From Anaerolineae bacterium (GTDB lineage Bacteria > Chloroflexota > Anaerolineae > Aggregatilineales > Phototrophicaceae): a stretch of DNA of 64,000 bases. Numbering within the stretch: position 1 is the first letter of the stretch; each line of letters starts with the position of its first letter. The stretch is from the NCBI GenBank assembly GCA_021296065.1, contig JAGWBD010000001.1, positions 1 to 64,000 on the forward strand, read 5' to 3'. Both the position numbers and the translations under genes were made by a program. The notes under the pieces are model-generated. The model made no database searches. It saw nothing but the letters and a program-made list of their open reading frames with translations, and had not been told where the DNA came from. Of this stretch, positions 1 through 64,000 are shown in pieces.

Positions 1-222
1 AAATCCGCCTCCTGGGGCCGGTCATCATCTCCTTTTTTCGATTCATTGTATCAACTTGCCTGGTGTTTGGCGGATTTACTTTCGCCTGTCAGCAAAACGC
101 TGTATAGTTTGCGCAACCGGCCTGGCACAAGCGACCAAAGAAATATGGGGGGAAAATACTGAAATTCGGGACCGGTGGCGGGTGACGGGCCAACAAGGAA
201 ATTATTCCCAGGGAGGAACGTC

Positions 223-687
223 ATGAACAACGAAGCCTTGAGGAAGGGAATAGTCCCGGGCGTCATCGCCGGGTACATCTTCCTCGCCTTCATCGGGGCG
301 GGCATGGTGCCTGTCATGGATGCCGAGGGCGGCATGAGCGGCATGGAAATGGGCATGGGCATGCTGGACTCGATCGGCGGCATGCTGGGCGCGGACGCCT
401 TCATTGCATTCATCGTGCACATCATCATTAGTGCAATTGCCGGCGCGCTTTACACGGCGGTATTCGTGAACAACGTGAACCTTGGTAGCGCCCTGGTGAA
501 CGTGGTGATCGGCGGCCTTATTTACGGCCTGATCTGGTGGATCGTCGGCAGCAATATCATCGGCCCGATCATCGCCGGCGGCGACCTGCTGCAACTGTCC
601 ATCGGCCCGAGCTTCTACGGCCACATCATCTTCGGCCATCTGCTGGCCTTCATCGTCCTGCGCGACGCGTTGATGAGCGAGGAGTAG
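223..687 (+). CDS. Small four-helix membrane protein with Met/Gly-rich loop, unknown function
   Basis: A 154-residue protein. The start at 223 is preceded by a good ribosome-binding site (GGGAGGA, 211-217), so the longer upstream reading is not needed. About four hydrophobic segments are visible (residues ~8-30, ~58-84, ~91-120 and ~130-148). A Met/Gly-rich stretch of the type GGMSGMEMGMGM joins the first two. Met-rich loops bind Cu(I) in some copper proteins, but nothing else here supports that role. No catalytic motif is recognised. The stop codon TAG (685-687) is also part of the head of a REP-like palindrome. It is inferred to be an integral membrane protein; I do not recognise the family. 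Confidence 0.7.
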   Translation: MNNEALRKGIVPGVIAGYIFLAFIGAGMVPVMDAEGGMSGMEMGMGMLDSIGGMLGADAFIAFIVHIIISAIAGALYTAVFVNNVNLGSALVNVVIGGLIYGLIWWIVGSNIIGPIIAGGDLLQLSIGPSFYGHIIFGHLLAFIVLRDALMSEE

Positions 688-968
688 GGGCGACATATCC
701 AGTCGCCCGGCAAACCATGTCGCCCGTCGTTGCGGAAAGCGCAGCGGCGGGCGATTTGATTGTTCCCCGACGGTGGTGCGGTGTATGGCGGGGGCGGGCG
801 ATGTAGGGGCGACATGGCATGTCGCCCGTGTGGAACATGGCAACAGGGCGGGCGATTTGATAAATTGCCCCTACCGATACCATGGTCTGGTGGCAACATA
901 CCCTGTCACCCGCAAAGGTAGTTCAGACGTCGGGCAAATCATGTAGGGGCGACATATCATGTCGCCCG
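685..968. repeat. REP/BIME cluster 1 (five palindromic elements)
   Basis: Five copies of a ~25-bp palindrome lie between the membrane-protein gene and the ABC permease. Three read GTAG-GGGCGACAT-nnn-ATGTCGCCC (heads at 685, 804 and 944). Two are inverted sister elements reading GGGCGATTT-gat-AAATCGCCC-CTAC (749-768, degenerate; 850-874). Elements 804-828 and 850-874 face each other as a BIME-like pair, with a ~21-nt linker resembling the linkers of the other pairs. The rest of the 688-1008 gap holds further degenerate arms (for example near 718 and 978). I see no gene in it. Confidence 0.9.
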
Positions 969-1008
969 GCACCCCATGTCACCCGCCACACCGATCGCCC
1001 ACCACAAA

Positions 1009-1890
1009 TCAGCCTTTCACGGCCCCCAATGTGAATCCCTGTACCAGACGGTCCAGAAACAGGTTGTAGACCAGCCCCACCGGAATGGCCACCAGTAGCG
1101 CCGAGGCCAGCAAGGGCTGCCAGAAGAACACGTCGCCGCGAATCAACTCGGTTGGCACGCCGGTGCTCAGCGTGCGCGCCTCCGAGGAGGAGATGAAGAC
1201 CAGCGAGTAGATAAACTCGTGCAGCGTCAGCGTGAAGGTGAAGACCACCACCGAAATGACTCCTGGCCGCGCCAGCGGCAATACCACACGCCAGAAAGCC
1301 TCGTAGCGATTGAAACCATCCACCAGCGCCGCTTCCTCCAGTTCCGGTGGAATGGACTTGAAGAAACCCATCAACAGCCAGGTGCTGAAGGGCACCGAGA
1401 TGCTGGGATACACCAGAATCAGCGAGAGCAGGCTGTCACGCAAACCCAACTGCACGATGATGCGAAAAAGCGGGATGAAAAGCAGCGTGGGCGGCACGAG
1501 ATAGACGATGAACATCAGAATGCCGGCGTGTTCGCCCCAGCGGCCGGTCAGACGGGCCAGCGCCCAGGCGGCCGGCAAGGACAGCACCAGCGTGACGACC
1601 ACGACAGCGATACCGGTCAGCGTGGAATTGCGTACGAAGGACAAATAGCGCGTGTCGTTGAAGAGGTTGTCGAGGTGCTCCAGCGTCGGCATGTCCTCGT
1701 AATCGAAAGGACTGGCGCCGCGCTTGTAGAGGTCCTGGTCCGTCTGGAAGGTGACGACGCCCATGACCAGGAAGGGCGAGGACGCCAGCAGACAGAAAAA
1801 GAGCACCAGCGTGGTGTACAGCGTCCCGCGCAACACCCGTATCAGGCGTGGACCCTGGGCGGGGGTCGGCGTGGTCGTCAGGGTTGCCAT
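1009..1890 (-). CDS. Carbohydrate ABC transporter permease, MalG-type
   Basis: A 293-residue inner-membrane permease of a binding-protein-dependent sugar importer. Six hydrophobic segments are visible. The EAA loop, which docks on the ATPase, reads EEAALVDGFNRYEAFWRVVLP at about residues 184-204. This length and motif match the MalG/UgpE (CUT1) group. Its start overlaps the stop of the upstream permease by one base (TGATG at 1888-1892), indicating translational coupling. It is the last gene of the ATPase-permease-permease unit. The substrate cannot be read from sequence; uptake of an oligosaccharide, polyol or glycerol phosphate is typical of the family. Confidence 0.93.
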   Translation of the reverse strand: MATLTTTPTPAQGPRLIRVLRGTLYTTLVLFFCLLASSPFLVMGVVTFQTDQDLYKRGASPFDYEDMPTLEHLDNLFNDTRYLSFVRNSTLTGIAVVVVTLVLSLPAAWALARLTGRWGEHAGILMFIVYLVPPTLLFIPLFRIIVQLGLRDSLLSLILVYPSISVPFSTWLLMGFFKSIPPELEEAALVDGFNRYEAFWRVVLPLARPGVISVVVFTFTLTLHEFIYSLVFISSSEARTLSTGVPTELIRGDVFFWQPLLASALLVAIPVGLVYNLFLDRLVQGFTLGAVKG

Positions 1891-2831
1891 CAGCGAATCT
1901 CCGCCCGACTGGCCGTACGCAACAGGACGACCGCCACCAGCAGCAACACCGGGAAAATGAACAGTGAGACCGCCGCGCCCTGGGCCAGGTTGCCGCCGTC
2001 GATACCCACCAGGAAGGAATACATCGGCAGGGTCAGCGTGTGCGTGATGGGACCGCCGCGCGTCAGGATGTAGACCACGGTCAGGTCGCCAAAGGTGAAA
2101 ATGAAACCGAAAAGCAGCGAGATCAGCATGATGGGCATGACCAGCGGCAGCTTCACCTGGAAGAGCGTGCGCAGGTAGCGCGAGCCATCAACCTCGGCCT
2201 GGTCCAGCAAATCGGTGGGGATGGAGGACAGGCCGGCCATCAGGATGACCGTCGCCAGTGGCGTCATGCGCCAGACGTGTACGAAGATGATGGAGGCCTT
2301 GGCCAGCAGCGGCTTGCCCAGCCATATCAGGTTGTTGGCCGGCCCCCAGACGGTGTCCGGGCCAAGCAGGGCCATTTCGCGCAGGATGTAATCGATCGGG
2401 CTGTACTTGGAATCGAACATCCACAGCCAGCCAACCACCGACAGCGACAACGGTGTGGCCCAGGGCAGAATGAGCAGCATCCGCGCGATCCACATACCGA
2501 TGCGCGCGCTGCGGCGGGGCGGCAGGGGCGCGGTCAGCAACTGCGCCAGAATGTTGGCCAGCACGATGGTGATGATCTGGGCCACCACGGTGAAGGAGAA
2601 GGTGTTGACCAGCGCGTCACGGAAGGCCGGAGTCTGCCACACGTGCGCGAAGTTGCGCAGGCCGACGTAGTTGAATGAGGCATCGCCGACCGTCGCCGTA
2701 CTCACACTGAAGAGCAAGGCCGTGATGAAGGGGAGGCCCACCAGCAACACGATATAAAGCGTCGCCGGCGCCAGAAAGACGATGCCCATCAGGCGGCTGT
2801 CGTCCAGCCAGCGGGACATGATGGCGTTCAT
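1890..2831 (-). CDS. Carbohydrate ABC transporter permease, MalF/UgpA-type
   Basis: A 313-residue permease and partner of the MalG-type protein downstream. Six membrane segments are apparent, the first at residues ~12-35. The EAA motif is in LDQAEVDGSRYLRTLFQVKLP, about two thirds along. The long periplasmic insertion of enterobacterial MalF is absent, which is usual for UgpA/LacF-like members. Its start overlaps the ATPase stop by one base (TGATG at 2829-2833), so the three genes are read as one coupled unit. Confidence 0.93.
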   Translation of the reverse strand: MNAIMSRWLDDSRLMGIVFLAPATLYIVLLVGLPFITALLFSVSTATVGDASFNYVGLRNFAHVWQTPAFRDALVNTFSFTVVAQIITIVLANILAQLLTAPLPPRRSARIGMWIARMLLILPWATPLSLSVVGWLWMFDSKYSPIDYILREMALLGPDTVWGPANNLIWLGKPLLAKASIIFVHVWRMTPLATVILMAGLSSIPTDLLDQAEVDGSRYLRTLFQVKLPLVMPIMLISLLFGFIFTFGDLTVVYILTRGGPITHTLTLPMYSFLVGIDGGNLAQGAAVSLFIFPVLLLVAVVLLRTASRAEIR

Positions 2832-3874
2832 CAGACGGCCGCCTCCGCCACGCGCTCACCGCTTTCGTTATCGAAGAAGTGCAGGTGCTGCCGCGCCACG
2901 CCGAAGTCACAGTCCGTGTCGATCGGAATCTCGGTCGTCACGTTGCTGGGCAGGCGCGCGACGGTCAGTTGCATGTCCCCGCGAAAATCCGGCACGTGTC
3001 CGTAGAGCAGTCGGTCCGAGCCGAGGTTCTCCACCCGCGTCACGCGCCAGACAAAGGGCTCGTGCTCCGCGCCAGGCGGCAACTCCGCGACGGGCAGCAA
3101 ATGCTCCGGTCGGAAGCCGCGCAACACTCGCTCCGAGACATGCTGCAAATTCATTCCCGGCGACCCAAGGAAAGTGGCGACGAAGGTGTTCTGCGGCCGG
3201 TCGTAGATGGCCTGGGGCGGACCAACCTGTTGCACCAGACCGTCACGCATGACCACGATACGGTCGCCAAGGCCCATGGCCTCGATCTGGTCGTGGGTCA
3301 CAAAGACCGTCGTGATGCCCAGCTGGCGCTGGAAGCTCTTCAGTTCGTCACGGGCGTAGGCGCGCAGTTTGGCGTCGAGGTTGGAAAGGGGCTCGTCAAG
3401 CAGGAGTACTTCCGGTTCCGAGACGATGGCGCGGGCGATGGCCACCCGCTGCCGCTCGCCACCGCTCAGTTGCCGCGGCCGCCGGTCCAGCAAATGCTCG
3501 ATTGAGACCATCTGCGCCGCCTGGTGGACGCGTTGCTCGCGTTCACTCCGGTTCGGGCAGCGCCCCTGGGCCTTGAGCGGGAAGCCGATGTTGCCGGCTA
3601 CCGACATGTGCGGGTACAGGGCGTAGGACTGGAAGACCATCGCGATGCCGCGCTTGCGTGGCGGCAAGAGCGTCACGTCGCGCGCGCCAATGTGGATGCG
3701 GCCCTCTTCCGGTTTCTCCAGGCCGGCGATCGTGCGCATCAGCGTCGTTTTGCCGCAACCCGAAGGCCCCAGCACCACCAGAAACTCGCCGGAGTCGATG
3801 TGCAGATCCACACCGGCGACGGCCTGCACCTCGCCAAAGCGCTTGACAATGCCCTGTAGCCTGACTTCGCTCAT
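2831..3874 (-). CDS. Carbohydrate ABC transporter ATPase, MalK/UgpC-type
   Basis: A 347-residue ATP-binding subunit. Visible motifs are Walker A (GPSGCGKTT, ~37-45), signature (LSGGERQRVAIARA, ~136-149), Walker B (VLLLDEPLSNLD) and switch His (VFVTHDQIEA). A C-terminal TOBE/regulatory region follows (~235-347), as in MalK, UgpC and MsmX. Such ATPases can energise several importers, which matters here because three binding proteins are encoded upstream. A TATAAT-like -10 lies on the minus strand at 3902-3907, but no convincing -35 was found, so separate transcription from the binding-protein genes is only a possibility. Confidence 0.95.
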   Translation of the reverse strand: MSEVRLQGIVKRFGEVQAVAGVDLHIDSGEFLVVLGPSGCGKTTLMRTIAGLEKPEEGRIHIGARDVTLLPPRKRGIAMVFQSYALYPHMSVAGNIGFPLKAQGRCPNRSEREQRVHQAAQMVSIEHLLDRRPRQLSGGERQRVAIARAIVSEPEVLLLDEPLSNLDAKLRAYARDELKSFQRQLGITTVFVTHDQIEAMGLGDRIVVMRDGLVQQVGPPQAIYDRPQNTFVATFLGSPGMNLQHVSERVLRGFRPEHLLPVAELPPGAEHEPFVWRVTRVENLGSDRLLYGHVPDFRGDMQLTVARLPSNVTTEIPIDTDCDFGVARQHLHFFDNESGERVAEAAV

Positions 3875-3945
3875 TGCGCGTCCCCGTGCCCCACGCGCGC
3901 CATTATAGTCCCGCCACCGTAGCGCCCGCCAGCAAAGGATTGTGG

Positions 3946-4261
3946 TACTGGCGACCTATCATGTCGCCCGCCACGCCACACGGCGCGTTGCGATCTGTGC
4001 GGTTTGCTTCGGGCGATTTGATAAATCGCCCCTACGCCGGATGTACGCGGGTTGTTGTAGGGGCGACATATCATGTCGCCCGTGTGCCCCATGACGACAG
4101 GTCGCGGGCGATTTGATCAATCGTCCGTACGCGGGTTGTAGGGGCGATATACCATGTCGCCCGCGGCGTCACGGCGCGCGTTGCGGGTTGTGAGGGTTGT
4201 TGCGGGCGATTTGATGAATTGCCCCTACGCTGGAGGTAGGGGCGACATACCATGTCGCCCG
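3946..4261. repeat. REP/BIME cluster 2, upstream of the RAYT gene
   Basis: Seven elements fill most of the 3875-4351 gap. Forward type, GTAG-GGGCGACAT..ATGTCGCCC: 3946-3970 (degenerate), 4058-4082, 4139-4163 and 4237-4261. Inverted type, GGGCGATTT..AAATCGCCC-CTAC: 4011-4035, 4106-4130 and 4204-4228. Forward and inverted copies alternate, giving BIME-like pairs joined by a linker resembling GTGTGNNNCATGACGACAGG. The last element ends about 90 nt before the transposase start. No other gene is seen. Confidence 0.92.
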
Positions 4262-4351
4262 TGTGCCACACCACGTCGCCCGCCACATTGACCGCATCCA
4301 GGCAGATCACGTACAATCGCAGGCTTCCCGACCCTGGGGACCTTTCACTGC

Positions 4352-4885
4352 ATGTCAAAAGGCGCTATTCCGTTCCCTGCACGGCGCTCCATGCGCCTGC
4401 GAGGTTACGACTACCGCCAGTCTGGCGCGTATTTCATCACCGTCTGCGCCTTTCGCCAAGCCTGCCGCTTTGGCGAAATCAGGAACGGGCAGGCGGCCCT
4501 CAATGAGCTGGGCAAGGTCGTTCAGCGCTGCTGGCTGCGGATCCCGGAGTTACGGGCAAGCGTCGAACTGGATTCCCATGTCGTCATGCCGAATCATCTG
4601 CACGGGATCCTTGTTATTCGGGATGACCCCGCACGCGGGGACCAGGGGACGCACGCGGGATCGCGGCCAGGGCATGTGCCGGATTCGTTGGGTGCCATCG
4701 TGGGGCAGTTCAAACGCGCCGTTACGATTGAAAGCAGGACTCTTGCCCGTGCGCCGGCACGGCCGGTCTGGCAGCGCAACTACTACGATCATGTGATCCG
4801 CAGCGAGGAGTCGCTCAGCAGGATTCGCTGGTACATCCAGGAGAATCCTGCCCGGTGGCGCGACGATTCGCTGTACAACGAATGA
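4352..4885 (+). CDS. REP-associated tyrosine transposase (RAYT, Y1 HUH family)
   Basis: A 177-residue single-strand nuclease of the IS200/IS605-related Y1 superfamily, in the domesticated RAYT branch. The N-terminus carries the RAYT-typical GAYFITVC strand (~25-32). The HUH metal site is HLH within MPNHLHGI (His82, His84). The catalytic Tyr is in the RNYYDHVIR motif (Tyr144 or Tyr145), followed by the family-typical segment ending ENPARW. Length is typical. It is flanked on both sides by REP-like palindromes with GTAG heads, the known substrate type for RAYTs. It is known or inferred to cut and mobilise REP hairpins in single-stranded form. No good Shine-Dalgarno is visible; residue 14 is an alternative start. 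Confidence 0.93.
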   Translation: MSKGAIPFPARRSMRLRGYDYRQSGAYFITVCAFRQACRFGEIRNGQAALNELGKVVQRCWLRIPELRASVELDSHVVMPNHLHGILVIRDDPARGDQGTHAGSRPGHVPDSLGAIVGQFKRAVTIESRTLARAPARPVWQRNYYDHVIRSEESLSRIRWYIQENPARWRDDSLYNE

Positions 4886-4917
4886 AGAATGCGCAGCATT
4901 TTGCGCCGCGGCCGATG

Positions 4918-5067
4918 TAGGGGAGACATATCATGTCGCCCGTGTGGAACGTGACGACAGGGCCGGGGCGATTTGATAAATCGCCCCTACAGTATATAGG
5001 TGCGACAAATCATGTCGCCCGTGTGCCACAGAACAACAGGGCGGGCGACATGGTATGTCGCCCCTAC
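4918..5067. repeat. REP/BIME cluster 3, downstream of the RAYT gene
   Basis: Two consecutive composite units. Unit one is forward element 4918-4942 plus inverted element 4966-4990. Unit two is forward element 4997-5021 (head degenerate, ATAG) plus the inverted element 5043-5067, which has ACAT-type arms. Each unit is about 71-73 bp, like 804-874 and 4058-4130. The first starts 32 nt after the transposase stop, and the last ends one base from the TAA of the neighbouring binding-protein gene. Such hairpins could stabilise or terminate the convergent messages (inference). Confidence 0.92.
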
Positions 5068-5068
5068 A

Positions 5069-6385
5069 TTAGCCGCCGCCGACCAGGCCCTTCGCGCGCC
5101 ATTCGTCGAAGATCGCCCCTGCGCGGGCGTGGGCTTCGGCGACTGCCTGCTCCGCCGTCACTTCGCCCAGCGCCACGCGCGCCACCGCGTTCACCAGATG
5201 GTTTTCCGCGAAGAACTGGGCCACCGCCGGGTTGGCCGGGCCAGGGTGACCTACATAGGCGGTCCACTCGCCGGCCCCCTTCAGCACGGCCAGTTTGTCC
5301 GGCGGCTGCGAGCCGAAGGGATCGTCCTCCAGCCAGGCGTCCAGTTGCGGCGCGGTGGCCGGGTAGCAGGGGAAGCTGTACAGTTCGGAGTGATAGACCG
5401 CGTCCCCATAGTCGCGGGCGTGGTCCAGCAGAAACTTTTTGGCCAGCTCCAGTTCGCGACCCTCGACGTAGCGCGGGATGACGTAGCCGAGAACGCCGTT
5501 GGTGCCGGCCCAGGCGCCGCCCGGCCCCGCCAGCGCCTGCGTGAAGTGGATGTCCGCCGCGGCCTCGGGGTCGATCTTTTGCAGGCTGCGGTAAGCCGAA
5601 ACCGGATTGATGATGTAGCTGACCTCACCAGCGATCAACGCCTGGTTGTTGGAGGCCGGCGTCCAGCCGAAGACCTCGGCGCTCATCGCCTCGCGCTGCA
5701 GTCGCGCCAGAAAGCGCACGGCGGCGATGGTCTCGGGCGAGTTGAGCACCACGTTTTCGTTCTCATCCTGAACGCTGCCCCCGAAGGACCAGATCGCCGA
5801 GTAGACGGCCGCCTGGCTGTCCACTTCCGGGCTCAGCCCAAGGCCCAGAGGCACGCCCGTCGCTTCGTAAATCGCCCTGCCGGTCTCGTGCAGTTGCTGC
5901 CAGGTGGCCGGCCCGTCAGGCAGTCCTGCCACGTCCCACAGGCCACGTTGGTAGTTGCCAGGTCCCGGCAGATAACCGAGCGCAAAGCTGAACCAGGTAT
6001 CGACCCCAGGCAAATAACTGGCGGTGGTGCAGGTCGCTACCCGCTCGCCAAACATGGCAGCGGCTTCGCTATTGACATCGTTCAGCGGGTGCAGGCCTTC
6101 CACCCAGGCGGCGCCCGGAAACGGCAACAGGAACAGGCTGTGGCCCTCACCGGCGTCGATGGCGCCCGCCAGCGCCTGCGGAATCTGCTGAAAGTTGATG
6201 TGATCGACGCTGACGCGGGCGCCGTTCTTTTCACCCCAGGTCAGCGCCCAGGCGTCGAACCAGGGGTCGTGTTCGGGCACGAAGTGGCTCCACTGCAGGA
6301 TAGAGAATTCCACCTGTTCCTGGGCCAGCATGGCCGGCGCCAGTAACAGGAGGCATATCGCCAGTGCAACTACCATTTTGCGCAT
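5069..6385 (-). CDS. Extracellular solute-binding protein (family 1), paralogue 1
   Basis: A 438-residue substrate-binding protein for an ABC sugar importer. An N-terminal Sec signal is visible (positively charged MRK, hydrophobic core, likely cleavage after AMLA). There is no lipobox cysteine, so it is predicted to be released rather than lipid-anchored. After the signal comes the sequence ILQWSHFVP shared by all three paralogues, and the C-terminus is Gly-rich (GLVGGG). A GAGGGA box sits ~9 nt before the start. It is the last of three tandem binding-protein genes, followed directly by the REP/RAYT island and then the ATPase and permeases. The ligand is unknown. Confidence 0.9.
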   Translation of the reverse strand: MRKMVVALAICLLLLAPAMLAQEQVEFSILQWSHFVPEHDPWFDAWALTWGEKNGARVSVDHINFQQIPQALAGAIDAGEGHSLFLLPFPGAAWVEGLHPLNDVNSEAAAMFGERVATCTTASYLPGVDTWFSFALGYLPGPGNYQRGLWDVAGLPDGPATWQQLHETGRAIYEATGVPLGLGLSPEVDSQAAVYSAIWSFGGSVQDENENVVLNSPETIAAVRFLARLQREAMSAEVFGWTPASNNQALIAGEVSYIINPVSAYRSLQKIDPEAAADIHFTQALAGPGGAWAGTNGVLGYVIPRYVEGRELELAKKFLLDHARDYGDAVYHSELYSFPCYPATAPQLDAWLEDDPFGSQPPDKLAVLKGAGEWTAYVGHPGPANPAVAQFFAENHLVNAVARVALGEVTAEQAVAEAHARAGAIFDEWRAKGLVGGG

Positions 6386-6462
6386 CGCAGCATTCCCTCG
6401 TCAGCGTTCACAGAAAAGCAAAAGGACAGCGCCGCGCGGCCGGGTAGGGGAACCTGTTCAGG

Positions 6463-7785
6463 TCAACCGCCGCCGCCGACCAGACCCTTCGCGCGCCATT
6501 CGTCAAAGATGACCTCGGCGCGGGCGTGGGCCTCGGCCACGGCCTCTTCCGCCGTCTTCTCCTCCAGGGCCACGCTGGCCACGACATTGGCCAGCCAGTT
6601 CTCACTGAAAAACTGCAGCACTGCGGGGTTCGACGGACCTGGATAACCAGGAAACACGGACCACTCGCCGGCCTGGCCCAGCACAGTCAGCTTGTCGGCC
6701 GGTACCGAGCCGAAGGGGTCGCTCTCCAGCAGGGCCTGCAGGTCCGGCACGGTGGAGGGAAAGCAGGGGAAATTGTAAAGGGCCGAGTTCAACACGGCGT
6801 CGCGATAACTGGCCGTATGGTCCAGGATGAATTGTTTGGCCGCCTCCAACTCATCGCCCTGCACGTAGGTCGGAATGATGTAGGTCAGCCAACCGTGCGT
6901 GCTGGCAATCGGGCCGGCCGGACCGGCCAGCGCGGGCGCCAACCCAATGTCCGCCGCCGCTTCAGGATCGATGTGTTGCAGGGTGCGATAGGCCGAAATG
7001 GGGTTAAGGATGTAACTGGCTTCCCCGGCGATCAGCGCCTGGTTGTCGGATGCCGGCGACCAGGCCAGCACTTCAGGAGTCATCGCCTCGCGATACAGTT
7101 GCGCGTAGTACTCGACCGCCGCGATCGTCTCCGGTGAATTGAAGACCGCGTTCTCGTTTTCGTCCTGTATGCTGCCGCCAAAGGACCAGACCGCCGCCAG
7201 AATGCCCGCCTGACTGTCAGGCTCGGGACTGATACCCATGCCGACCGGAATACCGCTGCTTTCGTAAATGGCCCGGCCGCCTGCGAGCAGGTCCTGCCAG
7301 GTGGCGGGGCCATCCGGATAGCCCGCCGCCTCCCACAGGCTCCTGACATAGTGGCCCGGCCCGGGCAGGTAGCCGTGGGTGAAGCCGAAGTACATGTCGA
7401 GGATGGCCAGGTAGCTGCCATCCGGGCAGGTCTCGGCCGGCGCGCCGTGGGCTTCCACCGCCGCCGCGTTGATGTCATTCAGCGGGTGCAGCCCCTCGAC
7501 GAAGGCGAAGGCCGGCACGATCATCTCGTAAATGCTGTAGCCGTCACCGGCGCTGATAGATGCCGACAGGGTCTGCGGAATTTGCTCGATGTCGATGTGG
7601 TCAACGCGAACGCCGACATTGTTGGCTTCGCCCCATTCCGCAACCCAGGCATCGAACCACTGGTCGTGGCTGGGCACAAAGTGGCTCCACTGCAGGATGG
7701 AAATGTCCACCTCGTCCTGGGCCAGCGTCAGCGGCGCCACGACTGACAGGCTTGCCACCAGCAAAAGAATCCCAAAACGTTTCAT
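6463..7785 (-). CDS. Extracellular solute-binding protein (family 1), paralogue 2
   Basis: A 440-residue close paralogue of its neighbours. The start at 7785 is chosen because a GGGAGGG ribosome-binding site precedes it and a signal peptide (MKRFGILLL...LTLA) follows at once; the upstream reading adds nothing. Mature protein begins around QDEVDISILQWSHFVP, with no lipobox Cys. The Gly-rich tail is conserved. Gaps are 77 nt to paralogue 1 and about 210 nt to paralogue 3. Conserved blocks across the trio (LHPLNDIN, GPATWQDL, GGSIQDENEN, IDPEAAADI) point to tandem duplication. Confidence 0.9.
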   Translation of the reverse strand: MKRFGILLLVASLSVVAPLTLAQDEVDISILQWSHFVPSHDQWFDAWVAEWGEANNVGVRVDHIDIEQIPQTLSASISAGDGYSIYEMIVPAFAFVEGLHPLNDINAAAVEAHGAPAETCPDGSYLAILDMYFGFTHGYLPGPGHYVRSLWEAAGYPDGPATWQDLLAGGRAIYESSGIPVGMGISPEPDSQAGILAAVWSFGGSIQDENENAVFNSPETIAAVEYYAQLYREAMTPEVLAWSPASDNQALIAGEASYILNPISAYRTLQHIDPEAAADIGLAPALAGPAGPIASTHGWLTYIIPTYVQGDELEAAKQFILDHTASYRDAVLNSALYNFPCFPSTVPDLQALLESDPFGSVPADKLTVLGQAGEWSVFPGYPGPSNPAVLQFFSENWLANVVASVALEEKTAEEAVAEAHARAEVIFDEWRAKGLVGGGG

Positions 7786-7936
7786 GAAACCCTCCCTGAA
7801 GATGCCGTTTGCGGGCGATGCAGTGGTCGCCACCCGCCCTGGGCTTCAGTGTACCCTTTCATATTCGCTTAACTTTACACCATGGCATTAATCTATTGGC
7901 CCCAGGTGTTCCGCAGTCAGATCCGGGAACAAGAAA

Positions 7937-7962
7937 GGGGACGGGCTGTCAGGCCCGTCCCC
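7937..7962 (-). terminator. Hairpin terminator after binding-protein gene 3
   Basis: A perfect 10-bp GC-rich stem (GGGGACGGGC / GCCCGTCCCC) with a 6-nt loop. On the minus strand it is followed by a U-rich tract (TTTCTTGTT, plus-strand 7928-7936). It begins 34 nt downstream of the stop of the 7996-9321 gene. It fits an intrinsic terminator that would end or attenuate transcription between the first and second binding-protein genes. Confidence 0.75.
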
Positions 7963-7995
7963 GTTGTTTCGGGTAAAGCTGTGTGATAGCGCCAA

Positions 7996-9321
7996 CTAGC
8001 CGTCGCCGCCGCCGACGAGGCCCTTGGCGCGCCATTCGGCGTAGACCGATTCGGCGTATTCATGGGCCTCCGCCACCGCGTCCTCGGCCGTCTTCTCGCC
8101 CAGCGCCACGCTGGCCACCATGTTGACGATGACGTTCTCACCGAAGAGTTGCATCACGGCCGGGTTGGCCGTGCCGGGATAGCCGATGTAGACCGACCAG
8201 TCGTTGACCGTCTTCAGCACTTCCAGCTTGTTGGGCGGGTTGGAGCCGAAGGGGTCCTCGGTCAGCCAGCCGTCCAGTTCCGGCACCGTGCTCGGGTAGC
8301 AGGGGAAGTTGTAGAGCTCGGAGTTGTAGACGACGTCGCTGTAGGTGGTCGTGTGGTCGAGGATGAACTGCTTGGCCAGTTCCAGCTGGTCGCCCGCGAC
8401 GTATTCGGGGATGACGTAGATCTGCCAGACGTGACTGCTGGCGAAAGCGCCGGCCGGGCCTGCCAGCGCCGGCACGAACTTGATGTCCGCCGCGGCCTCG
8501 GGGTCGATCTTCTGCAGGCTGCGGAAGGCCGAGATGGAGTTGAGGATGTAGCTCAACTCACCGGCAATCAGACCCTGGTTGTTGGAGGACGGCGTCCAGG
8601 CGAAGACTTCCTCGGTCATCGTGTCGTTCTGCAGCTGCGCGAAGAACTTGACGGCCTCGATCGTCTCGGGCGAGTTGAGCACGACGTTTTCGTTCTCGTC
8701 CTGCACGCTGCCGCCCCAGGCCCAGATGGCGGCGCGGGTGGCCATGCGGCTGTCCAGCTCGGGGCTCAGGCCCAGGCCGAGCGGCACACCGAGGTTCTCC
8801 ATGATGTACTTGCCGCCGTCATACAGCTCCTGCCAGGTGGAGGGGCCATCGGGCAGGCCCGCCTGCTCCCACAGGCTGGCCTGATAGTCGCCGGGGTCCG
8901 GAATGTAGCCGTGGGTGAAGCCGTAGTAAGTGTCGGCCAGCGGCAGATAGCTGGTCGCCTGGCAGTTGGATGTGCGTTCGCCATGCGCCGCTGCGGCCGC
9001 CTCGTTGACGTCGTTAAGCGGGTGCAGGCCTTCAATGAAAGCCGCGGGCGGGAAAGCCATCTCGATCAGGGTATGGCCTTCACCGGCATCGATGGCCGCG
9101 GAAAGGGCGGCCGGCAATTCACCGACGGAAACGTGATCGACGGTCACGTTGGCGCCGTTCTCTCCACCCCAGTCCACTGCCCAGCCGTCAAACCATTCGT
9201 CGTAACGGGGCACAAAATGGCTCCACTGCAGAATCGAAATGTCCACTGTGTCCTGGGCCAGGGCCGCCGGCGCGAGGACCAGTACACTCGCCAGCAGCAA
9301 CAAAACAACCTTGCGCTTCAT
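7996..9321 (-). CDS. Extracellular solute-binding protein (family 1), paralogue 3
   Basis: A 441-residue substrate-binding protein, the first of the three in transcription order. The start at 9321 is set by an AGGAGG box 7 nt upstream and by the signal peptide that begins there (MKRKVVLLLL...AALA). There is no lipobox cysteine. Same architecture as the two downstream paralogues (ILQWSHFVP near the mature N-terminus, GLVGGG near the C-terminus). A dyad in its 5' leader (9359-9380) and a terminator hairpin after it (7937-7962) suggest it can be expressed separately and more highly than the others. The ligand is unknown. Confidence 0.9.
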   Translation of the reverse strand: MKRKVVLLLLASVLVLAPAALAQDTVDISILQWSHFVPRYDEWFDGWAVDWGGENGANVTVDHVSVGELPAALSAAIDAGEGHTLIEMAFPPAAFIEGLHPLNDVNEAAAAAHGERTSNCQATSYLPLADTYYGFTHGYIPDPGDYQASLWEQAGLPDGPSTWQELYDGGKYIMENLGVPLGLGLSPELDSRMATRAAIWAWGGSVQDENENVVLNSPETIEAVKFFAQLQNDTMTEEVFAWTPSSNNQGLIAGELSYILNSISAFRSLQKIDPEAAADIKFVPALAGPAGAFASSHVWQIYVIPEYVAGDQLELAKQFILDHTTTYSDVVYNSELYNFPCYPSTVPELDGWLTEDPFGSNPPNKLEVLKTVNDWSVYIGYPGTANPAVMQLFGENVIVNMVASVALGEKTAEDAVAEAHEYAESVYAEWRAKGLVGGGDG

Positions 9322-9358
9322 AGCTAACCTCCTGTTCAAGCGCCTGCTCGTTTATCCG

Positions 9359-9380
9359 GGCCGGGAGTGATTTCCCGGCC
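9359..9380 (-). promoter_or_regulatory. Leader hairpin upstream of binding-protein gene 3
   Basis: A dyad GGCCGGGA...TCCCGGCC lies 37 nt upstream of the start codon, inside the probable untranslated leader. There is no U-tract, so it is not a classical terminator. It may be an mRNA-stabilising hairpin or an operator. A TACAAT -10-like box lies further upstream on the minus strand near 9400, without a clear -35. Confidence 0.35.
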
Positions 9381-9481
9381 AGTTACTGCCGCGGGATTGT
9401 AACGTACTTCGAAATTCCGCGCATGCACTTGAGGCAGGGGAGCCGGTCAGTGGCGCAGCCCTGAACAGCACTTGCGGGCCC

Positions 9482-10525
9482 TCAGAACAGCCGTTTGGCC
9501 AGGCCCAGCGCCCCCTGCTTCCAGGGGACGCGGTGCGTTACGCCGGAAGACGAGGAAAAGCGCTCCAGGTTGGCGACGTACCAGTCATAGTTGCGGATCA
9601 GCGACTCGCGGTTGGAGTAACGAGGTTGCCAGCCCAGCATCTCCTGCGCCTTTTCGATCGAGACGAAGGAATCGCGCACCGCGGTCTCGTAGACCCAGGG
9701 GTAAAGCGGGGAGAGCCCCAGACGGTCCAGCAGGCGCAGGGCCCACAGCGCCGGCGCCACTGGCAAGGGGATGACTCGTTTGCCGTGGCCGGCGTGGTCC
9801 AGCACCGCCTGAAAGTCCTCGCGGAAGCTGCCGAAACGTTCGGCGCCAATGTTGAAGGTCGTGTTCACCTGCTCCGTCGGCAATGTTGCGCAGAGCCAGA
9901 TGGCCTCGCACAGGTCCTCGACGTCGAGATACTGGTAGAGGTTGTCGCCGCGCCCGGGGATGGGGAAGTTGTGGCCCTCGCGCGCCCAGTCGTATAGCAG
10001 GGCGAACACCCCCAGGCGCTCCGGGCCGATGAAGGACTTGGGCCGCAGCACGGGCAGGCACAGTCCCTCGCGGCGCGCTTTCTCGCAGAGTCCCTCTGCC
10101 TCGATCTTGGCCTCGCCGTAGGCACCCACGCCAATCAGTGCATCGGCTTCGGTCAGCGGATGGTGGTCCGGCACGCCGTAGACCGCGGTGGAGGAGATAT
10201 GAATGAGGCGCTCAACGCCGGCTGCGCGCGCGGCCGCGATGACCTGGCGCGTACCCTCTACCTCGGTCGAGTAAATGTCCTCCCGACTGTAAAGCGGCAG
10301 GGCCGCCGCGCTGTGCACGACGATGTCGACGTCGCGCATGGCCCTGTCCAGCGCCTCCCGATCGCGGATGTCGCCGCGCAGGTGCCGAACCCGGTCGCGT
10401 TCCGGGTAGTCGAAATCCAGCAGGTCCAGCGTGATCACGCGCTCGCCGCGCGTCAGCAGCAGGCGGGCAAGATTGATGCCCAGAAAGCCCGCGCCACCCG
10501 TGATCAGCCAGGACCGACCCGTCAC
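9482..10525 (-). CDS. NAD-dependent epimerase/dehydratase (extended SDR)
   Basis: A 347-residue extended short-chain dehydrogenase/reductase. The nucleotide-binding motif TGGAGFLG is at residues 9-16. An acidic residue following the second strand (TLDLLD) is consistent with NAD(H). The catalytic YxxxK is in GAYGEAK (~141-147), after an ISSTAVYG segment. The family acts on nucleotide sugars or sterol/flavonoid-type carbonyls; the substrate is not determinable here. An inverted REP element (10546-10570) sits in its 5' flank. The gene stands alone, between binding-protein gene 3 and rho. Confidence 0.88.
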   Translation of the reverse strand: MTGRSWLITGGAGFLGINLARLLLTRGERVITLDLLDFDYPERDRVRHLRGDIRDREALDRAMRDVDIVVHSAAALPLYSREDIYSTEVEGTRQVIAAARAAGVERLIHISSTAVYGVPDHHPLTEADALIGVGAYGEAKIEAEGLCEKARREGLCLPVLRPKSFIGPERLGVFALLYDWAREGHNFPIPGRGDNLYQYLDVEDLCEAIWLCATLPTEQVNTTFNIGAERFGSFREDFQAVLDHAGHGKRVIPLPVAPALWALRLLDRLGLSPLYPWVYETAVRDSFVSIEKAQEMLGWQPRYSNRESLIRNYDWYVANLERFSSSSGVTHRVPWKQGALGLAKRLF

Positions 10526-10545
10526 CTGTGCCTCCCCATGGTGGC

Positions 10546-10614
10546 GGGCGACATGGTATGTTGCCCCTGCACCACAATATGGACATCCCTAGGGGCGATT
10601 CATCAAATCGCCCG
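10546..10614. repeat. REP pair between the SDR gene and rho
   Basis: Inverted-orientation element 10546-10570 (GGGCGACAT..ATGTTGCCCC) and forward TAGGGGCGATTCATCAAATCGCCC at 10590-10614. The same two arm types are used as elsewhere, but here with the TAGGGG heads facing each other rather than outward. It lies 20 nt upstream of the SDR start, so any hairpin would form at the extreme 5' end of, or upstream from, that message. Confidence 0.85.
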
Positions 10615-10730
10615 TATCACCCCGCCGCCCGCATCATTTCGACGCCAGCTGCATGAGCGCCGGCATTTTAGCACAGGGGCCATTTTGACTTGTGGGCAGG
10701 CGATTGAATGAATGCAAGCAATATTCACGC

Positions 10731-10760
10731 TTGACTTGTTCCGCCACCTGCGTGTAACAT
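10731..10760 (+). promoter_or_regulatory. Candidate sigma-70-type promoter of rho
   Basis: TTGACT (10731-10736), an 18-nt spacer and TAACAT (10755-10760), about 175 nt before the rho start. A second TTGACA (10820-10825) lies downstream without an acceptable -10. The inferred transcript would begin just before the dyad at 10769. Confidence 0.5.
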
Positions 10761-10768
10761 GTCGTCGA

Positions 10769-10784
10769 GGCAGTGACCACTGCC
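10769..10784 (+). promoter_or_regulatory. Dyad at the predicted transcription start of rho
   Basis: Perfect inverted repeat GGCAGT-gacc-ACTGCC, nine bases after the candidate -10. It would form a hairpin at the very 5' end of the rho leader or act as an operator. rho is autoregulated through its leader in several bacteria (known); involvement of this dyad is inference. Confidence 0.4.
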
Positions 10785-10934
10785 TGTTTCCCCGCGCCAA
10801 CGACGTTTTTTCACCAGGCTTGACATAAAACAACTGGCATGACCCCGTACGACGGGCCTGCACCCGTAGCCGTGACCGGAATCATTAGCCGCATGCTGCA
10901 ATCCGCCGCAGTGCTGGCAGGAACAGGTTGACTT

Positions 10935-12239
10935 ATGGACATTGCACAGCTTGATCAGAAGAACCTCGGTGAGTTGCGCAAGATTGCGCGCGATTCGGAG
11001 ATCAACGGCTTCAGTCGTTTAAAGAAACCGGACCTGATTCTTTCATTGCTGCGTCACGAGGCCGAGAAGCGCGGCCACCGCCTGCGCGGCGGCGTACTGG
11101 ACAGCGTCGACGACGGCATAAACTTCCTGCGCGCCGAGAAGTATCTGCCCGGCCCCAATGACGTCTACGTCAGCCAGACGCAGATCCGTCGCTTCGGCCT
11201 GCGCGCCGGCGACATGGTCATCGGTCAGGTGCGTTCCCCGCGCGATAACGAAAAGTATCACAGCCTGCTGCGCGTCGAGGCTGTCAATGGCATGAATCCC
11301 GAGAAGGCCCGGCATCGTGCCCGCTTCGAACATCTCACGCCGATCTTTCCGGAAGTGCGCTTCAATCTGGAGACCAACCCGCGCATCCTTTCCACGCGCC
11401 TGATCAATCTCGTCGCGCCCATCGGTCGCGGCCAGCGCGGGCTCATCGTCTCGCCGCCCAAGGCCGGCAAGACCACCGTGCTCAAGGAAGTGGCCAACGC
11501 CATCAGCCAAAACTATCCCGACGTACACCTCATGACCGTGCTCATCGGCGAACGGCCGGAAGAAGTCACTGACATGGACCGCTCGATCGATGCCGAAGTG
11601 ATCGCTTCCACCTTTGATGATCCCGTGAAACATCACGTCAAGGTGGCCGAGATGGCCCTCGCGCGCGCCCGCCGCCTGGTGGAGAGCAAACGCCATGTGG
11701 TAATCCTGCTTGACAGCATCACCCGCCTGGCGCGCGCCTACAACCTGGTCGTGCCCACCAGCGGCCGTACGCTCTCCGGCGGCCTCGATCCCTCGGCCGT
11801 GCACCCGCCCAAGCGCATCTTCGGCGCTGCCCGCAACGTCGAGGAGGGTGGCAGCCTGACCATCGTCGCCACCTGCCTCATTAACACCGGCAGCAAGATG
11901 GACGACGTCATCTACGAGGAATTCAAGGGCACCGGCAATATGGAACTGCACCTCAGCCGCAAGCTGCAGGAGCGTCGTGTCTTCCCCGCCTTCGACATCG
12001 AGCAGTCTTCCACGCGCCGTGAGGAACTGCTGCTCGGGCCCGACCTGACCCAAAGGGTTTACACGCTGCGCCGCATGATCTCGCACCTCGCCGATGACGA
12101 CAACGTCACCTACGCCAACGCCTACGAGCAATTGCTGAACCAGTTCCGCCGCACCGACAGCAACGAGGAATTTCTCGATTCGCTGCCGGGTTCGTCAGGC
12201 GCGCCCGTCAACAACAACCGCAGTCGTCGTTTCGCCTGA
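10935..12239 (+). CDS. rho: Transcription termination factor Rho
   Basis: A 434-residue RNA-dependent hexameric ATPase/translocase that ends transcripts. An N-terminal helix bundle (residues ~5-45, [21 protein letters not shown]) precedes the cold-shock-like RNA-binding domain (~50-125). The ATPase core has Walker [10 protein letters not shown] (~174-182), the GERPEEV segment, Walker [17 protein letters not shown] and the R-loop region [20 protein letters not shown]. Length and domain order are canonical with no large insertion. The last 32 nt overlap the 3' end of the convergent N-acetyltransferase gene. Leader features are listed separately. Confidence 0.98.
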
Positions 12240-13011
12240 CGTTCGACGCCGGCAAGGCAATCCCAAAGTACGTCTGCAACAGCTGTTGAAACTCGGCTTC
12301 TCCAGCGAGGTCCTGTTCGTGGCGTCTGCCATCTTCCGTCACGATCAATCTTCGGTCGCCCAGAGTGATCCGTCCCCCTTGCGTCGCCAGTGAGCAGATG
12401 CGCTGGCGGGTGAAATTCGAATCCGGCGAACTCTGGTGGTACTCGCAGCCCGGCACAAAGTCCTGCAGCTGCCGCGGCTGCAGCCGGAAGCGATACTCGG
12501 TTTGCCAGTCGCCGGCTGCCGTGCGGCTGGAGTGGACGCCCTCGCAACCGTCGTGCTGCACACGCCAGGTTCCTTCCGGTCGCTCCTGCGTTCCCGCTTC
12601 ATCCAGCAGTAGCGGTTCGCGGAAACCCTCGCCGAAGCCCACGTCCAGCAACCAGCGCTGTTTCAGCGTGACCGTCAGAATCAAGTGGTCCCAGGGCCTG
12701 CCGGCCCCCCAGGATTTTGCATGTACGCGCGCCTCCAGCAGGTCAACCTGAAAGCCAAGCGCGCGCAACACGGCCGCAAAAAGCCCGTTTTGCTCGTAGC
12801 AGAAGCCACCGCGCCGCCGCGTCACAATCTTGTCAAAGAGCCGCGTCTCGTCCAGTACGATCGGGCATCCGCGGTGAATGTCGAGGTTTTCGAATGGCAC
12901 GGCCAGCAGGTGCGCATGGTGCAGCCGGCGCAAGGTCGCCACCGTGGCCGGTAAGGAGCCGCTGATTCCGGTACGCGCGCAGTAGGCGGCGACGTCAATG
13001 TCGGATGCCAT
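12208..13011 (-). CDS. Arylamine N-acetyltransferase (NAT family)
   Basis: A 267-residue cytosolic acetyl-CoA-dependent acyltransferase. The cysteine-protease-like triad is visible: Cys in RRGGFCYEQN (~residue 70), His in PWDHLIL (~109) and Asp in LLDVGFGEG (~124). The ENLDIH motif near residue 40 is also family-typical. The start at 13011 (MASDIDV) gives the usual NAT length; reading further upstream runs into a REP element. The C-terminus (NDDCGCC) is encoded antisense to the last codons of rho, a 32-nt convergent overlap. Physiological acceptors in bacteria are often unknown. Confidence 0.9.
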   Translation of the reverse strand: MASDIDVAAYCARTGISGSLPATVATLRRLHHAHLLAVPFENLDIHRGCPIVLDETRLFDKIVTRRRGGFCYEQNGLFAAVLRALGFQVDLLEARVHAKSWGAGRPWDHLILTVTLKQRWLLDVGFGEGFREPLLLDEAGTQERPEGTWRVQHDGCEGVHSSRTAAGDWQTEYRFRLQPRQLQDFVPGCEYHQSSPDSNFTRQRICSLATQGGRITLGDRRLIVTEDGRRHEQDLAGEAEFQQLLQTYFGIALPASNVRRNDDCGCC

Positions 13012-13075
13012 GTCAACATTATGGCGCATGCGTGACGGGTTTGCCCGCCCTCGCCCCCGGGCCTGTTTCCGCGTG

Positions 13076-13159
13076 TAGGGGCGATTTATCAAATCGCCCG
13101 TCACGTGCGGACCACACATCGTCGGCGACGCGGCGGGCGCCGTGGTATGGTGCCCCTAC
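13076..13159. repeat. REP pair upstream of the N-acetyltransferase gene
   Basis: Forward element GTAGGGGCGATTTATCAAATCGCCC (13076-13100) and a degenerate inverted element GGGCGCCGTGGTATGGTGCCCCTAC (13135-13159). Heads face outward, as in the composite units near the RAYT gene. The arms of the second element have co-varied (CGCC/GGTG mismatched in part), suggesting decay. Confidence 0.8.
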
Positions 13160-13258
13160 GGCACAGGTCGGACGCGGGAGCCCTTCCCTCAGGGAAGGGG
13201 GAGAAAAACAGGGCGACAAATGCAGGTTTCCCTGCCTCCTCCAACGAACATTTTGAAA

Positions 13259-13348
13259 CCCCTCTCCCTCAGGGAGAGGGGTTTGGGGTGAGGGCGCGCC
13301 TTTACGACGGCACACACAACGACTGGCATATTTCAGTCAGTCGCGGGA
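13259..13348. repeat. Intergenic direct repeat, copy 1 (90 bp)
   Basis: A 90-bp unit starting with a palindrome CCCCTCTCCCTCAGGGAGAGGGG, then TTTGGGGTGAGGGCGCGC, and ending GGCATATTTCAGTCAGTCGCGGGA. It matches copy 2 at 13455-13544 over its full length, with changes mainly in the middle. A related but shorter CCCTCAGGGAAGGGGGAG motif occurs at ~13183 and ~13355. The CTCTCCC..GGGAGAGG-TTTGGGGTGAGGG motif is a known class of widespread intergenic bacterial repeat. No gene is seen in 13161-13652. Confidence 0.85.
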
Positions 13349-13454
13349 GCTCTGCCCTCAGGGAAAGGGGGAGCAAGAGCAACCTTGGTAAAGATGGAAA
13401 AGCCCTGCCCGGTGACAGGAGGGAACAGGAACAATCGTGACAGTGAGGGAAAAG

Positions 13455-13544
13455 CCCCTCTCCCTGAGGGAGAGGGGTTTGGGGTGAGGGCGCGCTTGTG
13501 CGACGGCTCAGGCCACGAACGGCATATTTCAGTCAGTCGCGGGA
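13455..13544. repeat. Intergenic direct repeat, copy 2 (90 bp)
   Basis: Second copy of the 90-bp unit, exactly the same length and 196 bp downstream of copy 1. The palindrome here is CCCCTCTCCCTGAGGGAGAGGGG, a central-base change that keeps the stem. It ends with the same ATATTTCAGTCAGTCGCGGGA. It lies 67 nt upstream of the -10-like TATACT (13611-13616) of efp. Confidence 0.85.
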
Positions 13545-13652
13545 AAGGGGTCGGGGGAAAAGGGCCGGCGACGGCGCAAGAGCGCCCTGCCAGGGCCCAT
13601 GCCTCTCTGCTATACTGCGCGGCGCTTGCAGGCAGCATACTACAGGTCACCC

Positions 13653-14213
13653 ATGGCAATTGACGTCAACCAGCTCCGCAGGGGCACCACCTTCAGTGAG
13701 GACGGCGAACTTTTCCGGGTCCTCAACTACTCGCACAACAAGACCGGCCGCGGCGGCGCCACCATCCGCGTGCTGGTGCGCAACCTGCGCAGTGGCGCCC
13801 AGATAGAGCGCACCTACAACTCCGGCCGTCGCGTCGATGACATCCGTGTCGAGGCCTTCGAGGTCGAATTCCTTTTCGATGACGGCGAGTTCCTGACCTT
13901 TATGGACACGCAGACCTGGGACCAGCCGCAGATGAACCGCAATATCTTTGGCGACGACGTCCGCTTCCTCAAGGCCAACCTGCCCGTCAAGCTGCTGCGC
14001 TATGGCGAGGAAGTGATCGATTACGAGTTGCCCGGCAGTGTCGATTTCGAGGTCGCTGACAGCGAGGTGGCCGTCGCCGGCGACACCGCCAACAACCCCA
14101 CCAAACTGGTCACGATTGAAACCGGCCTGCAGGTGAGGGTGCCGCTCTTCGTCAACGTGGGCGATACCATCCGCGTCAAGACCGAAGACGGCAGTTACGT
14201 CACGCGCGTCTGA
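13653..14213 (+). CDS. efp: Translation elongation factor P
   Basis: A 186-residue factor that rescues ribosomes stalled at polyproline. It has three OB/KOW-like domains of canonical length, ending with the typical VPLFVNVGDTIRVKTEDGSY. The start at 13653 (MAIDVNQL) gives the standard N-terminus. A TATACT -10-like box is at 13611-13616. The domain I loop tip, usually Lys in PGKG, is Arg33 here (TGRGG; Arg32 without Met). Arginine at this position is rhamnosylated by EarP in some proteobacteria (known); no EarP gene is present in the window. The 3' end overlaps the convergent SDR gene by 14 nt. Confidence 0.96.
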   Translation: MAIDVNQLRRGTTFSEDGELFRVLNYSHNKTGRGGATIRVLVRNLRSGAQIERTYNSGRRVDDIRVEAFEVEFLFDDGEFLTFMDTQTWDQPQMNRNIFGDDVRFLKANLPVKLLRYGEEVIDYELPGSVDFEVADSEVAVAGDTANNPTKLVTIETGLQVRVPLFVNVGDTIRVKTEDGSYVTRV

Positions 14214-14958
14214 CTCCCAGGTGCTCGCCGCCGTTGACGCGAATCGCCTCGCCGCTGACGTATTCCGCGCACGCCAGAAAACAGACCGCCTGTGCCACGT
14301 CCCGCGCTGAGCCGCCGCGTCCCAGCGGCGTGGCTGCCGTCACCGCCTGCCAGCGTTCCCCGCTCATGCCCGCCGGAGGCAGCACTGGCCCCGGCACCAC
14401 GGCATTGACGCGAATCGCCGGCGCCAGTTCCAGCGCACTCACCTGGGTCAGCGCCCACAGGGCGGCCTTGCTCACGCCGTGATGCGCGTAGGCCTGCCAG
14501 GGCCCGTCCACACCGCGGTCGAGGATGTTAATGATGACGCCGCCTGGCGGCCGCTGCGTCTGCATCCGCCGCGCCGCCGCCTGGGTGCAGAGAAAGGGCG
14601 CGCGCAGGTTGACGGCCATAACGCGTTCCCAGTCCTCCAGGCTGACCTCTTGCAGACGGCGCTGCTGAAAGAGGGCGGCGCTGTTGACCAGGATGTCAAG
14701 GCGGCCGAAGTGACGCTCCAGCCCCGCAAACAGACTTTCTACGCCCGCCGCGTCGCCGAGGTCGGCCTGCTGCGCCGCCGCCCGCACGCCACGCGCGCGG
14801 ATGGCATTCAGCGTGGCCTCGACGCTGGCGCGAGCGGAGCTGTGATAATGAAGGAGGACGTCGGCGCCGCAGGCCGCCAGTTCCAGCGCGATGGCCTCGC
14901 CGACGCGTTTGGCGCCGCCGGTGACCAGCGCGACCTGGCCGGCCAGCGCCGGGGTCAT
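14200..14958 (-). CDS. SDR-family reductase (pteridine-reductase/FolM-like) with altered catalytic Tyr
   Basis: A 252-residue classical short-chain dehydrogenase. Cofactor motif TGGAKRVG (13-20), NSAA (~92-95) and the C-terminal VNGGEHLG are family-typical. In the active-site motif YxxxK the tyrosine position is histidine (His160-Gly-Val-Ser-Lys164; codon CAC at plus-strand 14479-14481). A Tyr is present at 157, and an Asp (147) occupies the serine region as in pteridine reductases. The start overlaps the stop of the upstream cox subunit IV gene by 4 nt (ATGA), so it is co-transcribed at the end of the oxidase operon. Activity is uncertain. Confidence 0.85.
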   Translation of the reverse strand: MTPALAGQVALVTGGAKRVGEAIALELAACGADVLLHYHSSARASVEATLNAIRARGVRAAAQQADLGDAAGVESLFAGLERHFGRLDILVNSAALFQQRRLQEVSLEDWERVMAVNLRAPFLCTQAAARRMQTQRPPGGVIINILDRGVDGPWQAYAHHGVSKAALWALTQVSALELAPAIRVNAVVPGPVLPPAGMSGERWQAVTAATPLGRGGSARDVAQAVCFLACAEYVSGEAIRVNGGEHLGVRRA

Positions 14959-15305
14959 GTGTAGCCGGTTGGCGGCGCCGCCAGCAGGTAGAGCATGGCC
15001 GCCAGCGCGATCAGCAGCGGCAGAATCAGCACCCAGGTGAAGAGGCGACTGTCCGTCTTCAGGTGCATGTAGTACATCACGACCAGCGTGGCCTTGATGA
15101 CCGCGAAGGCCAGCAGCAGCGGGATCAGCAGCACGCCCTCCGGCAGGCCACCGATGATGATTTCCAGCACCGTCGCCACGGCCAGCAAGACGAACACGAC
15201 CGTATAGATGCCGCCCTGAATCGTAATCTCGCGACCGAAAATGGTGGTGGTGTCGCTAAGGAAGGCGTCGTGCGCGTCGTGTGCCCCCTGCTGTTGGTCC
15301 GTCAT
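14955..15305 (-). CDS. coxD: Cytochrome c oxidase subunit IV (prokaryotic CoxD/CtaF type)
   Basis: A 116-residue small membrane subunit. Three hydrophobic segments (~32-50, ~58-80, ~88-109) and the family-typical KATLVVMYYMHLK are present. A His/Asp-containing N-terminal stretch precedes the first helix. It lies 9 nt after the subunit III gene and overlaps the following SDR gene by 4 nt. It probably aids assembly or stability of the binuclear centre, as in other aa3/caa3 enzymes; it is not redox-active. Confidence 0.9.
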   Translation of the reverse strand: MTDQQQGAHDAHDAFLSDTTTIFGREITIQGGIYTVVFVLLAVATVLEIIIGGLPEGVLLIPLLLAFAVIKATLVVMYYMHLKTDSRLFTWVLILPLLIALAAMLYLLAAPPTGYT

Positions 15306-15314
15306 CAGCCGCCC

Positions 15315-15908
15315 TCAGATCAGGTAAATCAGGGTGAAGAGGAAAATCCATACGACATCGACGAAATGCCAGTAGAGTCCGAAGAGCTCGATGCCGAGGT
15401 AGTTCTTGGCGTTATAAACGCCCTTGCGCGCCTGTTTCATGACATACAGCGCCCAGAGCACGCCGATGATGACGTGCGCGCCATGAAAGGCCGTCGGCGC
15501 GTAAAAGCGCATGCCGTATTCGTTGCCGAGATGAATGCCGGCGTGGCCCAGTTCGGTGTATTCCACGCCCTGCAGGGCGACGAATATCGTCCCCAGCAGC
15601 GCCGTCAAGCCGATCCAGCGCACAGTACCCTGCGGGTTGTCCTTCTGCGCCTCACGCAGGCCCAGCACCATCGCCCAGCTGCTGGCCAGCAGCAGGAAGG
15701 TGTTGATGCTCACCAGCGTCAGGCCCAGCTCCTCCTGCACGTGCTGCACCGACTCGGCATTGTTCAGGCGGTAGACGGCGTAGACGGCGATCAGCGTGCC
15801 GAAAATGACCACTTCCGAGGCAAGGTAGAGCCACATGCCCAGCTTGTAGTTGTCGATGGTCTCGGCCGAGGGTGCCGCCGGCCCGTGTTCCAGGGTCGCT
15901 TCGCTCAT
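15315..15908 (-). CDS. coxC: Cytochrome c oxidase subunit III
   Basis: A 197-residue integral membrane subunit with five hydrophobic segments. The C-terminal LYWHFVDVVWIFLF is the diagnostic subunit III signature. GMWLYLASEVVIFG near residue 24-37 and AFHGAHVIIG are also typical. The length fits the short, five-helix bacterial form. It sits in the oxidase operon between the unknown 406-residue membrane protein and coxD, 12 nt after the former. Confidence 0.95.
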   Translation of the reverse strand: MSEATLEHGPAAPSAETIDNYKLGMWLYLASEVVIFGTLIAVYAVYRLNNAESVQHVQEELGLTLVSINTFLLLASSWAMVLGLREAQKDNPQGTVRWIGLTALLGTIFVALQGVEYTELGHAGIHLGNEYGMRFYAPTAFHGAHVIIGVLWALYVMKQARKGVYNAKNYLGIELFGLYWHFVDVVWIFLFTLIYLI

Positions 15909-15920
15909 CCGCTTCCTCGC

Positions 15921-17141
15921 TTACTGCATTGCGTTGGGCAGTCGCCGCAACTGAATGGCCGCCCAGCCGGCGCCCCGGCCCAGCCAGTCCTTCAGGAATT
16001 TCGGCCGCAGCACCAGCGCCGTGATCAGCAGGGCGTTGCCGGCCGAGATGCCGAAGAGCAGGGGCGGCGCGAAGGGCACCACCAGCCCGATCAGCACAAA
16101 GTAAAAGAGTGGCAACAAGATGCCGGACACGATGCTGAACCACAGGGCGGCACGCATGCCTGTCGCCGCCAGCGCCAGCAACAACACCAGGTTGAAAACG
16201 GCCGCCGTCGTCGGGTTGAACTGGCTCACAACCAGCCAGATGACGACAAAATCGATGACGTTCAGCGTGACGCCCGCGACCGTCAGGATCACCAGCGCGC
16301 GGATCACCCAGGCCCAGTGCAACTGCCGCGCCACGATGCGGATGACCAGACCCAGCAGCAGCAGACTCCATGTGAAGACCGCCGCCGCGCCAATGAAGAA
16401 GGAGAGCGTCACAAACTCGTTGGTGACCGGCGTGCCCGCGAGGCGGTCCAGGGCGGCGAAGACGGCCACCACCGCCGCGACCAGGATCCCCTGGCGCAGC
16501 AGCGCAGGTGTGTCGCCCGTCGCGTCACCGGAGAGTGGTTCCCGTTGCAGGGGTGTGTGCCCGACGTCGCTGACGATCGTCAGGCCGTTGTGCAGGGTAT
16601 GCATCAGCAGGCCAATGGCGCCGGCCGCGATGGCCAGCGAAAGAAACATGAAAATGACGAAGGCCACCAGCAGGGTCAGTTGCGTCATCTCGAAGGTTGC
16701 GTCGCCCAGTTGCAACTGCACCACGCCGATCGAGGCAAAGTCGGCCAGCGGGTCACCCGAAATGCGCAGGCCGGGTCCATCGGGCAGCAGGGCAAAGGCG
16801 GCGATGACGATCAGCAGCAGGATCAACAGCGAACTGCTCAGCCACAGCCAGCCGCCGAGTACCCGGTCCGGATCGTCTTCGGCTTCCTCTTCCGCCTCCT
16901 TGTGGGCGTGTTCCTCCTCGCCTTCTTCCGGTTCGTGGGCGTGCGTGTTCATCAGCGGGTCGAAGGCGCCCATGCCGTAGATGAAACCGGCGGCCGCCAG
17001 CGCCGTGCCCAGCACGATGCCCAGTTGCGGCTCCATGTAGGGCTGCAGGCTCTGCAGGTAACGGATCAGCACCAGGAGGCCCATACCGGCCAGAAAGCCG
17101 AGGATGCCCATCGGCAGCGCGCGGCCTGGTCCAGGTTGCAT
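15921..17141 (-). CDS. Polytopic membrane protein of the oxidase operon, unknown
   Basis: A 406-residue protein with about ten hydrophobic segments. A striking hydrophilic loop at ~65-92 is rich in His, Glu and Asp (THAHEPEEGEEEHAHKEAEEEAEDD). Such a loop could bind copper or another divalent metal (inference). No haem ligand set or catalytic motif is recognised, and I cannot assign a family. Its place between two subunit-III-like genes, with short spacings, argues for a role in oxidase assembly or as an accessory subunit. Confidence 0.8.
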   Translation of the reverse strand: MQPGPGRALPMGILGFLAGMGLLVLIRYLQSLQPYMEPQLGIVLGTALAAAGFIYGMGAFDPLMNTHAHEPEEGEEEHAHKEAEEEAEDDPDRVLGGWLWLSSSLLILLLIVIAAFALLPDGPGLRISGDPLADFASIGVVQLQLGDATFEMTQLTLLVAFVIFMFLSLAIAAGAIGLLMHTLHNGLTIVSDVGHTPLQREPLSGDATGDTPALLRQGILVAAVVAVFAALDRLAGTPVTNEFVTLSFFIGAAAVFTWSLLLLGLVIRIVARQLHWAWVIRALVILTVAGVTLNVIDFVVIWLVVSQFNPTTAAVFNLVLLLALAATGMRAALWFSIVSGILLPLFYFVLIGLVVPFAPPLLFGISAGNALLITALVLRPKFLKDWLGRGAGWAAIQLRRLPNAMQ

Positions 17142-17173
17142 TCACTCCTCCTTCAGCGGCGCAGCGGCCCGGC

Positions 17174-17740
17174 TCAGATCAGATACAGCACCGGGAAGAA
17201 CAACAGCCACGCGACCACGACGAAATACCACAAACCGGTCGCGCCTTCCGCCGGCCACAGGTTCTGTGCCGAGACGCGGCCGGCGCGTACGCCCCGCGCA
17301 ATCATACTCATAAACAGGCCGATTGCCAGCGCATGCAGCAGATGAAAGGCCGTCATCATGCGAAACACGTCGCTGTAAATACCCGATACCGGAATACTCA
17401 GCCACTCGTAGGCGATCACCAGCACGAAGAGCGCGCCGAGCGCCAGGGCCGCGCGCCACTGCCCGCGGAAGGCGGCCCGGCTCCCCGCCGCCAGCGAACG
17501 CGTCGCTGCCCGCGCCAGCCAGGCGCTGGCCAGCAAACCAAGGGTGGCAAGACCCGGCAGCAGGGCGGATGGCGCCTTCACGCCCGGCGGCGGCCAACTG
17601 GGGTGGTTACCGCGCAGTTGCCAGTTGACGATGACCAGGCAGACAAACACCAGAATCCAGGAGATCTGAAAGATGGTCAGGCCGGTGCGGCGGTTGCGTT
17701 GTTGCAGCAGCTCCGCGGGCGTCAGTGACTCCGGAGACAT
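17174..17740 (-). CDS. Haem-copper oxidase subunit III-like membrane protein
   Basis: A 188-residue protein with five hydrophobic segments. The start at 17740 (MSPESLTPAE) is chosen because it falls 10 nt after the coxA stop; the longer reading overlaps coxA. Features recalling subunit III are the FRMMTAFHLLHALAIG helix and a terminal TGLWYFVVVAWLLFFPVLYLI. It lacks the full WHFVDVVW signature of the true coxC downstream, so it is a divergent second subunit III or a related accessory protein. Confidence 0.78.
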   Translation of the reverse strand: MSPESLTPAELLQQRNRRTGLTIFQISWILVFVCLVIVNWQLRGNHPSWPPPGVKAPSALLPGLATLGLLASAWLARAATRSLAAGSRAAFRGQWRAALALGALFVLVIAYEWLSIPVSGIYSDVFRMMTAFHLLHALAIGLFMSMIARGVRAGRVSAQNLWPAEGATGLWYFVVVAWLLFFPVLYLI

Positions 17741-17750
17741 GGCCGTTCCG

Positions 17751-19427
17751 TCATGCCCCGGCGGCTTCCTCAGGGGCCGGGAAGCGCCGCTCGACCGCGT
17801 CGAGGTAGGGGCCCGACTCGTCGGAGCCATAGCCGTAGGGGTCGTCAAAGGGCACCGGGTCGCCACGGAAGTTCCAGGGCGGTGGCGGCGAGGTCGTGGC
17901 CCACTCCAGCGTCAGGCCGCGCCAGGGGTTGCCGCCAACGCGCTCGCCATGGCTCAGGCTGCGCAGGATGTTGTACATGAAGATCAGCGACGAAATGCCC
18001 AGCAGGAAGGCGGCGAGGCTGATGACGGTGTTGATGTTGGTGAAGGCGGGGTCGTACATGGCCACCCGTCGCGGCAGACCGAGGGCGCCGGCGATGTGCT
18101 GCGGAACGAAGGTGAAAAAGGTGCCGATATATGTCGTCACAAAGTGCAGCTGGCCCAGGCGCTCGTTCATGCGCCGACCGGTCATCTTGGGAAACCAGTG
18201 GTAGATGCCGGCGAAGATCAGGAAGACGCTGCCGCCAAAGAGCACGAAATGGAAGTGACCGACCACGAAGTAGGTGTCGTGCAGGTGAATGTCCACCGGC
18301 ACCGCCGCCAGGAAAATGCCGCCGATTCCGCCGAAGACGAACAAGGTGATGAAGCCGAGGGCGAAGAGCATGGCCGCGGTGAAGCGGATCTTGCCGCCCC
18401 AGATGGTGCCCAGCCAGCTGAAAATCTTGATGCCCGTCGGCACGGCGATGATCATCGAGGTGATCATGAAGGGGATGCGCAGCGCCGGCTGCAGGCTGGT
18501 GAACATGTGATGCGCCCAGACGGTGAAGCCCACCAGTGCGATCGACATGCTGGAGAGGCCGATGGCGCGGTAACCGAAGACCGGCTTGCGCGCGTGCACC
18601 GCCAGCACCTCGGAGACCATGCCGAAGCCGGGCAGGATCATGATGTAGACGGCCGGGTGACTGTAGAACCAGAAGACGTTCTGCCACAACAGGACGTCGC
18701 CGCCGCTGCCGGGGTCAAAGAAGCTGGTGCCCGCCGTACGGTCAAGGATCAACAGCGTCAGGCCGCCGGTGAGGAAGGGGGTGGCCAACACCTGGATGAT
18801 GGCCGTGGCCAGCACCGCCCACACGAAAAGCGGCATTTTCCAGATGGTCATGCCCGCCGGGCGCATGTTGCGGATGGTGACCACAAAATTAATCGCGCCG
18901 AGGATGGAGGAAACGCCCAGTAGATGCAGCGACATGGCCCACATCGTCTGCCCGTCCGGGCTGAACAACGTGCTCAGCGGCGGATAGGAGGTCCAGCCGG
19001 CTTCCGGCGGGCCCACCAGCCAGCCGGCGATCATCAGCACGCCCGCCGGCGGGATCAGCCAGAAGGCGAAGGCATTCAGCCAGGGGAAGGCCATGTCTTT
19101 GGCGCCCAGCATCAGGGGCACGAGGTAATTGCCGAAGCCGGCCATCATCGGAATGATCCACAGGAAGATCATCACCGAGCCATGAATTGTCATCAGGGCG
19201 TTGTATTGCGTGCCGTCCGCCATCAGGTCCAGCGCCGGCGTCAGCAACTCCCAGCGGATGAGCATGGCCATCGTGCCGCCCACGATGAAGAAAAAGAGCG
19301 ACGAGGCCATGTACTGCAGGCCGATAACCTTGTGATCCAGGGACCAGCGCAGCAGGTCGGCGGCACGAATCGCCGCGCCTTCCGTCGTCCGCGAACCAAG
19401 ACCGGGAGTGGCTGTAATGGTGGCCAT
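17751..19427 (-). CDS. coxA: Cytochrome c oxidase subunit I (A2-type)
   Basis: A 558-residue catalytic subunit with twelve membrane helices. Ligands are visible: haem a His82 (TIHGSV) and His393, haem a3 His391 (VGHFHF), and CuB His257, His306 and His307 (YSHPAV, WAHHMF). K-channel Lys333 is in TGIK. In helix VI the motif is YSHPAV rather than GHPEV; this Tyr-Ser pair without the Glu is the published mark of the A2 subfamily of haem-copper oxygen reductases, as in Rhodothermus and Thermus caa3 enzymes. It reduces O2 to water and pumps protons. coxB lies 10 nt upstream. Confidence 0.97.
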   Translation of the reverse strand: MATITATPGLGSRTTEGAAIRAADLLRWSLDHKVIGLQYMASSLFFFIVGGTMAMLIRWELLTPALDLMADGTQYNALMTIHGSVMIFLWIIPMMAGFGNYLVPLMLGAKDMAFPWLNAFAFWLIPPAGVLMIAGWLVGPPEAGWTSYPPLSTLFSPDGQTMWAMSLHLLGVSSILGAINFVVTIRNMRPAGMTIWKMPLFVWAVLATAIIQVLATPFLTGGLTLLILDRTAGTSFFDPGSGGDVLLWQNVFWFYSHPAVYIMILPGFGMVSEVLAVHARKPVFGYRAIGLSSMSIALVGFTVWAHHMFTSLQPALRIPFMITSMIIAVPTGIKIFSWLGTIWGGKIRFTAAMLFALGFITLFVFGGIGGIFLAAVPVDIHLHDTYFVVGHFHFVLFGGSVFLIFAGIYHWFPKMTGRRMNERLGQLHFVTTYIGTFFTFVPQHIAGALGLPRRVAMYDPAFTNINTVISLAAFLLGISSLIFMYNILRSLSHGERVGGNPWRGLTLEWATTSPPPPWNFRGDPVPFDDPYGYGSDESGPYLDAVERRFPAPEEAAGA

Positions 19428-19437
19428 GGCGTCTCTC

Positions 19438-20595
19438 TTATCCCATTCCCATATTTGTCATCATGTCGGGCAGCATGTCGACGTTGCAGGCGGATTCGCC
19501 GCTGGCCGTCAGCGTACAGAGGTAGGCCACGATGTTGAGGGCCTCGTCCAGCGGCATGTAGTTGGCTTCCTCGGGGTCCTCGTACTGGTGTTGTGGCATG
19601 AGGTTGTCGTAACCGGGCACCAGGAACTCGCCCGGGAAAAAGAGCGAACGCAGCAGATAGCGCTCGACTTCCATGCCCGGCACGCGTGTCGCGGCGCGGT
19701 CGGCCACATTTTCCAGGTTGGGCGCGACGATGGCATCCCAGCCCAGGGCCTCCAGCGTGTGGCAACCGGCGCAGGCATAGAGCCCGGCCACGCCACCGGC
19801 GGTCATCAGCAACTGACCGCCCTCGGCCGGATCATCCGGCGGATTGAGGATGACGAAGGCTTCCTCATCGAACCAGTCGAGGAAGCTGGCCTCGTCCTCG
19901 TGGACCACGATGCTGGAATGCATGTCACCGTGGCCGCTGCCGCAAAGTTCGGCGCAGACCACCGGGTACTCGCCGGCCAGAATCGGCGTGAAGCGCGCCT
20001 CGGTGCTGCGCCCGGCCAGCAGGTCCTGCTTGATGCGCATCGAGGGCACCCAGAAGGCATGGTTGACGTCGGCCGTTTTCAGGTTGAGCACTACCGGCTG
20101 CCCGACCCAGGTATGCAGCACGGGCGAGTTGACCCTCTGCGTTTCGCCCGGGATGTCGTAGGAAAAGGACCACAGGAAACGGGCGCCGCGCGTCTCGACC
20201 ACCTGCGCGTTGTCCTGCGCCGTCGTGATGTTGACCCACACCTGGAAGCTGATGATGCTCAGAATGACCACGGTGATGGAAGGAATCAGCGTCCAGACGA
20301 ATTCCAGTGTGCTGTTGCCGTGAATGCTGGCGCCGTCGCTGTCGTCGCCGGGGCGGGCGCGAAAGCGAATGACCGAATAAATGACGGCGCCCTGCACCAG
20401 CAGCCAGATCGACCCGCCCAGCGCCATCAGGATCTTGAAGAGTTCGTCCACCTGCACCGCCTCGGCGGAGGCCGCTGGCGGCAGCACCAGGGGGGTCGCC
20501 TCGGCGATGATCAGGCCGCCGACCACCAGCAGCACGAAGGCCACCAGGATCCAGACCACCGTCATCAGGCTGTTCGAGTTGTTGGATGGGTTCAT
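19438..20595 (-). CDS. coxB: Cytochrome c oxidase subunit II fused to cytochrome c (caa3)
   Basis: A 385-residue subunit that accepts electrons on the outer face. Hydrophobic segments at ~12-33, ~55-76 and ~102-123 precede the CuA cupredoxin domain. CuA ligands are His179, Cys214, Glu216, Cys218, His222 and Met225 (CAELCGSGHGDM). A C-terminal cytochrome c domain has haem-binding CAGCH (275-279) and a likely Met ligand in NLMPQH. This fusion defines a caa3-type oxidase. It is the first gene of the operon; a candidate promoter lies at 20659-20686. Confidence 0.97.
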   Translation of the reverse strand: MNPSNNSNSLMTVVWILVAFVLLVVGGLIIAEATPLVLPPAASAEAVQVDELFKILMALGGSIWLLVQGAVIYSVIRFRARPGDDSDGASIHGNSTLEFVWTLIPSITVVILSIISFQVWVNITTAQDNAQVVETRGARFLWSFSYDIPGETQRVNSPVLHTWVGQPVVLNLKTADVNHAFWVPSMRIKQDLLAGRSTEARFTPILAGEYPVVCAELCGSGHGDMHSSIVVHEDEASFLDWFDEEAFVILNPPDDPAEGGQLLMTAGGVAGLYACAGCHTLEALGWDAIVAPNLENVADRAATRVPGMEVERYLLRSLFFPGEFLVPGYDNLMPQHQYEDPEEANYMPLDEALNIVAYLCTLTASGESACNVDMLPDMMTNMGMG

Positions 20596-20658
20596 GCGCT
20601 GCGGTCTCTCCGGGGTGGTGCGCCTTGCCTGCCCGCAGCGGGGCGGGCGGATTGTTCT

Positions 20659-20686
20659 ATATTACACAAGTTCCGCTGCTGCGCAA
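20659..20686 (-). promoter_or_regulatory. Candidate promoter of the oxidase operon
   Basis: On the minus strand, TTGCGC (plus 20681-20686), a 16-nt spacer and TAATAT (plus 20659-20664), 63 nt upstream of coxB. The AT-rich -10 stands out in GC-rich sequence. Confidence 0.5.
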
Positions 20687-20732
20687 TGGGAACGCCGCGT
20701 ACGGCACAACAAATCCACAGCCAATGCACACG

Positions 20733-21344
20733 TCATTGTCCGAGAGTGCGAATGAAACTGTCTATTCTGTCCAGGACAGGAATTACTATCGGCGCGAGCA
20801 GGGGAACAACCACAAACTCGGAAACAATGAAAAACGCGAATACGCGTATCCATGATGAAGGGGACAACTCATCTCCTGCAATGTGATATGCAATTTTCTT
20901 CATGGCAGGTGCTGACAGTCTTAGCCCCTTGTCTGTGAGAGCATAAGTCCCTGCCCCAACCCTCGCACCGCCCCTTGATTCGCAGAAAAGTCCCCTTAAA
21001 CATAAATCGGCGATCAGATCGTCATCGTGTTTGAAACTGTCCTGCTTCCACTTTTCGTTAAATCGAACCATGAATCCGTCCGGAACGGCTTTCAGCATGC
21101 TGTCGCGATTCGCTCCGAGCGGGTTATCTGGGCCGCCATACATCAGGAAAGAGATGCTTTCCTGATATTCTCCTCCCTGTTCCTGCTGACGCCGCCAGTG
21201 ATTTAATGCAATTTCGCGGGCGCAAAGTCCTACTCGAACTCCCAATCCAAAATCTCGTGCAAACTGCTTCATCCTCTTTTCGTAGTTCAGCGGCAACTCC
21301 TTCTCAACAACAAGTGCCTTGTGAATGTTGACTGGCAGTGACAT
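20733..21344 (-). CDS. Orphan protein with C-terminal membrane helix, unknown
   Basis: A 203-residue protein that I do not recognise. The start at 21344 (MSLPVNIH) is preceded by AAGGGG. The N-terminal two thirds is hydrophilic; the segment TYALTDKGLRLSAPAMKKIA (~144-163) resembles the wing of a winged-helix fold. A single hydrophobic helix (~176-197) is near the C-terminus, so it may be tail-anchored. The DNA is visibly AT-richer than its neighbours and codon use differs, suggesting recent acquisition. It is placed between the oxidase operon and the enolase-superfamily gene, same strand as both. Confidence 0.65.
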   Translation of the reverse strand: MSLPVNIHKALVVEKELPLNYEKRMKQFARDFGLGVRVGLCAREIALNHWRRQQEQGGEYQESISFLMYGGPDNPLGANRDSMLKAVPDGFMVRFNEKWKQDSFKHDDDLIADLCLRGLFCESRGGARVGAGTYALTDKGLRLSAPAMKKIAYHIAGDELSPSSWIRVFAFFIVSEFVVVPLLAPIVIPVLDRIDSFIRTLGQ

Positions 21345-21377
21345 TTCGCCCCTTCTTTCCAAATCGTTTTGTAGCCC

Positions 21378-22472
21378 TTATTGAAAGCGTCGCAGCAGGT
21401 CCTCCTCAACCAGCGTCAGCGCCGCCTCCACTTGGCCCAATTGCACCGCCCCGTCCTCAATCGGCAGCAGGCCCGCGTAGTGGTCCTCGATGCGCAGGAA
21501 AAAGCTGCCCTCGACCGGGTAGGCGACGCCCTCGCGCGCGCCGAACAGCAGGGCGTGCAGGCAGCCAATCATGGAACCGGCCTGCGAGCCGACCATGACG
21601 CCCTTGCCCCCGGCCAGCGCCGCCGCTTCCATCGCCAACGCCTCGCTGAAGCCGTTGCGCGCCGTCTTGACGTTCAGGATGTCGAAGCTGTCCTGCGCCA
21701 GTTCGCGCTCCAGTTCCGCCAGGCTGAAGACCGAGTCGTCGGCGATCAGCGGCAAGGGACTGTCCGCGCGCAGGGCCGCCCGTTGCTGCAGTTGCGCCAC
21801 CGGCAGCGGCTCCTCGCACCAGCGGACGTCCAGCGCCGCCAGCGCTGCCAGACGCGGCCGGGCATTTTCCGCGTTGAAACACTCGTTGACGTCGGCGTAG
21901 AGCGTCACCCCGTCGCCCACGACCTCGCGCAGTTCGCGCAGGGTCTCGAGGTCGCGCGCGAAGGCCCTGCCCACCTTGACCTTCAACACGCGCAGGCCGG
22001 CTGCGACCGCCTCCTGCGCTTCCTGCAGCACATTGGCGCGCTCGCCGCTGCTGACGATGCTGCTGACGCGGATGGTCGGCCGCGTGGCCTCAATCAACTG
22101 CGCCAGGGGGATGCCGCGCGAACGCGCCAGGGCGCTGTGCAGCGCCAGGTCCAGCGCGCCGCGGGCCGTGTGGTTGTTGCGAATGGCCGTCAGTTGTGCC
22201 TGCAACCGCGCCAGGTCCCGAAAGTCCTGTACCTGCTGCCCGACCAGACGCGGCGCCAGTTCCTGCTCGACAATGGCGCAGATCGATTCGACCGTCTCAC
22301 CATAGATGCCGGGCCTTGGCGGGGCCTCGGCGACGCCGCGGGCGCCGTCCGCCAGCTCGACGCCGACCAGCACGTGCACCGGCTCCGCCAGACTTTGGCC
22401 TTTACCCCAGTGCAGCGGCCGTTTCAGCCGCAGGGGGCAAGGCAGGACCTGGACCCTTTTTACCGTCGTCAT
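21378..22472 (-). CDS. Muconate-lactonizing/dipeptide-epimerase-like enolase superfamily enzyme
   Basis: A 364-residue (beta/alpha)7-beta barrel enzyme of the MLE subgroup. Catalytic KxK is in LKVKVG (~165-170). Metal ligands are Asp in ADVNE, Glu in CEEPL and Asp in ADDSV, and the second catalytic Lys is in ILNVKTARNG. These are the residues used by dipeptide epimerases, o-succinylbenzoate synthase and MLEs. Without menaquinone genes nearby, dipeptide epimerase or an unassigned MLE activity is more likely. Its start overlaps the upstream P-loop gene by 4 nt (ATGA). Confidence 0.87.
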   Translation of the reverse strand: MTTVKRVQVLPCPLRLKRPLHWGKGQSLAEPVHVLVGVELADGARGVAEAPPRPGIYGETVESICAIVEQELAPRLVGQQVQDFRDLARLQAQLTAIRNNHTARGALDLALHSALARSRGIPLAQLIEATRPTIRVSSIVSSGERANVLQEAQEAVAAGLRVLKVKVGRAFARDLETLRELREVVGDGVTLYADVNECFNAENARPRLAALAALDVRWCEEPLPVAQLQQRAALRADSPLPLIADDSVFSLAELERELAQDSFDILNVKTARNGFSEALAMEAAALAGGKGVMVGSQAGSMIGCLHALLFGAREGVAYPVEGSFFLRIEDHYAGLLPIEDGAVQLGQVEAALTLVEEDLLRRFQ

Positions 22473-23287
22473 GTCGCCTCCCCGGCGAAGAGAAACGCGC
22501 CAACTGCGCGGGCCGTCGCCTCCGGCGTGAGCTGGTCCACAGGCAGGCAGCGATAGTTGGCGGCCGCGCCCTGCCAGGGGCGTTCACCATAGTTTTTCGC
22601 CTCGGCGGCGGCGATGGCCAGGGCGCGCCTGCTGATCTTGCGGGCGGCCAGCAACTGCCGCGCCTCTGCACGCAACGCGACGGGCAGATGCCCCAGGTCC
22701 GCGTCACCCCTTGTCAGCGCGTCGAAGGCATCGTTGCGTTCGCTCAGTCGCTGCAGGCGGGTGAGCGGGTCCAGCCACAGCTCCATGATGCGCCAGCGCG
22801 GGAAGTGACGCAGGGCCGCGCCGATCTCGCGCGCGCCGCGCAAACCTTCACTGAGCAGGGGTGTTTGCCCGTCATGTCGGTAATAAAGCCAGCTGAAGGC
22901 CGACGCCGAGCCAGCCTGGCAAATGTCCTGCGCGAAGACCTGCGTCCAGCGAAAGCGCTCGCCTCGGTCGCGCACCGGAGCGATGGCCGCGCCACGCTGC
23001 ACCTGGGCCGCCGGGATGATGATCAGGTCCGCCAGGTCGCGACGCGAGGGCAGGTCGTCACAATATTGCCAGCGTCCACTGGCCCGCAGGGCGGCCAGCG
23101 CCGTGGACTTGCCGCTGCCGGTCAGGCCGCAGAGCATGCGCAGCGGCAGGTCGGCGAGGGGCAGGTAACGGGGTTCCGGCTCCAGGCGGACCCGCGGCCA
23201 GCGTTCGCGCAGGCGCGCGCGCGTTTCATCGTGCAGGCGCGGCCAGACCTCGTTGAGATAAAAGGACCGGGCCGCGTCCGCATCCAT
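22469..23287 (-). CDS. P-loop NTPase/kinase-like protein, unknown
   Basis: A 272-residue protein with a Walker A motif GLTGSGKST at ~54-62 and a fold probably of the small-molecule kinase type. ICQAGSAS and a basic stretch SERNDAFDALTRGD may form the lid. I cannot assign a substrate. It lies 5 nt after gatA and overlaps the enolase-superfamily gene by 4 nt, so it is translationally coupled to both. It resembles uncharacterised ATPases rather than a named kinase. Confidence 0.7.
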   Translation of the reverse strand: MDADAARSFYLNEVWPRLHDETRARLRERWPRVRLEPEPRYLPLADLPLRMLCGLTGSGKSTALAALRASGRWQYCDDLPSRRDLADLIIIPAAQVQRGAAIAPVRDRGERFRWTQVFAQDICQAGSASAFSWLYYRHDGQTPLLSEGLRGAREIGAALRHFPRWRIMELWLDPLTRLQRLSERNDAFDALTRGDADLGHLPVALRAEARQLLAARKISRRALAIAAAEAKNYGERPWQGAAANYRCLPVDQLTPEATARAVGAFLFAGEAT

Positions 23288-23292
23288 CGCGG

Positions 23293-24762
23293 TCAGGCGG
23301 GTAGCGGAGGGCGCCGCTGCCAGTCGCTGGCCTGCTCGTAAGCGTGGCCGACGCGCAGCGCCAGCGCCTCGCCGAGAGAAGGCGCGATCAACTGGAAACC
23401 GATCGGCAGGCCCTCGTCGTCGAAGCCGCAGGGCAGGTTCAGGCCGACGATGCCCGCCAGGCTGGGCGGCAGGGTGAAGATGTCCTGCAGGTACATCTGC
23501 AAGGGGTCGTCGCGCTTTTCGCCGATGCCGAAGGCGGTGGTCGGCGTCGTCGGCGCGGCGATCAGGTCGACCTCGCGGAAGGCCTCGTCGAAGTCGCGTT
23601 TAATCAGGGTGCGCACGGCCTGGGCCTTGCCGTACCAGGCGTCGTAATAGCCCGCCGAGAGCACGTAGGTGCCGATCATGATGCGTCGCTTGACCTCCGC
23701 GCCGAAACCCTCGCCGCGGGTGGCGCGCCAGGTCGGCCACATGCCCTCGCGTTCGACGCGCTGGCCGTAACGCACGCCGTCGTAACGGGCAAGGTTGGCG
23801 CTGGCTTCCGCCGGCGCGATGATGTAATAGGTCGCCACGCTGTGCTCGCTGTGCGGCAGCTGGACGGGGCGCAATTCCGCCCCCAGCGCTTCCAGTTGCG
23901 TCATGGCCGCGCGCACGGCCGTCGCCACTTCCGGCTGCAGGCCCGCGCCAAAATACGATTCCGGGATGCCGACCCTGAGGCCGCGGATGTCGCCGCTCAA
24001 CGCCGCCCGATAGTCCGGCACCTCCGCCGGCAGACTGGTCGCATCATGCGGGTCGTGGCCGGCGATGACCTGCAGCAGCAGCGCCAGGTCCTCCACACTG
24101 CGCGCCATCGGTCCCGGGCAGTCCAGCGAAGAGCCGAAGGCGACGAGGCCGTGGCGCGAACAACGACCGTAGGAGGGTTTCAGCGCCGGAATGCCGCAGA
24201 AAGCGCCCGGCTGCCGGATGCTGCCGCCCGTATCGCTGCCCAGCGCGCCGGCCACCATGCCCGCCGCGACCGCCGCCGCGCTGCCGCCGCTGCTGCCGCC
24301 AGGCACGCGCGTCAGGTCCCAGGGGTTGTGCGTGGCGAAGTAAGCCGAGTTTTCGGTGGTGGAGCCCATGGCGAACTCGTCCATGTTGAGTTTGCCCGGG
24401 AAGACGGCGCCGGCCGCTTCCAGCCGTTCCACCACCGTGGCTGAAAAGGGCGGACGATAGCCGCGCAGGACATTTGAACCGCAGGTGGTCTCGATCCCTT
24501 TGGTTGAGAATACGTCCTTGATTCCCAGGGGGATGCCGGCCAGCGGACCGGCTGTCCCGACCCTGTAGGCCTCGTCGGCGCGTACGGCGGCCGCCAACGC
24601 CAGCTCCGGCGTGAAGCGCAGCCAGGCCCGCAGCTGTGGATCCAGCGCTTCGGAACGGTCGATATATGCCTGCGTCAACTCCACGGCGGAGAGTCGGCGC
24701 TCACGCAGCAGCTTCAGCGTGTCGCCAATGCCCAGGTGGGTGACGTCGCTCACGTCGTCCAT
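23293..24762 (-). CDS. gatA: Asp-tRNA(Asn)/Glu-tRNA(Gln) amidotransferase subunit A
   Basis: A 489-residue glutaminase subunit of the GatCAB complex, which converts misacylated Glu-tRNA(Gln)/Asp-tRNA(Asn). The amidase-signature triad is visible: Lys in IPLGIKDVF (~82), cis-Ser in GGSSGGSAAAV (~156) and nucleophile Ser in GSDTGGSIRQP (~180). Length is canonical. GatB and GatC are not in this window, so the operon is split. The gene is 20 nt after trmO. A general amidase is possible, but full-length similarity along GatA motifs (MDEFAMGSTTENSAY) favours GatA. Confidence 0.93.
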   Translation of the reverse strand: MDDVSDVTHLGIGDTLKLLRERRLSAVELTQAYIDRSEALDPQLRAWLRFTPELALAAAVRADEAYRVGTAGPLAGIPLGIKDVFSTKGIETTCGSNVLRGYRPPFSATVVERLEAAGAVFPGKLNMDEFAMGSTTENSAYFATHNPWDLTRVPGGSSGGSAAAVAAGMVAGALGSDTGGSIRQPGAFCGIPALKPSYGRCSRHGLVAFGSSLDCPGPMARSVEDLALLLQVIAGHDPHDATSLPAEVPDYRAALSGDIRGLRVGIPESYFGAGLQPEVATAVRAAMTQLEALGAELRPVQLPHSEHSVATYYIIAPAEASANLARYDGVRYGQRVEREGMWPTWRATRGEGFGAEVKRRIMIGTYVLSAGYYDAWYGKAQAVRTLIKRDFDEAFREVDLIAAPTTPTTAFGIGEKRDDPLQMYLQDIFTLPPSLAGIVGLNLPCGFDDEGLPIGFQLIAPSLGEALALRVGHAYEQASDWQRRPPLPA

Positions 24763-24782
24763 TGTGAAAGCGGAGGGGCGGA

Positions 24783-25232
24783 CTAGAAGTAGCCCTGCAT
24801 CAGGCGCAGGAACCAGAAGGGCGTCAGGGCGCCGGAAACGTTGTCATAGACTTCCGCCCAGGGCTTGATGTCCAGCACGGGCGTGCCGTCGATGGCGTCG
24901 AGGCGGCGCACGGTCAGCACGTTGTCGGCCACGGCGATGATCTCGGCTGCGGAGACGCCGATGCCGTTGGGGCGCACCCGGTCGCGCTGGGCGAAGACGC
25001 CCAGTTCGGGCATGTCGGCCCGGTCCCGCGGGCGATGCACCAGGTCCTTTTCGGGGTCAAAGCTGGCCTCGTGCATGGAATAGACCACCATCACGTGCGA
25101 CCACTGCTCGATGCCCTGCAGGCCAGGCGCCAGCTCCGGACGCAGGTGAATTTCGGCGACGACGTCGCCCCAGTTCGCCTCCACGGCTTCCCTGACCGGC
25201 GAGCGCACCACGCCCACGGCTTCGATCTGCAT
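24783..25232 (-). CDS. trmO: tRNA methyltransferase TrmO/TsaA-like (UPF0066)
   Basis: A 149-residue single-domain beta-barrel enzyme. TrmO N6-methylates t6A37 in tRNA(Thr) using SAM (known for the family). The diagnostic motif is GVFAQRDRVRPNGIGVS (~78-94), and DIKPWAEVYD near the C-terminus is also typical. It lacks the extra C-terminal domain of E. coli TrmO, as in most short homologues. It stands between the FAD oxidoreductase and gatA on the same strand. Confidence 0.88.
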   Translation of the reverse strand: MQIEAVGVVRSPVREAVEANWGDVVAEIHLRPELAPGLQGIEQWSHVMVVYSMHEASFDPEKDLVHRPRDRADMPELGVFAQRDRVRPNGIGVSAAEIIAVADNVLTVRRLDAIDGTPVLDIKPWAEVYDNVSGALTPFWFLRLMQGYF

Positions 25233-25344
25233 GACCAGTCCTCGCTCTTGCCTGCGGGTCAGTGTAACGATGCGGGTAGTTGGAGTCCAGACGGGCTCAA
25301 TGCGGCGCGTTTGTGTATGACAGAGGATTCCCCAGGCCCTCAGG

Positions 25345-26760
25345 CTACGCCAAAGCCCCCAGCACAGCCTGGGCCGCGTGCCAGCCGCACATACCGTGTA
25401 CGCCGGCGCCCGGCGGCGTGGACGAGGAGCAGAGCCAGATATCCGGCGCGGGCGTGGCGTAGGGCCGCAGCGCGTTGACCGGCCGGGCGAATTGCTGCGT
25501 CAGGTCCTGCACGCCGCCGCCGATGTCGCCGCCGACCAGGTTGGGGTTGTGGGATTGCAGTTGCGCGGCGGTCAGGCTGTGCCGCGCCAGCACCACCTCG
25601 CGGAAGCCGGGCGCGAAGCGTTCGATCTGCGCCTCGACATGTGGGGTCATGTCGACCGGACTACCGTGCGGGACGTGGCAGTAGGCCCAGGCGCTGTGCT
25701 GGCCTTCTGGAGCGCGCGCGTCATCGAACAGGCTTTGCTGGCCCAGCAGCACAAAGGGCCGTTCACTGACCTGGCCGCGCCGGACCGCGCGCAAGGCCGC
25801 CGCAATGTCGTCGATGGAGCCGCCCAGATGCAGGGTGCCCGCCTGTCGGCATTGCGCCGCCGCCCAGGGGATCGGCGCGGCCAGCGCGTAGTCGATCTTG
25901 AAGACTCCCGGGCCGTAACGGTAGCGCGCCAGCGCATGGCGGTAACGCGGCGGCAAGCGTTCCCCGGCGAGGCGCAACAGCTGCCGCGGCGACACGTCGC
26001 AGAGGAAGGCGCGCGCCTGCGGCAACTCGTCCAGTGTGGTGACTTCATGGTCTGTGCAAATCTCGCCGCCCAGCGAGCGCAACAGCGAGCCCAGCGCGTT
26101 CGCCAGGGCCTGGGCGCCGCCGCGCGGCGAGGGCCAGCCGACACTGTGCGCCAGCGCCACCAGCACGAGGCCGAAAGCGCTGGAGGGCGAACGTTCCAGC
26201 GGCAGAATGCCGTGGGCGGCGTTTCCGGCCAGCAGGGCGCGGGCTTCCTCGCTGCGCAGCAGATGCCGCGCCAGCGTCGCAGCCGGCAACAGGGCCGGCA
26301 GACCGAAACGCGCCAGCAAGAGCGGTCGCTGCGGCCGGTGCAGCGGCGCCAGCACCTCGTTGAAAAGCGCGTCGTGCTGCCGCACCAGCGGATCGAAGAG
26401 CCGCCGCCACGACTTTTCATCCTGCCCCAGACTGGCCGCCGTGGCTGCCAGCGAGCGTTGCAGCGTCGCGGCCCGACCGCCATCCAGGGGGTGGGCCAGC
26501 GGCAGGGGCGGCTGCACCCACTCCAGACCATGGTCCGCCAGCGGCAGGGCGCGCAGAAAAGGCGAGGCCAGTGCCAATGGGTGAACCGCCGAACAGAAGT
26601 CGTGGGTGAAGCCGGGCAGGGTCAGCTCGGCGGAGCGCAGACCGCCCCCGATTTCCGCCTGCGCCTCATACACACGCACCTGCAGACCGGCCTGCGCCAG
26701 GGCGATGGCGGCAGCCAGGCCGTTGGGGCCGGCACCGATCACGATGGCGTCGGGAGTCAT
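25345..26760 (-). CDS. FAD-dependent oxidoreductase, phytoene-desaturase/PYROXD2-like
   Basis: A 471-residue flavoprotein. The dinucleotide-binding motif IGAGPNGLAAA (~8-18) is followed by the acidic end of the second strand (YEAQAEIGG). A typical C-terminal FAD-binding segment is present (GAGVHGMCGWHAA, ~451-463). This pattern matches CrtI-like amine-oxidase-fold enzymes of the PYROXD2/COG1233 group, most of which lack defined substrates. No other carotenoid genes are nearby, so a carotenoid role is not supported. Confidence 0.85.
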   Translation of the reverse strand: MTPDAIVIGAGPNGLAAAIALAQAGLQVRVYEAQAEIGGGLRSAELTLPGFTHDFCSAVHPLALASPFLRALPLADHGLEWVQPPLPLAHPLDGGRAATLQRSLAATAASLGQDEKSWRRLFDPLVRQHDALFNEVLAPLHRPQRPLLLARFGLPALLPAATLARHLLRSEEARALLAGNAAHGILPLERSPSSAFGLVLVALAHSVGWPSPRGGAQALANALGSLLRSLGGEICTDHEVTTLDELPQARAFLCDVSPRQLLRLAGERLPPRYRHALARYRYGPGVFKIDYALAAPIPWAAAQCRQAGTLHLGGSIDDIAAALRAVRRGQVSERPFVLLGQQSLFDDARAPEGQHSAWAYCHVPHGSPVDMTPHVEAQIERFAPGFREVVLARHSLTAAQLQSHNPNLVGGDIGGGVQDLTQQFARPVNALRPYATPAPDIWLCSSSTPPGAGVHGMCGWHAAQAVLGALA

Positions 26761-26853
26761 CGGTAACGGGCGTGGGCCTTCAGAAGCCCCGCGTTACGCC
26801 TGCCGCCGACAATGCGCTCGTTCACGGACGCCGCCCGGTTTCTATGGACGGCA

Positions 26854-28281
26854 TCATGTTCCGACAGTCGCGGCATCCCGCTCCGCGCGGATGTGCCGGT
26901 ACAGGGTCGGCAGGGTCAGCAGGGCCGTCAAGCCGATGGAGATCAGATACAGGGCGTTGATAATCCAGACGCCGCCGTTCGCGCCGGTCTCGCTGACCAG
27001 CAGTGCGCCCGGTGGCAGGATCAACAGCAGCAGCAACACGCGCATCCAGACCATGCGCATCACCAGGTCCAGCGCGCGATACAGCGGGCCGAAGATGCCG
27101 CCCAGCGTGGTCGCCAGGCCGAAGACCGCCAGTGCCGGGAACAGCGGCAACACCGGTCGCCACTTTTCACCGAAGAGCGGCACCATCACCAACGGGCCGA
27201 CCAGCAAAAGGGCCGCATAGACCAGCACGCCGCCCAGCAGCAGGGCCAGCAATACGCGCCGGAAGTTGTGCCAGAGCCGTATGAAATTGCCGCGCCCCAC
27301 TGCCTGCGGGACGACCGCCTGCATGTTGTCCTGCACGCCCTGGGTCAGGATGCTGCTGCGGTCGATCAGGCGCAGGCCCAGATGTACGTAACCGGCGGCG
27401 GCCTGACCGGCCAGCACGCCGACCAGCTGCACCGGCAGGAACTGGAACAGGCCGGAGAGGTTTTTGTCCAGCGCGTTGGCCAGGCCGAAGCGCCAGTAAC
27501 CCCGCAGCGAAACGCGGATGCTGCGGCGCAACACGTCCGCCGGTGACGGCCACAAGCCGTCATCGTTCTGCCGGTGACGCAGGTACAGCGCCAGGCCGAG
27601 CAGCGTCGCCACCACGGAGAAGAGTACGCGCGCGGCCACCTGGGCGGCGGCCGTCGGCCACAGCAGCGCCGCCAGCACCTGGAGGGTGGTCAGCACCACC
27701 TGGTTGACTGTCATCAGCAGTGCCGCCTGGCGCATCGCGCGGCGGGCCCGGAAACAGGACTGGGCCAGCAGGTAAAGCGGATCGAAAACCAGAATGAGCG
27801 CCAGCCAGGCCGCCAGCGAGCCGACCTCGTTGTTGCCCACGGTCTCGAAGCCGGCCAGAATGGCGAAATTGAGCCCGTGTCCCGGCAGCGGCGGGACGGG
27901 GTCGCGGTAGAGCAGCGCCGCCAGCGCCGGCCCGAGGACCGCCAAAACCGCCAGGCTCAACAAGGCCCACACCAGGGTGACCTTGATGGCGATCGCCAGC
28001 AGGTCGAGGACCTCGTCGCGGTCCTCATTGCTCACCGCCGCCGGCAGCAGCGCGTCAATGCTGACCGCCATGCCGCTCAGGTTTAGGGTGCGCCAGATGT
28101 TGAGAAAAGTGAGCGCGAGGGCGAAGAGACCGTAGTTGACCGGGCCCAGACGCGCCGGCACAAAGACCCAGGCGATCATCCCCAGGCCCACCACCGCCAG
28201 GCGTCCCAGCTGCAGCGTCAGCGTGTCGCGCACAAACTTGCGTCGCAGAAACTCGCGCAGGGCCGCCGCCAGAGACGTCAT
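26854..28281 (-). CDS. Oligosaccharide flippase / Wzx-like polysaccharide export protein
   Basis: A 475-residue polytopic membrane protein with about twelve to fourteen hydrophobic segments. The N-terminal amphipathic region (REFLRRKFVRDTL) and the LGPVNYGLFALALTF block in helix 2 are typical of MOP-superfamily flippases (Wzx, RfbX). It probably moves lipid-linked glycans across the cytoplasmic membrane. It overlaps the upstream GT4 gene by 4 nt (28278-28281), linking it to glycan assembly. Confidence 0.9.
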   Translation of the reverse strand: MTSLAAALREFLRRKFVRDTLTLQLGRLAVVGLGMIAWVFVPARLGPVNYGLFALALTFLNIWRTLNLSGMAVSIDALLPAAVSNEDRDEVLDLLAIAIKVTLVWALLSLAVLAVLGPALAALLYRDPVPPLPGHGLNFAILAGFETVGNNEVGSLAAWLALILVFDPLYLLAQSCFRARRAMRQAALLMTVNQVVLTTLQVLAALLWPTAAAQVAARVLFSVVATLLGLALYLRHRQNDDGLWPSPADVLRRSIRVSLRGYWRFGLANALDKNLSGLFQFLPVQLVGVLAGQAAAGYVHLGLRLIDRSSILTQGVQDNMQAVVPQAVGRGNFIRLWHNFRRVLLALLLGGVLVYAALLLVGPLVMVPLFGEKWRPVLPLFPALAVFGLATTLGGIFGPLYRALDLVMRMVWMRVLLLLLILPPGALLVSETGANGGVWIINALYLISIGLTALLTLPTLYRHIRAERDAATVGT

Positions 28282-29402
28282 CGCGCCGCCAGCCGCCGGT
28301 AGTGCGCGATCAACTCGTCAGCGACCCGCGCCCAGGTCTGCCGCAGCGCCCGCGCGCGTCCGGCGGCCCCCATGCGCTGCGCCCGTCGCGGGTCACGCAG
28401 CAGGCCCGTAATGGCCTCCGCCAAAGCCTCCTCCACATTCTGCTGGGGCAGCAGCAGGCCGGTCTCGCCCTCCACGATGGCGTCCTCCGCGCCGCAGTCA
28501 CGGGTGCCGATGACCGGCAGGCCGGCCGCGCCGGCCTCCAGATGCGCCAGACCAAAACCCTCGAAACGTGGCCCGATGTTCAGAGAGGGCAATGCAAAGA
28601 CCTGCGCCGCCGCGTACCAGGCGAGCAGGGTCGGCTCGTCCACCTGGCCCGTCAACGTCACCCGCTGTTCCAGATCAAGCCTGTGGATTTCGGCACGCAG
28701 CCGCTCGACGTAAACCGGCGAGTCGCGCAGGTTGCCGACGATGACACAACGCGCCTGCGGCAGGTCTGCGGTCACCCGCGCCATGGCCCGCAGCAGTTCC
28801 AGCGTGCCCTTGCGCGCCTTGGGCGCCCCGACCGAAAGCACCGTCGGGCCGCCAACCGGCCGGGGCGTGACAGGCCGCTCGAAACGGCTGGCGTCGATAC
28901 CGTTGGGAATCACCAGGGGTTGCGCGCCCGGCAACAAGTCTTGCGCGACCCGCGCCGTGTAACGGCTGACGCAGACCAGTTGCGATCGCGCCAGCGACCG
29001 CCGCCAGAGCGCGCCGGCCGGCCAACGGCGCTGTGTCAGCAATCGCAGGTAACTCCCATGCGCCGTCACCAGGTGCGGCCGCCGGCCAGCGACCTGCAGG
29101 CCGCAGACGGCGCAGGGCTCGATCAGGCTGTGCAGCAGGTCGCAATCCCGCAAGGCGCGCGCCACGGCGGGGCTCGCCAGCAGGCTGCGCGCCAGGGTCT
29201 GCCGCTCCGCCGGCACGATGCCGGGCAGCAAACGCCGCTGCTCCAAAAATTCATTGGGCGGGCTGTTGCGGGCGCTGACCACGGTGAATGGCAGCCCGGC
29301 GCGCTGCAGCGCCAGCAACAGGTCATGGCTGTAACGCGCCCAGCCATGGCGCTGCCCGATGTCGCCGGTCAGAAAGCCGACCTGCGGCAGCGACCTGGCC
29401 AC
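28278..29402 (-). CDS. Glycosyltransferase family 4
   Basis: A 374-residue GT-B enzyme. The N-terminal acceptor domain starts VGFLTGDIGQRHGWARY. The C-terminal nucleotide-sugar domain contains VLSVGAPKARKGT (~190-202) and the EX7E-like donor motif (EGFGLAHLEAGAAGLPVIGT, ~280-299). It uses a retaining mechanism, by family. It is coupled by a 4-nt overlap to the flippase and follows the MutS-like gene by 4 nt. Acceptor and donor are unknown. Confidence 0.92.
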   Translation of the reverse strand: MARSLPQVGFLTGDIGQRHGWARYSHDLLLALQRAGLPFTVVSARNSPPNEFLEQRRLLPGIVPAERQTLARSLLASPAVARALRDCDLLHSLIEPCAVCGLQVAGRRPHLVTAHGSYLRLLTQRRWPAGALWRRSLARSQLVCVSRYTARVAQDLLPGAQPLVIPNGIDASRFERPVTPRPVGGPTVLSVGAPKARKGTLELLRAMARVTADLPQARCVIVGNLRDSPVYVERLRAEIHRLDLEQRVTLTGQVDEPTLLAWYAAAQVFALPSLNIGPRFEGFGLAHLEAGAAGLPVIGTRDCGAEDAIVEGETGLLLPQQNVEEALAEAITGLLRDPRRAQRMGAAGRARALRQTWARVADELIAHYRRLAAR

Positions 29403-29406
29403 GGAC

Positions 29407-31131
29407 TCAGCCGGCCTCCCCGCGCTCCGCCTCCGGCGTCAACCCGTTGCGCGCCAGCAACTGCGCGCGCAGTTGCTCGAAGCTGATGCCATAGTGCGCC
29501 GCGATTTCACGCGCGTGGCTGTGGCCCAGGGGCGGGCCCGGCACGATGCGGAAGGTCCGTTGCACCATGGCGCCGTCGGCGTCGTCCTCGCGCACCTGCG
29601 CCACAAGGCTGACCACTTCGCTGTCGCCGTCGGTGTCCGCGTTGATGGCGTCGGCGTCCGCCGCCAGTTCGTGCAGGTGGGTGGCGAAGACGGCCCGCGC
29701 GCCCAGCAGGCGCAGCGCTCGTAAAATATCGCGCGCCAGCCAGAAGCTTTCGCCGGCGCTGGTGCTGGACAGCGATTCATTGAAGAGCAGCAGGCTGTGA
29801 CGCGTGGCCTGACGGAAGATGGCCGCCAGGCGCTGCGCTTCCTCGCCCAGGCGGCCGCTGGCGAGCAGCGGGTTCTCGGCTCTGGCGAAATGTGTGAAAA
29901 GCCCGTCAACGGGGCTCATGCACGCCGCCTCAGCCGGCAGATACAGGCCGGCCTGCAGCAGCACCTGCGCCAGGCCGAGCGCCTGCGTCCAGGTGGTCTT
30001 GCCGCCGCGGTTGGGCCCGGTGAGCACAAAGATACGGCCGGCTGCGCCAAAGTCGGCGTCGTTGCCGACGATTTCTCCATCCAGCGGCCGCGCCTGGCCG
30101 GCCGGCGCCAGTTGCAGGGCCAGATTGATGTTGACCAGGCCACGCAGGGCACACATACGCGCTTCCGCCGGAGCCGCTTGCGGTCGGCAAACCGGCAGGC
30201 CGCAGGCGCGCAGATGGTCAATCAGGCGCAGGCCGCCGAGGAAAAAGGCGATTTCCTCCTGCAACAGCAGCAGGTCCCGTCCACCGATGCGTGTGTAGCG
30301 GCGCAGCGCGCCGGCCAGCGGCCGGCAAATCTCGTTGAGTACGTCGTTCAGGTCGCGGAACAAGGGCTCCAGCAGGGGGCTGTCGCCCTCTTTCAGGCGC
30401 GCGCCGCGGCCCGCGCCATCCTCCGCGCGGTGCAGCGGCCCGATGCCCTCCGGCCCGGGTCGCGCGCCGCCAAGGCGCTGAAAGAAAGACAGCGTGTCCC
30501 CGCGAAAGGGTTGCTGGTGAATGGCCAGCAGCGTGGCCTCGACCGGGCGCAACTGACCGTCAAGGTTGATGCCGATGGTGATGGCCTGCATACTGCGAAT
30601 CTGCTCCAGCAGGTCGGGCAATTCCGCCTGCAGCTCCTGAAACAGCGGGTCGGCGGCGATGGCCGCCATCTGCTGGCGCAAGGCGCCAAGGGCTTCGGAG
30701 CGCAGCGCCGGGCCGGCCTCCGCCAGCGCGTCGTTCAGCAGCGTCACGCAGTCGATCAGGCTTTCCAGCTCCCCGAGGCGCCAGGTCACCTTCTGCAATT
30801 CGTCCTGGTCCCACTGTGGTCGCGCCATGTAACCCTGCAGGGTCTGCAGAATGTCGAGGGCGGATTCCAGCCCGTCAGCCAGCGCCGGACAATTCTGCAG
30901 GTCCTCGATGACATCGAGACGCCAGTTGATGTGGGCCGGGTCCTTCAGCGCTTGCAGCAAGAAATTCTGTGTGCTGCGGCGCCAGCGGGGATCGATGACC
31001 AGCAGGGAGAGGAGGGGGTCCAGATTGAGGTCCGCCGTGTGCCAGCGCGCAGCGGGGACCGGCGGCGGCGGCTCGTCACGGCGCGGCCACAGCAGACTCA
31101 CCGCGCCTTCCCTGCCTGTGTCGCCTGCCAT
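29407..31131 (-). CDS. MutS-family ATPase lacking mismatch-recognition domains
   Basis: A 574-residue protein. The start at 31131 is chosen because the longer reading lacks conservation. It has a helical lever/clamp-like region (~60-360), then the MutS ATPase domain: Walker A TGPNRGGKTT (371-380), with Arg where MutS has Met, and Walker B LLLFNESLSSTSAGES (447-462) instead of DELGRGTS. The N-terminal mismatch-binding domain and the MutS2 Smr nuclease are absent. It therefore belongs to the poorly characterised MutS-like groups, not to canonical repair MutS1. It sits at the head of a glycan/metabolic run, with a TATACT -10 on the minus strand at 31164-31169. Confidence 0.88.
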   Translation of the reverse strand: MAGDTGREGAVSLLWPRRDEPPPPVPAARWHTADLNLDPLLSLLVIDPRWRRSTQNFLLQALKDPAHINWRLDVIEDLQNCPALADGLESALDILQTLQGYMARPQWDQDELQKVTWRLGELESLIDCVTLLNDALAEAGPALRSEALGALRQQMAAIAADPLFQELQAELPDLLEQIRSMQAITIGINLDGQLRPVEATLLAIHQQPFRGDTLSFFQRLGGARPGPEGIGPLHRAEDGAGRGARLKEGDSPLLEPLFRDLNDVLNEICRPLAGALRRYTRIGGRDLLLLQEEIAFFLGGLRLIDHLRACGLPVCRPQAAPAEARMCALRGLVNINLALQLAPAGQARPLDGEIVGNDADFGAAGRIFVLTGPNRGGKTTWTQALGLAQVLLQAGLYLPAEAACMSPVDGLFTHFARAENPLLASGRLGEEAQRLAAIFRQATRHSLLLFNESLSSTSAGESFWLARDILRALRLLGARAVFATHLHELAADADAINADTDGDSEVVSLVAQVREDDADGAMVQRTFRIVPGPPLGHSHAREIAAHYGISFEQLRAQLLARNGLTPEAERGEAG

Positions 31132-31271
31132 AGGAGTTGTTCCCTGCCGAGCCTGCCGCCGCCAGTATAGCACAGCGCCTTCTCACGACCGGTCAGAACA
31201 GGTCTGTAGCAATGGCATGGTTGGCGTGGTACCATCCCGCCCATCGCAGCAACGCACAGGGGATCAGCGCC

Positions 31272-31967
31272 ATGCAACAGGGGAGCGACCGTTTTCGTCT
31301 GGTTGTTCGCAGGGGCCCCACACCCAGCCAGAGTTGGGACCTTGATGGCGAACTGGTCACCGTCGGGCGCGACGTCAGCAACGACATCGTCCTCAACGAC
31401 GCCGAAGCCAGCCGCCAGCACTTGCGTCTGCGCCGCCGTCGCGGCGGCGGCTATGTGCTGGAAGACCTCGGTTCCACCAACGGCACTTTCGTCAATGGCC
31501 AGCGTCTGAGCGGCGCCCGTTCGCTGCACAATGGCGACATGATCGGTATGGGTGAAACGGTCACCCTGGCCTACGAGCGTGTGCCCGGTACCGAAGGCAT
31601 CGCTATGGCGACCGGCCCCTGGTCACGTGAGTCGGCGGGCAGTGAACCCGCGGCAGAAGTTGCACCCTTGCCGGCCGCCCCCGAAGCGGCCGAAGTGCCC
31701 GCTCCTGCCCCGCAGATTGTCGCGCGCGAGGTGCTGGATGAACCGGCGCCTGGCTACGACTACGACCCCTACGACCTGCCGGAAGAGGAGGAAGAGCCGC
31801 GCCGCAACACCATGCGCTGGATTGGCATCGGCTGCATCGTGTTGTTGCTGCTCTGTTGCTGCTTCACGCTCGCGCTGGTGGTCGCCATTGACAGCCTCTG
31901 CCTGTGGGGACAGATTCCCGTGCTGTCCGACCTGCTGCAGGGCCTGGGTTTCTACGTCACCTGCTGA
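31272..31967 (+). CDS. FHA-domain protein with C-terminal membrane anchor
   Basis: A 231-residue protein. A forkhead-associated domain (~8-92) shows all phosphothreonine-binding positions: Gly32-Arg33, Ser47, His50 and Asn70 (VTVGRDVSND, EASRQHLRL, LGSTNGTF). A Pro/Ala/acidic linker (~105-172) follows. One Cys-rich membrane helix (CIVLLLLCCCFTLALVVA, ~190-208) leads to a short hydrophobic tail. The FHA domain is predicted to be cytoplasmic, so it would recruit a phosphothreonine partner to the membrane. It is convergent with the TM-HTH gene, 9 nt apart. Confidence 0.92.
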   Translation: MQQGSDRFRLVVRRGPTPSQSWDLDGELVTVGRDVSNDIVLNDAEASRQHLRLRRRRGGGYVLEDLGSTNGTFVNGQRLSGARSLHNGDMIGMGETVTLAYERVPGTEGIAMATGPWSRESAGSEPAAEVAPLPAAPEAAEVPAPAPQIVAREVLDEPAPGYDYDPYDLPEEEEEPRRNTMRWIGIGCIVLLLLCCCFTLALVVAIDSLCLWGQIPVLSDLLQGLGFYVTC

Positions 31968-31976
31968 AGCCCGCCG

Positions 31977-32579
31977 CTACTGCAATTCGTCCAGTTGCGA
32001 ACGCGCAATGCGATAGTGGTAATTCTCGCGTGAGGCGCTCAGGCGACCTTCCTCAATCCATTGCAGGATGTCGTCCTCGCTGACTTCCATGTAAAGCGCC
32101 GCCTCGCTAAGTGACATCACGCTGGGAAAGGTTTCGCGTCGGGTACCAGGACGCATGGACAGCCCCGGCAGGTTGAGCCCGCCTGGTCGTGGAGGGGCGG
32201 CGGCCCGACCCGTCTCGCGCTGTTCGCGCGCCTCGTCCTGCAGATCGCCCAACAGGCCCGGCAGGCGCGGCGCATTTGGCGATTCGCCGAGCAGGAACCA
32301 GGCAAGGACGGCCACCAGCACCATACCCAGAAACTCAAGCAAACCGATCACGCCCTGGGCGAAGGAGATGGCGCTTGCATTGCGGCCAAAGGCCAGCGGT
32401 ACAAAGAATCCATTCAACAGCAGGGACATCAGCGCCGGCAGCGTTAACAGGACTCCCGCCGCCCGCACGTGCCGTCCTGCCGTCCTGAGCGACCCGTAAT
32501 CGATCCGTTGCCGCGCGATCAGGACGATTCCGACCAGCAGCAGGATGAGCGCCATCGCGATTCCCTTCGTCTTCGACAC
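31977..32579 (-). CDS. Membrane protein with C-terminal excisionase/MerR-like HTH
   Basis: A 200-residue protein. About three hydrophobic segments lie at ~7-23, ~40-62 and ~74-98. A Pro/Gly-rich linker follows, and then a C-terminal helix-turn-helix of the HTH_17/excisionase type (SLSEAALYMEVSEDDILQWIEEGRLSASR, ~155-183), which normally binds DNA or a partner. Joining this domain to a membrane anchor is unusual for HTH_17. It may be a membrane-tethered regulator or a sequestered adaptor. It is flanked by the FHA and PP2C-like genes. Confidence 0.75.
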   Translation of the reverse strand: MSKTKGIAMALILLLVGIVLIARQRIDYGSLRTAGRHVRAAGVLLTLPALMSLLLNGFFVPLAFGRNASAISFAQGVIGLLEFLGMVLVAVLAWFLLGESPNAPRLPGLLGDLQDEAREQRETGRAAAPPRPGGLNLPGLSMRPGTRRETFPSVMSLSEAALYMEVSEDDILQWIEEGRLSASRENYHYRIARSQLDELQ

Positions 32580-32748
32580 CTGCTGTCAGTGTACACCATG
32601 TCAACTCGCTTCGCCGCCCCCTGCCACCCCTGTTCACACAGAGCCAATGTTTGAACAGGGGTCACAGTTACCCCCCTTGTCCATGCAGATTTTGAATGCT
32701 TCGCAAAATGCAGTACTATGAGCGCGTCTGGTGAATGCGGGACAGACC

Positions 32749-34848
32749 ATGGCATTCGATTACGAGGCGTTGGCAGGGCACCTGCATGTCGCGGGCGGAC
32801 GCGTCATCAACGCCGGTCCGCCTGGCTACCTGGTCGAATCGGCGCCGCAGCGTGCCGCGCGCGGCCGAGAAATGGACACTTTCTTTGGCCTCGTGCTGCC
32901 CGGTGGGGGCCGGCCGGCACCGTCCGCCTTCTACGAGCGCATGGTGCAGGTCGCTGCCGAAGACTATTTTGAGAGCAGCGGCAGCGTGACCGCCGGCTTG
33001 CGCACCCTGCTGAACAACCTCAACGAAAACCTGTATCGCCACAACCTGCAGCACGACAGTCGCTTCGAGGCCTGGATGTTGTGCGCCGTGCTGCACGGCA
33101 GCGACGTCTTCCTGGCGCGCGTCGGCGGCGGTGCCGCCCTGCTGCAGGTGGATGACCACATCAGTCCCTTCCCGGCGCAGGCGGAGGGTGACTTCTCACC
33201 ACCTGGCCTGCCGCTCGGCGCCCAGGCGGAGCCGGACATCCGCATGACGCACTACAGCCTCAGCAGTGGCGCGCGGCTCGTCATGGGTGACAGTAACTTT
33301 GAAGAACTGTTGCGCGTTGAAGACGATGGCTCGATGGACGCGCTGGATGGCGACGATCTGGCCCAGGTCATCCTTGGCTTCCGTCGTCTGACTGGCGACA
33401 GCCTCAGCCTGATGGCCGTCGAATTTGTGCCGCCGGACGCGCCCGCCGGCATTGCCGCACGCGAGGCACTCAGCTCGCGGCGTGAGGCGCTTGCGCCGGA
33501 AACGGAAGCGCCGGAGGAAAAACTGGCCGGGATTGGCGGCGAGCAGGTTCGACGCAGCGCCGGCAGCGCCGCCCTGCGCCTGGCGGACGGGATGGACCGC
33601 CTCGGCAACTTGGTCGAGCGCATCGCCGGCCGTGATGGCGACCCGGAGGCCAGCCGCCTGGCGCGCCTGGCCAATACCGGCAGCATCGTCCTGATCCCGA
33701 TCGCCGTGGTCCTGCTTGCGCTGGTCATGTGGCTGGGTGGCGCCGGCAGCAGCGAATACGAACGTTGCGTCGAGGAGGCCTGGCAGGGCGCCCGCCTGGC
33801 GCGCAATATCGCCTCCGCCGACGTCAGCGGTACGCTCTCCGGCTGGGGCGCCGTACAGACGACTGTCGAGCGCTGCACCGCCATGCGCCCCGAGGAAATC
33901 GACGTCGCACTGGTCGAGTTGCGACGCGAGGGCCAGTCTATCGTCGACCGCATCAATGACATCGAACGTCGTGAAATCTTCGTGGTGGAGGCCTTCCCCA
34001 ACGCCATCCTGACCGAAATCGTGCTGCGCGGGGACGATCTCTACGTGCTCGATTCCGCCAACCAGCAGGTCTACCGCATCACGCTCAATGACAGCGGGCT
34101 CGGTATCGTGCCCGGCTCGCGCCAGCCCATCGCCACCATGCGCCGTGGCGCCCAGGTGGACCTCTTCAGCATCGATACCCTGGTCGGCCTCACCTGGTCG
34201 GAGGACGGCAGCGGGCTCAGCCAGAACAACGTACTGCTGGCCCTCGACGAGGCCGGCGTGCTCGTCGAGTATTCGCCCACCTTCCTCGCGCGTGGCGTGC
34301 AGGGCCTGCTGGGCACGGAGCAATGGCGTACGCCGAATCGCATGACTTCCTGGCGCGGCCGCATATACATCCTCGATCCCGGCGCCGAGCAGATCTGGCG
34401 CTACGATCCGCTCAGCGGCGCCTTCGCCGGCGCCCCCATCGGCTACTTCGCCGGCGCCAACCGCCCCTTGCTGGCGCAGGCCGTCGATTTCGCCATCGAC
34501 GATTCCGGTCGCGTCTACGTGCTGTTCTCGGATGGCGTCATCGCACTATTCCGCGCCGGTGAGGAAATCCGCTTTGGCTACGCCGGCTTCCCGCCCGGGC
34601 AGGAAATGCGCCACGCTGACGCGATGTTCCTCAACACCGACCCCGTCGCCCCCGCCATCTACATCGTCGACCGCGAAAGCCGCACCATCTTCGAGACTTC
34701 GCTGGCAGGCACCTTCATCAACAGCTACCGCACCTTCGACGAAACCCTGTTTGCCAGCCTGGCGGGCATCGCCGTGGACGAGAACCGCAACCTGATGTAC
34801 GTGCTCTCCGGCAACTCGGTGCTGGCCTTTAACAAACAGGAAAACTGA
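32749..34848 (+). CDS. PP2C-like (degenerate) domain, TM helix and extracellular beta-propeller
   Basis: About 699 residues; a GTG start at 32731 would add six. Domain order: an N-terminal PP2C-fold-like region (~20-230), linker, one membrane helix (~318-336), an external helical segment, then repeated beta-strands ending as a six/seven-bladed propeller-like domain (~410-699; recurrent patterns such as DDLYVLDSANQQVYRI, GRIYILDPGAEQIWRY, GRVYVLFSDG). The phosphatase metal motifs seem lost: LVLPGGG replaces the VxDGMGG-like motif and ARVGGGAA replaces NxGDSR. A catalytically inactive sensor is inferred. The PP2C assignment rests on pattern recognition only. Confidence 0.75.
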   Translation: MAFDYEALAGHLHVAGGRVINAGPPGYLVESAPQRAARGREMDTFFGLVLPGGGRPAPSAFYERMVQVAAEDYFESSGSVTAGLRTLLNNLNENLYRHNLQHDSRFEAWMLCAVLHGSDVFLARVGGGAALLQVDDHISPFPAQAEGDFSPPGLPLGAQAEPDIRMTHYSLSSGARLVMGDSNFEELLRVEDDGSMDALDGDDLAQVILGFRRLTGDSLSLMAVEFVPPDAPAGIAAREALSSRREALAPETEAPEEKLAGIGGEQVRRSAGSAALRLADGMDRLGNLVERIAGRDGDPEASRLARLANTGSIVLIPIAVVLLALVMWLGGAGSSEYERCVEEAWQGARLARNIASADVSGTLSGWGAVQTTVERCTAMRPEEIDVALVELRREGQSIVDRINDIERREIFVVEAFPNAILTEIVLRGDDLYVLDSANQQVYRITLNDSGLGIVPGSRQPIATMRRGAQVDLFSIDTLVGLTWSEDGSGLSQNNVLLALDEAGVLVEYSPTFLARGVQGLLGTEQWRTPNRMTSWRGRIYILDPGAEQIWRYDPLSGAFAGAPIGYFAGANRPLLAQAVDFAIDDSGRVYVLFSDGVIALFRAGEEIRFGYAGFPPGQEMRHADAMFLNTDPVAPAIYIVDRESRTIFETSLAGTFINSYRTFDETLFASLAGIAVDENRNLMYVLSGNSVLAFNKQEN

Positions 34849-35020
34849 CGCCCGTCCATTCGGGCCTGGTCCGCTGCCTGAAAGCTGCCGGCCGTCCCGG
34901 CCAGCGTTCCCGGACGGCGCCTGGCCCCTGCGGCAGCGCCTGGCCAGGCTGACCCTGCGACCCGGGCGCCAAATCCCCTATACTGCGCGCGTTCTCCTGA
35001 CACGGGCATGAAAGAAGGCC

Positions 35021-36106
35021 ATGCGCATACCGGTCTGGTTGTTCATTGCAGGCATGCTGGGCACCATGGCGGCGACGGCCCTGCTGGCCGTGCTCGCCTT
35101 TCTGGGGGTCCGCCAACTCTCCCGGCAGGCCGGTCTGGCCGGCATTGAGCTGGCCCCGCTGGCCGTCAATCTGCGCCAGGCGCCCACGCCCTTTCCCACC
35201 CTCGCGCCCGCCGTGCAGACGCGCGCAGAAGCGCCGCCCGCCGCGACCATGCCCGTCGCCATGCCACCCGCGTTGAGCGACCCGCGCGCCCGTAACATCC
35301 TTCTTTTGGGCATCGACCAGCGTGCCGGCGCCGTCAGCGACGAACGCTACTTCCGTAGCGACACCCTGATGGTCATCCGCATAGAACCCCTGCGCCAGAG
35401 CCTGGCGATGCTGTCCATCCCGCGCGATCTGTGGCTGTCCTTCGCCGATGGCGGCCCGCCAGGGCGCATCAACAGCGCCAACAGCCGCGGCGACAGCCAG
35501 GGCTACCCCACCGGCGGCCCCGGCCTCACCGCCGACACCCTGCAGGCCAGCTTCGGCCTGCGCATCGACAACTTCCTGCTGGTCAATTTCGATGCCTTCC
35601 TCGCGGCCGTGGACCTGCTGGCCCCGCAAGGCGTGGAAGTCTGCATCGAACAGCGCATCGACGATCCCCACTATCCCGACGGCAATTACGGCACCATCCA
35701 CGTCACTTTCGAGCGCGGCTGTCAGCCGCTGGACGCGGAGCGCCTGCTGCAATATGCCCGCACGCGCGCCACCCGCGGCGCGGACTTCGACCGCGCCCGT
35801 CGCCAGCAACAGGTATTGATCGCCATGCTGCGCCACGTGGCCAGCCTGGAGGGAGTCGCTCGCCTCATCAGTCAGGCGCCGGCCCTGTGGCAGGAACTGG
35901 GCAACAGCTTCCGCACCGACCTCAGCCTTGACGAAATTCTGCAACTCGGCATGTTGCTGCGCGGCATCCCGCCCGACAACCTGCGCCAGGGCGTCATCGA
36001 CAACCAGGTGGTGCGCTTCGGCACGACCGCCGGCGGCGACCAGGTGCTTTACCCGGACGACACGGCCATTCGCGCGCTCATTCAGGACGTCTTCGGCAAC
36101 GGTTAA
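35021..36106 (+). CDS. LytR-CpsA-Psr (LCP) family glycopolymer transferase
   Basis: A 361-residue protein anchored by an N-terminal helix (~5-29), with an extracytoplasmic catalytic domain (~90-275). LCP signatures are visible: NILLLGIDQR, RSDTLMVIRIE, MLSIPRDLWL, RINSANSRG and the Arg-rich QYARTRATRGADFDRARRQQQ, which contact the polyprenyl-pyrophosphate donor. The family attaches glycopolymers (teichoic acid, capsule, arabinogalactan) to peptidoglycan or protein. A TATACT -10-like box is at 34979-34984. It follows the PP2C-like protein on the same strand after 172 nt. Confidence 0.95.
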   Translation: MRIPVWLFIAGMLGTMAATALLAVLAFLGVRQLSRQAGLAGIELAPLAVNLRQAPTPFPTLAPAVQTRAEAPPAATMPVAMPPALSDPRARNILLLGIDQRAGAVSDERYFRSDTLMVIRIEPLRQSLAMLSIPRDLWLSFADGGPPGRINSANSRGDSQGYPTGGPGLTADTLQASFGLRIDNFLLVNFDAFLAAVDLLAPQGVEVCIEQRIDDPHYPDGNYGTIHVTFERGCQPLDAERLLQYARTRATRGADFDRARRQQQVLIAMLRHVASLEGVARLISQAPALWQELGNSFRTDLSLDEILQLGMLLRGIPPDNLRQGVIDNQVVRFGTTAGGDQVLYPDDTAIRALIQDVFGNG

Positions 36107-36124
36107 TCCCTCAGGGACAAAGGC

Positions 36125-36967
36125 TCAGATGGCGGGTGGTCCCTGCCGTACACGCCGGCGAATCTCGCTTTCCGCCGTTTCATTGCCTACCGGCCGCCAC
36201 AGGGTCTCCAGCCACCAGGTGGCGCCCGCCGTCCGCCAGGCGGCCAGTGTGGCAGTGGCGGCGTCGGGGTTAGCGCCAGGCGTCTCGCCCTCCACGATGA
36301 CGTCGTAAGCGCTCCCGGGCGCTCTTTGCGAGCGGATCCAGGGCATGCTCTTGCGCAGGTCGGCCGGACTGGCCTGTTGCGCCTGGCGACTGCCGTCAGC
36401 GCCCTGCCTGAGCACCTGGGGCAGCAGGCCGTCATACTGAAGCGCCCGCTGCATCGACCTGTCGCTGCCCAGGGCGCCCACGACCCAGATCGGGATGCGC
36501 GGTTGCTGGAAGGGCGGCGGCGCTGGCGCGAAATCCGTTTCACGCACCTGATAATGTTTGCCCCGCCAGTTGAAGGGCTGCCCGCGCCACAGGCCGGTGA
36601 CGATCGCCAGGCCTTCATCCAGCAATTCGGCGCGCGTCCGCCGATCGGTCACTTCGCCAAAGGCCGCGAAGCCGCTGTCAATGGCGCCCAGGCCCACGGA
36701 GAGAATCACCCGGCCACCCGAGAGACGATCCAGCGTGGCGCTCTCGCTGGCCAGCTTCCACGGTCGCATCCGCGACAGGGGACTCAGCATGGTGCCCAGG
36801 CGAATGCGCTGCGTGCGCATGGCGGCCGCCGTCAGGCAGACCCAGGCATCCACACCCCAGACCGGCTCCCACACGAAGAAGCCATCCCAGCCGGCCAGTT
36901 CCGCCTCGCGCGCCAGATCGGCCGCCAGAGCGGCGTCGCCGCCCGGCAGCACAAATCCCCTTTTCAT
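36125..36967 (-). CDS. LLM-class flavin-dependent oxidoreductase
   Basis: A 280-residue luciferase-like monooxygenase of the F420/FMN TIM-barrel family. Family-typical blocks are present: AELAGWDGFFVWEP (~22-35), RIRLGTMLSPLSRMRPWKLA (~54-73), LDRLSGGRVILSVGLG (~79-94) and PIWVVGALG. Cofactor (FMN or F420) and substrate cannot be decided. It lies 16 nt after the cyclophilin gene on the same strand and is convergent with the LCP gene. Confidence 0.88.
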   Translation of the reverse strand: MKRGFVLPGGDAALAADLAREAELAGWDGFFVWEPVWGVDAWVCLTAAAMRTQRIRLGTMLSPLSRMRPWKLASESATLDRLSGGRVILSVGLGAIDSGFAAFGEVTDRRTRAELLDEGLAIVTGLWRGQPFNWRGKHYQVRETDFAPAPPPFQQPRIPIWVVGALGSDRSMQRALQYDGLLPQVLRQGADGSRQAQQASPADLRKSMPWIRSQRAPGSAYDVIVEGETPGANPDAATATLAAWRTAGATWWLETLWRPVGNETAESEIRRRVRQGPPAI

Positions 36968-36983
36968 GGACGGGCCATGGATT

Positions 36984-37586
36984 TCAGCCTTCGCGGACCG
37001 TCACCGAGCGCAACTGGTCGCCCTGTTCGATGGCGTCCACCACCCTCTGCCCCTCGCCCGTAACCGCGCCGAAGACCGCGTGGCGCCCGTTCAGACGGGG
37101 CGTCGGCAGGTGCGTGATGAAGAACTGCGAACCGTTGCTGTCAGGTCCAGCGTTGGCCATGCTGAGGATGCCGGCGCGGTCGTGCGCCAGCGCCAGCGCG
37201 GAAGCCTCGTCATCGAAGCGATAGCCGGGCCCCCCGCGACCGGTGGCCGTGGGGTCGCCACCCTGGACCATGAAGGGCGGCTCCTTGATGACGCGATGGA
37301 AGACCGTGCAATTGTAGTAGCCCGCGCGCGCCAGGAAGACGAAGTTGTTGACGGTGACCGGCGCCTCGCTGGCGAAAAGCTCGACTTCGAAGGAACCGCG
37401 ATCGGTCTCGAAGACGGCTGTGTACGACTTGTCCGCATCGATCTGCATGGCGGGCGGCGCGTCGTATTGCTGAACGATCTTCTGCTCTTCGCAGTTGACG
37501 GCGCCTTCCGGCGTGGGCGTCTTCGGCAGGCCGGTGGTGCAGGCCGCCAGCAGCAGGGCGGCCAGAAGGGTCAGGGTCCTGTGCAT
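36984..37586 (-). CDS. Lipoprotein cyclophilin-type peptidyl-prolyl isomerase
   Basis: A 200-residue extracytoplasmic foldase. The signal peptide ends in a clear lipobox LLAAC, so it is a lipoprotein anchored after cleavage. The cyclophilin domain (~58-198) contains [23 protein letters not shown] (active-site FHR and QGGD) and GSQFFITH. It shows that this organism makes lipoproteins, in contrast to the lipobox-free binding proteins at 5-9.3 kb. It probably forms an operon with the LLM gene. Confidence 0.95.
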
Positions 37587-37741
37587 ACGTTTTCCCGGTG
37601 GACTTCAGGCACCGCGCCATTCTACCAGAAACCCGGCGTCCGCCATCCTGCCGGGGGCGCGCGCTATACTGCAACAATGATCCCTCCCCGCCAACCCTCC
37701 GCCCTGCGGCCGCAGCAACGCAACCCCGCCGGACAGGGCCA

Positions 37742-38770
37742 GTGAGGGCCCTCGTCACCGGCGCCACCGGCTTCGTCGGCTCGCACGTGGCGCGCGCCCT
37801 GGTCGAGGCCGGCCACGAACTGCGCGTGCTGCAGCGCCGCAGCTCGCGTCTGGATGCCCTGCAGGGCCTGGACTGCGAAACGGTCATCGGCGACGTGCTT
37901 GACAGCGACGCCCTGGCGCAGGCCTGTCAGGGCTGCGAACTGGTCTTTCACGTGGCGGCCGTGGCCGCTTACTGGCGTACGGAACGGTCGCAGATGTACG
38001 CCATCAACGTGGAGGGCACGCGGCGGGTGCTGGCCGCCGCGCGCGCGGCCGAGGTGCGGCGCGTGGTCTTTACCAGCAGCGCCGCCTCGCTGGGCCTGCG
38101 CCGCGACGGCCGTCCCGTGGATGAATCGGCGCGTTTCAACCTGCTGCCGCACCGCTTCCCCTACGGCCACAGCAAGCACCTGGCCGAGCGTTGCGTTCAG
38201 CACGCCCTGCGCGAGCATGGCCAGGACGTCGTCATCGTCAACCCTGTCATCGTGATGGGCCCTGGCGACCTGAACCTCATTTCCGGCCGCTTCGTCACCG
38301 AGATGCAGCGTCTGCAGTGGCTGATCCCGGTCAGTTCGGGCGGCGTGGGCGTGGTCGACGTGCGCGACGTGGCCCGCTGGCACCTGGCGGCGGCGGCGCG
38401 CGGCCTCAGCGGCGAGCGCTACATTCTCGGCAGCACCAACTACAGCCTGCGTGCGTGGTACGGGCTTTGCGCCCGCGCCGTCGGCGTGGCGCCGCCCCTG
38501 CTGCAATTGCCGGATGCGGCCTTGCCGCTGCTGGCCGGCATGGTGGCCCTGGCGCGGCGACTCGGCATGCAGCCGCCCGCCGACCCCTCGCAGATCCGCA
38601 TGGGCGGGCGTCGCCTGCACTTCGTCTACGACAAGGCGCACAGGGAGCTGGGCCCGCCGCAAATCGACATGTTGCAGAGTCTGCAGGACACGGCCGACTG
38701 GTATCGCGCGCGCGGGTTGCTGCCTGAGGGTCGCCTGGGCCGCCTTTTGCGGGCGCTGCGCCCGGGTTGA
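37742..38770 (+). CDS. NAD-dependent epimerase/dihydroflavonol-reductase-like SDR
   Basis: A 342-residue extended SDR. The GTG start at 37742 directly precedes the Rossmann motif VTGATGFVGSHVA (~5-17), with GGACAGGG upstream; earlier starts give a proline-rich leader. Active site: Ser in FTSSAASLG and YxxxK in YGHSK (~140-144). It resembles hopanoid-associated sugar epimerases (HpnA) and dihydroflavonol reductases. No hopanoid genes are nearby, so the substrate is open. A TATACT box is at 37665-37670. Confidence 0.88.
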   Translation: MRALVTGATGFVGSHVARALVEAGHELRVLQRRSSRLDALQGLDCETVIGDVLDSDALAQACQGCELVFHVAAVAAYWRTERSQMYAINVEGTRRVLAAARAAEVRRVVFTSSAASLGLRRDGRPVDESARFNLLPHRFPYGHSKHLAERCVQHALREHGQDVVIVNPVIVMGPGDLNLISGRFVTEMQRLQWLIPVSSGGVGVVDVRDVARWHLAAAARGLSGERYILGSTNYSLRAWYGLCARAVGVAPPLLQLPDAALPLLAGMVALARRLGMQPPADPSQIRMGGRRLHFVYDKAHRELGPPQIDMLQSLQDTADWYRARGLLPEGRLGRLLRALRPG

Positions 38771-38776
38771 GCGCGA

Positions 38777-39127
38777 CTACTCGCCTTCGCCGACCGGTTC
38801 GCGGTTGGTGGTGATGCTGGTCCAGGCGAGGCGGTCTGTACGCAGGTGGGCGTAGACGGGCTTTTCGTTGCGCAGCAGGTCCACCAGCACGGAGATATCG
38901 CGGAAGGGCAGATAGATGCTGCCCTTGCGTTCTTCCAGATTGACCTGCGGCTGTGGGAAGGGCGAGCCTTCCTCCAGGAAGTAGACGTCAAGCATGGCGC
39001 TGTCGCCGAGGCAGCGGACGATGCCGCGCAGCAGAATCTCCTGGCCGTCGACGTCCATCCGCTCCAGCTGGCGCAGGACGACCATGTATTCGCGAATTTC
39101 GAAGATATCGCTGCCCTTGCCGTTCAC
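38777..39127 (-). CDS. Conserved small protein, unknown
   Basis: A 116-residue soluble protein. The GTG start at 39127 has a GGAGGG box 7 nt upstream; the longer ATG reading runs through the neighbouring membrane protein. It is a beta-rich, charged sequence (FEIREYMVVLRQLERM; VDGQEILLRGIVRCLG; LPFRDISVLVDLLRNE). No family is recognised. It follows the small membrane protein by 14 nt and is probably co-transcribed. Confidence 0.7.
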   Translation of the reverse strand: MNGKGSDIFEIREYMVVLRQLERMDVDGQEILLRGIVRCLGDSAMLDVYFLEEGSPFPQPQVNLEERKGSIYLPFRDISVLVDLLRNEKPVYAHLRTDRLAWTSITTNREPVGEGE

Positions 39128-39141
39128 GGGATGCCCTCCCG

Positions 39142-39429
39142 TCAACCGCCCTGGTCGCTGGCCGTGGCGGGACTTTCGACCTCGTCCTTGTCGTCGTCCT
39201 GGTCTTCCCAGCTGATGATCCAGATGCAGGCGCCGGCCACCAGGGTGGAGGCCGTCATCAGGGCGATCCACTGGCCCGGCAAGAGACCGACGTCACGCGC
39301 TTCCCAGGCGAGCATGGCATCCATGCCGCCGGCCAGCACGATCCAGGCGGAAATGCGCGGGTAACGCAACGCCAGTTGCGCGACGGGCCAAGCCTCGATT
39401 CGGGTCAACAGGGAATTGAGCCGATCCAT
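39142..39429 (-). CDS. Small two-helix membrane protein, unknown
   Basis: A 95-residue protein with an amphipathic N-terminus, two hydrophobic segments (~27-42 and ~52-74) and an acidic C-terminal tail (WEDQDDDKDEVE). A GGAG box precedes the ATG. It is the first gene of a two-gene unit with the 116-residue protein. Function is unknown. Confidence 0.7.
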   Translation of the reverse strand: MDRLNSLLTRIEAWPVAQLALRYPRISAWIVLAGGMDAMLAWEARDVGLLPGQWIALMTASTLVAGACIWIISWEDQDDDKDEVESPATASDQGG

Positions 39430-39552
39430 TGGTCCACTCCTTCAGGCTGGCACGCAGCATACCGTGGCCTGTCGGCAGCGGCAAGGACAACTTGCGACTG
39501 ACCCGCCCCCGCGGTCATAATCGCGGTATTCGACGACGATGGAGTTCCTGCC

Positions 39553-39906
39553 ATGACCGCAGTCATCCGCATGCTCGGCGACTCCCTGCGCGCGCTCTTC
39601 GGCGGGGGCGGCCAGCCTGGTGTGGACCGCGACGGACGCGCGCTCTGGGTCTACGTGCGGCCGCATCGCTGTGACGATGTTCTGCGTGTACGCATCGACA
39701 TGATGAATGATCTGAGCCAGCGCGACGATGGCGACGGCTATCACGTGCGCAAACTGGCCAGCAGCGCCAACTACCGCTGCAACCAGGTCGAACTGGAACT
39801 GGACTTCGATCGCCGCCGCCGCATCGAGCGGCGCGAAGCCCATGGTGGCAGCTTCGTTGAACGCGAGGACTGGGAGGCCTGGCAGGCGACTCAGTCTTCC
39901 TCCTGA
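39553..39906 (+). CDS. Small basic/acidic protein, unknown
   Basis: A 117-residue protein with a GGAG box 8 nt before its ATG. It begins with an amphipathic helix and a Gly-rich turn (FGGGGQPG), then a predicted alpha/beta segment (LWVYVRPHRCDDVLRVRIDMMNDLS) and a charged tail. No homology is recognised. It is divergent from the small membrane protein gene and precedes the K+ channel gene by 109 nt. Confidence 0.65.
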   Translation: MTAVIRMLGDSLRALFGGGGQPGVDRDGRALWVYVRPHRCDDVLRVRIDMMNDLSQRDDGDGYHVRKLASSANYRCNQVELELDFDRRRRIERREAHGGSFVEREDWEAWQATQSSS

Positions 39907-40015
39907 GACAGGCACGCAAAGGGGAACAGTGTTTCGATCAGGCGTTCACGTCAACGCCCTGCCTGGTAGGTCATCTGGTATAAACATTCGCAGGATTAGG
40001 CTCCTGGCATAAGCG

Positions 40016-41084
40016 ATGGGCCTCAGGCGCTATCTCAACAGCATGCTGAACGACCCGGTGCGGGGTCTGCAGATCTCGATCCTGATGATCGTACTGCTGA
40101 TCATCTTCGGCGCCTTTGGCTACATGATCATTGAACGCATGACTCCGATCGATGCGTTCTACATGACCATCATTACGGTCACGACAGTGGGTTTTGGTGA
40201 GGTCACGCCGCTGAGCGTCCCCGGCCGGGCCTTCACCTCGCTGTTGATCCTGACCGGCATCTTCACCGCCACCAACGCCCTCGGCAACATGGCCAGCATC
40301 CTGCTGGGCCAGCGCCTCTGGCAGTCCTTACGGGAGCGTCGCATGAATACCGAACTTGAGGCATTGCGCGACCATTACATTATTTGCGGCTTTGGTCGCA
40401 TGGGCGATCAGGTCGTTCGCGAACCGGGCGAACGTGGCCGCGCCTTTGTGGTGGTCGACATGAACAGCGACATCCATCATCAATTTCTGGAAAGCAATGT
40501 TCTGCACGTCATCGGGGACGCCACCGACGACAACGTGCTGATCGACGCCGGTATCGAAAGGGCCGCGGGTCTGGTCGCGTCGCTGGATAACGACCCCGAC
40601 AACATGATGGCCGTGCTGACGGCGCGCGGCCTCAATCCCGGGCTCCACATCGTGACGCGCGCCACCAGCCCCGAGGCCGAGAGCAAGTTGCAACGCGCCG
40701 GCGCGGATCACGTCATCAGCCCCTGGCAGACCGGCGGCCACCGCATGACGATGGCCCTGCTGAAACCCTTTGTGCATGAGTTCATGGACCTGCTGCTTGA
40801 ACCCGGCTTTCAACTGGGATGGGAACCGGGGCAGATCCCCCATTGAACAGGACTCGCAACTGGCCGGGCACAGCGTGGCCGAGGCCGGCCTCTACCAGAC
40901 AAGCGCCGTGACAGTGCTCGGCGTCCGCCACGTGGATGGCGAAATCACACTGATTCCCAGCCCTGAACGCGTCCTGCGCAGCGGCGAGACGATCATCTGC
41001 ATCGGGCCGCCCGCATCCATCCGCCGCGTCGAGAGCGTGACGGACCTGCAGCCGGTGATCAGGCGCTCAAGAGCGGTTCGATGA
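40016..41084 (+). pseudogene. RCK-regulated two-TM potassium channel, split by a frameshift
   Basis: Frame one (40016-40846, 276 residues) encodes two membrane helices (~18-38 and ~73-95), a pore with filter TTVGFGE (56-62) and an RCK_N domain (CGFGRMGD, ~124-131). It stops at TGA 40844. The missing RCK_C domain continues in the +1 frame to 41084 (DSQLAGHSVAEAGLYQTSAVTVLGV, then GETIICIGPP). Removing one C from the CCCCC run at 40837-40841 restores one continuous ~355-residue protein of usual length. This is a real frameshift, a sequencing error, or a slippage site. The stop region overlaps the convergent GT gene by 26 nt. Confidence 0.88.
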
Positions 41085-42543
41085 CGGTCAGCAGCAGATA
41101 AAGGTTGAAGGGCGCCAGCAGACCGACCGGCGCCAGCGTCAGCCAGGGCAGCCGCCCGGACAGCAGGCGCGCGCGCCAGGCATCAAGGCCGCGCGCCAGC
41201 AGCAGCGCCAGCGGCAACAACGCCGGATACAGATAGCGCCCCTGCAACTGCACGAATTCGAGGTTGTAGTACAGGTAGGCCAGTGCCGTCAGGCCGATGA
41301 CCAGCCACAGGGCGCTGCGCAGCAGGCGCAGCCCGCGTCGGTTGGGCGGCTGCCCTGCCAGCAGTAACCCGCTGACGGCCGCCAGACTCAGGGCCAGCGG
41401 CGGCAGCAGCAGGCGCCCCTGCAAGGGCAGCGCCATCCAGCCAAACTGGCCCCAGAAACTGACGAAGGTGTCGCGCAGGGCGTGCTGCGCCCAGGCGGCC
41501 GCACCGACGTCGGCGACGAGGTCAACAGTGCGCAACTGGTCCACTACCACGCGGTCGTGGGCGGCCAGGCCCAGCAGGTCCGGCCAGCCGTAGACGGCCA
41601 GGTTGCGCGCCCACCACAGCCCGCCGGTCAACAGCGCCGGCAGCAAGAGACAGACCAGCCCGACCGGGAGCAGTTGCCGCGTCGCCCGCCGTCGCCACAG
41701 TCCCGCCTGCCACAGTCGCAGGAACCAGACCAGCGGCAACAGACCGGCGACGAAGAATCCGCCCGGCTTGGTGACCAGCAGCAGCCCGGCCAGCATCCCC
41801 ATGAACCACAGCGGCCAAAGGGTCTGTCGGCCGCTGCGCCACAGCGCCAGGCCGACGCCCGTCAGCGCCAGAAAGAGCAGCGCCGCGCCGGTTGTGATGA
41901 GCCCGTATAGCAGCAGCAGGGCGCAGGCCACCAGGGCCGGCGCCAGCAGGATACGGGCCAGACGCTGCAGGCCATTGCGGTCGCCGCGCAACCAGCGCGC
42001 CAGCGCAACCAGCGCTAGGCCGATCAGCAGTTCGTTGAGGCTGTCGTTGTTGACGGCGCTCATCATCGCCAGGTGTTGCGGCAAAAAGGCGACGAAGGCC
42101 GCCGCCGTCAGGGCCAGCCAGGGGCGACCGGGCAGGGCCATGAGCGCCAGCGCGTGGGCACACCAGACCACGCCTGCGCCCGACAGGACGGAAAAGAGAC
42201 GCAGCGCCAGCAGGCTCCCGGAACTCCACTCGAAAACGAGGGCCGCCAGCAGGTAGTAGAGCGGGGGCTGGTGGTCTTCATATTGCAAAGCTGCGAGGTT
42301 CTCCGGCGTGGCGCCGGCGAAGCGTTCGCCCGTCAGTCGCGCCAGGGTGGCCTGGTCCCAGTCGCCCGGCTCGATGATGGGGCAACAGCGGGGCGCCGTG
42401 GCTTCGTGCAATTGACGCAGCACGTTGTAGTGCGCCGGTTCGTCGGGCGCCTGCCAGGCGGGCGTCAGCGCAGCGAAGAGCGCGCCCAACAGCAGGTAGG
42501 TGGCCAGCAGAAAGGCAAAGGCAACCCTTTCGTTCAGGCGCAT
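41059..42543 (-). CDS. GT-C-fold membrane glycosyltransferase (GT39/DUF2142-like)
   Basis: A 494-residue polytopic membrane protein with about eleven helices. The first external loop holds the acidic motif APDEPAHY (~32-39), characteristic of polyprenyl-phosphate-sugar-dependent GT-C enzymes. A second motif HQPPLYY (~90-96) is also shared by this group. It probably transfers a sugar from a lipid carrier on the outer face of the membrane. No other glycan gene is adjacent. Confidence 0.85.
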   Translation of the reverse strand: MRLNERVAFAFLLATYLLLGALFAALTPAWQAPDEPAHYNVLRQLHEATAPRCCPIIEPGDWDQATLARLTGERFAGATPENLAALQYEDHQPPLYYLLAALVFEWSSGSLLALRLFSVLSGAGVVWCAHALALMALPGRPWLALTAAAFVAFLPQHLAMMSAVNNDSLNELLIGLALVALARWLRGDRNGLQRLARILLAPALVACALLLLYGLITTGAALLFLALTGVGLALWRSGRQTLWPLWFMGMLAGLLLVTKPGGFFVAGLLPLVWFLRLWQAGLWRRRATRQLLPVGLVCLLLPALLTGGLWWARNLAVYGWPDLLGLAAHDRVVVDQLRTVDLVADVGAAAWAQHALRDTFVSFWGQFGWMALPLQGRLLLPPLALSLAAVSGLLLAGQPPNRRGLRLLRSALWLVIGLTALAYLYYNLEFVQLQGRYLYPALLPLALLLARGLDAWRARLLSGRLPWLTLAPVGLLAPFNLYLLLTVIEPLLSA

Positions 42544-42635
42544 GTGCCGGGTCCCTCGTCGGCGCGCCGGTTGACAGCGCGCCCTTTCCGGTGCAGGCTT
42601 GCGCCAGAACGGGAACGAGTGAGGAATGCCCTGTC

Positions 42636-42968
42636 ATGGCCGCAAACATGGTCCGTCCCAACCCGGAAGTCGCCACCACCATGCACGCCCTCATGGCGGA
42701 CCAGGCGGCGCAGCCAGGCAAGATGTTTGGTTCGCCCTGTTACAAGGTGAACGGCAAAATGGCGCTGGGCGTCTTTGGCGACGGCATTGTGCTCAAGCTG
42801 GGCGCAGCCCGCAGCCGCGCGTTGATTGAGGCCGGCGCGGCGCAGTCCTTCGAGCCCATGCCCGGCAGGGCCTGGCGCGAATGGGCGCTGCTGACGGAGG
42901 GATTCGAATCCGCCGGGCCGCTGCTGGCCGAGGCCGTGGCCTTTGTGCGGCGCGAAACAGGCGGCTGA
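42636..42968 (+). CDS. TfoX/Sxy N-terminal-domain-like protein
   Basis: A 110-residue single-domain protein. It contains KMFGSPCYKVNGKMALGVFGDGIVLKL and a C-terminal FEPMPGRAWREWALL, patterns of the TfoX_N family. In proteobacteria TfoX/Sxy activates competence genes (known), but stand-alone homologues elsewhere are uncharacterised. The start at 42636 (MAANMV) has GAGG upstream; residue 5 is an alternative. It is 9 nt before the aminotransferase gene. Confidence 0.8.
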   Translation: MAANMVRPNPEVATTMHALMADQAAQPGKMFGSPCYKVNGKMALGVFGDGIVLKLGAARSRALIEAGAAQSFEPMPGRAWREWALLTEGFESAGPLLAEAVAFVRRETGG

Positions 42969-42977
42969 GCCTGGACT

Positions 42978-44198
42978 GTGGCCGATGAGACGCCGGTAAA
43001 CGATCCCCTGCTGGCCTGGCGGCCCGAGTTTCCCGTCCTTGAACGCTGCCACTATCTGGTCAGCCATTCGCTGGGCGCCATGCCGCGCACTGTGCGCGAC
43101 AGTCTGGCGGCCTACGCCGACAGCTGGGAGCGGCACGGCGTGCGCGCCTGGAACGAGTCCTGGTGGACGCTGGCGCGCGAGCTGGCCGACAGCATCGCGC
43201 CGCTGCTGAACGCGCCGGCCGGCAGCCTTGTGCTGCAACAAAACGCCAGCATCGCCAACAGCGTCCTGTTCTCCGCCCTGGATTTCAGCGACCCGCGTCG
43301 CAATCGCTTCGTCATCAGCGACATGGACTTCCCTTCGGACAGCTTCGCGCTGCGGCAGTGGCTGCCGCCGGGCGCCGAAATCTGCATGCTGCGCTCGCCG
43401 GATGGCATCGGCCTCGACGTCGACGAGTTGCTGGCGGCCATTGACGAAGGTACCCGCCTCGTCAGCCTGTCGCACGTGCTGTTCCGCTCCGGCTGCATCC
43501 TGCCGGCGGCGGAAATTGTCGCGCGGGCGCATGCCGTCGGCGCGCAGGTGCTGCTCAATGGCTACCACAGCGTGGGCGTCATCCCGGTCGACGTGGCCGC
43601 GCTTGAAGTGGACTTCTACGGCGGCGGCACCCTGAAGTGGCTCTGTGGCGGGCCGGGCGGGGTCTTCCTCTACGTGCGGCCGGACCTGCTGGGCGGCCTG
43701 CGACCGAAGGTAAGCGGCTGGCTGGCGCTGCAGCAGCCCTTCGCCTTTGAAAGCGAACACTTTGCGCTGCGCGAAGACATCGGACGTCTGCAGAATGGCA
43801 CGCCCGGCATCGCCTCGCTGCATGCAATCCGGCCGGGAATCGACATTGTCCGCAAGGTGGGCGTGGCAGCCATCCGCGAAAAGTCGCGGCGCCAGACGGC
43901 GCTGCTGGTCGAACTGGCCCGACGCGCCGGCCATGAACTGGGCTCGCCGCCGGAAGCCGAACGCCGCGCCGGCACGGTCTCGCTCAAACCGGCCCATGCC
44001 TGGGAAGTCTCGCGTGAGTTGCTGGCGCGCGATTACCTCATTGACTACCGCGAGGGCGCCGGCATCCGTATCGCGCCGCATTTCTACACAGGCGACGGCG
44101 AAGTGCGCGGGGTCATGCAGGCCATCGACGACATTCTGGCGGAAGGCAGCTGGCGCCGTCACAGCGCGAAGGGGCCGGACCACAGCAGCGTGACCTGA
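42978..44198 (+). CDS. Class V PLP-dependent aminotransferase/kynureninase-like
   Basis: A 406-residue fold-type I enzyme. It has a GTG start. The PLP lysine is Lys219 in GGGTLKWLCGGPGG. The residue expected to be Asp, which salt-bridges the PLP pyridine nitrogen (usual pattern xxDxYHxxG), is Asn194 here (LLNGYHSVG; codon AAT at 43557-43559). This may alter or abolish classical chemistry. Overall it resembles kynureninase and cysteine-desulfurase relatives of unknown substrate. It is convergent with rny. Confidence 0.86.
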   Translation: MADETPVNDPLLAWRPEFPVLERCHYLVSHSLGAMPRTVRDSLAAYADSWERHGVRAWNESWWTLARELADSIAPLLNAPAGSLVLQQNASIANSVLFSALDFSDPRRNRFVISDMDFPSDSFALRQWLPPGAEICMLRSPDGIGLDVDELLAAIDEGTRLVSLSHVLFRSGCILPAAEIVARAHAVGAQVLLNGYHSVGVIPVDVAALEVDFYGGGTLKWLCGGPGGVFLYVRPDLLGGLRPKVSGWLALQQPFAFESEHFALREDIGRLQNGTPGIASLHAIRPGIDIVRKVGVAAIREKSRRQTALLVELARRAGHELGSPPEAERRAGTVSLKPAHAWEVSRELLARDYLIDYREGAGIRIAPHFYTGDGEVRGVMQAIDDILAEGSWRRHSAKGPDHSSVT

Positions 44199-44210
44199 CG
44201 CAGGCCGGGA

Positions 44211-45752
44211 TCACCGGGCGAAATCGACCGCCCGCGTCTCGCGGATGACCTGCACCTTGATCTGACCGGGATATTGCATGGTTTCCTCGATCTTGCGCGC
44301 CACCTCGCGTGAGAGTTGCAGCGCCTGCAGGTCATCGATGTCGTCCGGGCGGATGATGATGCGCACCTCGCGACCGGCCTGCAACGCGTAGCTCTGGTCC
44401 ACGCCGTCAAAGCTGGCGGCGATCTCCTCCAGAGTCTTGACGCGCTTGATGTAGGATTCTATGCTCTCGCGCCGGGCGCCTGGCCGGGCGCCGGAAATGG
44501 CGTCGGCAGCCTCGACGATGTAGGCCTCCACATAGGCCGGTTCGACCTCGTGATGGTGGCTGGCGACGCAGTTGACCACGTTTTCGCGTACGCCATGGCG
44601 TTTGATAAAGTCCGCGCCCAGCAGGGCGTGTGTGCCCTCCACCTCATGGTCGATGGCCTTGCCGATATCGTGCAGCAGGCCGCCGGCGCGCGCCACGTCG
44701 ACGTCCGCCCCCAGTTCCGCGGCGATCATGCCGGCGATGTGCGCCGACTCAATGGCATGGGCATGCATGTTCTGGCCGTAACTGGTGCGGAACTTCAGCC
44801 GTCCCAGCAATTTGATGATCTCCGGATGCAGGCCGGGGACACCGGCCTCGAAGGCGGCGCGCTCGCCTTCCTCGCGAATGGTCTGGTTCACTTCTTCGGT
44901 GGCATCCTCGACCAGTTTCTCGATGCGGGCGGGATGGATGCGACCGTCCGTCACCAGTTTGCCCATTGCCTGTCGCGCCACCTCGCGACGCACCGGGTTG
45001 AAGCTGCTGATGGTGACGGCCTCGGGCGTGTCGTCGACCACCACGTCAACGCCGGTGGCCAGTTCGAACGCGCGAATGTTGCGTCCGTTGCGCCCGATGA
45101 TGCGCCCCTTCATGTCGTCCGAGGGCAGGGGCACGACGCTGACCGAAATCTCGCTCACGTGCTCGCTGGCCAGGCGTTGCACCGCCAGCGAGATGATGTT
45201 GCGCGCCCGTGTGTCGGCTTCCTCGCGCGCGCTGGCCTCGACCTGGCGGATGATGCGCGCCATGTCGTTGCGGGAGTCGTTTTCAACGACCGCCATCAGT
45301 TCCTCGCGCGCTTCCTCCTGCGTCATGCGCGCAATGCGCTCGAGTTCCGTTCTGCGTTCTTCTTCCTGTTTTGCCAGGCTGTTTTCGCGTTTGTCCAGCC
45401 GGCCCTGCCGCTTGTTCAGGTTCTGGTCGCGCTGCTCCAGTCGGTCCAGGCGCGCGTCCTGTTGCGTTCTGCGCTGCTGCAGACGGTCCACCTCGCGGTC
45501 CAGCTCGCGCCGTCGCCGGTTGACTGTCTGCTCGGATTCCTCCAGCAAAACGCGGGCCCTTTCACTGGCTTCGGCGATGGTGCTGGCGGCGTCGCGCGCG
45601 GCTTCGTCACGCGTGGCCTGGTTCTGGGCCTCGGCCACGCTGCGCCAGTTCTCCACCTGGGAGTTCTGGTAGCGTCGTAGCAACAGCAGGGAGACGGTGG
45701 CGCCCAGGGCCAGGCCAATGATTAGCATCGCCGGGGCGATCAGGTGTTCCAT
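44211..45752 (-). CDS. rny: Ribonuclease Y
   Basis: A 513-residue membrane-anchored endoribonuclease that initiates mRNA decay. The start at 45752 (MEHLIAP) follows a GAGGAG box. Domains: N-terminal membrane helix (~5-25), long coiled coil (~35-190), KH domain (GRIIGRNGRNIRAFE, ~215-229) and HD domain (HDIGKAIDHEVEGTH). Size is canonical. Its start lies inside the last codons of recX (13-nt overlap), so the pair is coupled. Confidence 0.96.
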   Translation of the reverse strand: MEHLIAPAMLIIGLALGATVSLLLLRRYQNSQVENWRSVAEAQNQATRDEAARDAASTIAEASERARVLLEESEQTVNRRRRELDREVDRLQQRRTQQDARLDRLEQRDQNLNKRQGRLDKRENSLAKQEEERRTELERIARMTQEEAREELMAVVENDSRNDMARIIRQVEASAREEADTRARNIISLAVQRLASEHVSEISVSVVPLPSDDMKGRIIGRNGRNIRAFELATGVDVVVDDTPEAVTISSFNPVRREVARQAMGKLVTDGRIHPARIEKLVEDATEEVNQTIREEGERAAFEAGVPGLHPEIIKLLGRLKFRTSYGQNMHAHAIESAHIAGMIAAELGADVDVARAGGLLHDIGKAIDHEVEGTHALLGADFIKRHGVRENVVNCVASHHHEVEPAYVEAYIVEAADAISGARPGARRESIESYIKRVKTLEEIAASFDGVDQSYALQAGREVRIIIRPDDIDDLQALQLSREVARKIEETMQYPGQIKVQVIRETRAVDFAR

Positions 45753-46414
45753 AATGAGTGCTCCTCGTGCCTGTCGGCAGGGAAAGTTGTTTCGTCTTCC
45801 CCGTCGCCTGTCAGTAATTCCTCCACGACCTGATGGCACAGATCGCCTTCAAAGCCGCGCCGCTGCAGAAATGCCCACAGCTTGCGCCGCATTTCCAACC
45901 GCGTCAGGCCGCGCCAGCGGCGCAGACTCCTGCGCGCCGCGCGCCGGGCCGCGTCCAGGCTGTCCATGTCGACCAGCGCCGTTTCGATGATTTCCTGCTC
46001 CACGCCCTTCTGACGCAATTCGTACGCCAGGGCGCGGCGACCCATGGGCCGAAAGCGCAGCCGGTCTTCCACCCAGAAGCGGGCAAAGGCGAGATCATCC
46101 AGCCATCCCTGTTGCGTCATGCGCTCCAGCGCGGCAGAGATGGCCCCGTCCGTGAAGCCCTTGCGCCGCAGGTTGCGCCCGGCCTCCGCCACGCTGCGCG
46201 GCCGGTAGCCAAGGAAGCGGGCCGCCTGGTCGACGGCGCGCGCCACCTCGTCCTCCTGCTGCAGACGGGCGATCGTGGCGTCGTCCAGCGGCTGGCCTGT
46301 GCCCAGACCGGCAGCCAGACTCGATGCCAGGCTGAAGGCGCGTTCGCCATTCAGAAAAACATCAACCCGATCGCGTTTGCGTTTGTCGGCCTGCAAGGCC
46401 GTAATCGTAGCCAT
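45740..46414 (-). CDS. recX: Regulatory protein RecX
   Basis: A 224-residue helical-repeat modulator of RecA filaments. The start at 46414 (MATITALQ) matches the family N-terminus; an ATG at 46435 is possible. RecX features are LGYRPRSVAEAGRNLRRKGF, WLDDLAFARFWVEDRLRFRPMGRRAL and the RRWRGLTRLEMRRKLWAFLQRRGF tail repeat. recA, often upstream of recX, is not in the adjacent 350 nt. It overlaps rny by 13 nt. Confidence 0.93.
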   Translation of the reverse strand: MATITALQADKRKRDRVDVFLNGERAFSLASSLAAGLGTGQPLDDATIARLQQEDEVARAVDQAARFLGYRPRSVAEAGRNLRRKGFTDGAISAALERMTQQGWLDDLAFARFWVEDRLRFRPMGRRALAYELRQKGVEQEIIETALVDMDSLDAARRAARRSLRRWRGLTRLEMRRKLWAFLQRRGFEGDLCHQVVEELLTGDGEDETTFPADRHEEHSLWNT

Positions 46415-46646
46415 CAAGTCCACGTCCGGGAACATCAGAAGCCGTGACCGGATTCATCACGGTTGCGGCCTGCACCAGTCCCTGACATTGCGTTGTGAAA
46501 TACCGCGCCGGGCGGTTGGCTGTAACTGGACTTTCCGGTCCGATCAGGGAAGCCCGATTACGTGAATTCCTCTTGAGACAGGTCACTGCGACCGGCTACT
46601 AATTTCACCACCCGCATGACCATAGGTCTGCGTTCACTCACGCGCC

Positions 46647-46684
46647 ACAACTCGTGTTGTTATGTTACTGTTAAAACGTTAACA
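46647..46684. promoter_or_regulatory. Two adjacent dyads, candidate operator
   Basis: ACAAC-tcgt-GTTGT (46647-46660) and TGTTAA-aacg-TTAACA (46669-46684), both perfect, centres 23 bp apart, about two helical turns. They are AT-rich against GC-rich surroundings. They lie in the 352-bp gap between recX (minus) and the NAD(P)-binding gene (plus), and could control either. No gene is seen in the gap (46415-46766). Confidence 0.45.
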
Positions 46685-46766
46685 CGGCATGACAATGTGT
46701 ACCAGGCGATTGGTATTGTTTGGACAGGCAGTTCCCGCTCTTGACGCTCGCAGCCAGGGGAAATCG

Positions 46767-47543
46767 ATGGCTGAACGACCGCAGGTCCCGCGGGTGCTCG
46801 TCACCGGCAGCAGCTTCCCCGGCGCCGGCATTGCCGCGGCCCTGCTGGCTGAAGGCGCGCGCGTATCCCTGCTGCAAAGGGACGCCGATTACCCCCTGCC
46901 CGAACCCCTGGCGAGCAATGTCAGTACGCTCGTCGCCGACGTCTGGAACCCGGCCAGCCTGAACGGACGGGCCCGCGGCCATCACCTGACCATTCACACC
47001 GTTGGCAGCATGGTCGCCGACCCGGCGCGCGGCCTCAATCACCACTGGCTTAACTTTGTTTCCGCGCGCAACGTGGCCAACATGTGCGTCAGTGATGGCT
47101 GTCCCCGCCTGGTGTTGCTCAGTTGCGCCCGCGCGCCATGGATCAACCGGGGCTATGTGCGCGCCAAACGCGGCGCCGAAGATTATTGCCTGCGCGTCGG
47201 TCTGGAGACCCTGATTATTCGCGCGCCGCTGACCTGGATTCGCGGGCAGCGGCGTCAACCCATCTTCTGGCTGATGACCATGCTTGGCAGTGTGCCGCCC
47301 ACCTCCTGGCTTGGTTTCGGTCGCAGCGCACCGCTGCAATTCGATATCTTCGCGCGAGGTGTGGCGCGCGTCGCCCTGCACCCCAAACCCGGCCAGCATC
47401 TCTACTGGCGCCGGGACCTGCGCCGTCGCAACAGCAACCGCGAAGCCCGCCATTACGCGCCGCCCACGCTCCCCGAAACGGCGTCGGAGCCCGATGAGGA
47501 AGACGTTCCCTTTGGCTGGCTGCCGCCGGCTTCCGATGCCTGA
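46767..47543 (+). CDS. NAD(P)-binding NmrA/atypical SDR-like protein
   Basis: A 258-residue Rossmann-fold protein. The start at 46767 has an AGGGGAAA box. The nucleotide-binding loop VTGSSFPGAGIA (~12-23) replaces the usual TGATGxxG. There is no YxxxK motif. KRGAEDYCLRVGLETLIIRAPLTW is typical of atypical SDRs such as NDUFA9-like or NmrA regulators. The C-terminus is basic, then acidic. It may be redox-sensing or ubiquinone/lipid related; function is unknown. Confidence 0.78.
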   Translation: MAERPQVPRVLVTGSSFPGAGIAAALLAEGARVSLLQRDADYPLPEPLASNVSTLVADVWNPASLNGRARGHHLTIHTVGSMVADPARGLNHHWLNFVSARNVANMCVSDGCPRLVLLSCARAPWINRGYVRAKRGAEDYCLRVGLETLIIRAPLTWIRGQRRQPIFWLMTMLGSVPPTSWLGFGRSAPLQFDIFARGVARVALHPKPGQHLYWRRDLRRRNSNREARHYAPPTLPETASEPDEEDVPFGWLPPASDA

Positions 47544-47548
47544 AGCCG

Positions 47549-48655
47549 CTACAGTCGGTGTCGGTCTGCCGGCTCCTCCACGCGCAACTCGCCGGTCTCC
47601 GCCAGTCGGTAACGTCGCAGGGGTCGCAGTCGTACCAGCCGGCCACGTGCTGCGGCCTCAGTGATTCGCAGGTGCAACTGACGCAGGCCGGCATCCATGT
47701 CCGCCGCATCGGCATAGCCAAAGCGATAGGACAGGAAATGCGGGTGATCGTCGAGAAAGGCGAGAGCGTCTTCCAGAGCCGCCTGCAATTCCGCCGCCGC
47801 CTGGGGCTGCCCAACCTGCAGCAGGGGCTGGACCGGCAGACGCATGTTGCGCGCCATCACGTCCAGCAGCACCGGCGTATGAAAAAAACGACCCAGGCCG
47901 GCGGCGTACTCCAGGTCGGCCTCCTGCAACGAGGCCGCGTCCGCGCCCAGCTCCAGTACGCAGTCGAATTGTTCGTCCAGTATTCGCTGGCTGGCCAGCC
48001 GCTCCGCTTCCGGGATGAGGGCCGCGATCTGGCCCATGATATGCGTGGCGGCCGCGCCCAGCGCCTGCTTGCGCGATAACCCGGGCAGGTCCACGCGCAC
48101 GGGTGGCAGGGGCTCACCGATGTTCATAAACAGGCGCGGCCGTTTCAGCGCGAGGACGGCGCCCAGCGCGCCTTCCATCCCGCCGAAGCCGATCGGCAGC
48201 ACCGGCGCGCCACTGTGATGGCTCAGCCAGGCCACACCGGTGTGGGCGCGTTTCAGCACCGGCGACCAGATGCCGCCTTCCGGAAAAATGCCGACAACGC
48301 CGTTCTGGCGCAGGATATCGAGCGGCAACTGCAATTCCTGGCGCCGCGCGTTGCCGCGATTCACCGGCAGGAAACCCCACAGGTTGACGATCCAGGCGTA
48401 GCGCCGGTCCATGGGGATGTCGCCGGTGCCGATGACCTCGATTTCCCAGGGCGCCAGCAGCACCATCAGCACGACTTCCATCAGCGCCACGTGGTTGCCC
48501 ACCAGAATTAGCGGGCCGCGCGCCGGCAGGTTGGCGCGCCCGCGAACCTGGGTACGAGTCAGCAAACGGAGGGCGATGCGCCCGAGGGGCCGCAGCAATC
48601 GGCGCAGCAGGACCCGACGCGGATAGCGGATGGTGTAGCCTTCCCCCCTGCTCAT
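47549..48655 (-). CDS. PlsC-like acyltransferase with C-terminal extension
   Basis: A 368-residue protein; starts at 48667 and at TTG 48703 are possible. The acyltransferase domain (~30-190) has motif I NHVALME, HX4E instead of the usual HX4D, and motif III FPEGGIW. PlsC makes phosphatidic acid from lysophosphatidate (known). A helical ~170-residue C-terminal extension (LGADAASLQEADLEYAAGLG...) of unknown role follows. The gene comes after the nucleotide-sugar dehydrogenase on the same strand. Confidence 0.85.
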   Translation of the reverse strand: MSRGEGYTIRYPRRVLLRRLLRPLGRIALRLLTRTQVRGRANLPARGPLILVGNHVALMEVVLMVLLAPWEIEVIGTGDIPMDRRYAWIVNLWGFLPVNRGNARRQELQLPLDILRQNGVVGIFPEGGIWSPVLKRAHTGVAWLSHHSGAPVLPIGFGGMEGALGAVLALKRPRLFMNIGEPLPPVRVDLPGLSRKQALGAAATHIMGQIAALIPEAERLASQRILDEQFDCVLELGADAASLQEADLEYAAGLGRFFHTPVLLDVMARNMRLPVQPLLQVGQPQAAAELQAALEDALAFLDDHPHFLSYRFGYADAADMDAGLRQLHLRITEAAARGRLVRLRPLRRYRLAETGELRVEEPADRHRL

Positions 48656-48706
48656 GCTCCCCGCCATGGCCGGGCGCCGCAACGACGCGGGCGACCGGGC
48701 CAATCC

Positions 48707-50020
48707 CTACAGCGACAACACGCGCGCCGCCCCGGGCAGGGGGACGACCACGTGACGCGTATCGACAACCAGCGAACTGTGGTCCGCCACCTGCTGCCAG
48801 TCGATGGCGCTGTGGTCGGTGATGACGACCACGCAATCCGCCGCAGCCAGTTCCGCCGGGTCCAGCGCCTGGCTTTGCAGGCGTTCACCGTCCGGCAGGT
48901 GTACCACTGGCACCTGCGGGTCGTGGTAACGGACGGCGGCGCCCTTCTCCATGAGCAGGGCCAACACGTCCAGCGCGGGACTTTCGCGAACGTCATCCAC
49001 GTCGCGTTTGAAGGCCACGCCAAGCACCAGGACGCGCGCGCCACGCACGGCCTTGCCTTCGTCGTTGAGTGCGTCGCTGATGCGCTGCGCGACGTGCAGG
49101 GGCATGGCGGTGTTGATTTCGCTGGCCACCTCAATGAAGCGGGCGTTGTAGTTGAGGGTCTTCAGCTTCCAGCTGAGGTAATGCGGGTCGACCGGGATGC
49201 AATGGCCGCCGAGGCCTGGCCCGGGGAAGAATGGCATGAAACCGAAGGGCTTGCTGGCCGCCGCCTCAATCACTTCCCACACGTCGATATTCAGACGGTT
49301 GCACATCAGCGCCATCTCGTTGACGAGGCCGATGTTGACGGCGCGGAAGGTGTTTTCCAGCAACTTGGTCATCTCGGCCACAGTGGGCGAACTGACCGGA
49401 ATGACCTGGTCGACGGCGGCGGAGTAGAGTGCGACGGCAACGTCGGTGCAGGCCGCCGTGATACCGCCGACGATGCGCGGCGTGTTGCGCACGCCAAACT
49501 CGGCATTGGCAGGGTCGATGCGCTCGGGCGAGAAGGCCACGAAGATGTTCTCGCCGGCCTCAAGGCCCTGTTCCTGCAAGCGCGGCAGAATGATCTCGCT
49601 GGTGGTGCCGGGCCAGGTGGTGCTCTCCAGCACGATCAACTGGCCGGCGCGGCAGACCTCCACCAACGCATCCAGGGCGTGCAGGATGTAGGACATGTCG
49701 GGGTCGCGCGTCTTGCGTAGCGGGGTGGGCACACAAATGCTGATGGCGTCGGCAGCGCCCAGCGCCTGGTAATCGGCCGTGGCGCAGAGCCGGCCAGCCG
49801 CGACCAGCGGCGCGACGTCCGCGTCGCTGACGCCCGGGATGTAGCTGCGGCCGCTGTTGAGTCGCCCTACCTTTTCCAGGTCCAGGTCCAGGCCGGTGAC
49901 CCGATAGCCGGCGCGGGCAAACTCGAGCGCCAGCGGCAGCCCGACATAACCCAGGCCCACAATGCCGATGCGGGCGTTGCGGGCCTGGAGTTTTTCCAGC
50001 AACTTCTGACGATAATTCAC
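48707..50020 (-). CDS. Nucleotide-sugar dehydrogenase (UDP-ManNAc/UDP-GlcNAc dehydrogenase type)
   Basis: A 437-residue NAD-dependent four-electron dehydrogenase giving a uronic-acid nucleotide sugar. Visible: GLGYVGLPLALEFA (~22-35), the ESTTWPGTT segment, Lys in TKLLENTFRAVNI and catalytic Cys in GPGLGGHCIPVDP (~270-282). A C-terminal UDP-binding domain follows (LGVAFKRDVDDVRESPALD). The CIPVDPHYLSWK pattern favours the WecC/WbpA group over UDP-glucose dehydrogenase. A TATACT box on the minus strand is at 50047-50052. Confidence 0.94.
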   Translation of the reverse strand: MNYRQKLLEKLQARNARIGIVGLGYVGLPLALEFARAGYRVTGLDLDLEKVGRLNSGRSYIPGVSDADVAPLVAAGRLCATADYQALGAADAISICVPTPLRKTRDPDMSYILHALDALVEVCRAGQLIVLESTTWPGTTSEIILPRLQEQGLEAGENIFVAFSPERIDPANAEFGVRNTPRIVGGITAACTDVAVALYSAAVDQVIPVSSPTVAEMTKLLENTFRAVNIGLVNEMALMCNRLNIDVWEVIEAAASKPFGFMPFFPGPGLGGHCIPVDPHYLSWKLKTLNYNARFIEVASEINTAMPLHVAQRISDALNDEGKAVRGARVLVLGVAFKRDVDDVRESPALDVLALLMEKGAAVRYHDPQVPVVHLPDGERLQSQALDPAELAAADCVVVITDHSAIDWQQVADHSSLVVDTRHVVVPLPGAARVLSL

Positions 50021-50086
50021 GTTGTCAGTCCCTGACCGCCGCGCGCGCAGTATACACGAAATGCGGCGGCCAGGGTTTGGGATGGT

Positions 50087-51253
50087 CTAGACGTCGGGCG
50101 CCGGCGCCAGCGCCTCCTGCGGCAGTTGCTGACTGAACTGCTCCAGCCAGGCTTCCATGTCGAAGTCGCGGTTGAAACGTTCCATCAGGGCCTCCAGGTC
50201 GAAGTCCTCGCCAAAACGCTCCCGCAGGGCCTCCGGGTCCATGGGCAGCATGCGCCCGCGAAAGCCAAGGGGCGGCATGGTCCTGCCCTCGCCGAGAGTC
50301 ACCTCGAGTTCGATGCTCTCGCCGGCCCGCAGCAACTCCAGTTGCAGCGTTTCGCCGGGGTCATAGGCCAGCAGACGTTCGCGCAGGGTGCGACGGGCAT
50401 CGACCGGATCGCCTTCCACCGCCACGACGATGTCCTCCGCCAGCAGACCGGCGACCTCCGCCGGCGATTCCGGCAGCACGCGCAGAATCAGCGCGCCCTC
50501 GTCCAGCGTCAGTTCACGTTCCGCGGCGACGTCCGCGTTCAGGTCCAGGTATTCCACACCCAGCAGGGGCCGTCCGGCGTGTACGCGGAAGTCGAAGTCT
50601 TCCGGCAAGGCCGGCATACCCTCCCGCGGCAGAATGCTCTCGCGGGCGCCAGTGGTGGCTTCCAGTGTCAGCGCCTCACCGTCGCGTTCGACACCCAGCG
50701 AAATGTCGTCGCCCGGCTCCAGCGCGCGAATCAGATTGGCGGCCTGCAACGCTGTGTCGATGCTTTCGTCGTTGATGCTGCGCAACAGGTCACCTGCCTG
50801 CAGCCCGGCCTCGGCCGCCGGCGATTCCGGCAAGACGTCCTGTACCAGCACCCCTGCCTCGTCACTCACCAGACTGACGCCCAGAAAGGCGCTGTCGCGG
50901 AAGGCCTGCCAGCGGATGACCGGCGTCGTTGCGCTCCCCAGGGTGACGTCGAGCTCCAGCTCTTCCCCTTCACGCAGGACCGTCAACGAAATTTGCTCGC
51001 CGATGGCCAGCGCCTGGATGCTTGCTGCCAGTTCCTCTGGCGCCACGTCGACGCCGTTGACCCCGACAATGAGGTCATCCACCTGCAGCCCGGCGTCCTC
51101 TGCCGGCGAAGCGGTCTGTACCTCGCGCACAAGGGCGCCGCTGTCTTCCACCGAAAAGGCGATGCCAAGGAAGGGGCGTTCGCCTGTCTCCTGGGCCATG
51201 ACTGCGCCGCCCGTCAGCAGGGTCAGGGCCAGCAGGACATGAAGAATGCGCAT
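50087..51253 (-). CDS. Secreted protein with three PDZ domains, no protease domain
   Basis: A 388-residue protein. The start at 51253 has an AGGAGG box. A Sec signal (MRILHVLLALTLLTGGAVMA) is followed by three PDZ-like modules (~25-108, ~120-205, ~225-325), each with the FLG/LLG strand and an ESPAxxAGLxxxD carboxylate loop. No trypsin-like or tail-specific protease domain is present. The tail is acidic/helical (DPEALRERFGEDFD repeats). It is probably a periplasmic or surface adaptor recognising C-termini. Confidence 0.85.
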   Translation of the reverse strand: MRILHVLLALTLLTGGAVMAQETGERPFLGIAFSVEDSGALVREVQTASPAEDAGLQVDDLIVGVNGVDVAPEELAASIQALAIGEQISLTVLREGEELELDVTLGSATTPVIRWQAFRDSAFLGVSLVSDEAGVLVQDVLPESPAAEAGLQAGDLLRSINDESIDTALQAANLIRALEPGDDISLGVERDGEALTLEATTGARESILPREGMPALPEDFDFRVHAGRPLLGVEYLDLNADVAAERELTLDEGALILRVLPESPAEVAGLLAEDIVVAVEGDPVDARRTLRERLLAYDPGETLQLELLRAGESIELEVTLGEGRTMPPLGFRGRMLPMDPEALRERFGEDFDLEALMERFNRDFDMEAWLEQFSQQLPQEALAPAPDV

Positions 51254-51346
51254 GATCGTCCTCCTGATGCAACAATGTTTACCGTCGCAGAGCATGGCTG
51301 CGAAGCCTGTGAAATGCGTAAATGTCGGCTTAACGTCCGGTGAGAG

Positions 51347-52381
51347 TTAGCGCTCTTCCTCGTTGTGGTTGTCGCCCCGCATACGGCGCGTGAGAAAGTC
51401 GCCCATCAGACCGGACATCAACATGCCGGAGGGTGAGGGCAGGTCGGACTTGCGTTCGTCGGCGTCCCAGCGGTTGTTGCTGCGACGGTTGATCCAGGCG
51501 CTGTATTCCTCTTCGGCGCCGGTCACGAGGGCTTCCAGCGCATCGCGGTCTCCCTCGGCCAGCGCTGTGCGGGCCTGTTGCAGGGTGTCCAGCAGGCCAT
51601 CGAGCCAGCGCAGCAGGGGTTCGCGGTTGTGCAGCCACTGGTCTCGCAGGTCATCCGGATGCCGGTCGAAGAGCTGGTGGGTCAGGCGACCGAAGGGCGG
51701 GTTGGTCAGGCGCTGCAGGTCGTTCCAGCCCGGGCTGTGGGCCAGACTGTGGAAACTGGCCACGCCCAGCAGCGCGGGCAAATCGACCGTGGCCGCGCTC
51801 AGGGTGTCATGCTCCAGCGCGTCCATAAAATGCGGCGTCGCGCCCAGCAGGGTGCTGAAGTCGCTGGCCAGTTCAACGGCTGCGCGCGAGCATTCCGGCG
51901 CAGGCATCAGCAACATGTTGCCGTCGTCGAAGAGGTCTTCCGCGGCGTGGTCGGCGTCGTCGACGCCGTCAAAGAGGTAGCGGGCGTTGACGACCGGCGT
52001 CGCCTGCACCAGGTGCGCCTCCGCGGGCAGGTATTCCTGCGCCAGGCGGGAAGCCGGCGCCTTCAGTTGCGCCATGTCGAGCACCACCGCGCCTGACTGC
52101 AGGCTGTCCGCCAGGGCCTGCCATGCCTGACCTTGCTCCGGCAGTGGCAGGGCCAGCACGACGATGTCGCGCTCGCGCGCGGCGCGCGCCAGGTTGCGTT
52201 CGATTTTGTCGCAGATTTTGGCGCGTTTGGCCGTCTCCAGAATGCCGGGGCGCGGGTCGGCGCCGCGGACGTCAAAGTGTTGCGGGGCCCGCTTGTTGCG
52301 GTTGCAGCGCCGCAGCGCCAGCGCGACCGAACTGCCGGTGCGGTCCAGACCGATGATCGTCACGGTGATGGTTTTGGCCAT
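51347..52381 (-). CDS. Prephenate-dehydrogenase-like NAD(P)-binding protein
   Basis: A 344-residue protein with an AGGAG box before its ATG. An N-terminal Rossmann domain (IIGLDRTGSSVALAL, ~9-23) is followed by a helical TyrA-like dimerisation region. The usual GxGxxG is degenerate (GLDRTG). The catalytic His of TyrA cannot be placed securely (GLLLP-equivalent lost). An oxidoreductase of unknown substrate is possible. It follows the HD-domain gene on the same strand. Confidence 0.72.
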   Translation of the reverse strand: MAKTITVTIIGLDRTGSSVALALRRCNRNKRAPQHFDVRGADPRPGILETAKRAKICDKIERNLARAARERDIVVLALPLPEQGQAWQALADSLQSGAVVLDMAQLKAPASRLAQEYLPAEAHLVQATPVVNARYLFDGVDDADHAAEDLFDDGNMLLMPAPECSRAAVELASDFSTLLGATPHFMDALEHDTLSAATVDLPALLGVASFHSLAHSPGWNDLQRLTNPPFGRLTHQLFDRHPDDLRDQWLHNREPLLRWLDGLLDTLQQARTALAEGDRDALEALVTGAEEEYSAWINRRSNNRWDADERKSDLPSPSGMLMSGLMGDFLTRRMRGDNHNEEER

Positions 52382-52441
52382 AGGGTTGCTCCTGCCTGTT
52401 GCGCTCCATTATAGCGATAGCGATTGGGTGGTTGTGTTCGG

Positions 52442-52945
52442 TTAACTGCGCTCGTCCGCCGCGCGCAGCCGCGCCAGGTCAAAATCGTCGCCCGCATCCC
52501 CCGCGTGCTGCCCGATCAGCCAGGTGGCGCGTTCGCTGGCGCCGGCCGCGCGCGCCAGTTGCGCCCCCCAGGCGGGGTGTTGTTCGCTGAGCAGGAAGGG
52601 CCGCGCCAGCGGGTCCGTTTCGCTGCCCCGCGCCAGGCGGCCGGCCAGGGCCGGCGCCAGCCGTGGCAACAGCACCACCAGCACGCGTTGCCACAGGGGG
52701 AAGGGCCAGCGAGTCTTGCCGACGTCGTGCAGCAGGGCGGCCACCGCCAGATCCGGCGTCACCTCGCCCTCTGCCTGCAGCGCGCGCAACACGCGCAGGC
52801 TGTGCAACTGTTCGCTACGCCGCAGGCGCCCGAAGCATTGCTGCAATTCCGGCGAGAGGTGTCGCGCCACCTGCGCCCTGTCGATCGGCTGCGCAAAGGC
52901 CATCAGGGCATGCAGCCCCTGGCGCAGGCGACGCCAGGCGCCCAA
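52442..52945 (-). CDS. HD-domain protein
   Basis: A 167-residue metal-dependent phosphohydrolase-fold protein. HD motifs: His in EQLHSLRVLRAL (~48), LLHDVGKTRW (~71-80) with the His-Asp pair, and a distal His/Asp in LIGQHAGDAGDD (~143-154). The predicted TTG start at 52945 is one base after the stop of the membrane peptidase gene; an ATG at 52903 is an alternative. Substrate is unknown (nucleotide or cyclic nucleotide typical). Confidence 0.82.
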   Translation of the reverse strand: MGAWRRLRQGLHALMAFAQPIDRAQVARHLSPELQQCFGRLRRSEQLHSLRVLRALQAEGEVTPDLAVAALLHDVGKTRWPFPLWQRVLVVLLPRLAPALAGRLARGSETDPLARPFLLSEQHPAWGAQLARAAGASERATWLIGQHAGDAGDDFDLARLRAADERS

Positions 52946-52946
52946 C

Positions 52947-53606
52947 TTAACCCAGCAGCAGGCGCGTAAGACGGAAGGCCGGCCCGCTCACCAACATGCC
53001 GAAGAGATTGAAGATGCCGCTGAAACTGAGCAGAATCAGGGCGAAGAAGGCGTACTGGCTGTACTGACGCCATTGCGGGCTGCCCCAGTTCCAGGCCTGT
53101 TGCGGGGGCAGCAGGGCGTAGACCACGTGCCAGCCATCCAGCGGAAAAAGCGGCAGCAGGTTGAACAGGCAGAGCAGCGCGTTGATGAAGACGATGGTCC
53201 AGATCATGGTGGCCACCGGCCGCACCAGCGCCAGTGGCAACGCGCCGGAGCGTAGCAGGGGCTCCATCATCTGGTAAAGCAGGCCGAAGAGCAGCGCCAG
53301 CAGCAGGTTGGCCAGGGGGCCGGCGGCCACCGCCGCCAGATAGCCGTAGCGCGGGTTGCGCATGCGCTGCGCGGAGATCGGCGCGGAGCCGAGGATGCCG
53401 AAGCCAAGCAGCGCGAACATCAGCCAGCCCAGCCAGTTGATGTGTACCAGCGGGTTCAGCGTGAGACGACCCTGTTGCGACGGCACGGGGTCGCCCATCA
53501 GGTGCGCGACGAAATTGTGGGCGAATTCGTGCACCGTCATGCCCAGGCCGACGGCCACTATGGCGCCCAGAATGCCTTCCAGCGAAATGTTGCCGAGCAA
53601 CAGCAC
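52947..53606 (-). CDS. Site-2-protease-like M50 metallopeptidase
   Basis: A 219-residue intramembrane peptidase. The zinc motif HExxH is in TVHEFAHNFVAH (~26-30), and the third ligand Asp is in NLLPLFPLDGWHV (~146-158). About six hydrophobic segments are seen. It starts with GTG. PDZ and CBS domains are absent, as in the rhomboid-sized M50B subgroup, whose substrates are mostly unknown. Divergent TATACT boxes (53642-53686) separate it from the DUF951 gene. Confidence 0.9.
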   Translation of the reverse strand: MLLLGNISLEGILGAIVAVGLGMTVHEFAHNFVAHLMGDPVPSQQGRLTLNPLVHINWLGWLMFALLGFGILGSAPISAQRMRNPRYGYLAAVAAGPLANLLLALLFGLLYQMMEPLLRSGALPLALVRPVATMIWTIVFINALLCLFNLLPLFPLDGWHVVYALLPPQQAWNWGSPQWRQYSQYAFFALILLSFSGIFNLFGMLVSGPAFRLTRLLLG

Positions 53607-53641
53607 AGGACGCTCCCTGCTTCAGGTGGGTCAGCCCCGGC

Positions 53642-53686
53642 AGTATAGCATAGTCCCTGTGCAGTCCCGCGCGACTGCGCTATACT
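53642..53686. promoter_or_regulatory. Divergent -10 elements between M50 and DUF951 genes
   Basis: AGTATA at 53642-53647 (TATACT on the minus strand, toward the peptidase) and TATACT at 53681-53686 (plus strand, toward DUF951). Neither has a strong -35. The two boxes share the GC-TATACTG-type context found at other gene starts in this window. Confidence 0.45.
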
Positions 53687-53708
53687 TTTTTTGCGGGCGG
53701 AGGCAACC

Positions 53709-53906
53709 ATGGCCGACGTGCAGGAGGTTCAGGTTGACGACCGCGTGCAGCTTCGCAAGCCACATCCCTGTGGCAGCGATATCTGGGTCGTCTACCGCAT
53801 CGGGGCGGACATTGGTCTGCGTTGCAGCGCTTGCCAGCGCAGGGTCTTGTTGACGCGCAGGGAATTCAACAAACGCGCGAAACGGCTCCTGCGCGGGGCC
53901 TTGTAG
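53709..53906 (+). CDS. DUF951 family protein
   Basis: A 65-residue small protein. Family-typical blocks: VQLRKPHPCGSDIW (~14-27), IGADIGLRCSACQRRVLLTRREFNKR (~31-56). Three conserved cysteines (two in CSAC) suggest a zinc site. Homologues in Bacillota, Chloroflexota and cyanobacteria have no established role. The start is at 53709 (MADVQEV). Confidence 0.9.
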   Translation: MADVQEVQVDDRVQLRKPHPCGSDIWVVYRIGADIGLRCSACQRRVLLTRREFNKRAKRLLRGAL

Positions 53907-53944
53907 ACGCGGCTCCCGAATACGATCGCGCGGAAACTCGAGGC

Positions 53945-55180
53945 ATGTTGCTCCAGACGGACAAAACAAGGCGCATCCTGATCCTGATGTCCGATACCGG
54001 CGGCGGACACCGCGCCGCGGCCGAGGCCATCCGTGAGGCGCTCTACCGCGAACCCGGGCCGCAGGCCGTCGCCGTCGAGTTGGTGGACGTCTTCCGCGAT
54101 TACTCGCCCGCGCCCTTCAAGTACCTGCCGGAGATTTACCCCTGGTGGGTCAACAACAGCAAGCAGTCCTGGGGCGCCGGCTACAAACTTTCCAACACGC
54201 GCCAGCGCGCCCGCATTCTCTCCACCACGATTTTCCATACCCTGGAACTGGGGCTGAAGCGCCTGCTGCGCGAGCACCCGGCGGATGTCATCGTCTGCGT
54301 ACACTCGGCCCTGGCGCGCCCCACCATGAAGGCCATGCAGAGTTTGCCGGGCCGCGCCTCATTTGTGGTGGTCGTGACGGACCTCGTCTCCACCCACCAC
54401 ATGTGGTACGAGCGCCGCGCCGAGCGCACCCTGGTGCCCACCGCAGCGGCCTATGCGCGCGGCCTGGAAAACGGCATGACGCAGGACCAGTTACGACTCA
54501 CCGGCCTGCCGGTGCACCCGAATTTCATCGACGGCCTGACCGACCGGGCCAGCGCGCGCGAACGGCTGGGACTTGACCCGCATCAACCGGTCGTGCTGCT
54601 GGTGGGCGGCGTGGACGGCATGGGCCCGGTCTACCGCACGGCGCTGGCCATCAACGAGCGGCGGCCACAATGCCAGCTGCTGGTCATCACCGGCCGCAAC
54701 GCGACCCTGCGCCAGCGTCTGCAGTCGGTCGTCTGGAACCAGCCCACGCGCATCTACGGCTTTCGCCGCGACATGCCTGTCGTGCTGGCGGCGACCGACA
54801 TCATCGTCACCAAGGCGGGGCCGGCCACCATCAGCGAGGCCTGCATCGCCGGCGTCCCGCTGATCCTCTACGATGCCATCCCGGGTCAGGAGACCGGCAA
54901 CGTCGACTGGGTCATCGAGCACGGTGTCGGCGTCTTCACGCCCGAGCCGCGCGAGATCGGCGACACGCTGCTCGCCTGGCTGGCCGAAGGGCCGCAGGGC
55001 CTGCAACGTCGCTCGCAGCGGGCGCGCGCCCAGGCCCGCCCCAACGCCGTCTTTGAGATCGCCGCCGACATCTGGCACCAGGCGCAGCAGGGGCCGCAGG
55101 CGACGCGCGGCAAGCCGCTGCTGCTGCACGGCATCGAGGACCTCGCCGCCGCCACCCGCCGCCTCACGCGGGACCTGTAG
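53945..55180 (+). CDS. MGDG-synthase/UgtP-like glycosyltransferase (GT28)
   Basis: A 411-residue GT-B enzyme. The N-terminal MGDG_synth domain shows LILMSDTGGGHRAAAEAIREAL (~14-35), PEIYPWWVN and VSTHHMWY; the C-terminal domain has GGVDGMGP, AATDIIVTKAGPATISEA (~284-301) and YDAIPGQETGNVDWV. These motifs bind diacylglycerol acceptor and UDP-sugar in MGDG and diglucosyldiacylglycerol synthases. It likely makes membrane glycolipids. The start at 53945 avoids overlap with the DUF951 gene. Confidence 0.92.
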   Translation: MLLQTDKTRRILILMSDTGGGHRAAAEAIREALYREPGPQAVAVELVDVFRDYSPAPFKYLPEIYPWWVNNSKQSWGAGYKLSNTRQRARILSTTIFHTLELGLKRLLREHPADVIVCVHSALARPTMKAMQSLPGRASFVVVVTDLVSTHHMWYERRAERTLVPTAAAYARGLENGMTQDQLRLTGLPVHPNFIDGLTDRASARERLGLDPHQPVVLLVGGVDGMGPVYRTALAINERRPQCQLLVITGRNATLRQRLQSVVWNQPTRIYGFRRDMPVVLAATDIIVTKAGPATISEACIAGVPLILYDAIPGQETGNVDWVIEHGVGVFTPEPREIGDTLLAWLAEGPQGLQRRSQRARAQARPNAVFEIAADIWHQAQQGPQATRGKPLLLHGIEDLAAATRRLTRDL

Positions 55181-55229
55181 CCAGTCACCTACTTCGTTCT
55201 CTCATCGCAGCCACAAGGTAGCCCCGAAA

Positions 55230-56030
55230 ATGACAATTTGCGTAAGTGTGAAAACTCGTGACGGGGTCGTGTTGGGCACGGACAGCATGTCGACGGTGAC
55301 TCTTTTCGGCAATGATGGTCAATCGATGGCACAAAAAACATACAGCAATGCCCGAAAACTTGTTCAGATAGGTGAACTGCCTGTAGGAGTTTTTGCTTAC
55401 GGGTTGGGCAATTTGGGGCCACGCACAGTCATTAGCCACATACTTGAATACAGTCGCGCACTCGAACCGGGTAGTGACTGGAGAGTGGAAGGCATCGCTG
55501 CGGGATTGTCAGAGCACATGTCACGGGAATACAGTGCGATACATGCTGATATCGAACCCGGACCTGTCCTGGGTTTACATGTAGCCGGGTACTCGGATGG
55601 TTCTTCCCTGTCGGAAGAGTGGGAAATGGAATTCCCTGACCCACCCGGCCCCAATCTTGAGATGGACAGCCATGAGTTCCGGGTAAACCGGGAGGGTGTA
55701 ACATTTCCGTTTGGACGGCTGTTTCATGGATTCGATCCCGGAATTGTGAAGATTTTGCTGGAGGAAGGTGTCGAACAGAAATTGTTGCAGAAGTCGTAGA
55801 CTGAATCTCCGCTCGTGCCGCAAGTTTCATTTTCTGCAATGCCTCTCCAGGATGCCATCAACTTCGCAGTTTACGTATTGCGAACGACGATCGGATTCAC
55901 CTCGTTTGAAGCAGGACCGGCGATGTGTGGTGGTCCGCTTCAGATTGCAGATTTATCTGGGGAGACGCGGTTCCAGTGGGTTAACAAGCCAGAATTCAGG
56001 ATTCCGGAGGACACCAATGGGTGGGTATGA
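55230..56030 (+). pseudogene. Proteasome-like Ntn-hydrolase interrupted by an in-frame amber codon
   Basis: The first 189 residues (55230-55799) look like a proteasome/HslV-type Ntn hydrolase. Thr2 would be the N-terminal nucleophile after Met removal (MTICVSVKT), with Asp18 (VVLGTDS) and Lys43 (SNARKLVQIG) as possible partners. The reading frame stops at TAG 55797-55799 but continues in the same frame to 56030 (77 further codons; VSFSAMPLQDAINFAVYVLRTTIGF, MCGGPLQIADL, FQWV), which reads as the missing C-terminus. Either a recent nonsense mutation (CAG to TAG is one change), readthrough, or two polypeptides. The DNA is AT-richer than its surroundings. Confidence 0.75.
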
Positions 56031-56193
56031 GCGGTCTGATGAATGGAAATATAATCAGTCGGGCAAGGTGAGACTTACCGGAGAGCCTGTTTCGGCGGTT
56101 GTCGTCCTTGACAAAAAATACTCCCAATCCGGGCCCTTCGTGCCAGGCGAACGCGTGTGCCGACCATATCCGCCGTTGATTCCGAAGCAATAG
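56017..56193 (+). CDS. Small ORF with strong Shine-Dalgarno, unknown
   Basis: A 58-residue peptide starting with ATG 56017, six bases after GGAGG (56006-56010). It overlaps the end of the proteasome-like reading frame by 14 nt in another frame. Sequence features: N-terminal acidic/aromatic part, a beta-like SAVVVLDKKY and a proline-rich end. No family is recognised. The strong ribosome-binding site and tight overlap argue that it is translated. Confidence 0.5.
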   Translation: MGGYERSDEWKYNQSGKVRLTGEPVSAVVVLDKKYSQSGPFVPGERVCRPYPPLIPKQ

Positions 56194-56342
56194 AAGGGCA
56201 AGGGCTGGCGGACCCTGCAAGCCGCCCCAATCAGTGATTCTCAAAGATTAACGTCGTTGCAGCGCGCGCAACCCGATTGCAGCGTCTGACATTCGCGTGT
56301 ACCATGCCCCGTCTTGCCCATCGTTGCCGGAGGCGCTGACGC

Positions 56343-57422
56343 ATGAAGGCGGTCATTCTCGCGGCGGGTCAGGGGACCCGTCTGCGACCGGTCACCCTCA
56401 CCATGCCCAAACCGCTGGTGCCTGTCGCCAACAAGGCCCTCATTGAGTACTCCATCGACCTGCTGCGCGAGGCCGGCCTGACCGACATCGGCATCGTCGT
56501 CAACAGCATGGGCTCGCCCATTCCCAGGCAGCTTGGCGATGGCCGCCAGCTGGGCGTCCGCCTGGAATACATCGTGCAGGAGGTGCAACGGGGTCTGGCG
56601 CATGCCGCCAGCCTGGCGCAGCCTTTCACCGGCGACGAGCCTTTCTGCATGTTCCTCGGCGACAACGTCTTCAAGGACCGCCTCGGCGATTTGCTGGCCT
56701 CCTTCCCGGGTTCAGATGCCGAGGCCGCGGTGGCCCTGACCGAGGTGCCGGACCCGGAGCGCTTTGGCATCGCCGAGCTGGACAGCAATTGCGGCAGAAT
56801 CCGGCGGGTGGTGGAAAAGCCGCAAAACCCGGTCTCCAACCTGGCCATCTCCGGCGTCTATCTCTTCCGCCCCTCGATCTTTGAGGCCATTGATCATATT
56901 CAGCCTTCCTGGCGCAACGAACTGGAGATCACCGACGCCATCGGCTGGCTCATCGGCCAGGGGAAACACGTCCAGCCCTACATCCTGCAGGGCTGGTGGA
57001 TCGACGCCGGCAAGCCTGAATCCATCATTCAGGCCAACCAGGTGCTGCTGGGTGAATTGCCCTACACACCACCGCCCACGGATCGTCGCCAGGTCTGTGA
57101 ACATTCCGATGTCTCGCACCGTGTGCTCATTGGCCGTGACAGCCAGGTGATCCACAGCGTGGTGCGGGGCCCGGTCATCATTGGTGAGAATGTGCGTATC
57201 ATCAACAGCTACGTCGGCCCCTACACCGCCATCGGCAACAACGTGGTCGTCGAGGGCAGCGAGATCGAGGACAGCATCGTCATGAAGGACTGCGTCATCC
57301 GCAACATGCCGGGCCGCATCGATTCCAGCCTGCTGGCGGACAATTCGCAGGTCACCTCGGCCGAACACGTGCCGGCCGCCCACCGCCTGATCCTCGCCGA
57401 GAACAGCTACGTCCAACTCTAG
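56343..57422 (+). CDS. rmlA: Glucose-1-phosphate thymidylyltransferase, long form
   Basis: A 359-residue nucleotidyltransferase. The N-terminal catalytic domain starts MKAVILAAGQGTRLRP, with the LGDNVF metal site and VVEKPQNPVSNLAISGVYLF. The C-terminal left-handed beta-helix (~240-355) is typical of long RmlA/actinobacterial-archaeal forms, and differs from the short proteobacterial enzyme. It makes dTDP-glucose or a related nucleotide sugar. RmlB, C and D are not adjacent. Confidence 0.9.
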   Translation: MKAVILAAGQGTRLRPVTLTMPKPLVPVANKALIEYSIDLLREAGLTDIGIVVNSMGSPIPRQLGDGRQLGVRLEYIVQEVQRGLAHAASLAQPFTGDEPFCMFLGDNVFKDRLGDLLASFPGSDAEAAVALTEVPDPERFGIAELDSNCGRIRRVVEKPQNPVSNLAISGVYLFRPSIFEAIDHIQPSWRNELEITDAIGWLIGQGKHVQPYILQGWWIDAGKPESIIQANQVLLGELPYTPPPTDRRQVCEHSDVSHRVLIGRDSQVIHSVVRGPVIIGENVRIINSYVGPYTAIGNNVVVEGSEIEDSIVMKDCVIRNMPGRIDSSLLADNSQVTSAEHVPAAHRLILAENSYVQL

Positions 57423-57530
57423 CCGCTGCCGCGCTTCAACAAGATACGCCTGAACGCAGGGTCCGCTACGGGTCTTTGCGCTCGCGATTCGGGCTACAAT
57501 TTGTCGATCTACGTTGGCGCGGAGGGGGCC

Positions 57531-58733
57531 ATGGCTGGCATGAAGCGACGCGATTTCCTGAAGCAGCTTGCCGCCCTGGCGACCCTGTCGCAACTGCCTG
57601 GCCTGCCGGTCGCGCTGGCGCAGCTGGAAATGGACGACGCGCTGGCGGCCTTGCTGCAGGAGCTGGGCAAGAGCGCGGACATGACCGTCTATCGCGCGGA
57701 CCCGCTCAACGCCGGCTCCCCGCTGGAGCCGCTGCGCGCCACGCACGAGACGCCCGCGGACATTTTTTACGTACGCAACCATGCGCCGCTGCCCGCGCTG
57801 GACGCGGACAGCTGGCGCCTTGAGGTCGATGGTCTGGTGGAGCGGCCCCTGTCGCTCGGTCTGGCGGCGCTGCGGCGCGACTTTCCGCGCCATGAGCAGG
57901 AGGCCACGCTGCAATGCGCCGGCTTCCGCCGCCAGGAGATGCTCAACGAGGACAATGCCGGCGGCGCCCTGCTGTGGTGCAGCGATGCCATCAGCAACGG
58001 GCGCTGGGCCGGCGTACGCCTGCGCGACGTGCTGGAGGCGGCCGGCGTGCAGGCAGGGGCCGTGCACGTGGCGGCGCTGGGCCTCGACGAGATCGTGAAA
58101 GGCGCCGCGACCTTCGGCCTGGGTGGCTCAATTACACTGGAAAAAGCGCTCGGGGACGAACTGCTGCTGGCCGACGAATTGAACGGCGCACCCCTGCCGG
58201 CCGCGCATGGCTGGCCGCTGCGCCTGGTGGTGCCCGGCTACATCGGCGCCCGCAGCGTCAAGTGGCTGGGACGCCTGACGCTGCAGGCGGATCAATCCGA
58301 CAATCATTACCAGCAGCGGGCCTACAAGCATTTCCCGCCCGACGTCAGCGCGGAGACGGCGGACTGGCCTGCGGCCGATTCGCTGGGCGAGTTACGGCTC
58401 AACTCGGTCTTCATCTCGCCGGAGGCGGATGCCGAATTGCCGGCCGGGCCTCTGCGGCTGGCCGGCATCGCCATCGACAGCCAGCCGGTCGCCGCCGTCG
58501 AGTTTTCGCTGGATGGCGGGGCAAGCTGGCAGGCAGCCGGACTTTCCGGAGAGGGCCGCTGGAGCTGGCGCTTTTGGGCAGCGCAGGTGGACCTGACGCC
58601 CGGAGATTATGAACTGGTGCTGCGGGCGCGCGACCAGGCGGGCAATACCCAGCCCGAGAAGGTAGAGGAAATCTGGAATTTCAAGGGCTACATGACCAAT
58701 CACTGGCAGCGCCGCAGCATCCGCGTGGTCTGA
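57531..58733 (+). CDS. Tat-exported sulfite-oxidase-like molybdoenzyme
   Basis: A 400-residue protein. The start at 57531 has a GGAGGGGG box. The Tat signal is KRRDFLKQLAA followed by a hydrophobic stretch. The Moco domain (~70-290) contains the Mo-coordinating Cys129 (LQCAGFRRQEM). The C-terminal dimerisation domain (~295-395) is Ig-like. No haem b5 domain is present, so electrons must pass to a separate carrier. It probably oxidises sulfite or reduces an S/N-oxide outside the membrane. Confidence 0.9.
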   Translation: MAGMKRRDFLKQLAALATLSQLPGLPVALAQLEMDDALAALLQELGKSADMTVYRADPLNAGSPLEPLRATHETPADIFYVRNHAPLPALDADSWRLEVDGLVERPLSLGLAALRRDFPRHEQEATLQCAGFRRQEMLNEDNAGGALLWCSDAISNGRWAGVRLRDVLEAAGVQAGAVHVAALGLDEIVKGAATFGLGGSITLEKALGDELLLADELNGAPLPAAHGWPLRLVVPGYIGARSVKWLGRLTLQADQSDNHYQQRAYKHFPPDVSAETADWPAADSLGELRLNSVFISPEADAELPAGPLRLAGIAIDSQPVAAVEFSLDGGASWQAAGLSGEGRWSWRFWAAQVDLTPGDYELVLRARDQAGNTQPEKVEEIWNFKGYMTNHWQRRSIRVV

Positions 58734-58743
58734 ATCGGCGGCT

Positions 58744-59730
58744 TCAGTCGTCGACGGTCGCCAACGCAGCGTCCAGTTCCGCCGCCGCAGGCGCGTAGTT
58801 CCCCACACGTTGCACCACCAGGCCGCTGGCGACGTTGGCCAGGGTGACGGCTGCAGGCCAGTCCGCCCCGGCCGCTGCCGCCAGGGTCATCACCGCGATG
58901 GCCGTGTCGCCCGCGCCGGTGACGTCGTAGACGTCGCTGACGACCGGCGCCGGGCAATGCCGCAACTCACCGGTCGCCGTGGCCAGTGTGGCGCCCTGCG
59001 GCCCGCGCGTAATGACCATCGCGCCGGTCAGACGCAGACGGTCGCAGAGTTCGCGCGCGGCGGCGCCGTAGTCCGCGTCGCTGGCCAGCGACCGCCCCAG
59101 CCACGCAGCCGCCTCCGCCGCATTGCACTTGACCAGGCCGAAGTCGTGGTACTTGTCCAGTTCGCCCTGGGCGTCTGCCGCCAGCAGGGATACGCCGGCA
59201 GCGCGCAACTCGTCCACCCGATCCCGCGTCAGCAGGCCAATGCGATAGTCGGAGACCAGCAGGGCATCGACCGCGCCGGCCAGCGATTTCACCTTTTCCA
59301 GCAGCAATTGACCGCTTTCCGGTGACAAGGCTGCCCTTGAGACAGTGTCGATGCGCGCCAGTTGCTGCGGATAACGCAGGCCCATCTGCGCCATAACGCG
59401 CAACTTGAGCGTGGTGCTGCGCCCGGCTTCGCGGACCAGCGCCCGGCAGTCAATGGACTGCGCTTGCAGCAGGGCGCGCAACTGTTGCCCGGCGTCGTCA
59501 TCGCCGGCGACGCCGGCCAGCAGCGCCTGGCTGCCCAGCCCTGCAATGGTGACCGCGGGGTTGGCCGCGCCGCCCGGCAGCAGTCGCCGGCTCTCGAATT
59601 CCAGCACCGGCACCGGCGCCTCGCGGCTCATACGCGTCGGGCGGCCGCCCAGATATTCATCCAGCAGCACGTCGCCGACGACCAGCACCCGTCGGCCTGC
59701 GAGGCGCGGCACCCATCCCTGCAGGGACAA
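58744..59730 (-). CDS. PfkB-family sugar kinase, heptose-7-phosphate kinase (RfaE1/HldE-N)-like
   Basis: A 328-residue ribokinase-fold enzyme. N-terminal VVGDVLLDEY, substrate-binding LPGGAANPAVTIAGLG (~51-66) and ATP-binding TGAGDTA (~276-282) with catalytic Asp are visible. The GGAAN and EYLGG patterns match heptose-7-phosphate kinases. The nucleotidyltransferase half of HldE is absent. With the GT9 fusion upstream, synthesis of a heptose-containing glycan is plausible. Its start abuts the DinB stop with no gap. Confidence 0.85.
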   Translation of the reverse strand: MSLQGWVPRLAGRRVLVVGDVLLDEYLGGRPTRMSREAPVPVLEFESRRLLPGGAANPAVTIAGLGSQALLAGVAGDDDAGQQLRALLQAQSIDCRALVREAGRSTTLKLRVMAQMGLRYPQQLARIDTVSRAALSPESGQLLLEKVKSLAGAVDALLVSDYRIGLLTRDRVDELRAAGVSLLAADAQGELDKYHDFGLVKCNAAEAAAWLGRSLASDADYGAAARELCDRLRLTGAMVITRGPQGATLATATGELRHCPAPVVSDVYDVTGAGDTAIAVMTLAAAAGADWPAAVTLANVASGLVVQRVGNYAPAAAELDAALATVDD

Positions 59731-60213
59731 TCAGATCACCATCACCTGGTCGTTGACACCCGTCAACTGCCGCAGGTATTCGATCTGGCCGGCGTGATAA
59801 CCGTCATGCCAGACCAGTTCGAGCAGGCATTCGCGCAGGTTGTCGCCATGGTCGCAGCTGTCGGCGTTGAATTGCGCTTCAGTGAGTGCAGCCAGCGCCG
59901 CCGCCAGTCTTTCCTGTGAGCGGCGCAGGTCGGCCAGGATGATGCCGAGGTCGACAGAATCATCGTCAGCCTGCATCGCCTCGCTGCCGTACCAGTAAGG
60001 CAGGGACCTGGTCTTTTCCCACAGCGGCTCGCCGCCCGCCATTTTCAGTGTGTGATCACGATAGACCAGCATGTGACCCAGCACCCAGTTGAGGCAGTTG
60101 CCACGGAAGGGCAACTGCAACATGCTGTCGGCATGCGTCAGGCCTTCCGTCTGGACCTCGATGACCTGCAGGTTGCGCGCCAGCAGGTGGATCATTTCTG
60201 CGCCTGAAATCAC
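59731..60213 (-). CDS. DinB/YfiT-like four-helix-bundle protein, paralogue A
   Basis: A 160-residue metal-binding helical bundle. Metal ligands are His in NWVLGHMLV (~47) and the C-terminal HxxxH in WHDGYHAGQIEYLRQLTG (~138-155). Its neighbour at 60240 is a clear paralogue (LPFRGNCLNWVLGHM in both). The family includes thiol-dependent enzymes (bacillithiol/mycothiol S-transferases) and uncharacterised stress proteins. It lies directly before the PfkB kinase gene. Confidence 0.87.
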   Translation of the reverse strand: MISGAEMIHLLARNLQVIEVQTEGLTHADSMLQLPFRGNCLNWVLGHMLVYRDHTLKMAGGEPLWEKTRSLPYWYGSEAMQADDDSVDLGIILADLRRSQERLAAALAALTEAQFNADSCDHGDNLRECLLELVWHDGYHAGQIEYLRQLTGVNDQVMVI

Positions 60214-60239
60214 GGGCGCACCCCCTTTGCTCGCGTCGT

Positions 60240-60719
60240 TCAGATCACCTTGTCGCCGACGCCCGACAGTTGCCGCAGGTACTCGGTCTGGCCGGTGTGG
60301 TAGCTGTCGTGCCAGGTCATGAAGGCCAGACGCTTGCGCAGGGTATCGTCGCGTTCATTCTCGAATGGCGCGTCCAGCGTCCCGTCATCCAGCGCGGTCA
60401 TGGCCTCCGCCAGGCACTCCTGCGAGCGCTGCAGATCGGCCAGAATACTCTCCATCGGCACGGCATCAGCTTCGGCCGTCATTGCCTCACTGCCAAACAT
60501 GTAGGGTGCGGACTTTTCGGCGTCCCAAAGTGTCTCCGCGCCGGCAATGCGCAGCATGTAGTCGCGGCTGACCAGCATATGGCCCAGCACCCAGTTGAGG
60601 CAGTTGCCGCGGAAGGGCAATTGCAGCATGCTGTCGCTGTGCGTCAGCCCCTCGGTCTGGAGACCGATGACCCGCAGGTTTTGTGCCAGCATGGTGGTCA
60701 TGTCAGTTGCTGTAATCAT
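60240..60719 (-). CDS. DinB/YfiT-like four-helix-bundle protein, paralogue B
   Basis: A 159-residue paralogue of the preceding protein in reverse order. The start at 60719 has AGGGGA upstream. It has the same NWVLGHM and WHDSYHTGQTEYLRQLSGV metal sites. Gap to paralogue A is 26 nt, so tandem duplication is likely. Sequence has diverged mainly in the middle helices, indicating separate roles. Confidence 0.87.
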   Translation of the reverse strand: MITATDMTTMLAQNLRVIGLQTEGLTHSDSMLQLPFRGNCLNWVLGHMLVSRDYMLRIAGAETLWDAEKSAPYMFGSEAMTAEADAVPMESILADLQRSQECLAEAMTALDDGTLDAPFENERDDTLRKRLAFMTWHDSYHTGQTEYLRQLSGVGDKVI

Positions 60720-60773
60720 GGCTTCCCCTTTACAGTCCGTCCCCTGTCCAGTCTGGCACAATTCGCGCGCGAA

Positions 60774-62582
60774 TCAAGCCTGCGGATGCGCGCGCCGCTC
60801 CAGCAGCACGGCCAGCACAAAGCGTGGCAAACGCAGCATGCGGCGCAGACGCCAGGGTTGCAACGCCAGGCGGAAGAGCCATTCCAGCCCGCGCCGGCGC
60901 AGCCACTGTGGCGCGCGCCGTACGTCGCCGGCAAGGTAGTCGAGCGTGCCCCCCACGCCCATGGCCATGCCCACCTGCAGGCGCGGCAGGTTACGCGCGA
61001 TCCATTTCTCCTGACGCGGCGCGCCCCAGGCCACGAAGAGCAGGTCCGCCTGGCTGGCGTTGACGCGCGCCACGATGTCGTCTTCCTCGTCGGCCGCCGG
61101 GCTGCCGCTGAAGGTGCCGGCGATCTGCAGGCCGGGGAAGCGGGTTTGCAGGGCCTGCGCCGCCCGTTCCGCCACGCCCGGCGCTGCGCCCAGCAGAAAG
61201 AGGCGCCAGCCGCGTGAGGCGGCGCGCTGCGCCAGCAGGGGCACGCCGTCCGCGCCGGTGATGCGGCCCGGCAGGGTCATGCCCCGTCGTCGTGCGGCCC
61301 AGAGCAGCCCCGCGCCGTCCGCCACACAGAGGTCCGCCCGCTGCAAAATGTGACGAAAGTTGACGTCGCCGCGCGCGGCCATCATGAATTCGGGGTTCAT
61401 GGTGCACACCTGGCGCGCGCGCCGCGGCCGCAGTGTCAGCCAGGCCTCGACCAGCGCCAGCCACTGTGCCGTGCCCAGTCCGTCCACCGGCAGGCCCAGA
61501 ATGTGGATGCGGCCAGGCGGGCGCGGACCGCGATCATCCGCTGGCGCGGAAGGCGACTCGCCGCGCAGCAGGGCCCGCGCCGCTTCCAGAACAAGGGCCG
61601 GCGTGACCATGCGCATACAGGTGCGCGCTTCGCAACCGCGCGGCAGCCCCAGGCTGTGGCCGACGTAGCCGCAAGGGCTGCAGGCAGGCGCGCTGCGCAA
61701 CACGACGCTGCGGCCGGCAGGCGTCCAGGGCCCCCAGGCGAAGGCGTTGCCTGGCCCCATGATGGCCAGCACCGGCGCGCCGGCCGCCGCCGCCAGATGC
61801 ATCACGCCACTCTCTGCGCCGATGAAGAGCGCCGCCCCGCCGAGCACCTGCGCCAGTTGGGGCAGGGTCGTCTGGCCGGTCAGGTCGATGACCGTGCTGC
61901 GCAGGGCCGCGCGCAGGGCCTGGTTGTCGTCGCCGGGGCCGCCGACCAGCACGAGTTGGGCGCCGGTTTCCTCGCGCAGGCGGTCCGCCACCTGTGCAAA
62001 GCGCTGCGGCGCCCAGCGGCGGGCCGGGTTGGATGCGCCACCGCCGGCGTGCAAGGCGATGTAACGACCCGGTGGCAGGGGCTGTGACAGGGCCCCGCGC
62101 GCCACCAGGGCCGGACGGGGACGCGGGTCGGCGCCGGCCCGGGCTGCCAGTTGCAGCCAGTATTCCGCCTGGTGCATGGCGCCGAATCCATTATCCGGCA
62201 CTTTTTCCGTGAGGAACCAGGCGTTGCCGTTGTCGAGGCCGATGCGCCGCCCGGCGCGCGCCGCCAGGGCGATGAGCGCGAACTTGAGCGTGCCGCGCCA
62301 CAGCGTGAAATGGTGCAAATAAATGACGAGGTCCTGCCGGCCCGGCGCCAGCATGCGCCGCAGATTGTCCGGTCGCAGAAAGCCGAAGGGGTGGCTGCCG
62401 CTGGCGCGATCGAGCGTGACGATTGCATCCACGAGGCCGCTGTCGGCCACCAGCGGCGCGGCGTGGGCGCTGGTCAACAGGGTCAGCCGGGCGTCGGGCC
62501 GTGCCGCGCGCAGGGCCGCCAGCGCCGGCGTCGCCAGCACGAGATCGCCCACGTCCGCCAGCTGCACCACCAGAATGCGCAT
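60774..62582 (-). CDS. Fusion of GT9 (heptosyltransferase-like) and GT26 (WecG/TagA/CpsF) glycosyltransferases
   Basis: A 602-residue two-domain enzyme. Residues ~1-340 are GT9: VVQLADVGDLVLATPAL at the N-terminus, IALHAGGGASNPARRW and FIGAESGVMHLAAAAGAPVLAIMGP. Residues ~355-585 are GT26: CTMNPEFMMAARGD (~393-406), GWRLFLLGAAPGVAE and FVAWGAPRQEKWIARN. GT9 adds heptose or similar sugars from ADP-heptose; GT26 adds ManNAc or ManNAcA to lipid-linked GlcNAc (known). One polypeptide for both suggests consecutive steps on one glycan. The upstream GT4 overlaps by one base. Confidence 0.93.
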   Translation of the reverse strand: MRILVVQLADVGDLVLATPALAALRAARPDARLTLLTSAHAAPLVADSGLVDAIVTLDRASGSHPFGFLRPDNLRRMLAPGRQDLVIYLHHFTLWRGTLKFALIALAARAGRRIGLDNGNAWFLTEKVPDNGFGAMHQAEYWLQLAARAGADPRPRPALVARGALSQPLPPGRYIALHAGGGASNPARRWAPQRFAQVADRLREETGAQLVLVGGPGDDNQALRAALRSTVIDLTGQTTLPQLAQVLGGAALFIGAESGVMHLAAAAGAPVLAIMGPGNAFAWGPWTPAGRSVVLRSAPACSPCGYVGHSLGLPRGCEARTCMRMVTPALVLEAARALLRGESPSAPADDRGPRPPGRIHILGLPVDGLGTAQWLALVEAWLTLRPRRARQVCTMNPEFMMAARGDVNFRHILQRADLCVADGAGLLWAARRRGMTLPGRITGADGVPLLAQRAASRGWRLFLLGAAPGVAERAAQALQTRFPGLQIAGTFSGSPAADEEDDIVARVNASQADLLFVAWGAPRQEKWIARNLPRLQVGMAMGVGGTLDYLAGDVRRAPQWLRRRGLEWLFRLALQPWRLRRMLRLPRFVLAVLLERRAHPQA

Positions 62583-63673
62583 CAGCCCGCCTTTGCCGCG
62601 TCCTGCAGGGCGCGCAGAGTCGCGCGCGCCGCCCGCTCCCAGGTGAAACTGGCGGCGCGGGCCTGGCCGGAACGGACCAGCCGTCGGCGCAAGGCCCTGT
62701 CCTTTTGCAGGCGCGTCATCTGCCGCGCGATGGCCCTGGCGTCCGTCGGCTCAACCAGCAGGGCGGCGTCACCGGCCAGTTCGGGCAGGCTGGAGGTCTT
62801 GCTGGTGATGACCGGCGTGCCGCAGTGCATGGCCTCCAGCACCGGAAAGCCGAAGCCTTCATGCAGCGAGGGAAAGAGCAGCGCCCGCGCGCCGGCGTAG
62901 AGCGCGCCGCGGTCTTCATCGTCGATGTAACCCGGCAAATGCACGTCTTCCAGCCCCGCGAACTCCCTTTCGTCAAAGAGCCAGCCGCGGCCGCCGGCCA
63001 GCACCAGCGCAGCGTCATCGTCGGGGTTGCTCGCGCGCCAGCGCTGCCAGGCGGCGACGATGGTCGACAGGTTCTTGCGCGGCTGCAGGGTGCCCAGAAA
63101 CAGATAGTAGCGTGGCGGCAGGGCGTACTTGCGCCGCAGGGCGGCCGGGTCGCCGATCGGCAGCGGGGTCACGCCGGGGTAGACGACCCGGACCTTCTCC
63201 GGCGCGACATTGCAGAATCGCCGCAAATCGTCCGCGGTCGCCTGGCTGTCGGCCAGCACGACGCTGGCGCGCCGCGCGCTGTGGCGCGTCGACCACGCCA
63301 GATAACGTCGCGCGCGCGACGGGTGCGCGGCGGGGAAATGGTGAAAGCCAAGGTCGTGCACGGTGACCAGGGCCCGCCCCGGCATGAATAAAGGCAGACT
63401 GTGCGCCGGCACGAAACTGACGTCCGGGCGCAGGGCATGGAGCGCCGCCGCCAGACGCAAATGCGTCCACAGGCGCGGCAGCGGAATGACGTGCTGAACG
63501 ACGTTGCGCCCGCGGAACAGGCCCTCGGGCGGGTCATCGCGAAAGTAAAGATGAAACTCGTGGTCGCCGCCAATATGCAGCAGGGCGCGGATGAGTTCGC
63601 GACTGTAGCGTTCGGTCCCGGTGGCCCGCGCGACGGTGGCGCGGCTGGCGTCGATGGCGACGCGCAGGCTCAT
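62582..63673 (-). CDS. Glycosyltransferase family 4
   Basis: A 363-residue GT-B enzyme. N-terminal RVAIDASRATVARATGTERYSRELIRAL (a pattern of mannosyltransferase-like GT4). Donor domain: LFLGTLQPRKNLSTIV, LPGYIDDEDRGALYAGARALLFPSLHEGFGFPVLEAMHCGTPVITS (positions ~234-278), containing the EX7E motif (EGFGFPVLE). It overlaps the GT9-GT26 fusion gene by one base, so these are coupled. It is divergent from the tRNA-Cys gene. Confidence 0.93.
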   Translation of the reverse strand: MSLRVAIDASRATVARATGTERYSRELIRALLHIGGDHEFHLYFRDDPPEGLFRGRNVVQHVIPLPRLWTHLRLAAALHALRPDVSFVPAHSLPLFMPGRALVTVHDLGFHHFPAAHPSRARRYLAWSTRHSARRASVVLADSQATADDLRRFCNVAPEKVRVVYPGVTPLPIGDPAALRRKYALPPRYYLFLGTLQPRKNLSTIVAAWQRWRASNPDDDAALVLAGGRGWLFDEREFAGLEDVHLPGYIDDEDRGALYAGARALLFPSLHEGFGFPVLEAMHCGTPVITSKTSSLPELAGDAALLVEPTDARAIARQMTRLQKDRALRRRLVRSGQARAASFTWERAARATLRALQDAAKAG

Positions 63674-63714
63674 GAATCCGCCTGCTGCAGGCAGCGACCG
63701 GTCGGGCCTGACGC

Positions 63715-63743
63715 TTGCCGCTCTGTGCCCAAATCGCTATACT
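63715..63743 (+). promoter_or_regulatory. Promoter of tRNA-Cys
   Basis: TTGCCG (63715-63720), a 17-nt spacer and TATACT (63738-63743), 9 nt before the mature 5' end of the tRNA. It is the best sigma-70-like match in the window and defines the TATACT type of -10 used at other starts here. Confidence 0.7.
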
Positions 63744-63751
63744 GAATCATC

Positions 63752-63822
63752 GGCGACGTAGCCAAGTGGCAAGGCAGAGGTCTGCAAAACCTTTATCACC
63801 GGTTCGAATCCGGTCGTCGCCT
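63752..63822 (+). tRNA. tRNA-Cys (anticodon GCA)
   Basis: A 71-nt cloverleaf. The acceptor stem pairs GGCGACG with CGTCGCC. The anticodon loop is CTGCAAA with GCA at 63784-63786. The T-arm is CCGGTTCGAATCCGG. The discriminator base is T (63822), the known identity element of Cys tRNA. CCA is not encoded. It is followed immediately by a T run and then a terminator. Confidence 0.97.
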
Positions 63823-63837
63823 TTTTTGGGCCCTCGC

Positions 63838-63862
63838 GCCCGCCACAAGTGGCGGGCTTTTT
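63838..63862 (+). terminator. Intrinsic terminator after tRNA-Cys
   Basis: A perfect 9-bp stem (GCCCGCCAC / GTGGCGGGC) around AA, followed by TTTTTC, 16 nt past the tRNA. The stem ends at the stop of the partial minus-strand gene at the right edge. Confidence 0.88.
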
Positions 63863-64000
63863 CATGCTTCGGCCGACTGTGAGCCGAGCTGCTCGTGCGC
63901 GGCATGGGTCACCATCGTCACGAGCCCCATCAGTCCCTGTCCCTTGCCCATCGAGACCTCGCGACCGAAGATCGCCAACACGATGTCCTGCGGAATCGCC
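63862..64000 (-). CDS. C-terminal part of an unidentified protein (truncated at window edge)
   Basis: Open minus-strand frame running off the right edge and ending at TGA (plus-strand 63862-63864). About 45 codons are visible (including IPQDIVLAIFGREVSMGKGQ and GLVTMVTHAAHEQLG). It is predicted mostly helical, with no recognised motif. The frame is otherwise supported by lack of stops and good codon use. Confidence 0.5.
   Translation of the reverse strand, partial: AIPQDIVLAIFGREVSMGKGQGLMGLVTMVTHAAHEQLGSQSAEA

Follow-up and report, generated by a model that had tools for sequence, protein, structure and literature searches.

Probable recent nonsense inactivation of a dispensable proteasome-like gene in an Anaerolineae genus

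The window (the whole stretch of 64,000 nucleotides that was analysed, from genome G000) carries on its forward strand a proteasome-like reading frame that opens with ATG at 55230, is interrupted by an in-frame TAG after 189 codons, and runs on for 76 sense codons to a TGA at 56028–56030. The initial annotation had pointed out both the amber codon and the unchanged frame behind it, and both were confirmed, although its count of 77 codons past the TAG includes the final stop. The frame beyond the TAG is meaningful rather than a chance opening, as it is conserved with a coding pattern of substitutions in the orthologue of a congener, G002. Two genes of the glycosylation type, a setting that had also been noticed at the outset, adjoin the locus, and a short ORF overlaps the end of the gene (Table 1).

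Table 1. Features at the proteasome-like locus, in window coordinates
Feature	Position	Strand	Remarks
Upstream MGDG-synthase-type glycosyltransferase	53822..55180	+	Pfam MGDG_synth; ends with TAG; true start probably downstream of 53822
5' part of proteasome-like gene	55230..55799	+	189 codons and TAG
In-frame TAG	55797..55799	+	TTG (Leu190) in the G002 orthologue
3' part of proteasome-like gene	55800..56030	+	76 codons and TGA; MPLQDAI and CGGPLQIA motifs; last core helix and two strands
Short ORF overlapping the gene end	56017..56193	+	58 aa; GGAGG upstream of ATG; conserved in G002
Downstream sugar nucleotidyltransferase	56343..57422	+	Pfam NTP_transferase; ends with TAG

Among the 31 coding-like stretches of the window (~10,500 codons), this TAG is the sole mid-gene stop, the background rate of in-frame stops being gauged within these 64 kb. 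Two further internal TGA codons found in the stop scan were discarded, as they lie in overextended ORF starts, outside the genes. TAG terminates six of the 31 coding-like genes, and both genes flanking the locus end with it.

When the window protein was scanned directly against Pfam, NCBIfam and PADLOC, no match was obtained; the G002 protein by itself did not match Pfam either, and a sequence search of the PDB with the single window protein returned chance matches only. At the level of the family, PF00227 (Proteasome) was matched by nine of 19 members (best 2.9e-6), and the family profile gave a weak match to proteasome beta in the PDB. An AlphaFold2 model of the intact G002 orthologue (pLDDT 83) was matched by Foldseek to proteasome beta subunits (1e-8), and it superposes on Anbu with a Z score of 19.8 (197 residues, 2.9 Å) and on proteasome beta with a Z score of about 19. 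In both superpositions residue 2 of the model overlies Thr1. The active-site pattern of Thr2, Asp18 and Lys43, first read from the window alone, is present and conserved across the 19 aligned relatives: either Thr or Ser occupies position 2 in all 19, Lys43 is invariant and Asp18 is at least 90% conserved, the latter two corresponding to Lys33 and Asp17 of the proteasome beta/HslV/Anbu superfamily. Taken together, the PF00227 matches of the family members and the match of the orthologue model to proteasome beta and Anbu identify the predicted product of the locus as a proteasome-like Ntn hydrolase.

The family nevertheless differs from the PF00227 superfamily in that the identity is only 12–19%, its proteins have about 265–290 residues with extra segments between helices, and its distribution is sporadic. 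Fuchs, Alva and Lupas (2021; PMC8665760) described uncharacterised proteasome homologues, including groups with multiple insertions (PMI), in which the insertions lie after H1/H2 and between H3/H4. Extra helices are seen at 159–191 of our orthologue model, and the family has in common with the homologues of the 2021 survey a prokaryotic and phage distribution, a proteasome-like core and the conserved Thr/Ser-Asp-Lys; the gene probably falls among these uncharacterised prokaryotic groups. All 19 members of the alignment also matched phrog_5990 (best E value 4e-24), a PHROG family of phage proteins of unknown function whose profile, with 427 positions, is the longer one and carries no annotation. 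Collections of plasmid and phage records were searched and yielded no match. On IMG/VR viral contigs, 23 relatives with 22–38% identity were seen (L125–L147), some of which possibly lie in host flanks of proviruses. A diverged group of longer proteins (L027, L028, L029 and L031; open frames of about 185–480 aa) shares the C-terminal motif TVGGPxDVAVISKGDGFxWIxRKHYF and is probably another subgroup of proteasome homologues.

The orthologue in G002 (Anaerolineaceae bacterium COS1_bin_10, contig JAPOVC010000018.1), a genome of the same genus, lies at the same locus between the same neighbours, and its frame is uninterrupted. The two proteins are 89% identical. At codon 190, G002 carries TTG where the window has TAG, so that a single T-to-A change separates them; the ancestral CAG that had been anticipated is not what the orthologue holds. 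About 30 more relatives across the phylum, with 24–40% identity, are mostly single uninterrupted genes. The family copy L010, when read on its correct strand, contains no TAG interrupting the gene. Two copies, in G432 (L106, G432:C5:12787-13571) and G441 (L109, G441:C292:10176-10966), carry one frameshift each, which suggests recurrent gene loss or assembly errors.

The dN/dS between the window and G002 was 0.095 for the whole gene (95% interval 0.060–0.147). It was 0.071 (0.035–0.122) before the stop and 0.19 (0.072–0.378) after it, with overlapping intervals; over the 50 codons that directly follow the stop it was 0.077, and the rise stems from the last 25 codons. The 3' part thus shows no clear decay so far. 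If the window branch had evolved neutrally throughout, about seven stops would be expected, but only one is present and there is no frameshift. Because dN/dS is low even in the codons just after the stop, the inactivation, if real, is recent.

At the corresponding intergenic site of a third congener, G001, no more than the final ~54–60 bases of the proteasome-like gene are left between the upstream and the downstream gene. This deletion scar (L097, 14020–14150; G001:C10, about 614019–614132) disrupts the small downstream ORF too. The gene is dispensable in the genus, since G001 lost its copy separately by deletion. The dS values of the flanking genes place G001 and G002 as sisters (0.16–0.21) and G000 as the outgroup (0.42–0.55); a glycosyltransferase comparison with G000 that was made in a wrong window frame is left out of account. 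With this branching order the two losses are independent, and the gene was present in the common ancestor of the three congeners and was hit separately in two lineages. A different PF00227 protein occurs in G001 (L124, G001:C10:215419-215877), for which G000 and G002 gave no counterpart.

The gene is AT-richer than its surroundings, as the initial annotation had stated, with 51–53% GC against 60–72% in the flanks; GC3 is 0.53–0.58 in both species compared with 0.83–0.87 in the neighbouring genes (0.53 and 0.84, respectively, in the window). In a sample of 61 relatives, full-length copies turned up only in this genus. The transfer proposed earlier is supported by GC3 and by this patchy distribution, but a recent date is not, as the locus already held the gene when the three congeners split. 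The same gene order in G000 and G002, a dS of 0.60 that is near that of the neighbours, and the deletion scar in G001 all indicate that the gene predates the split of the congeners. These data fit an acquisition before the genus diversified, with no recent transfer.

We consider that the locus most probably (roughly four chances in five) represents a dispensable proteasome homologue, acquired before the genus diversified, that a nonsense mutation has recently turned into a pseudogene. The proteasome-like Ntn-hydrolase gene would have entered before this Anaerolineae-type genus diversified and would have been kept under purifying selection, and a recent T-to-A change in the window lineage would have turned the Leu codon TTG into TAG. 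Translation would then yield 189 residues that lack the last core helix, the strands and the conserved GG motif, and such a product would be expected to lack function. Among the 76 residues that are lost are the invariant Q207 and G234-G235, in addition to the last core helix and strands; with Q207 and the GG pair missing, a truncated product would not be expected to adopt the core fold of the model. Compared with an intact syntenic orthologue the frame is broken, as in a pseudogene, and the TTG of the unbroken G002 frame lends weight to the fresh nonsense mutation that was among the options first listed. What the data show directly is the nonsense codon, the orthologue with its intact frame, the G001 deletion, the pattern of selection and the family to which the fold belongs; that the base is real and that function has been lost is inferred.

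The main competing explanation holds that the gene is in reality intact and that the TAG arose through faulty sequencing or assembly, or reflects a variant carried by a minority of the metagenome. One base is at stake, in an assembly of 178 contigs that is 85% complete, and the strong purifying selection on both sides of the TAG is what an intact gene would show. We nevertheless regard an error as unlikely, because no second mid-gene stop occurs in the coding-like stretches of the window and because G001 has deleted its own copy. Furthermore, rpsB, detected in 390 of the 400 genomes sampled from the same phylum, has no internal stop among the matches listed, whereas 3 of about 33 copies of the proteasome-like family are broken, besides the deleted one in G001; as rpsB is essential, it serves as a control for assembly error and not for dispensability.

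The two further options of the initial annotation, readthrough and two subunits, are not supported. If the amber codon were read through, by natural suppression or recoding, a full-length enzyme would be made, and the persistence of the frame and of coding constraint beyond the stop would be explained. However, the genome carries release factor 1, the tRNA genes detected in this 85% complete genome (39 RF00005 matches and tRNA-Sec) include no CUA anticodon, TAG is an ordinary terminator here, no stable or unusual RNA structure follows the stop, and the relatives lack TAG at this codon, so that readthrough is very improbable; the suppressor tRNA that had been proposed as a check did not turn up. 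The tRNA-Sec of this genome (L086, G000:C2:11267-11361) reads TGA and is irrelevant to TAG. Slightly less probable still is a natural two-chain enzyme, in which the 3' half would be separately translated from GTG 55815 or ATG 55842 and join the 5' half. Such start codons do lie shortly after the stop, and two-chain enzymes are known among the Ntn hydrolases (PMC8665760), but neither candidate is preceded by a ribosome-binding site, and the intact orthologue has the same codons inside its frame. Nearly every relative is encoded by one gene, the two exceptions being the frameshifted copies, and orthologues made of two natural genes, the case that would have spoken for separate subunits, were not seen. 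The locus has the appearance of gene loss of an ordinary kind, still under way, and not of a novel reading of a stop codon. This removes stop-codon recoding as a false lead, and the amber codon itself would be an instance of common gene decay; of more interest is the family of proteasome homologues, which is sporadically distributed, has been lost repeatedly and also occurs on viral contigs.

The short ORF at the end of the gene has a counterpart of 69 codons in G002, and because dN/dS between the two is 0.11 (0.03–0.27), it is most likely coding. A small ORF with a motif resembling a ribosome-binding site lies directly downstream in 18 of the 31 genomic family members, compared with 10–11% in two controls, and in 14 of 20 family members of the viral-contig set, compared with 7% in the control; these counts come from related family members, which are not independent events. 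The small proteins are similar within some subgroups (E values of 1e-4 to 1e-11 in small comparisons), and a helix-like tail of similar type, W-x-x-L-A-x-L, closes several of them. The ORF in the window is possibly a co-transcribed partner gene. More broadly, and with somewhat less than even confidence, we suggest that this widespread family of bacteria and viral contigs may work as a unit with a short partner protein that evolves fast and is encoded by a second gene directly downstream, which would be intact here. Such a small protein could be a substrate reserved for the enzyme, an inhibitor of it or a factor in its assembly. For the homologues of the 2021 survey no informative genomic context was reported (PMC8665760), whereas in the window family the short downstream ORF is often present; the partner, if real, would offer a handle on function.

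Elsewhere in the window, two adjacent similar ORFs of 160 and 173 aa lie on the reverse strand at 59731–60761 and have the look of a tandem duplication.
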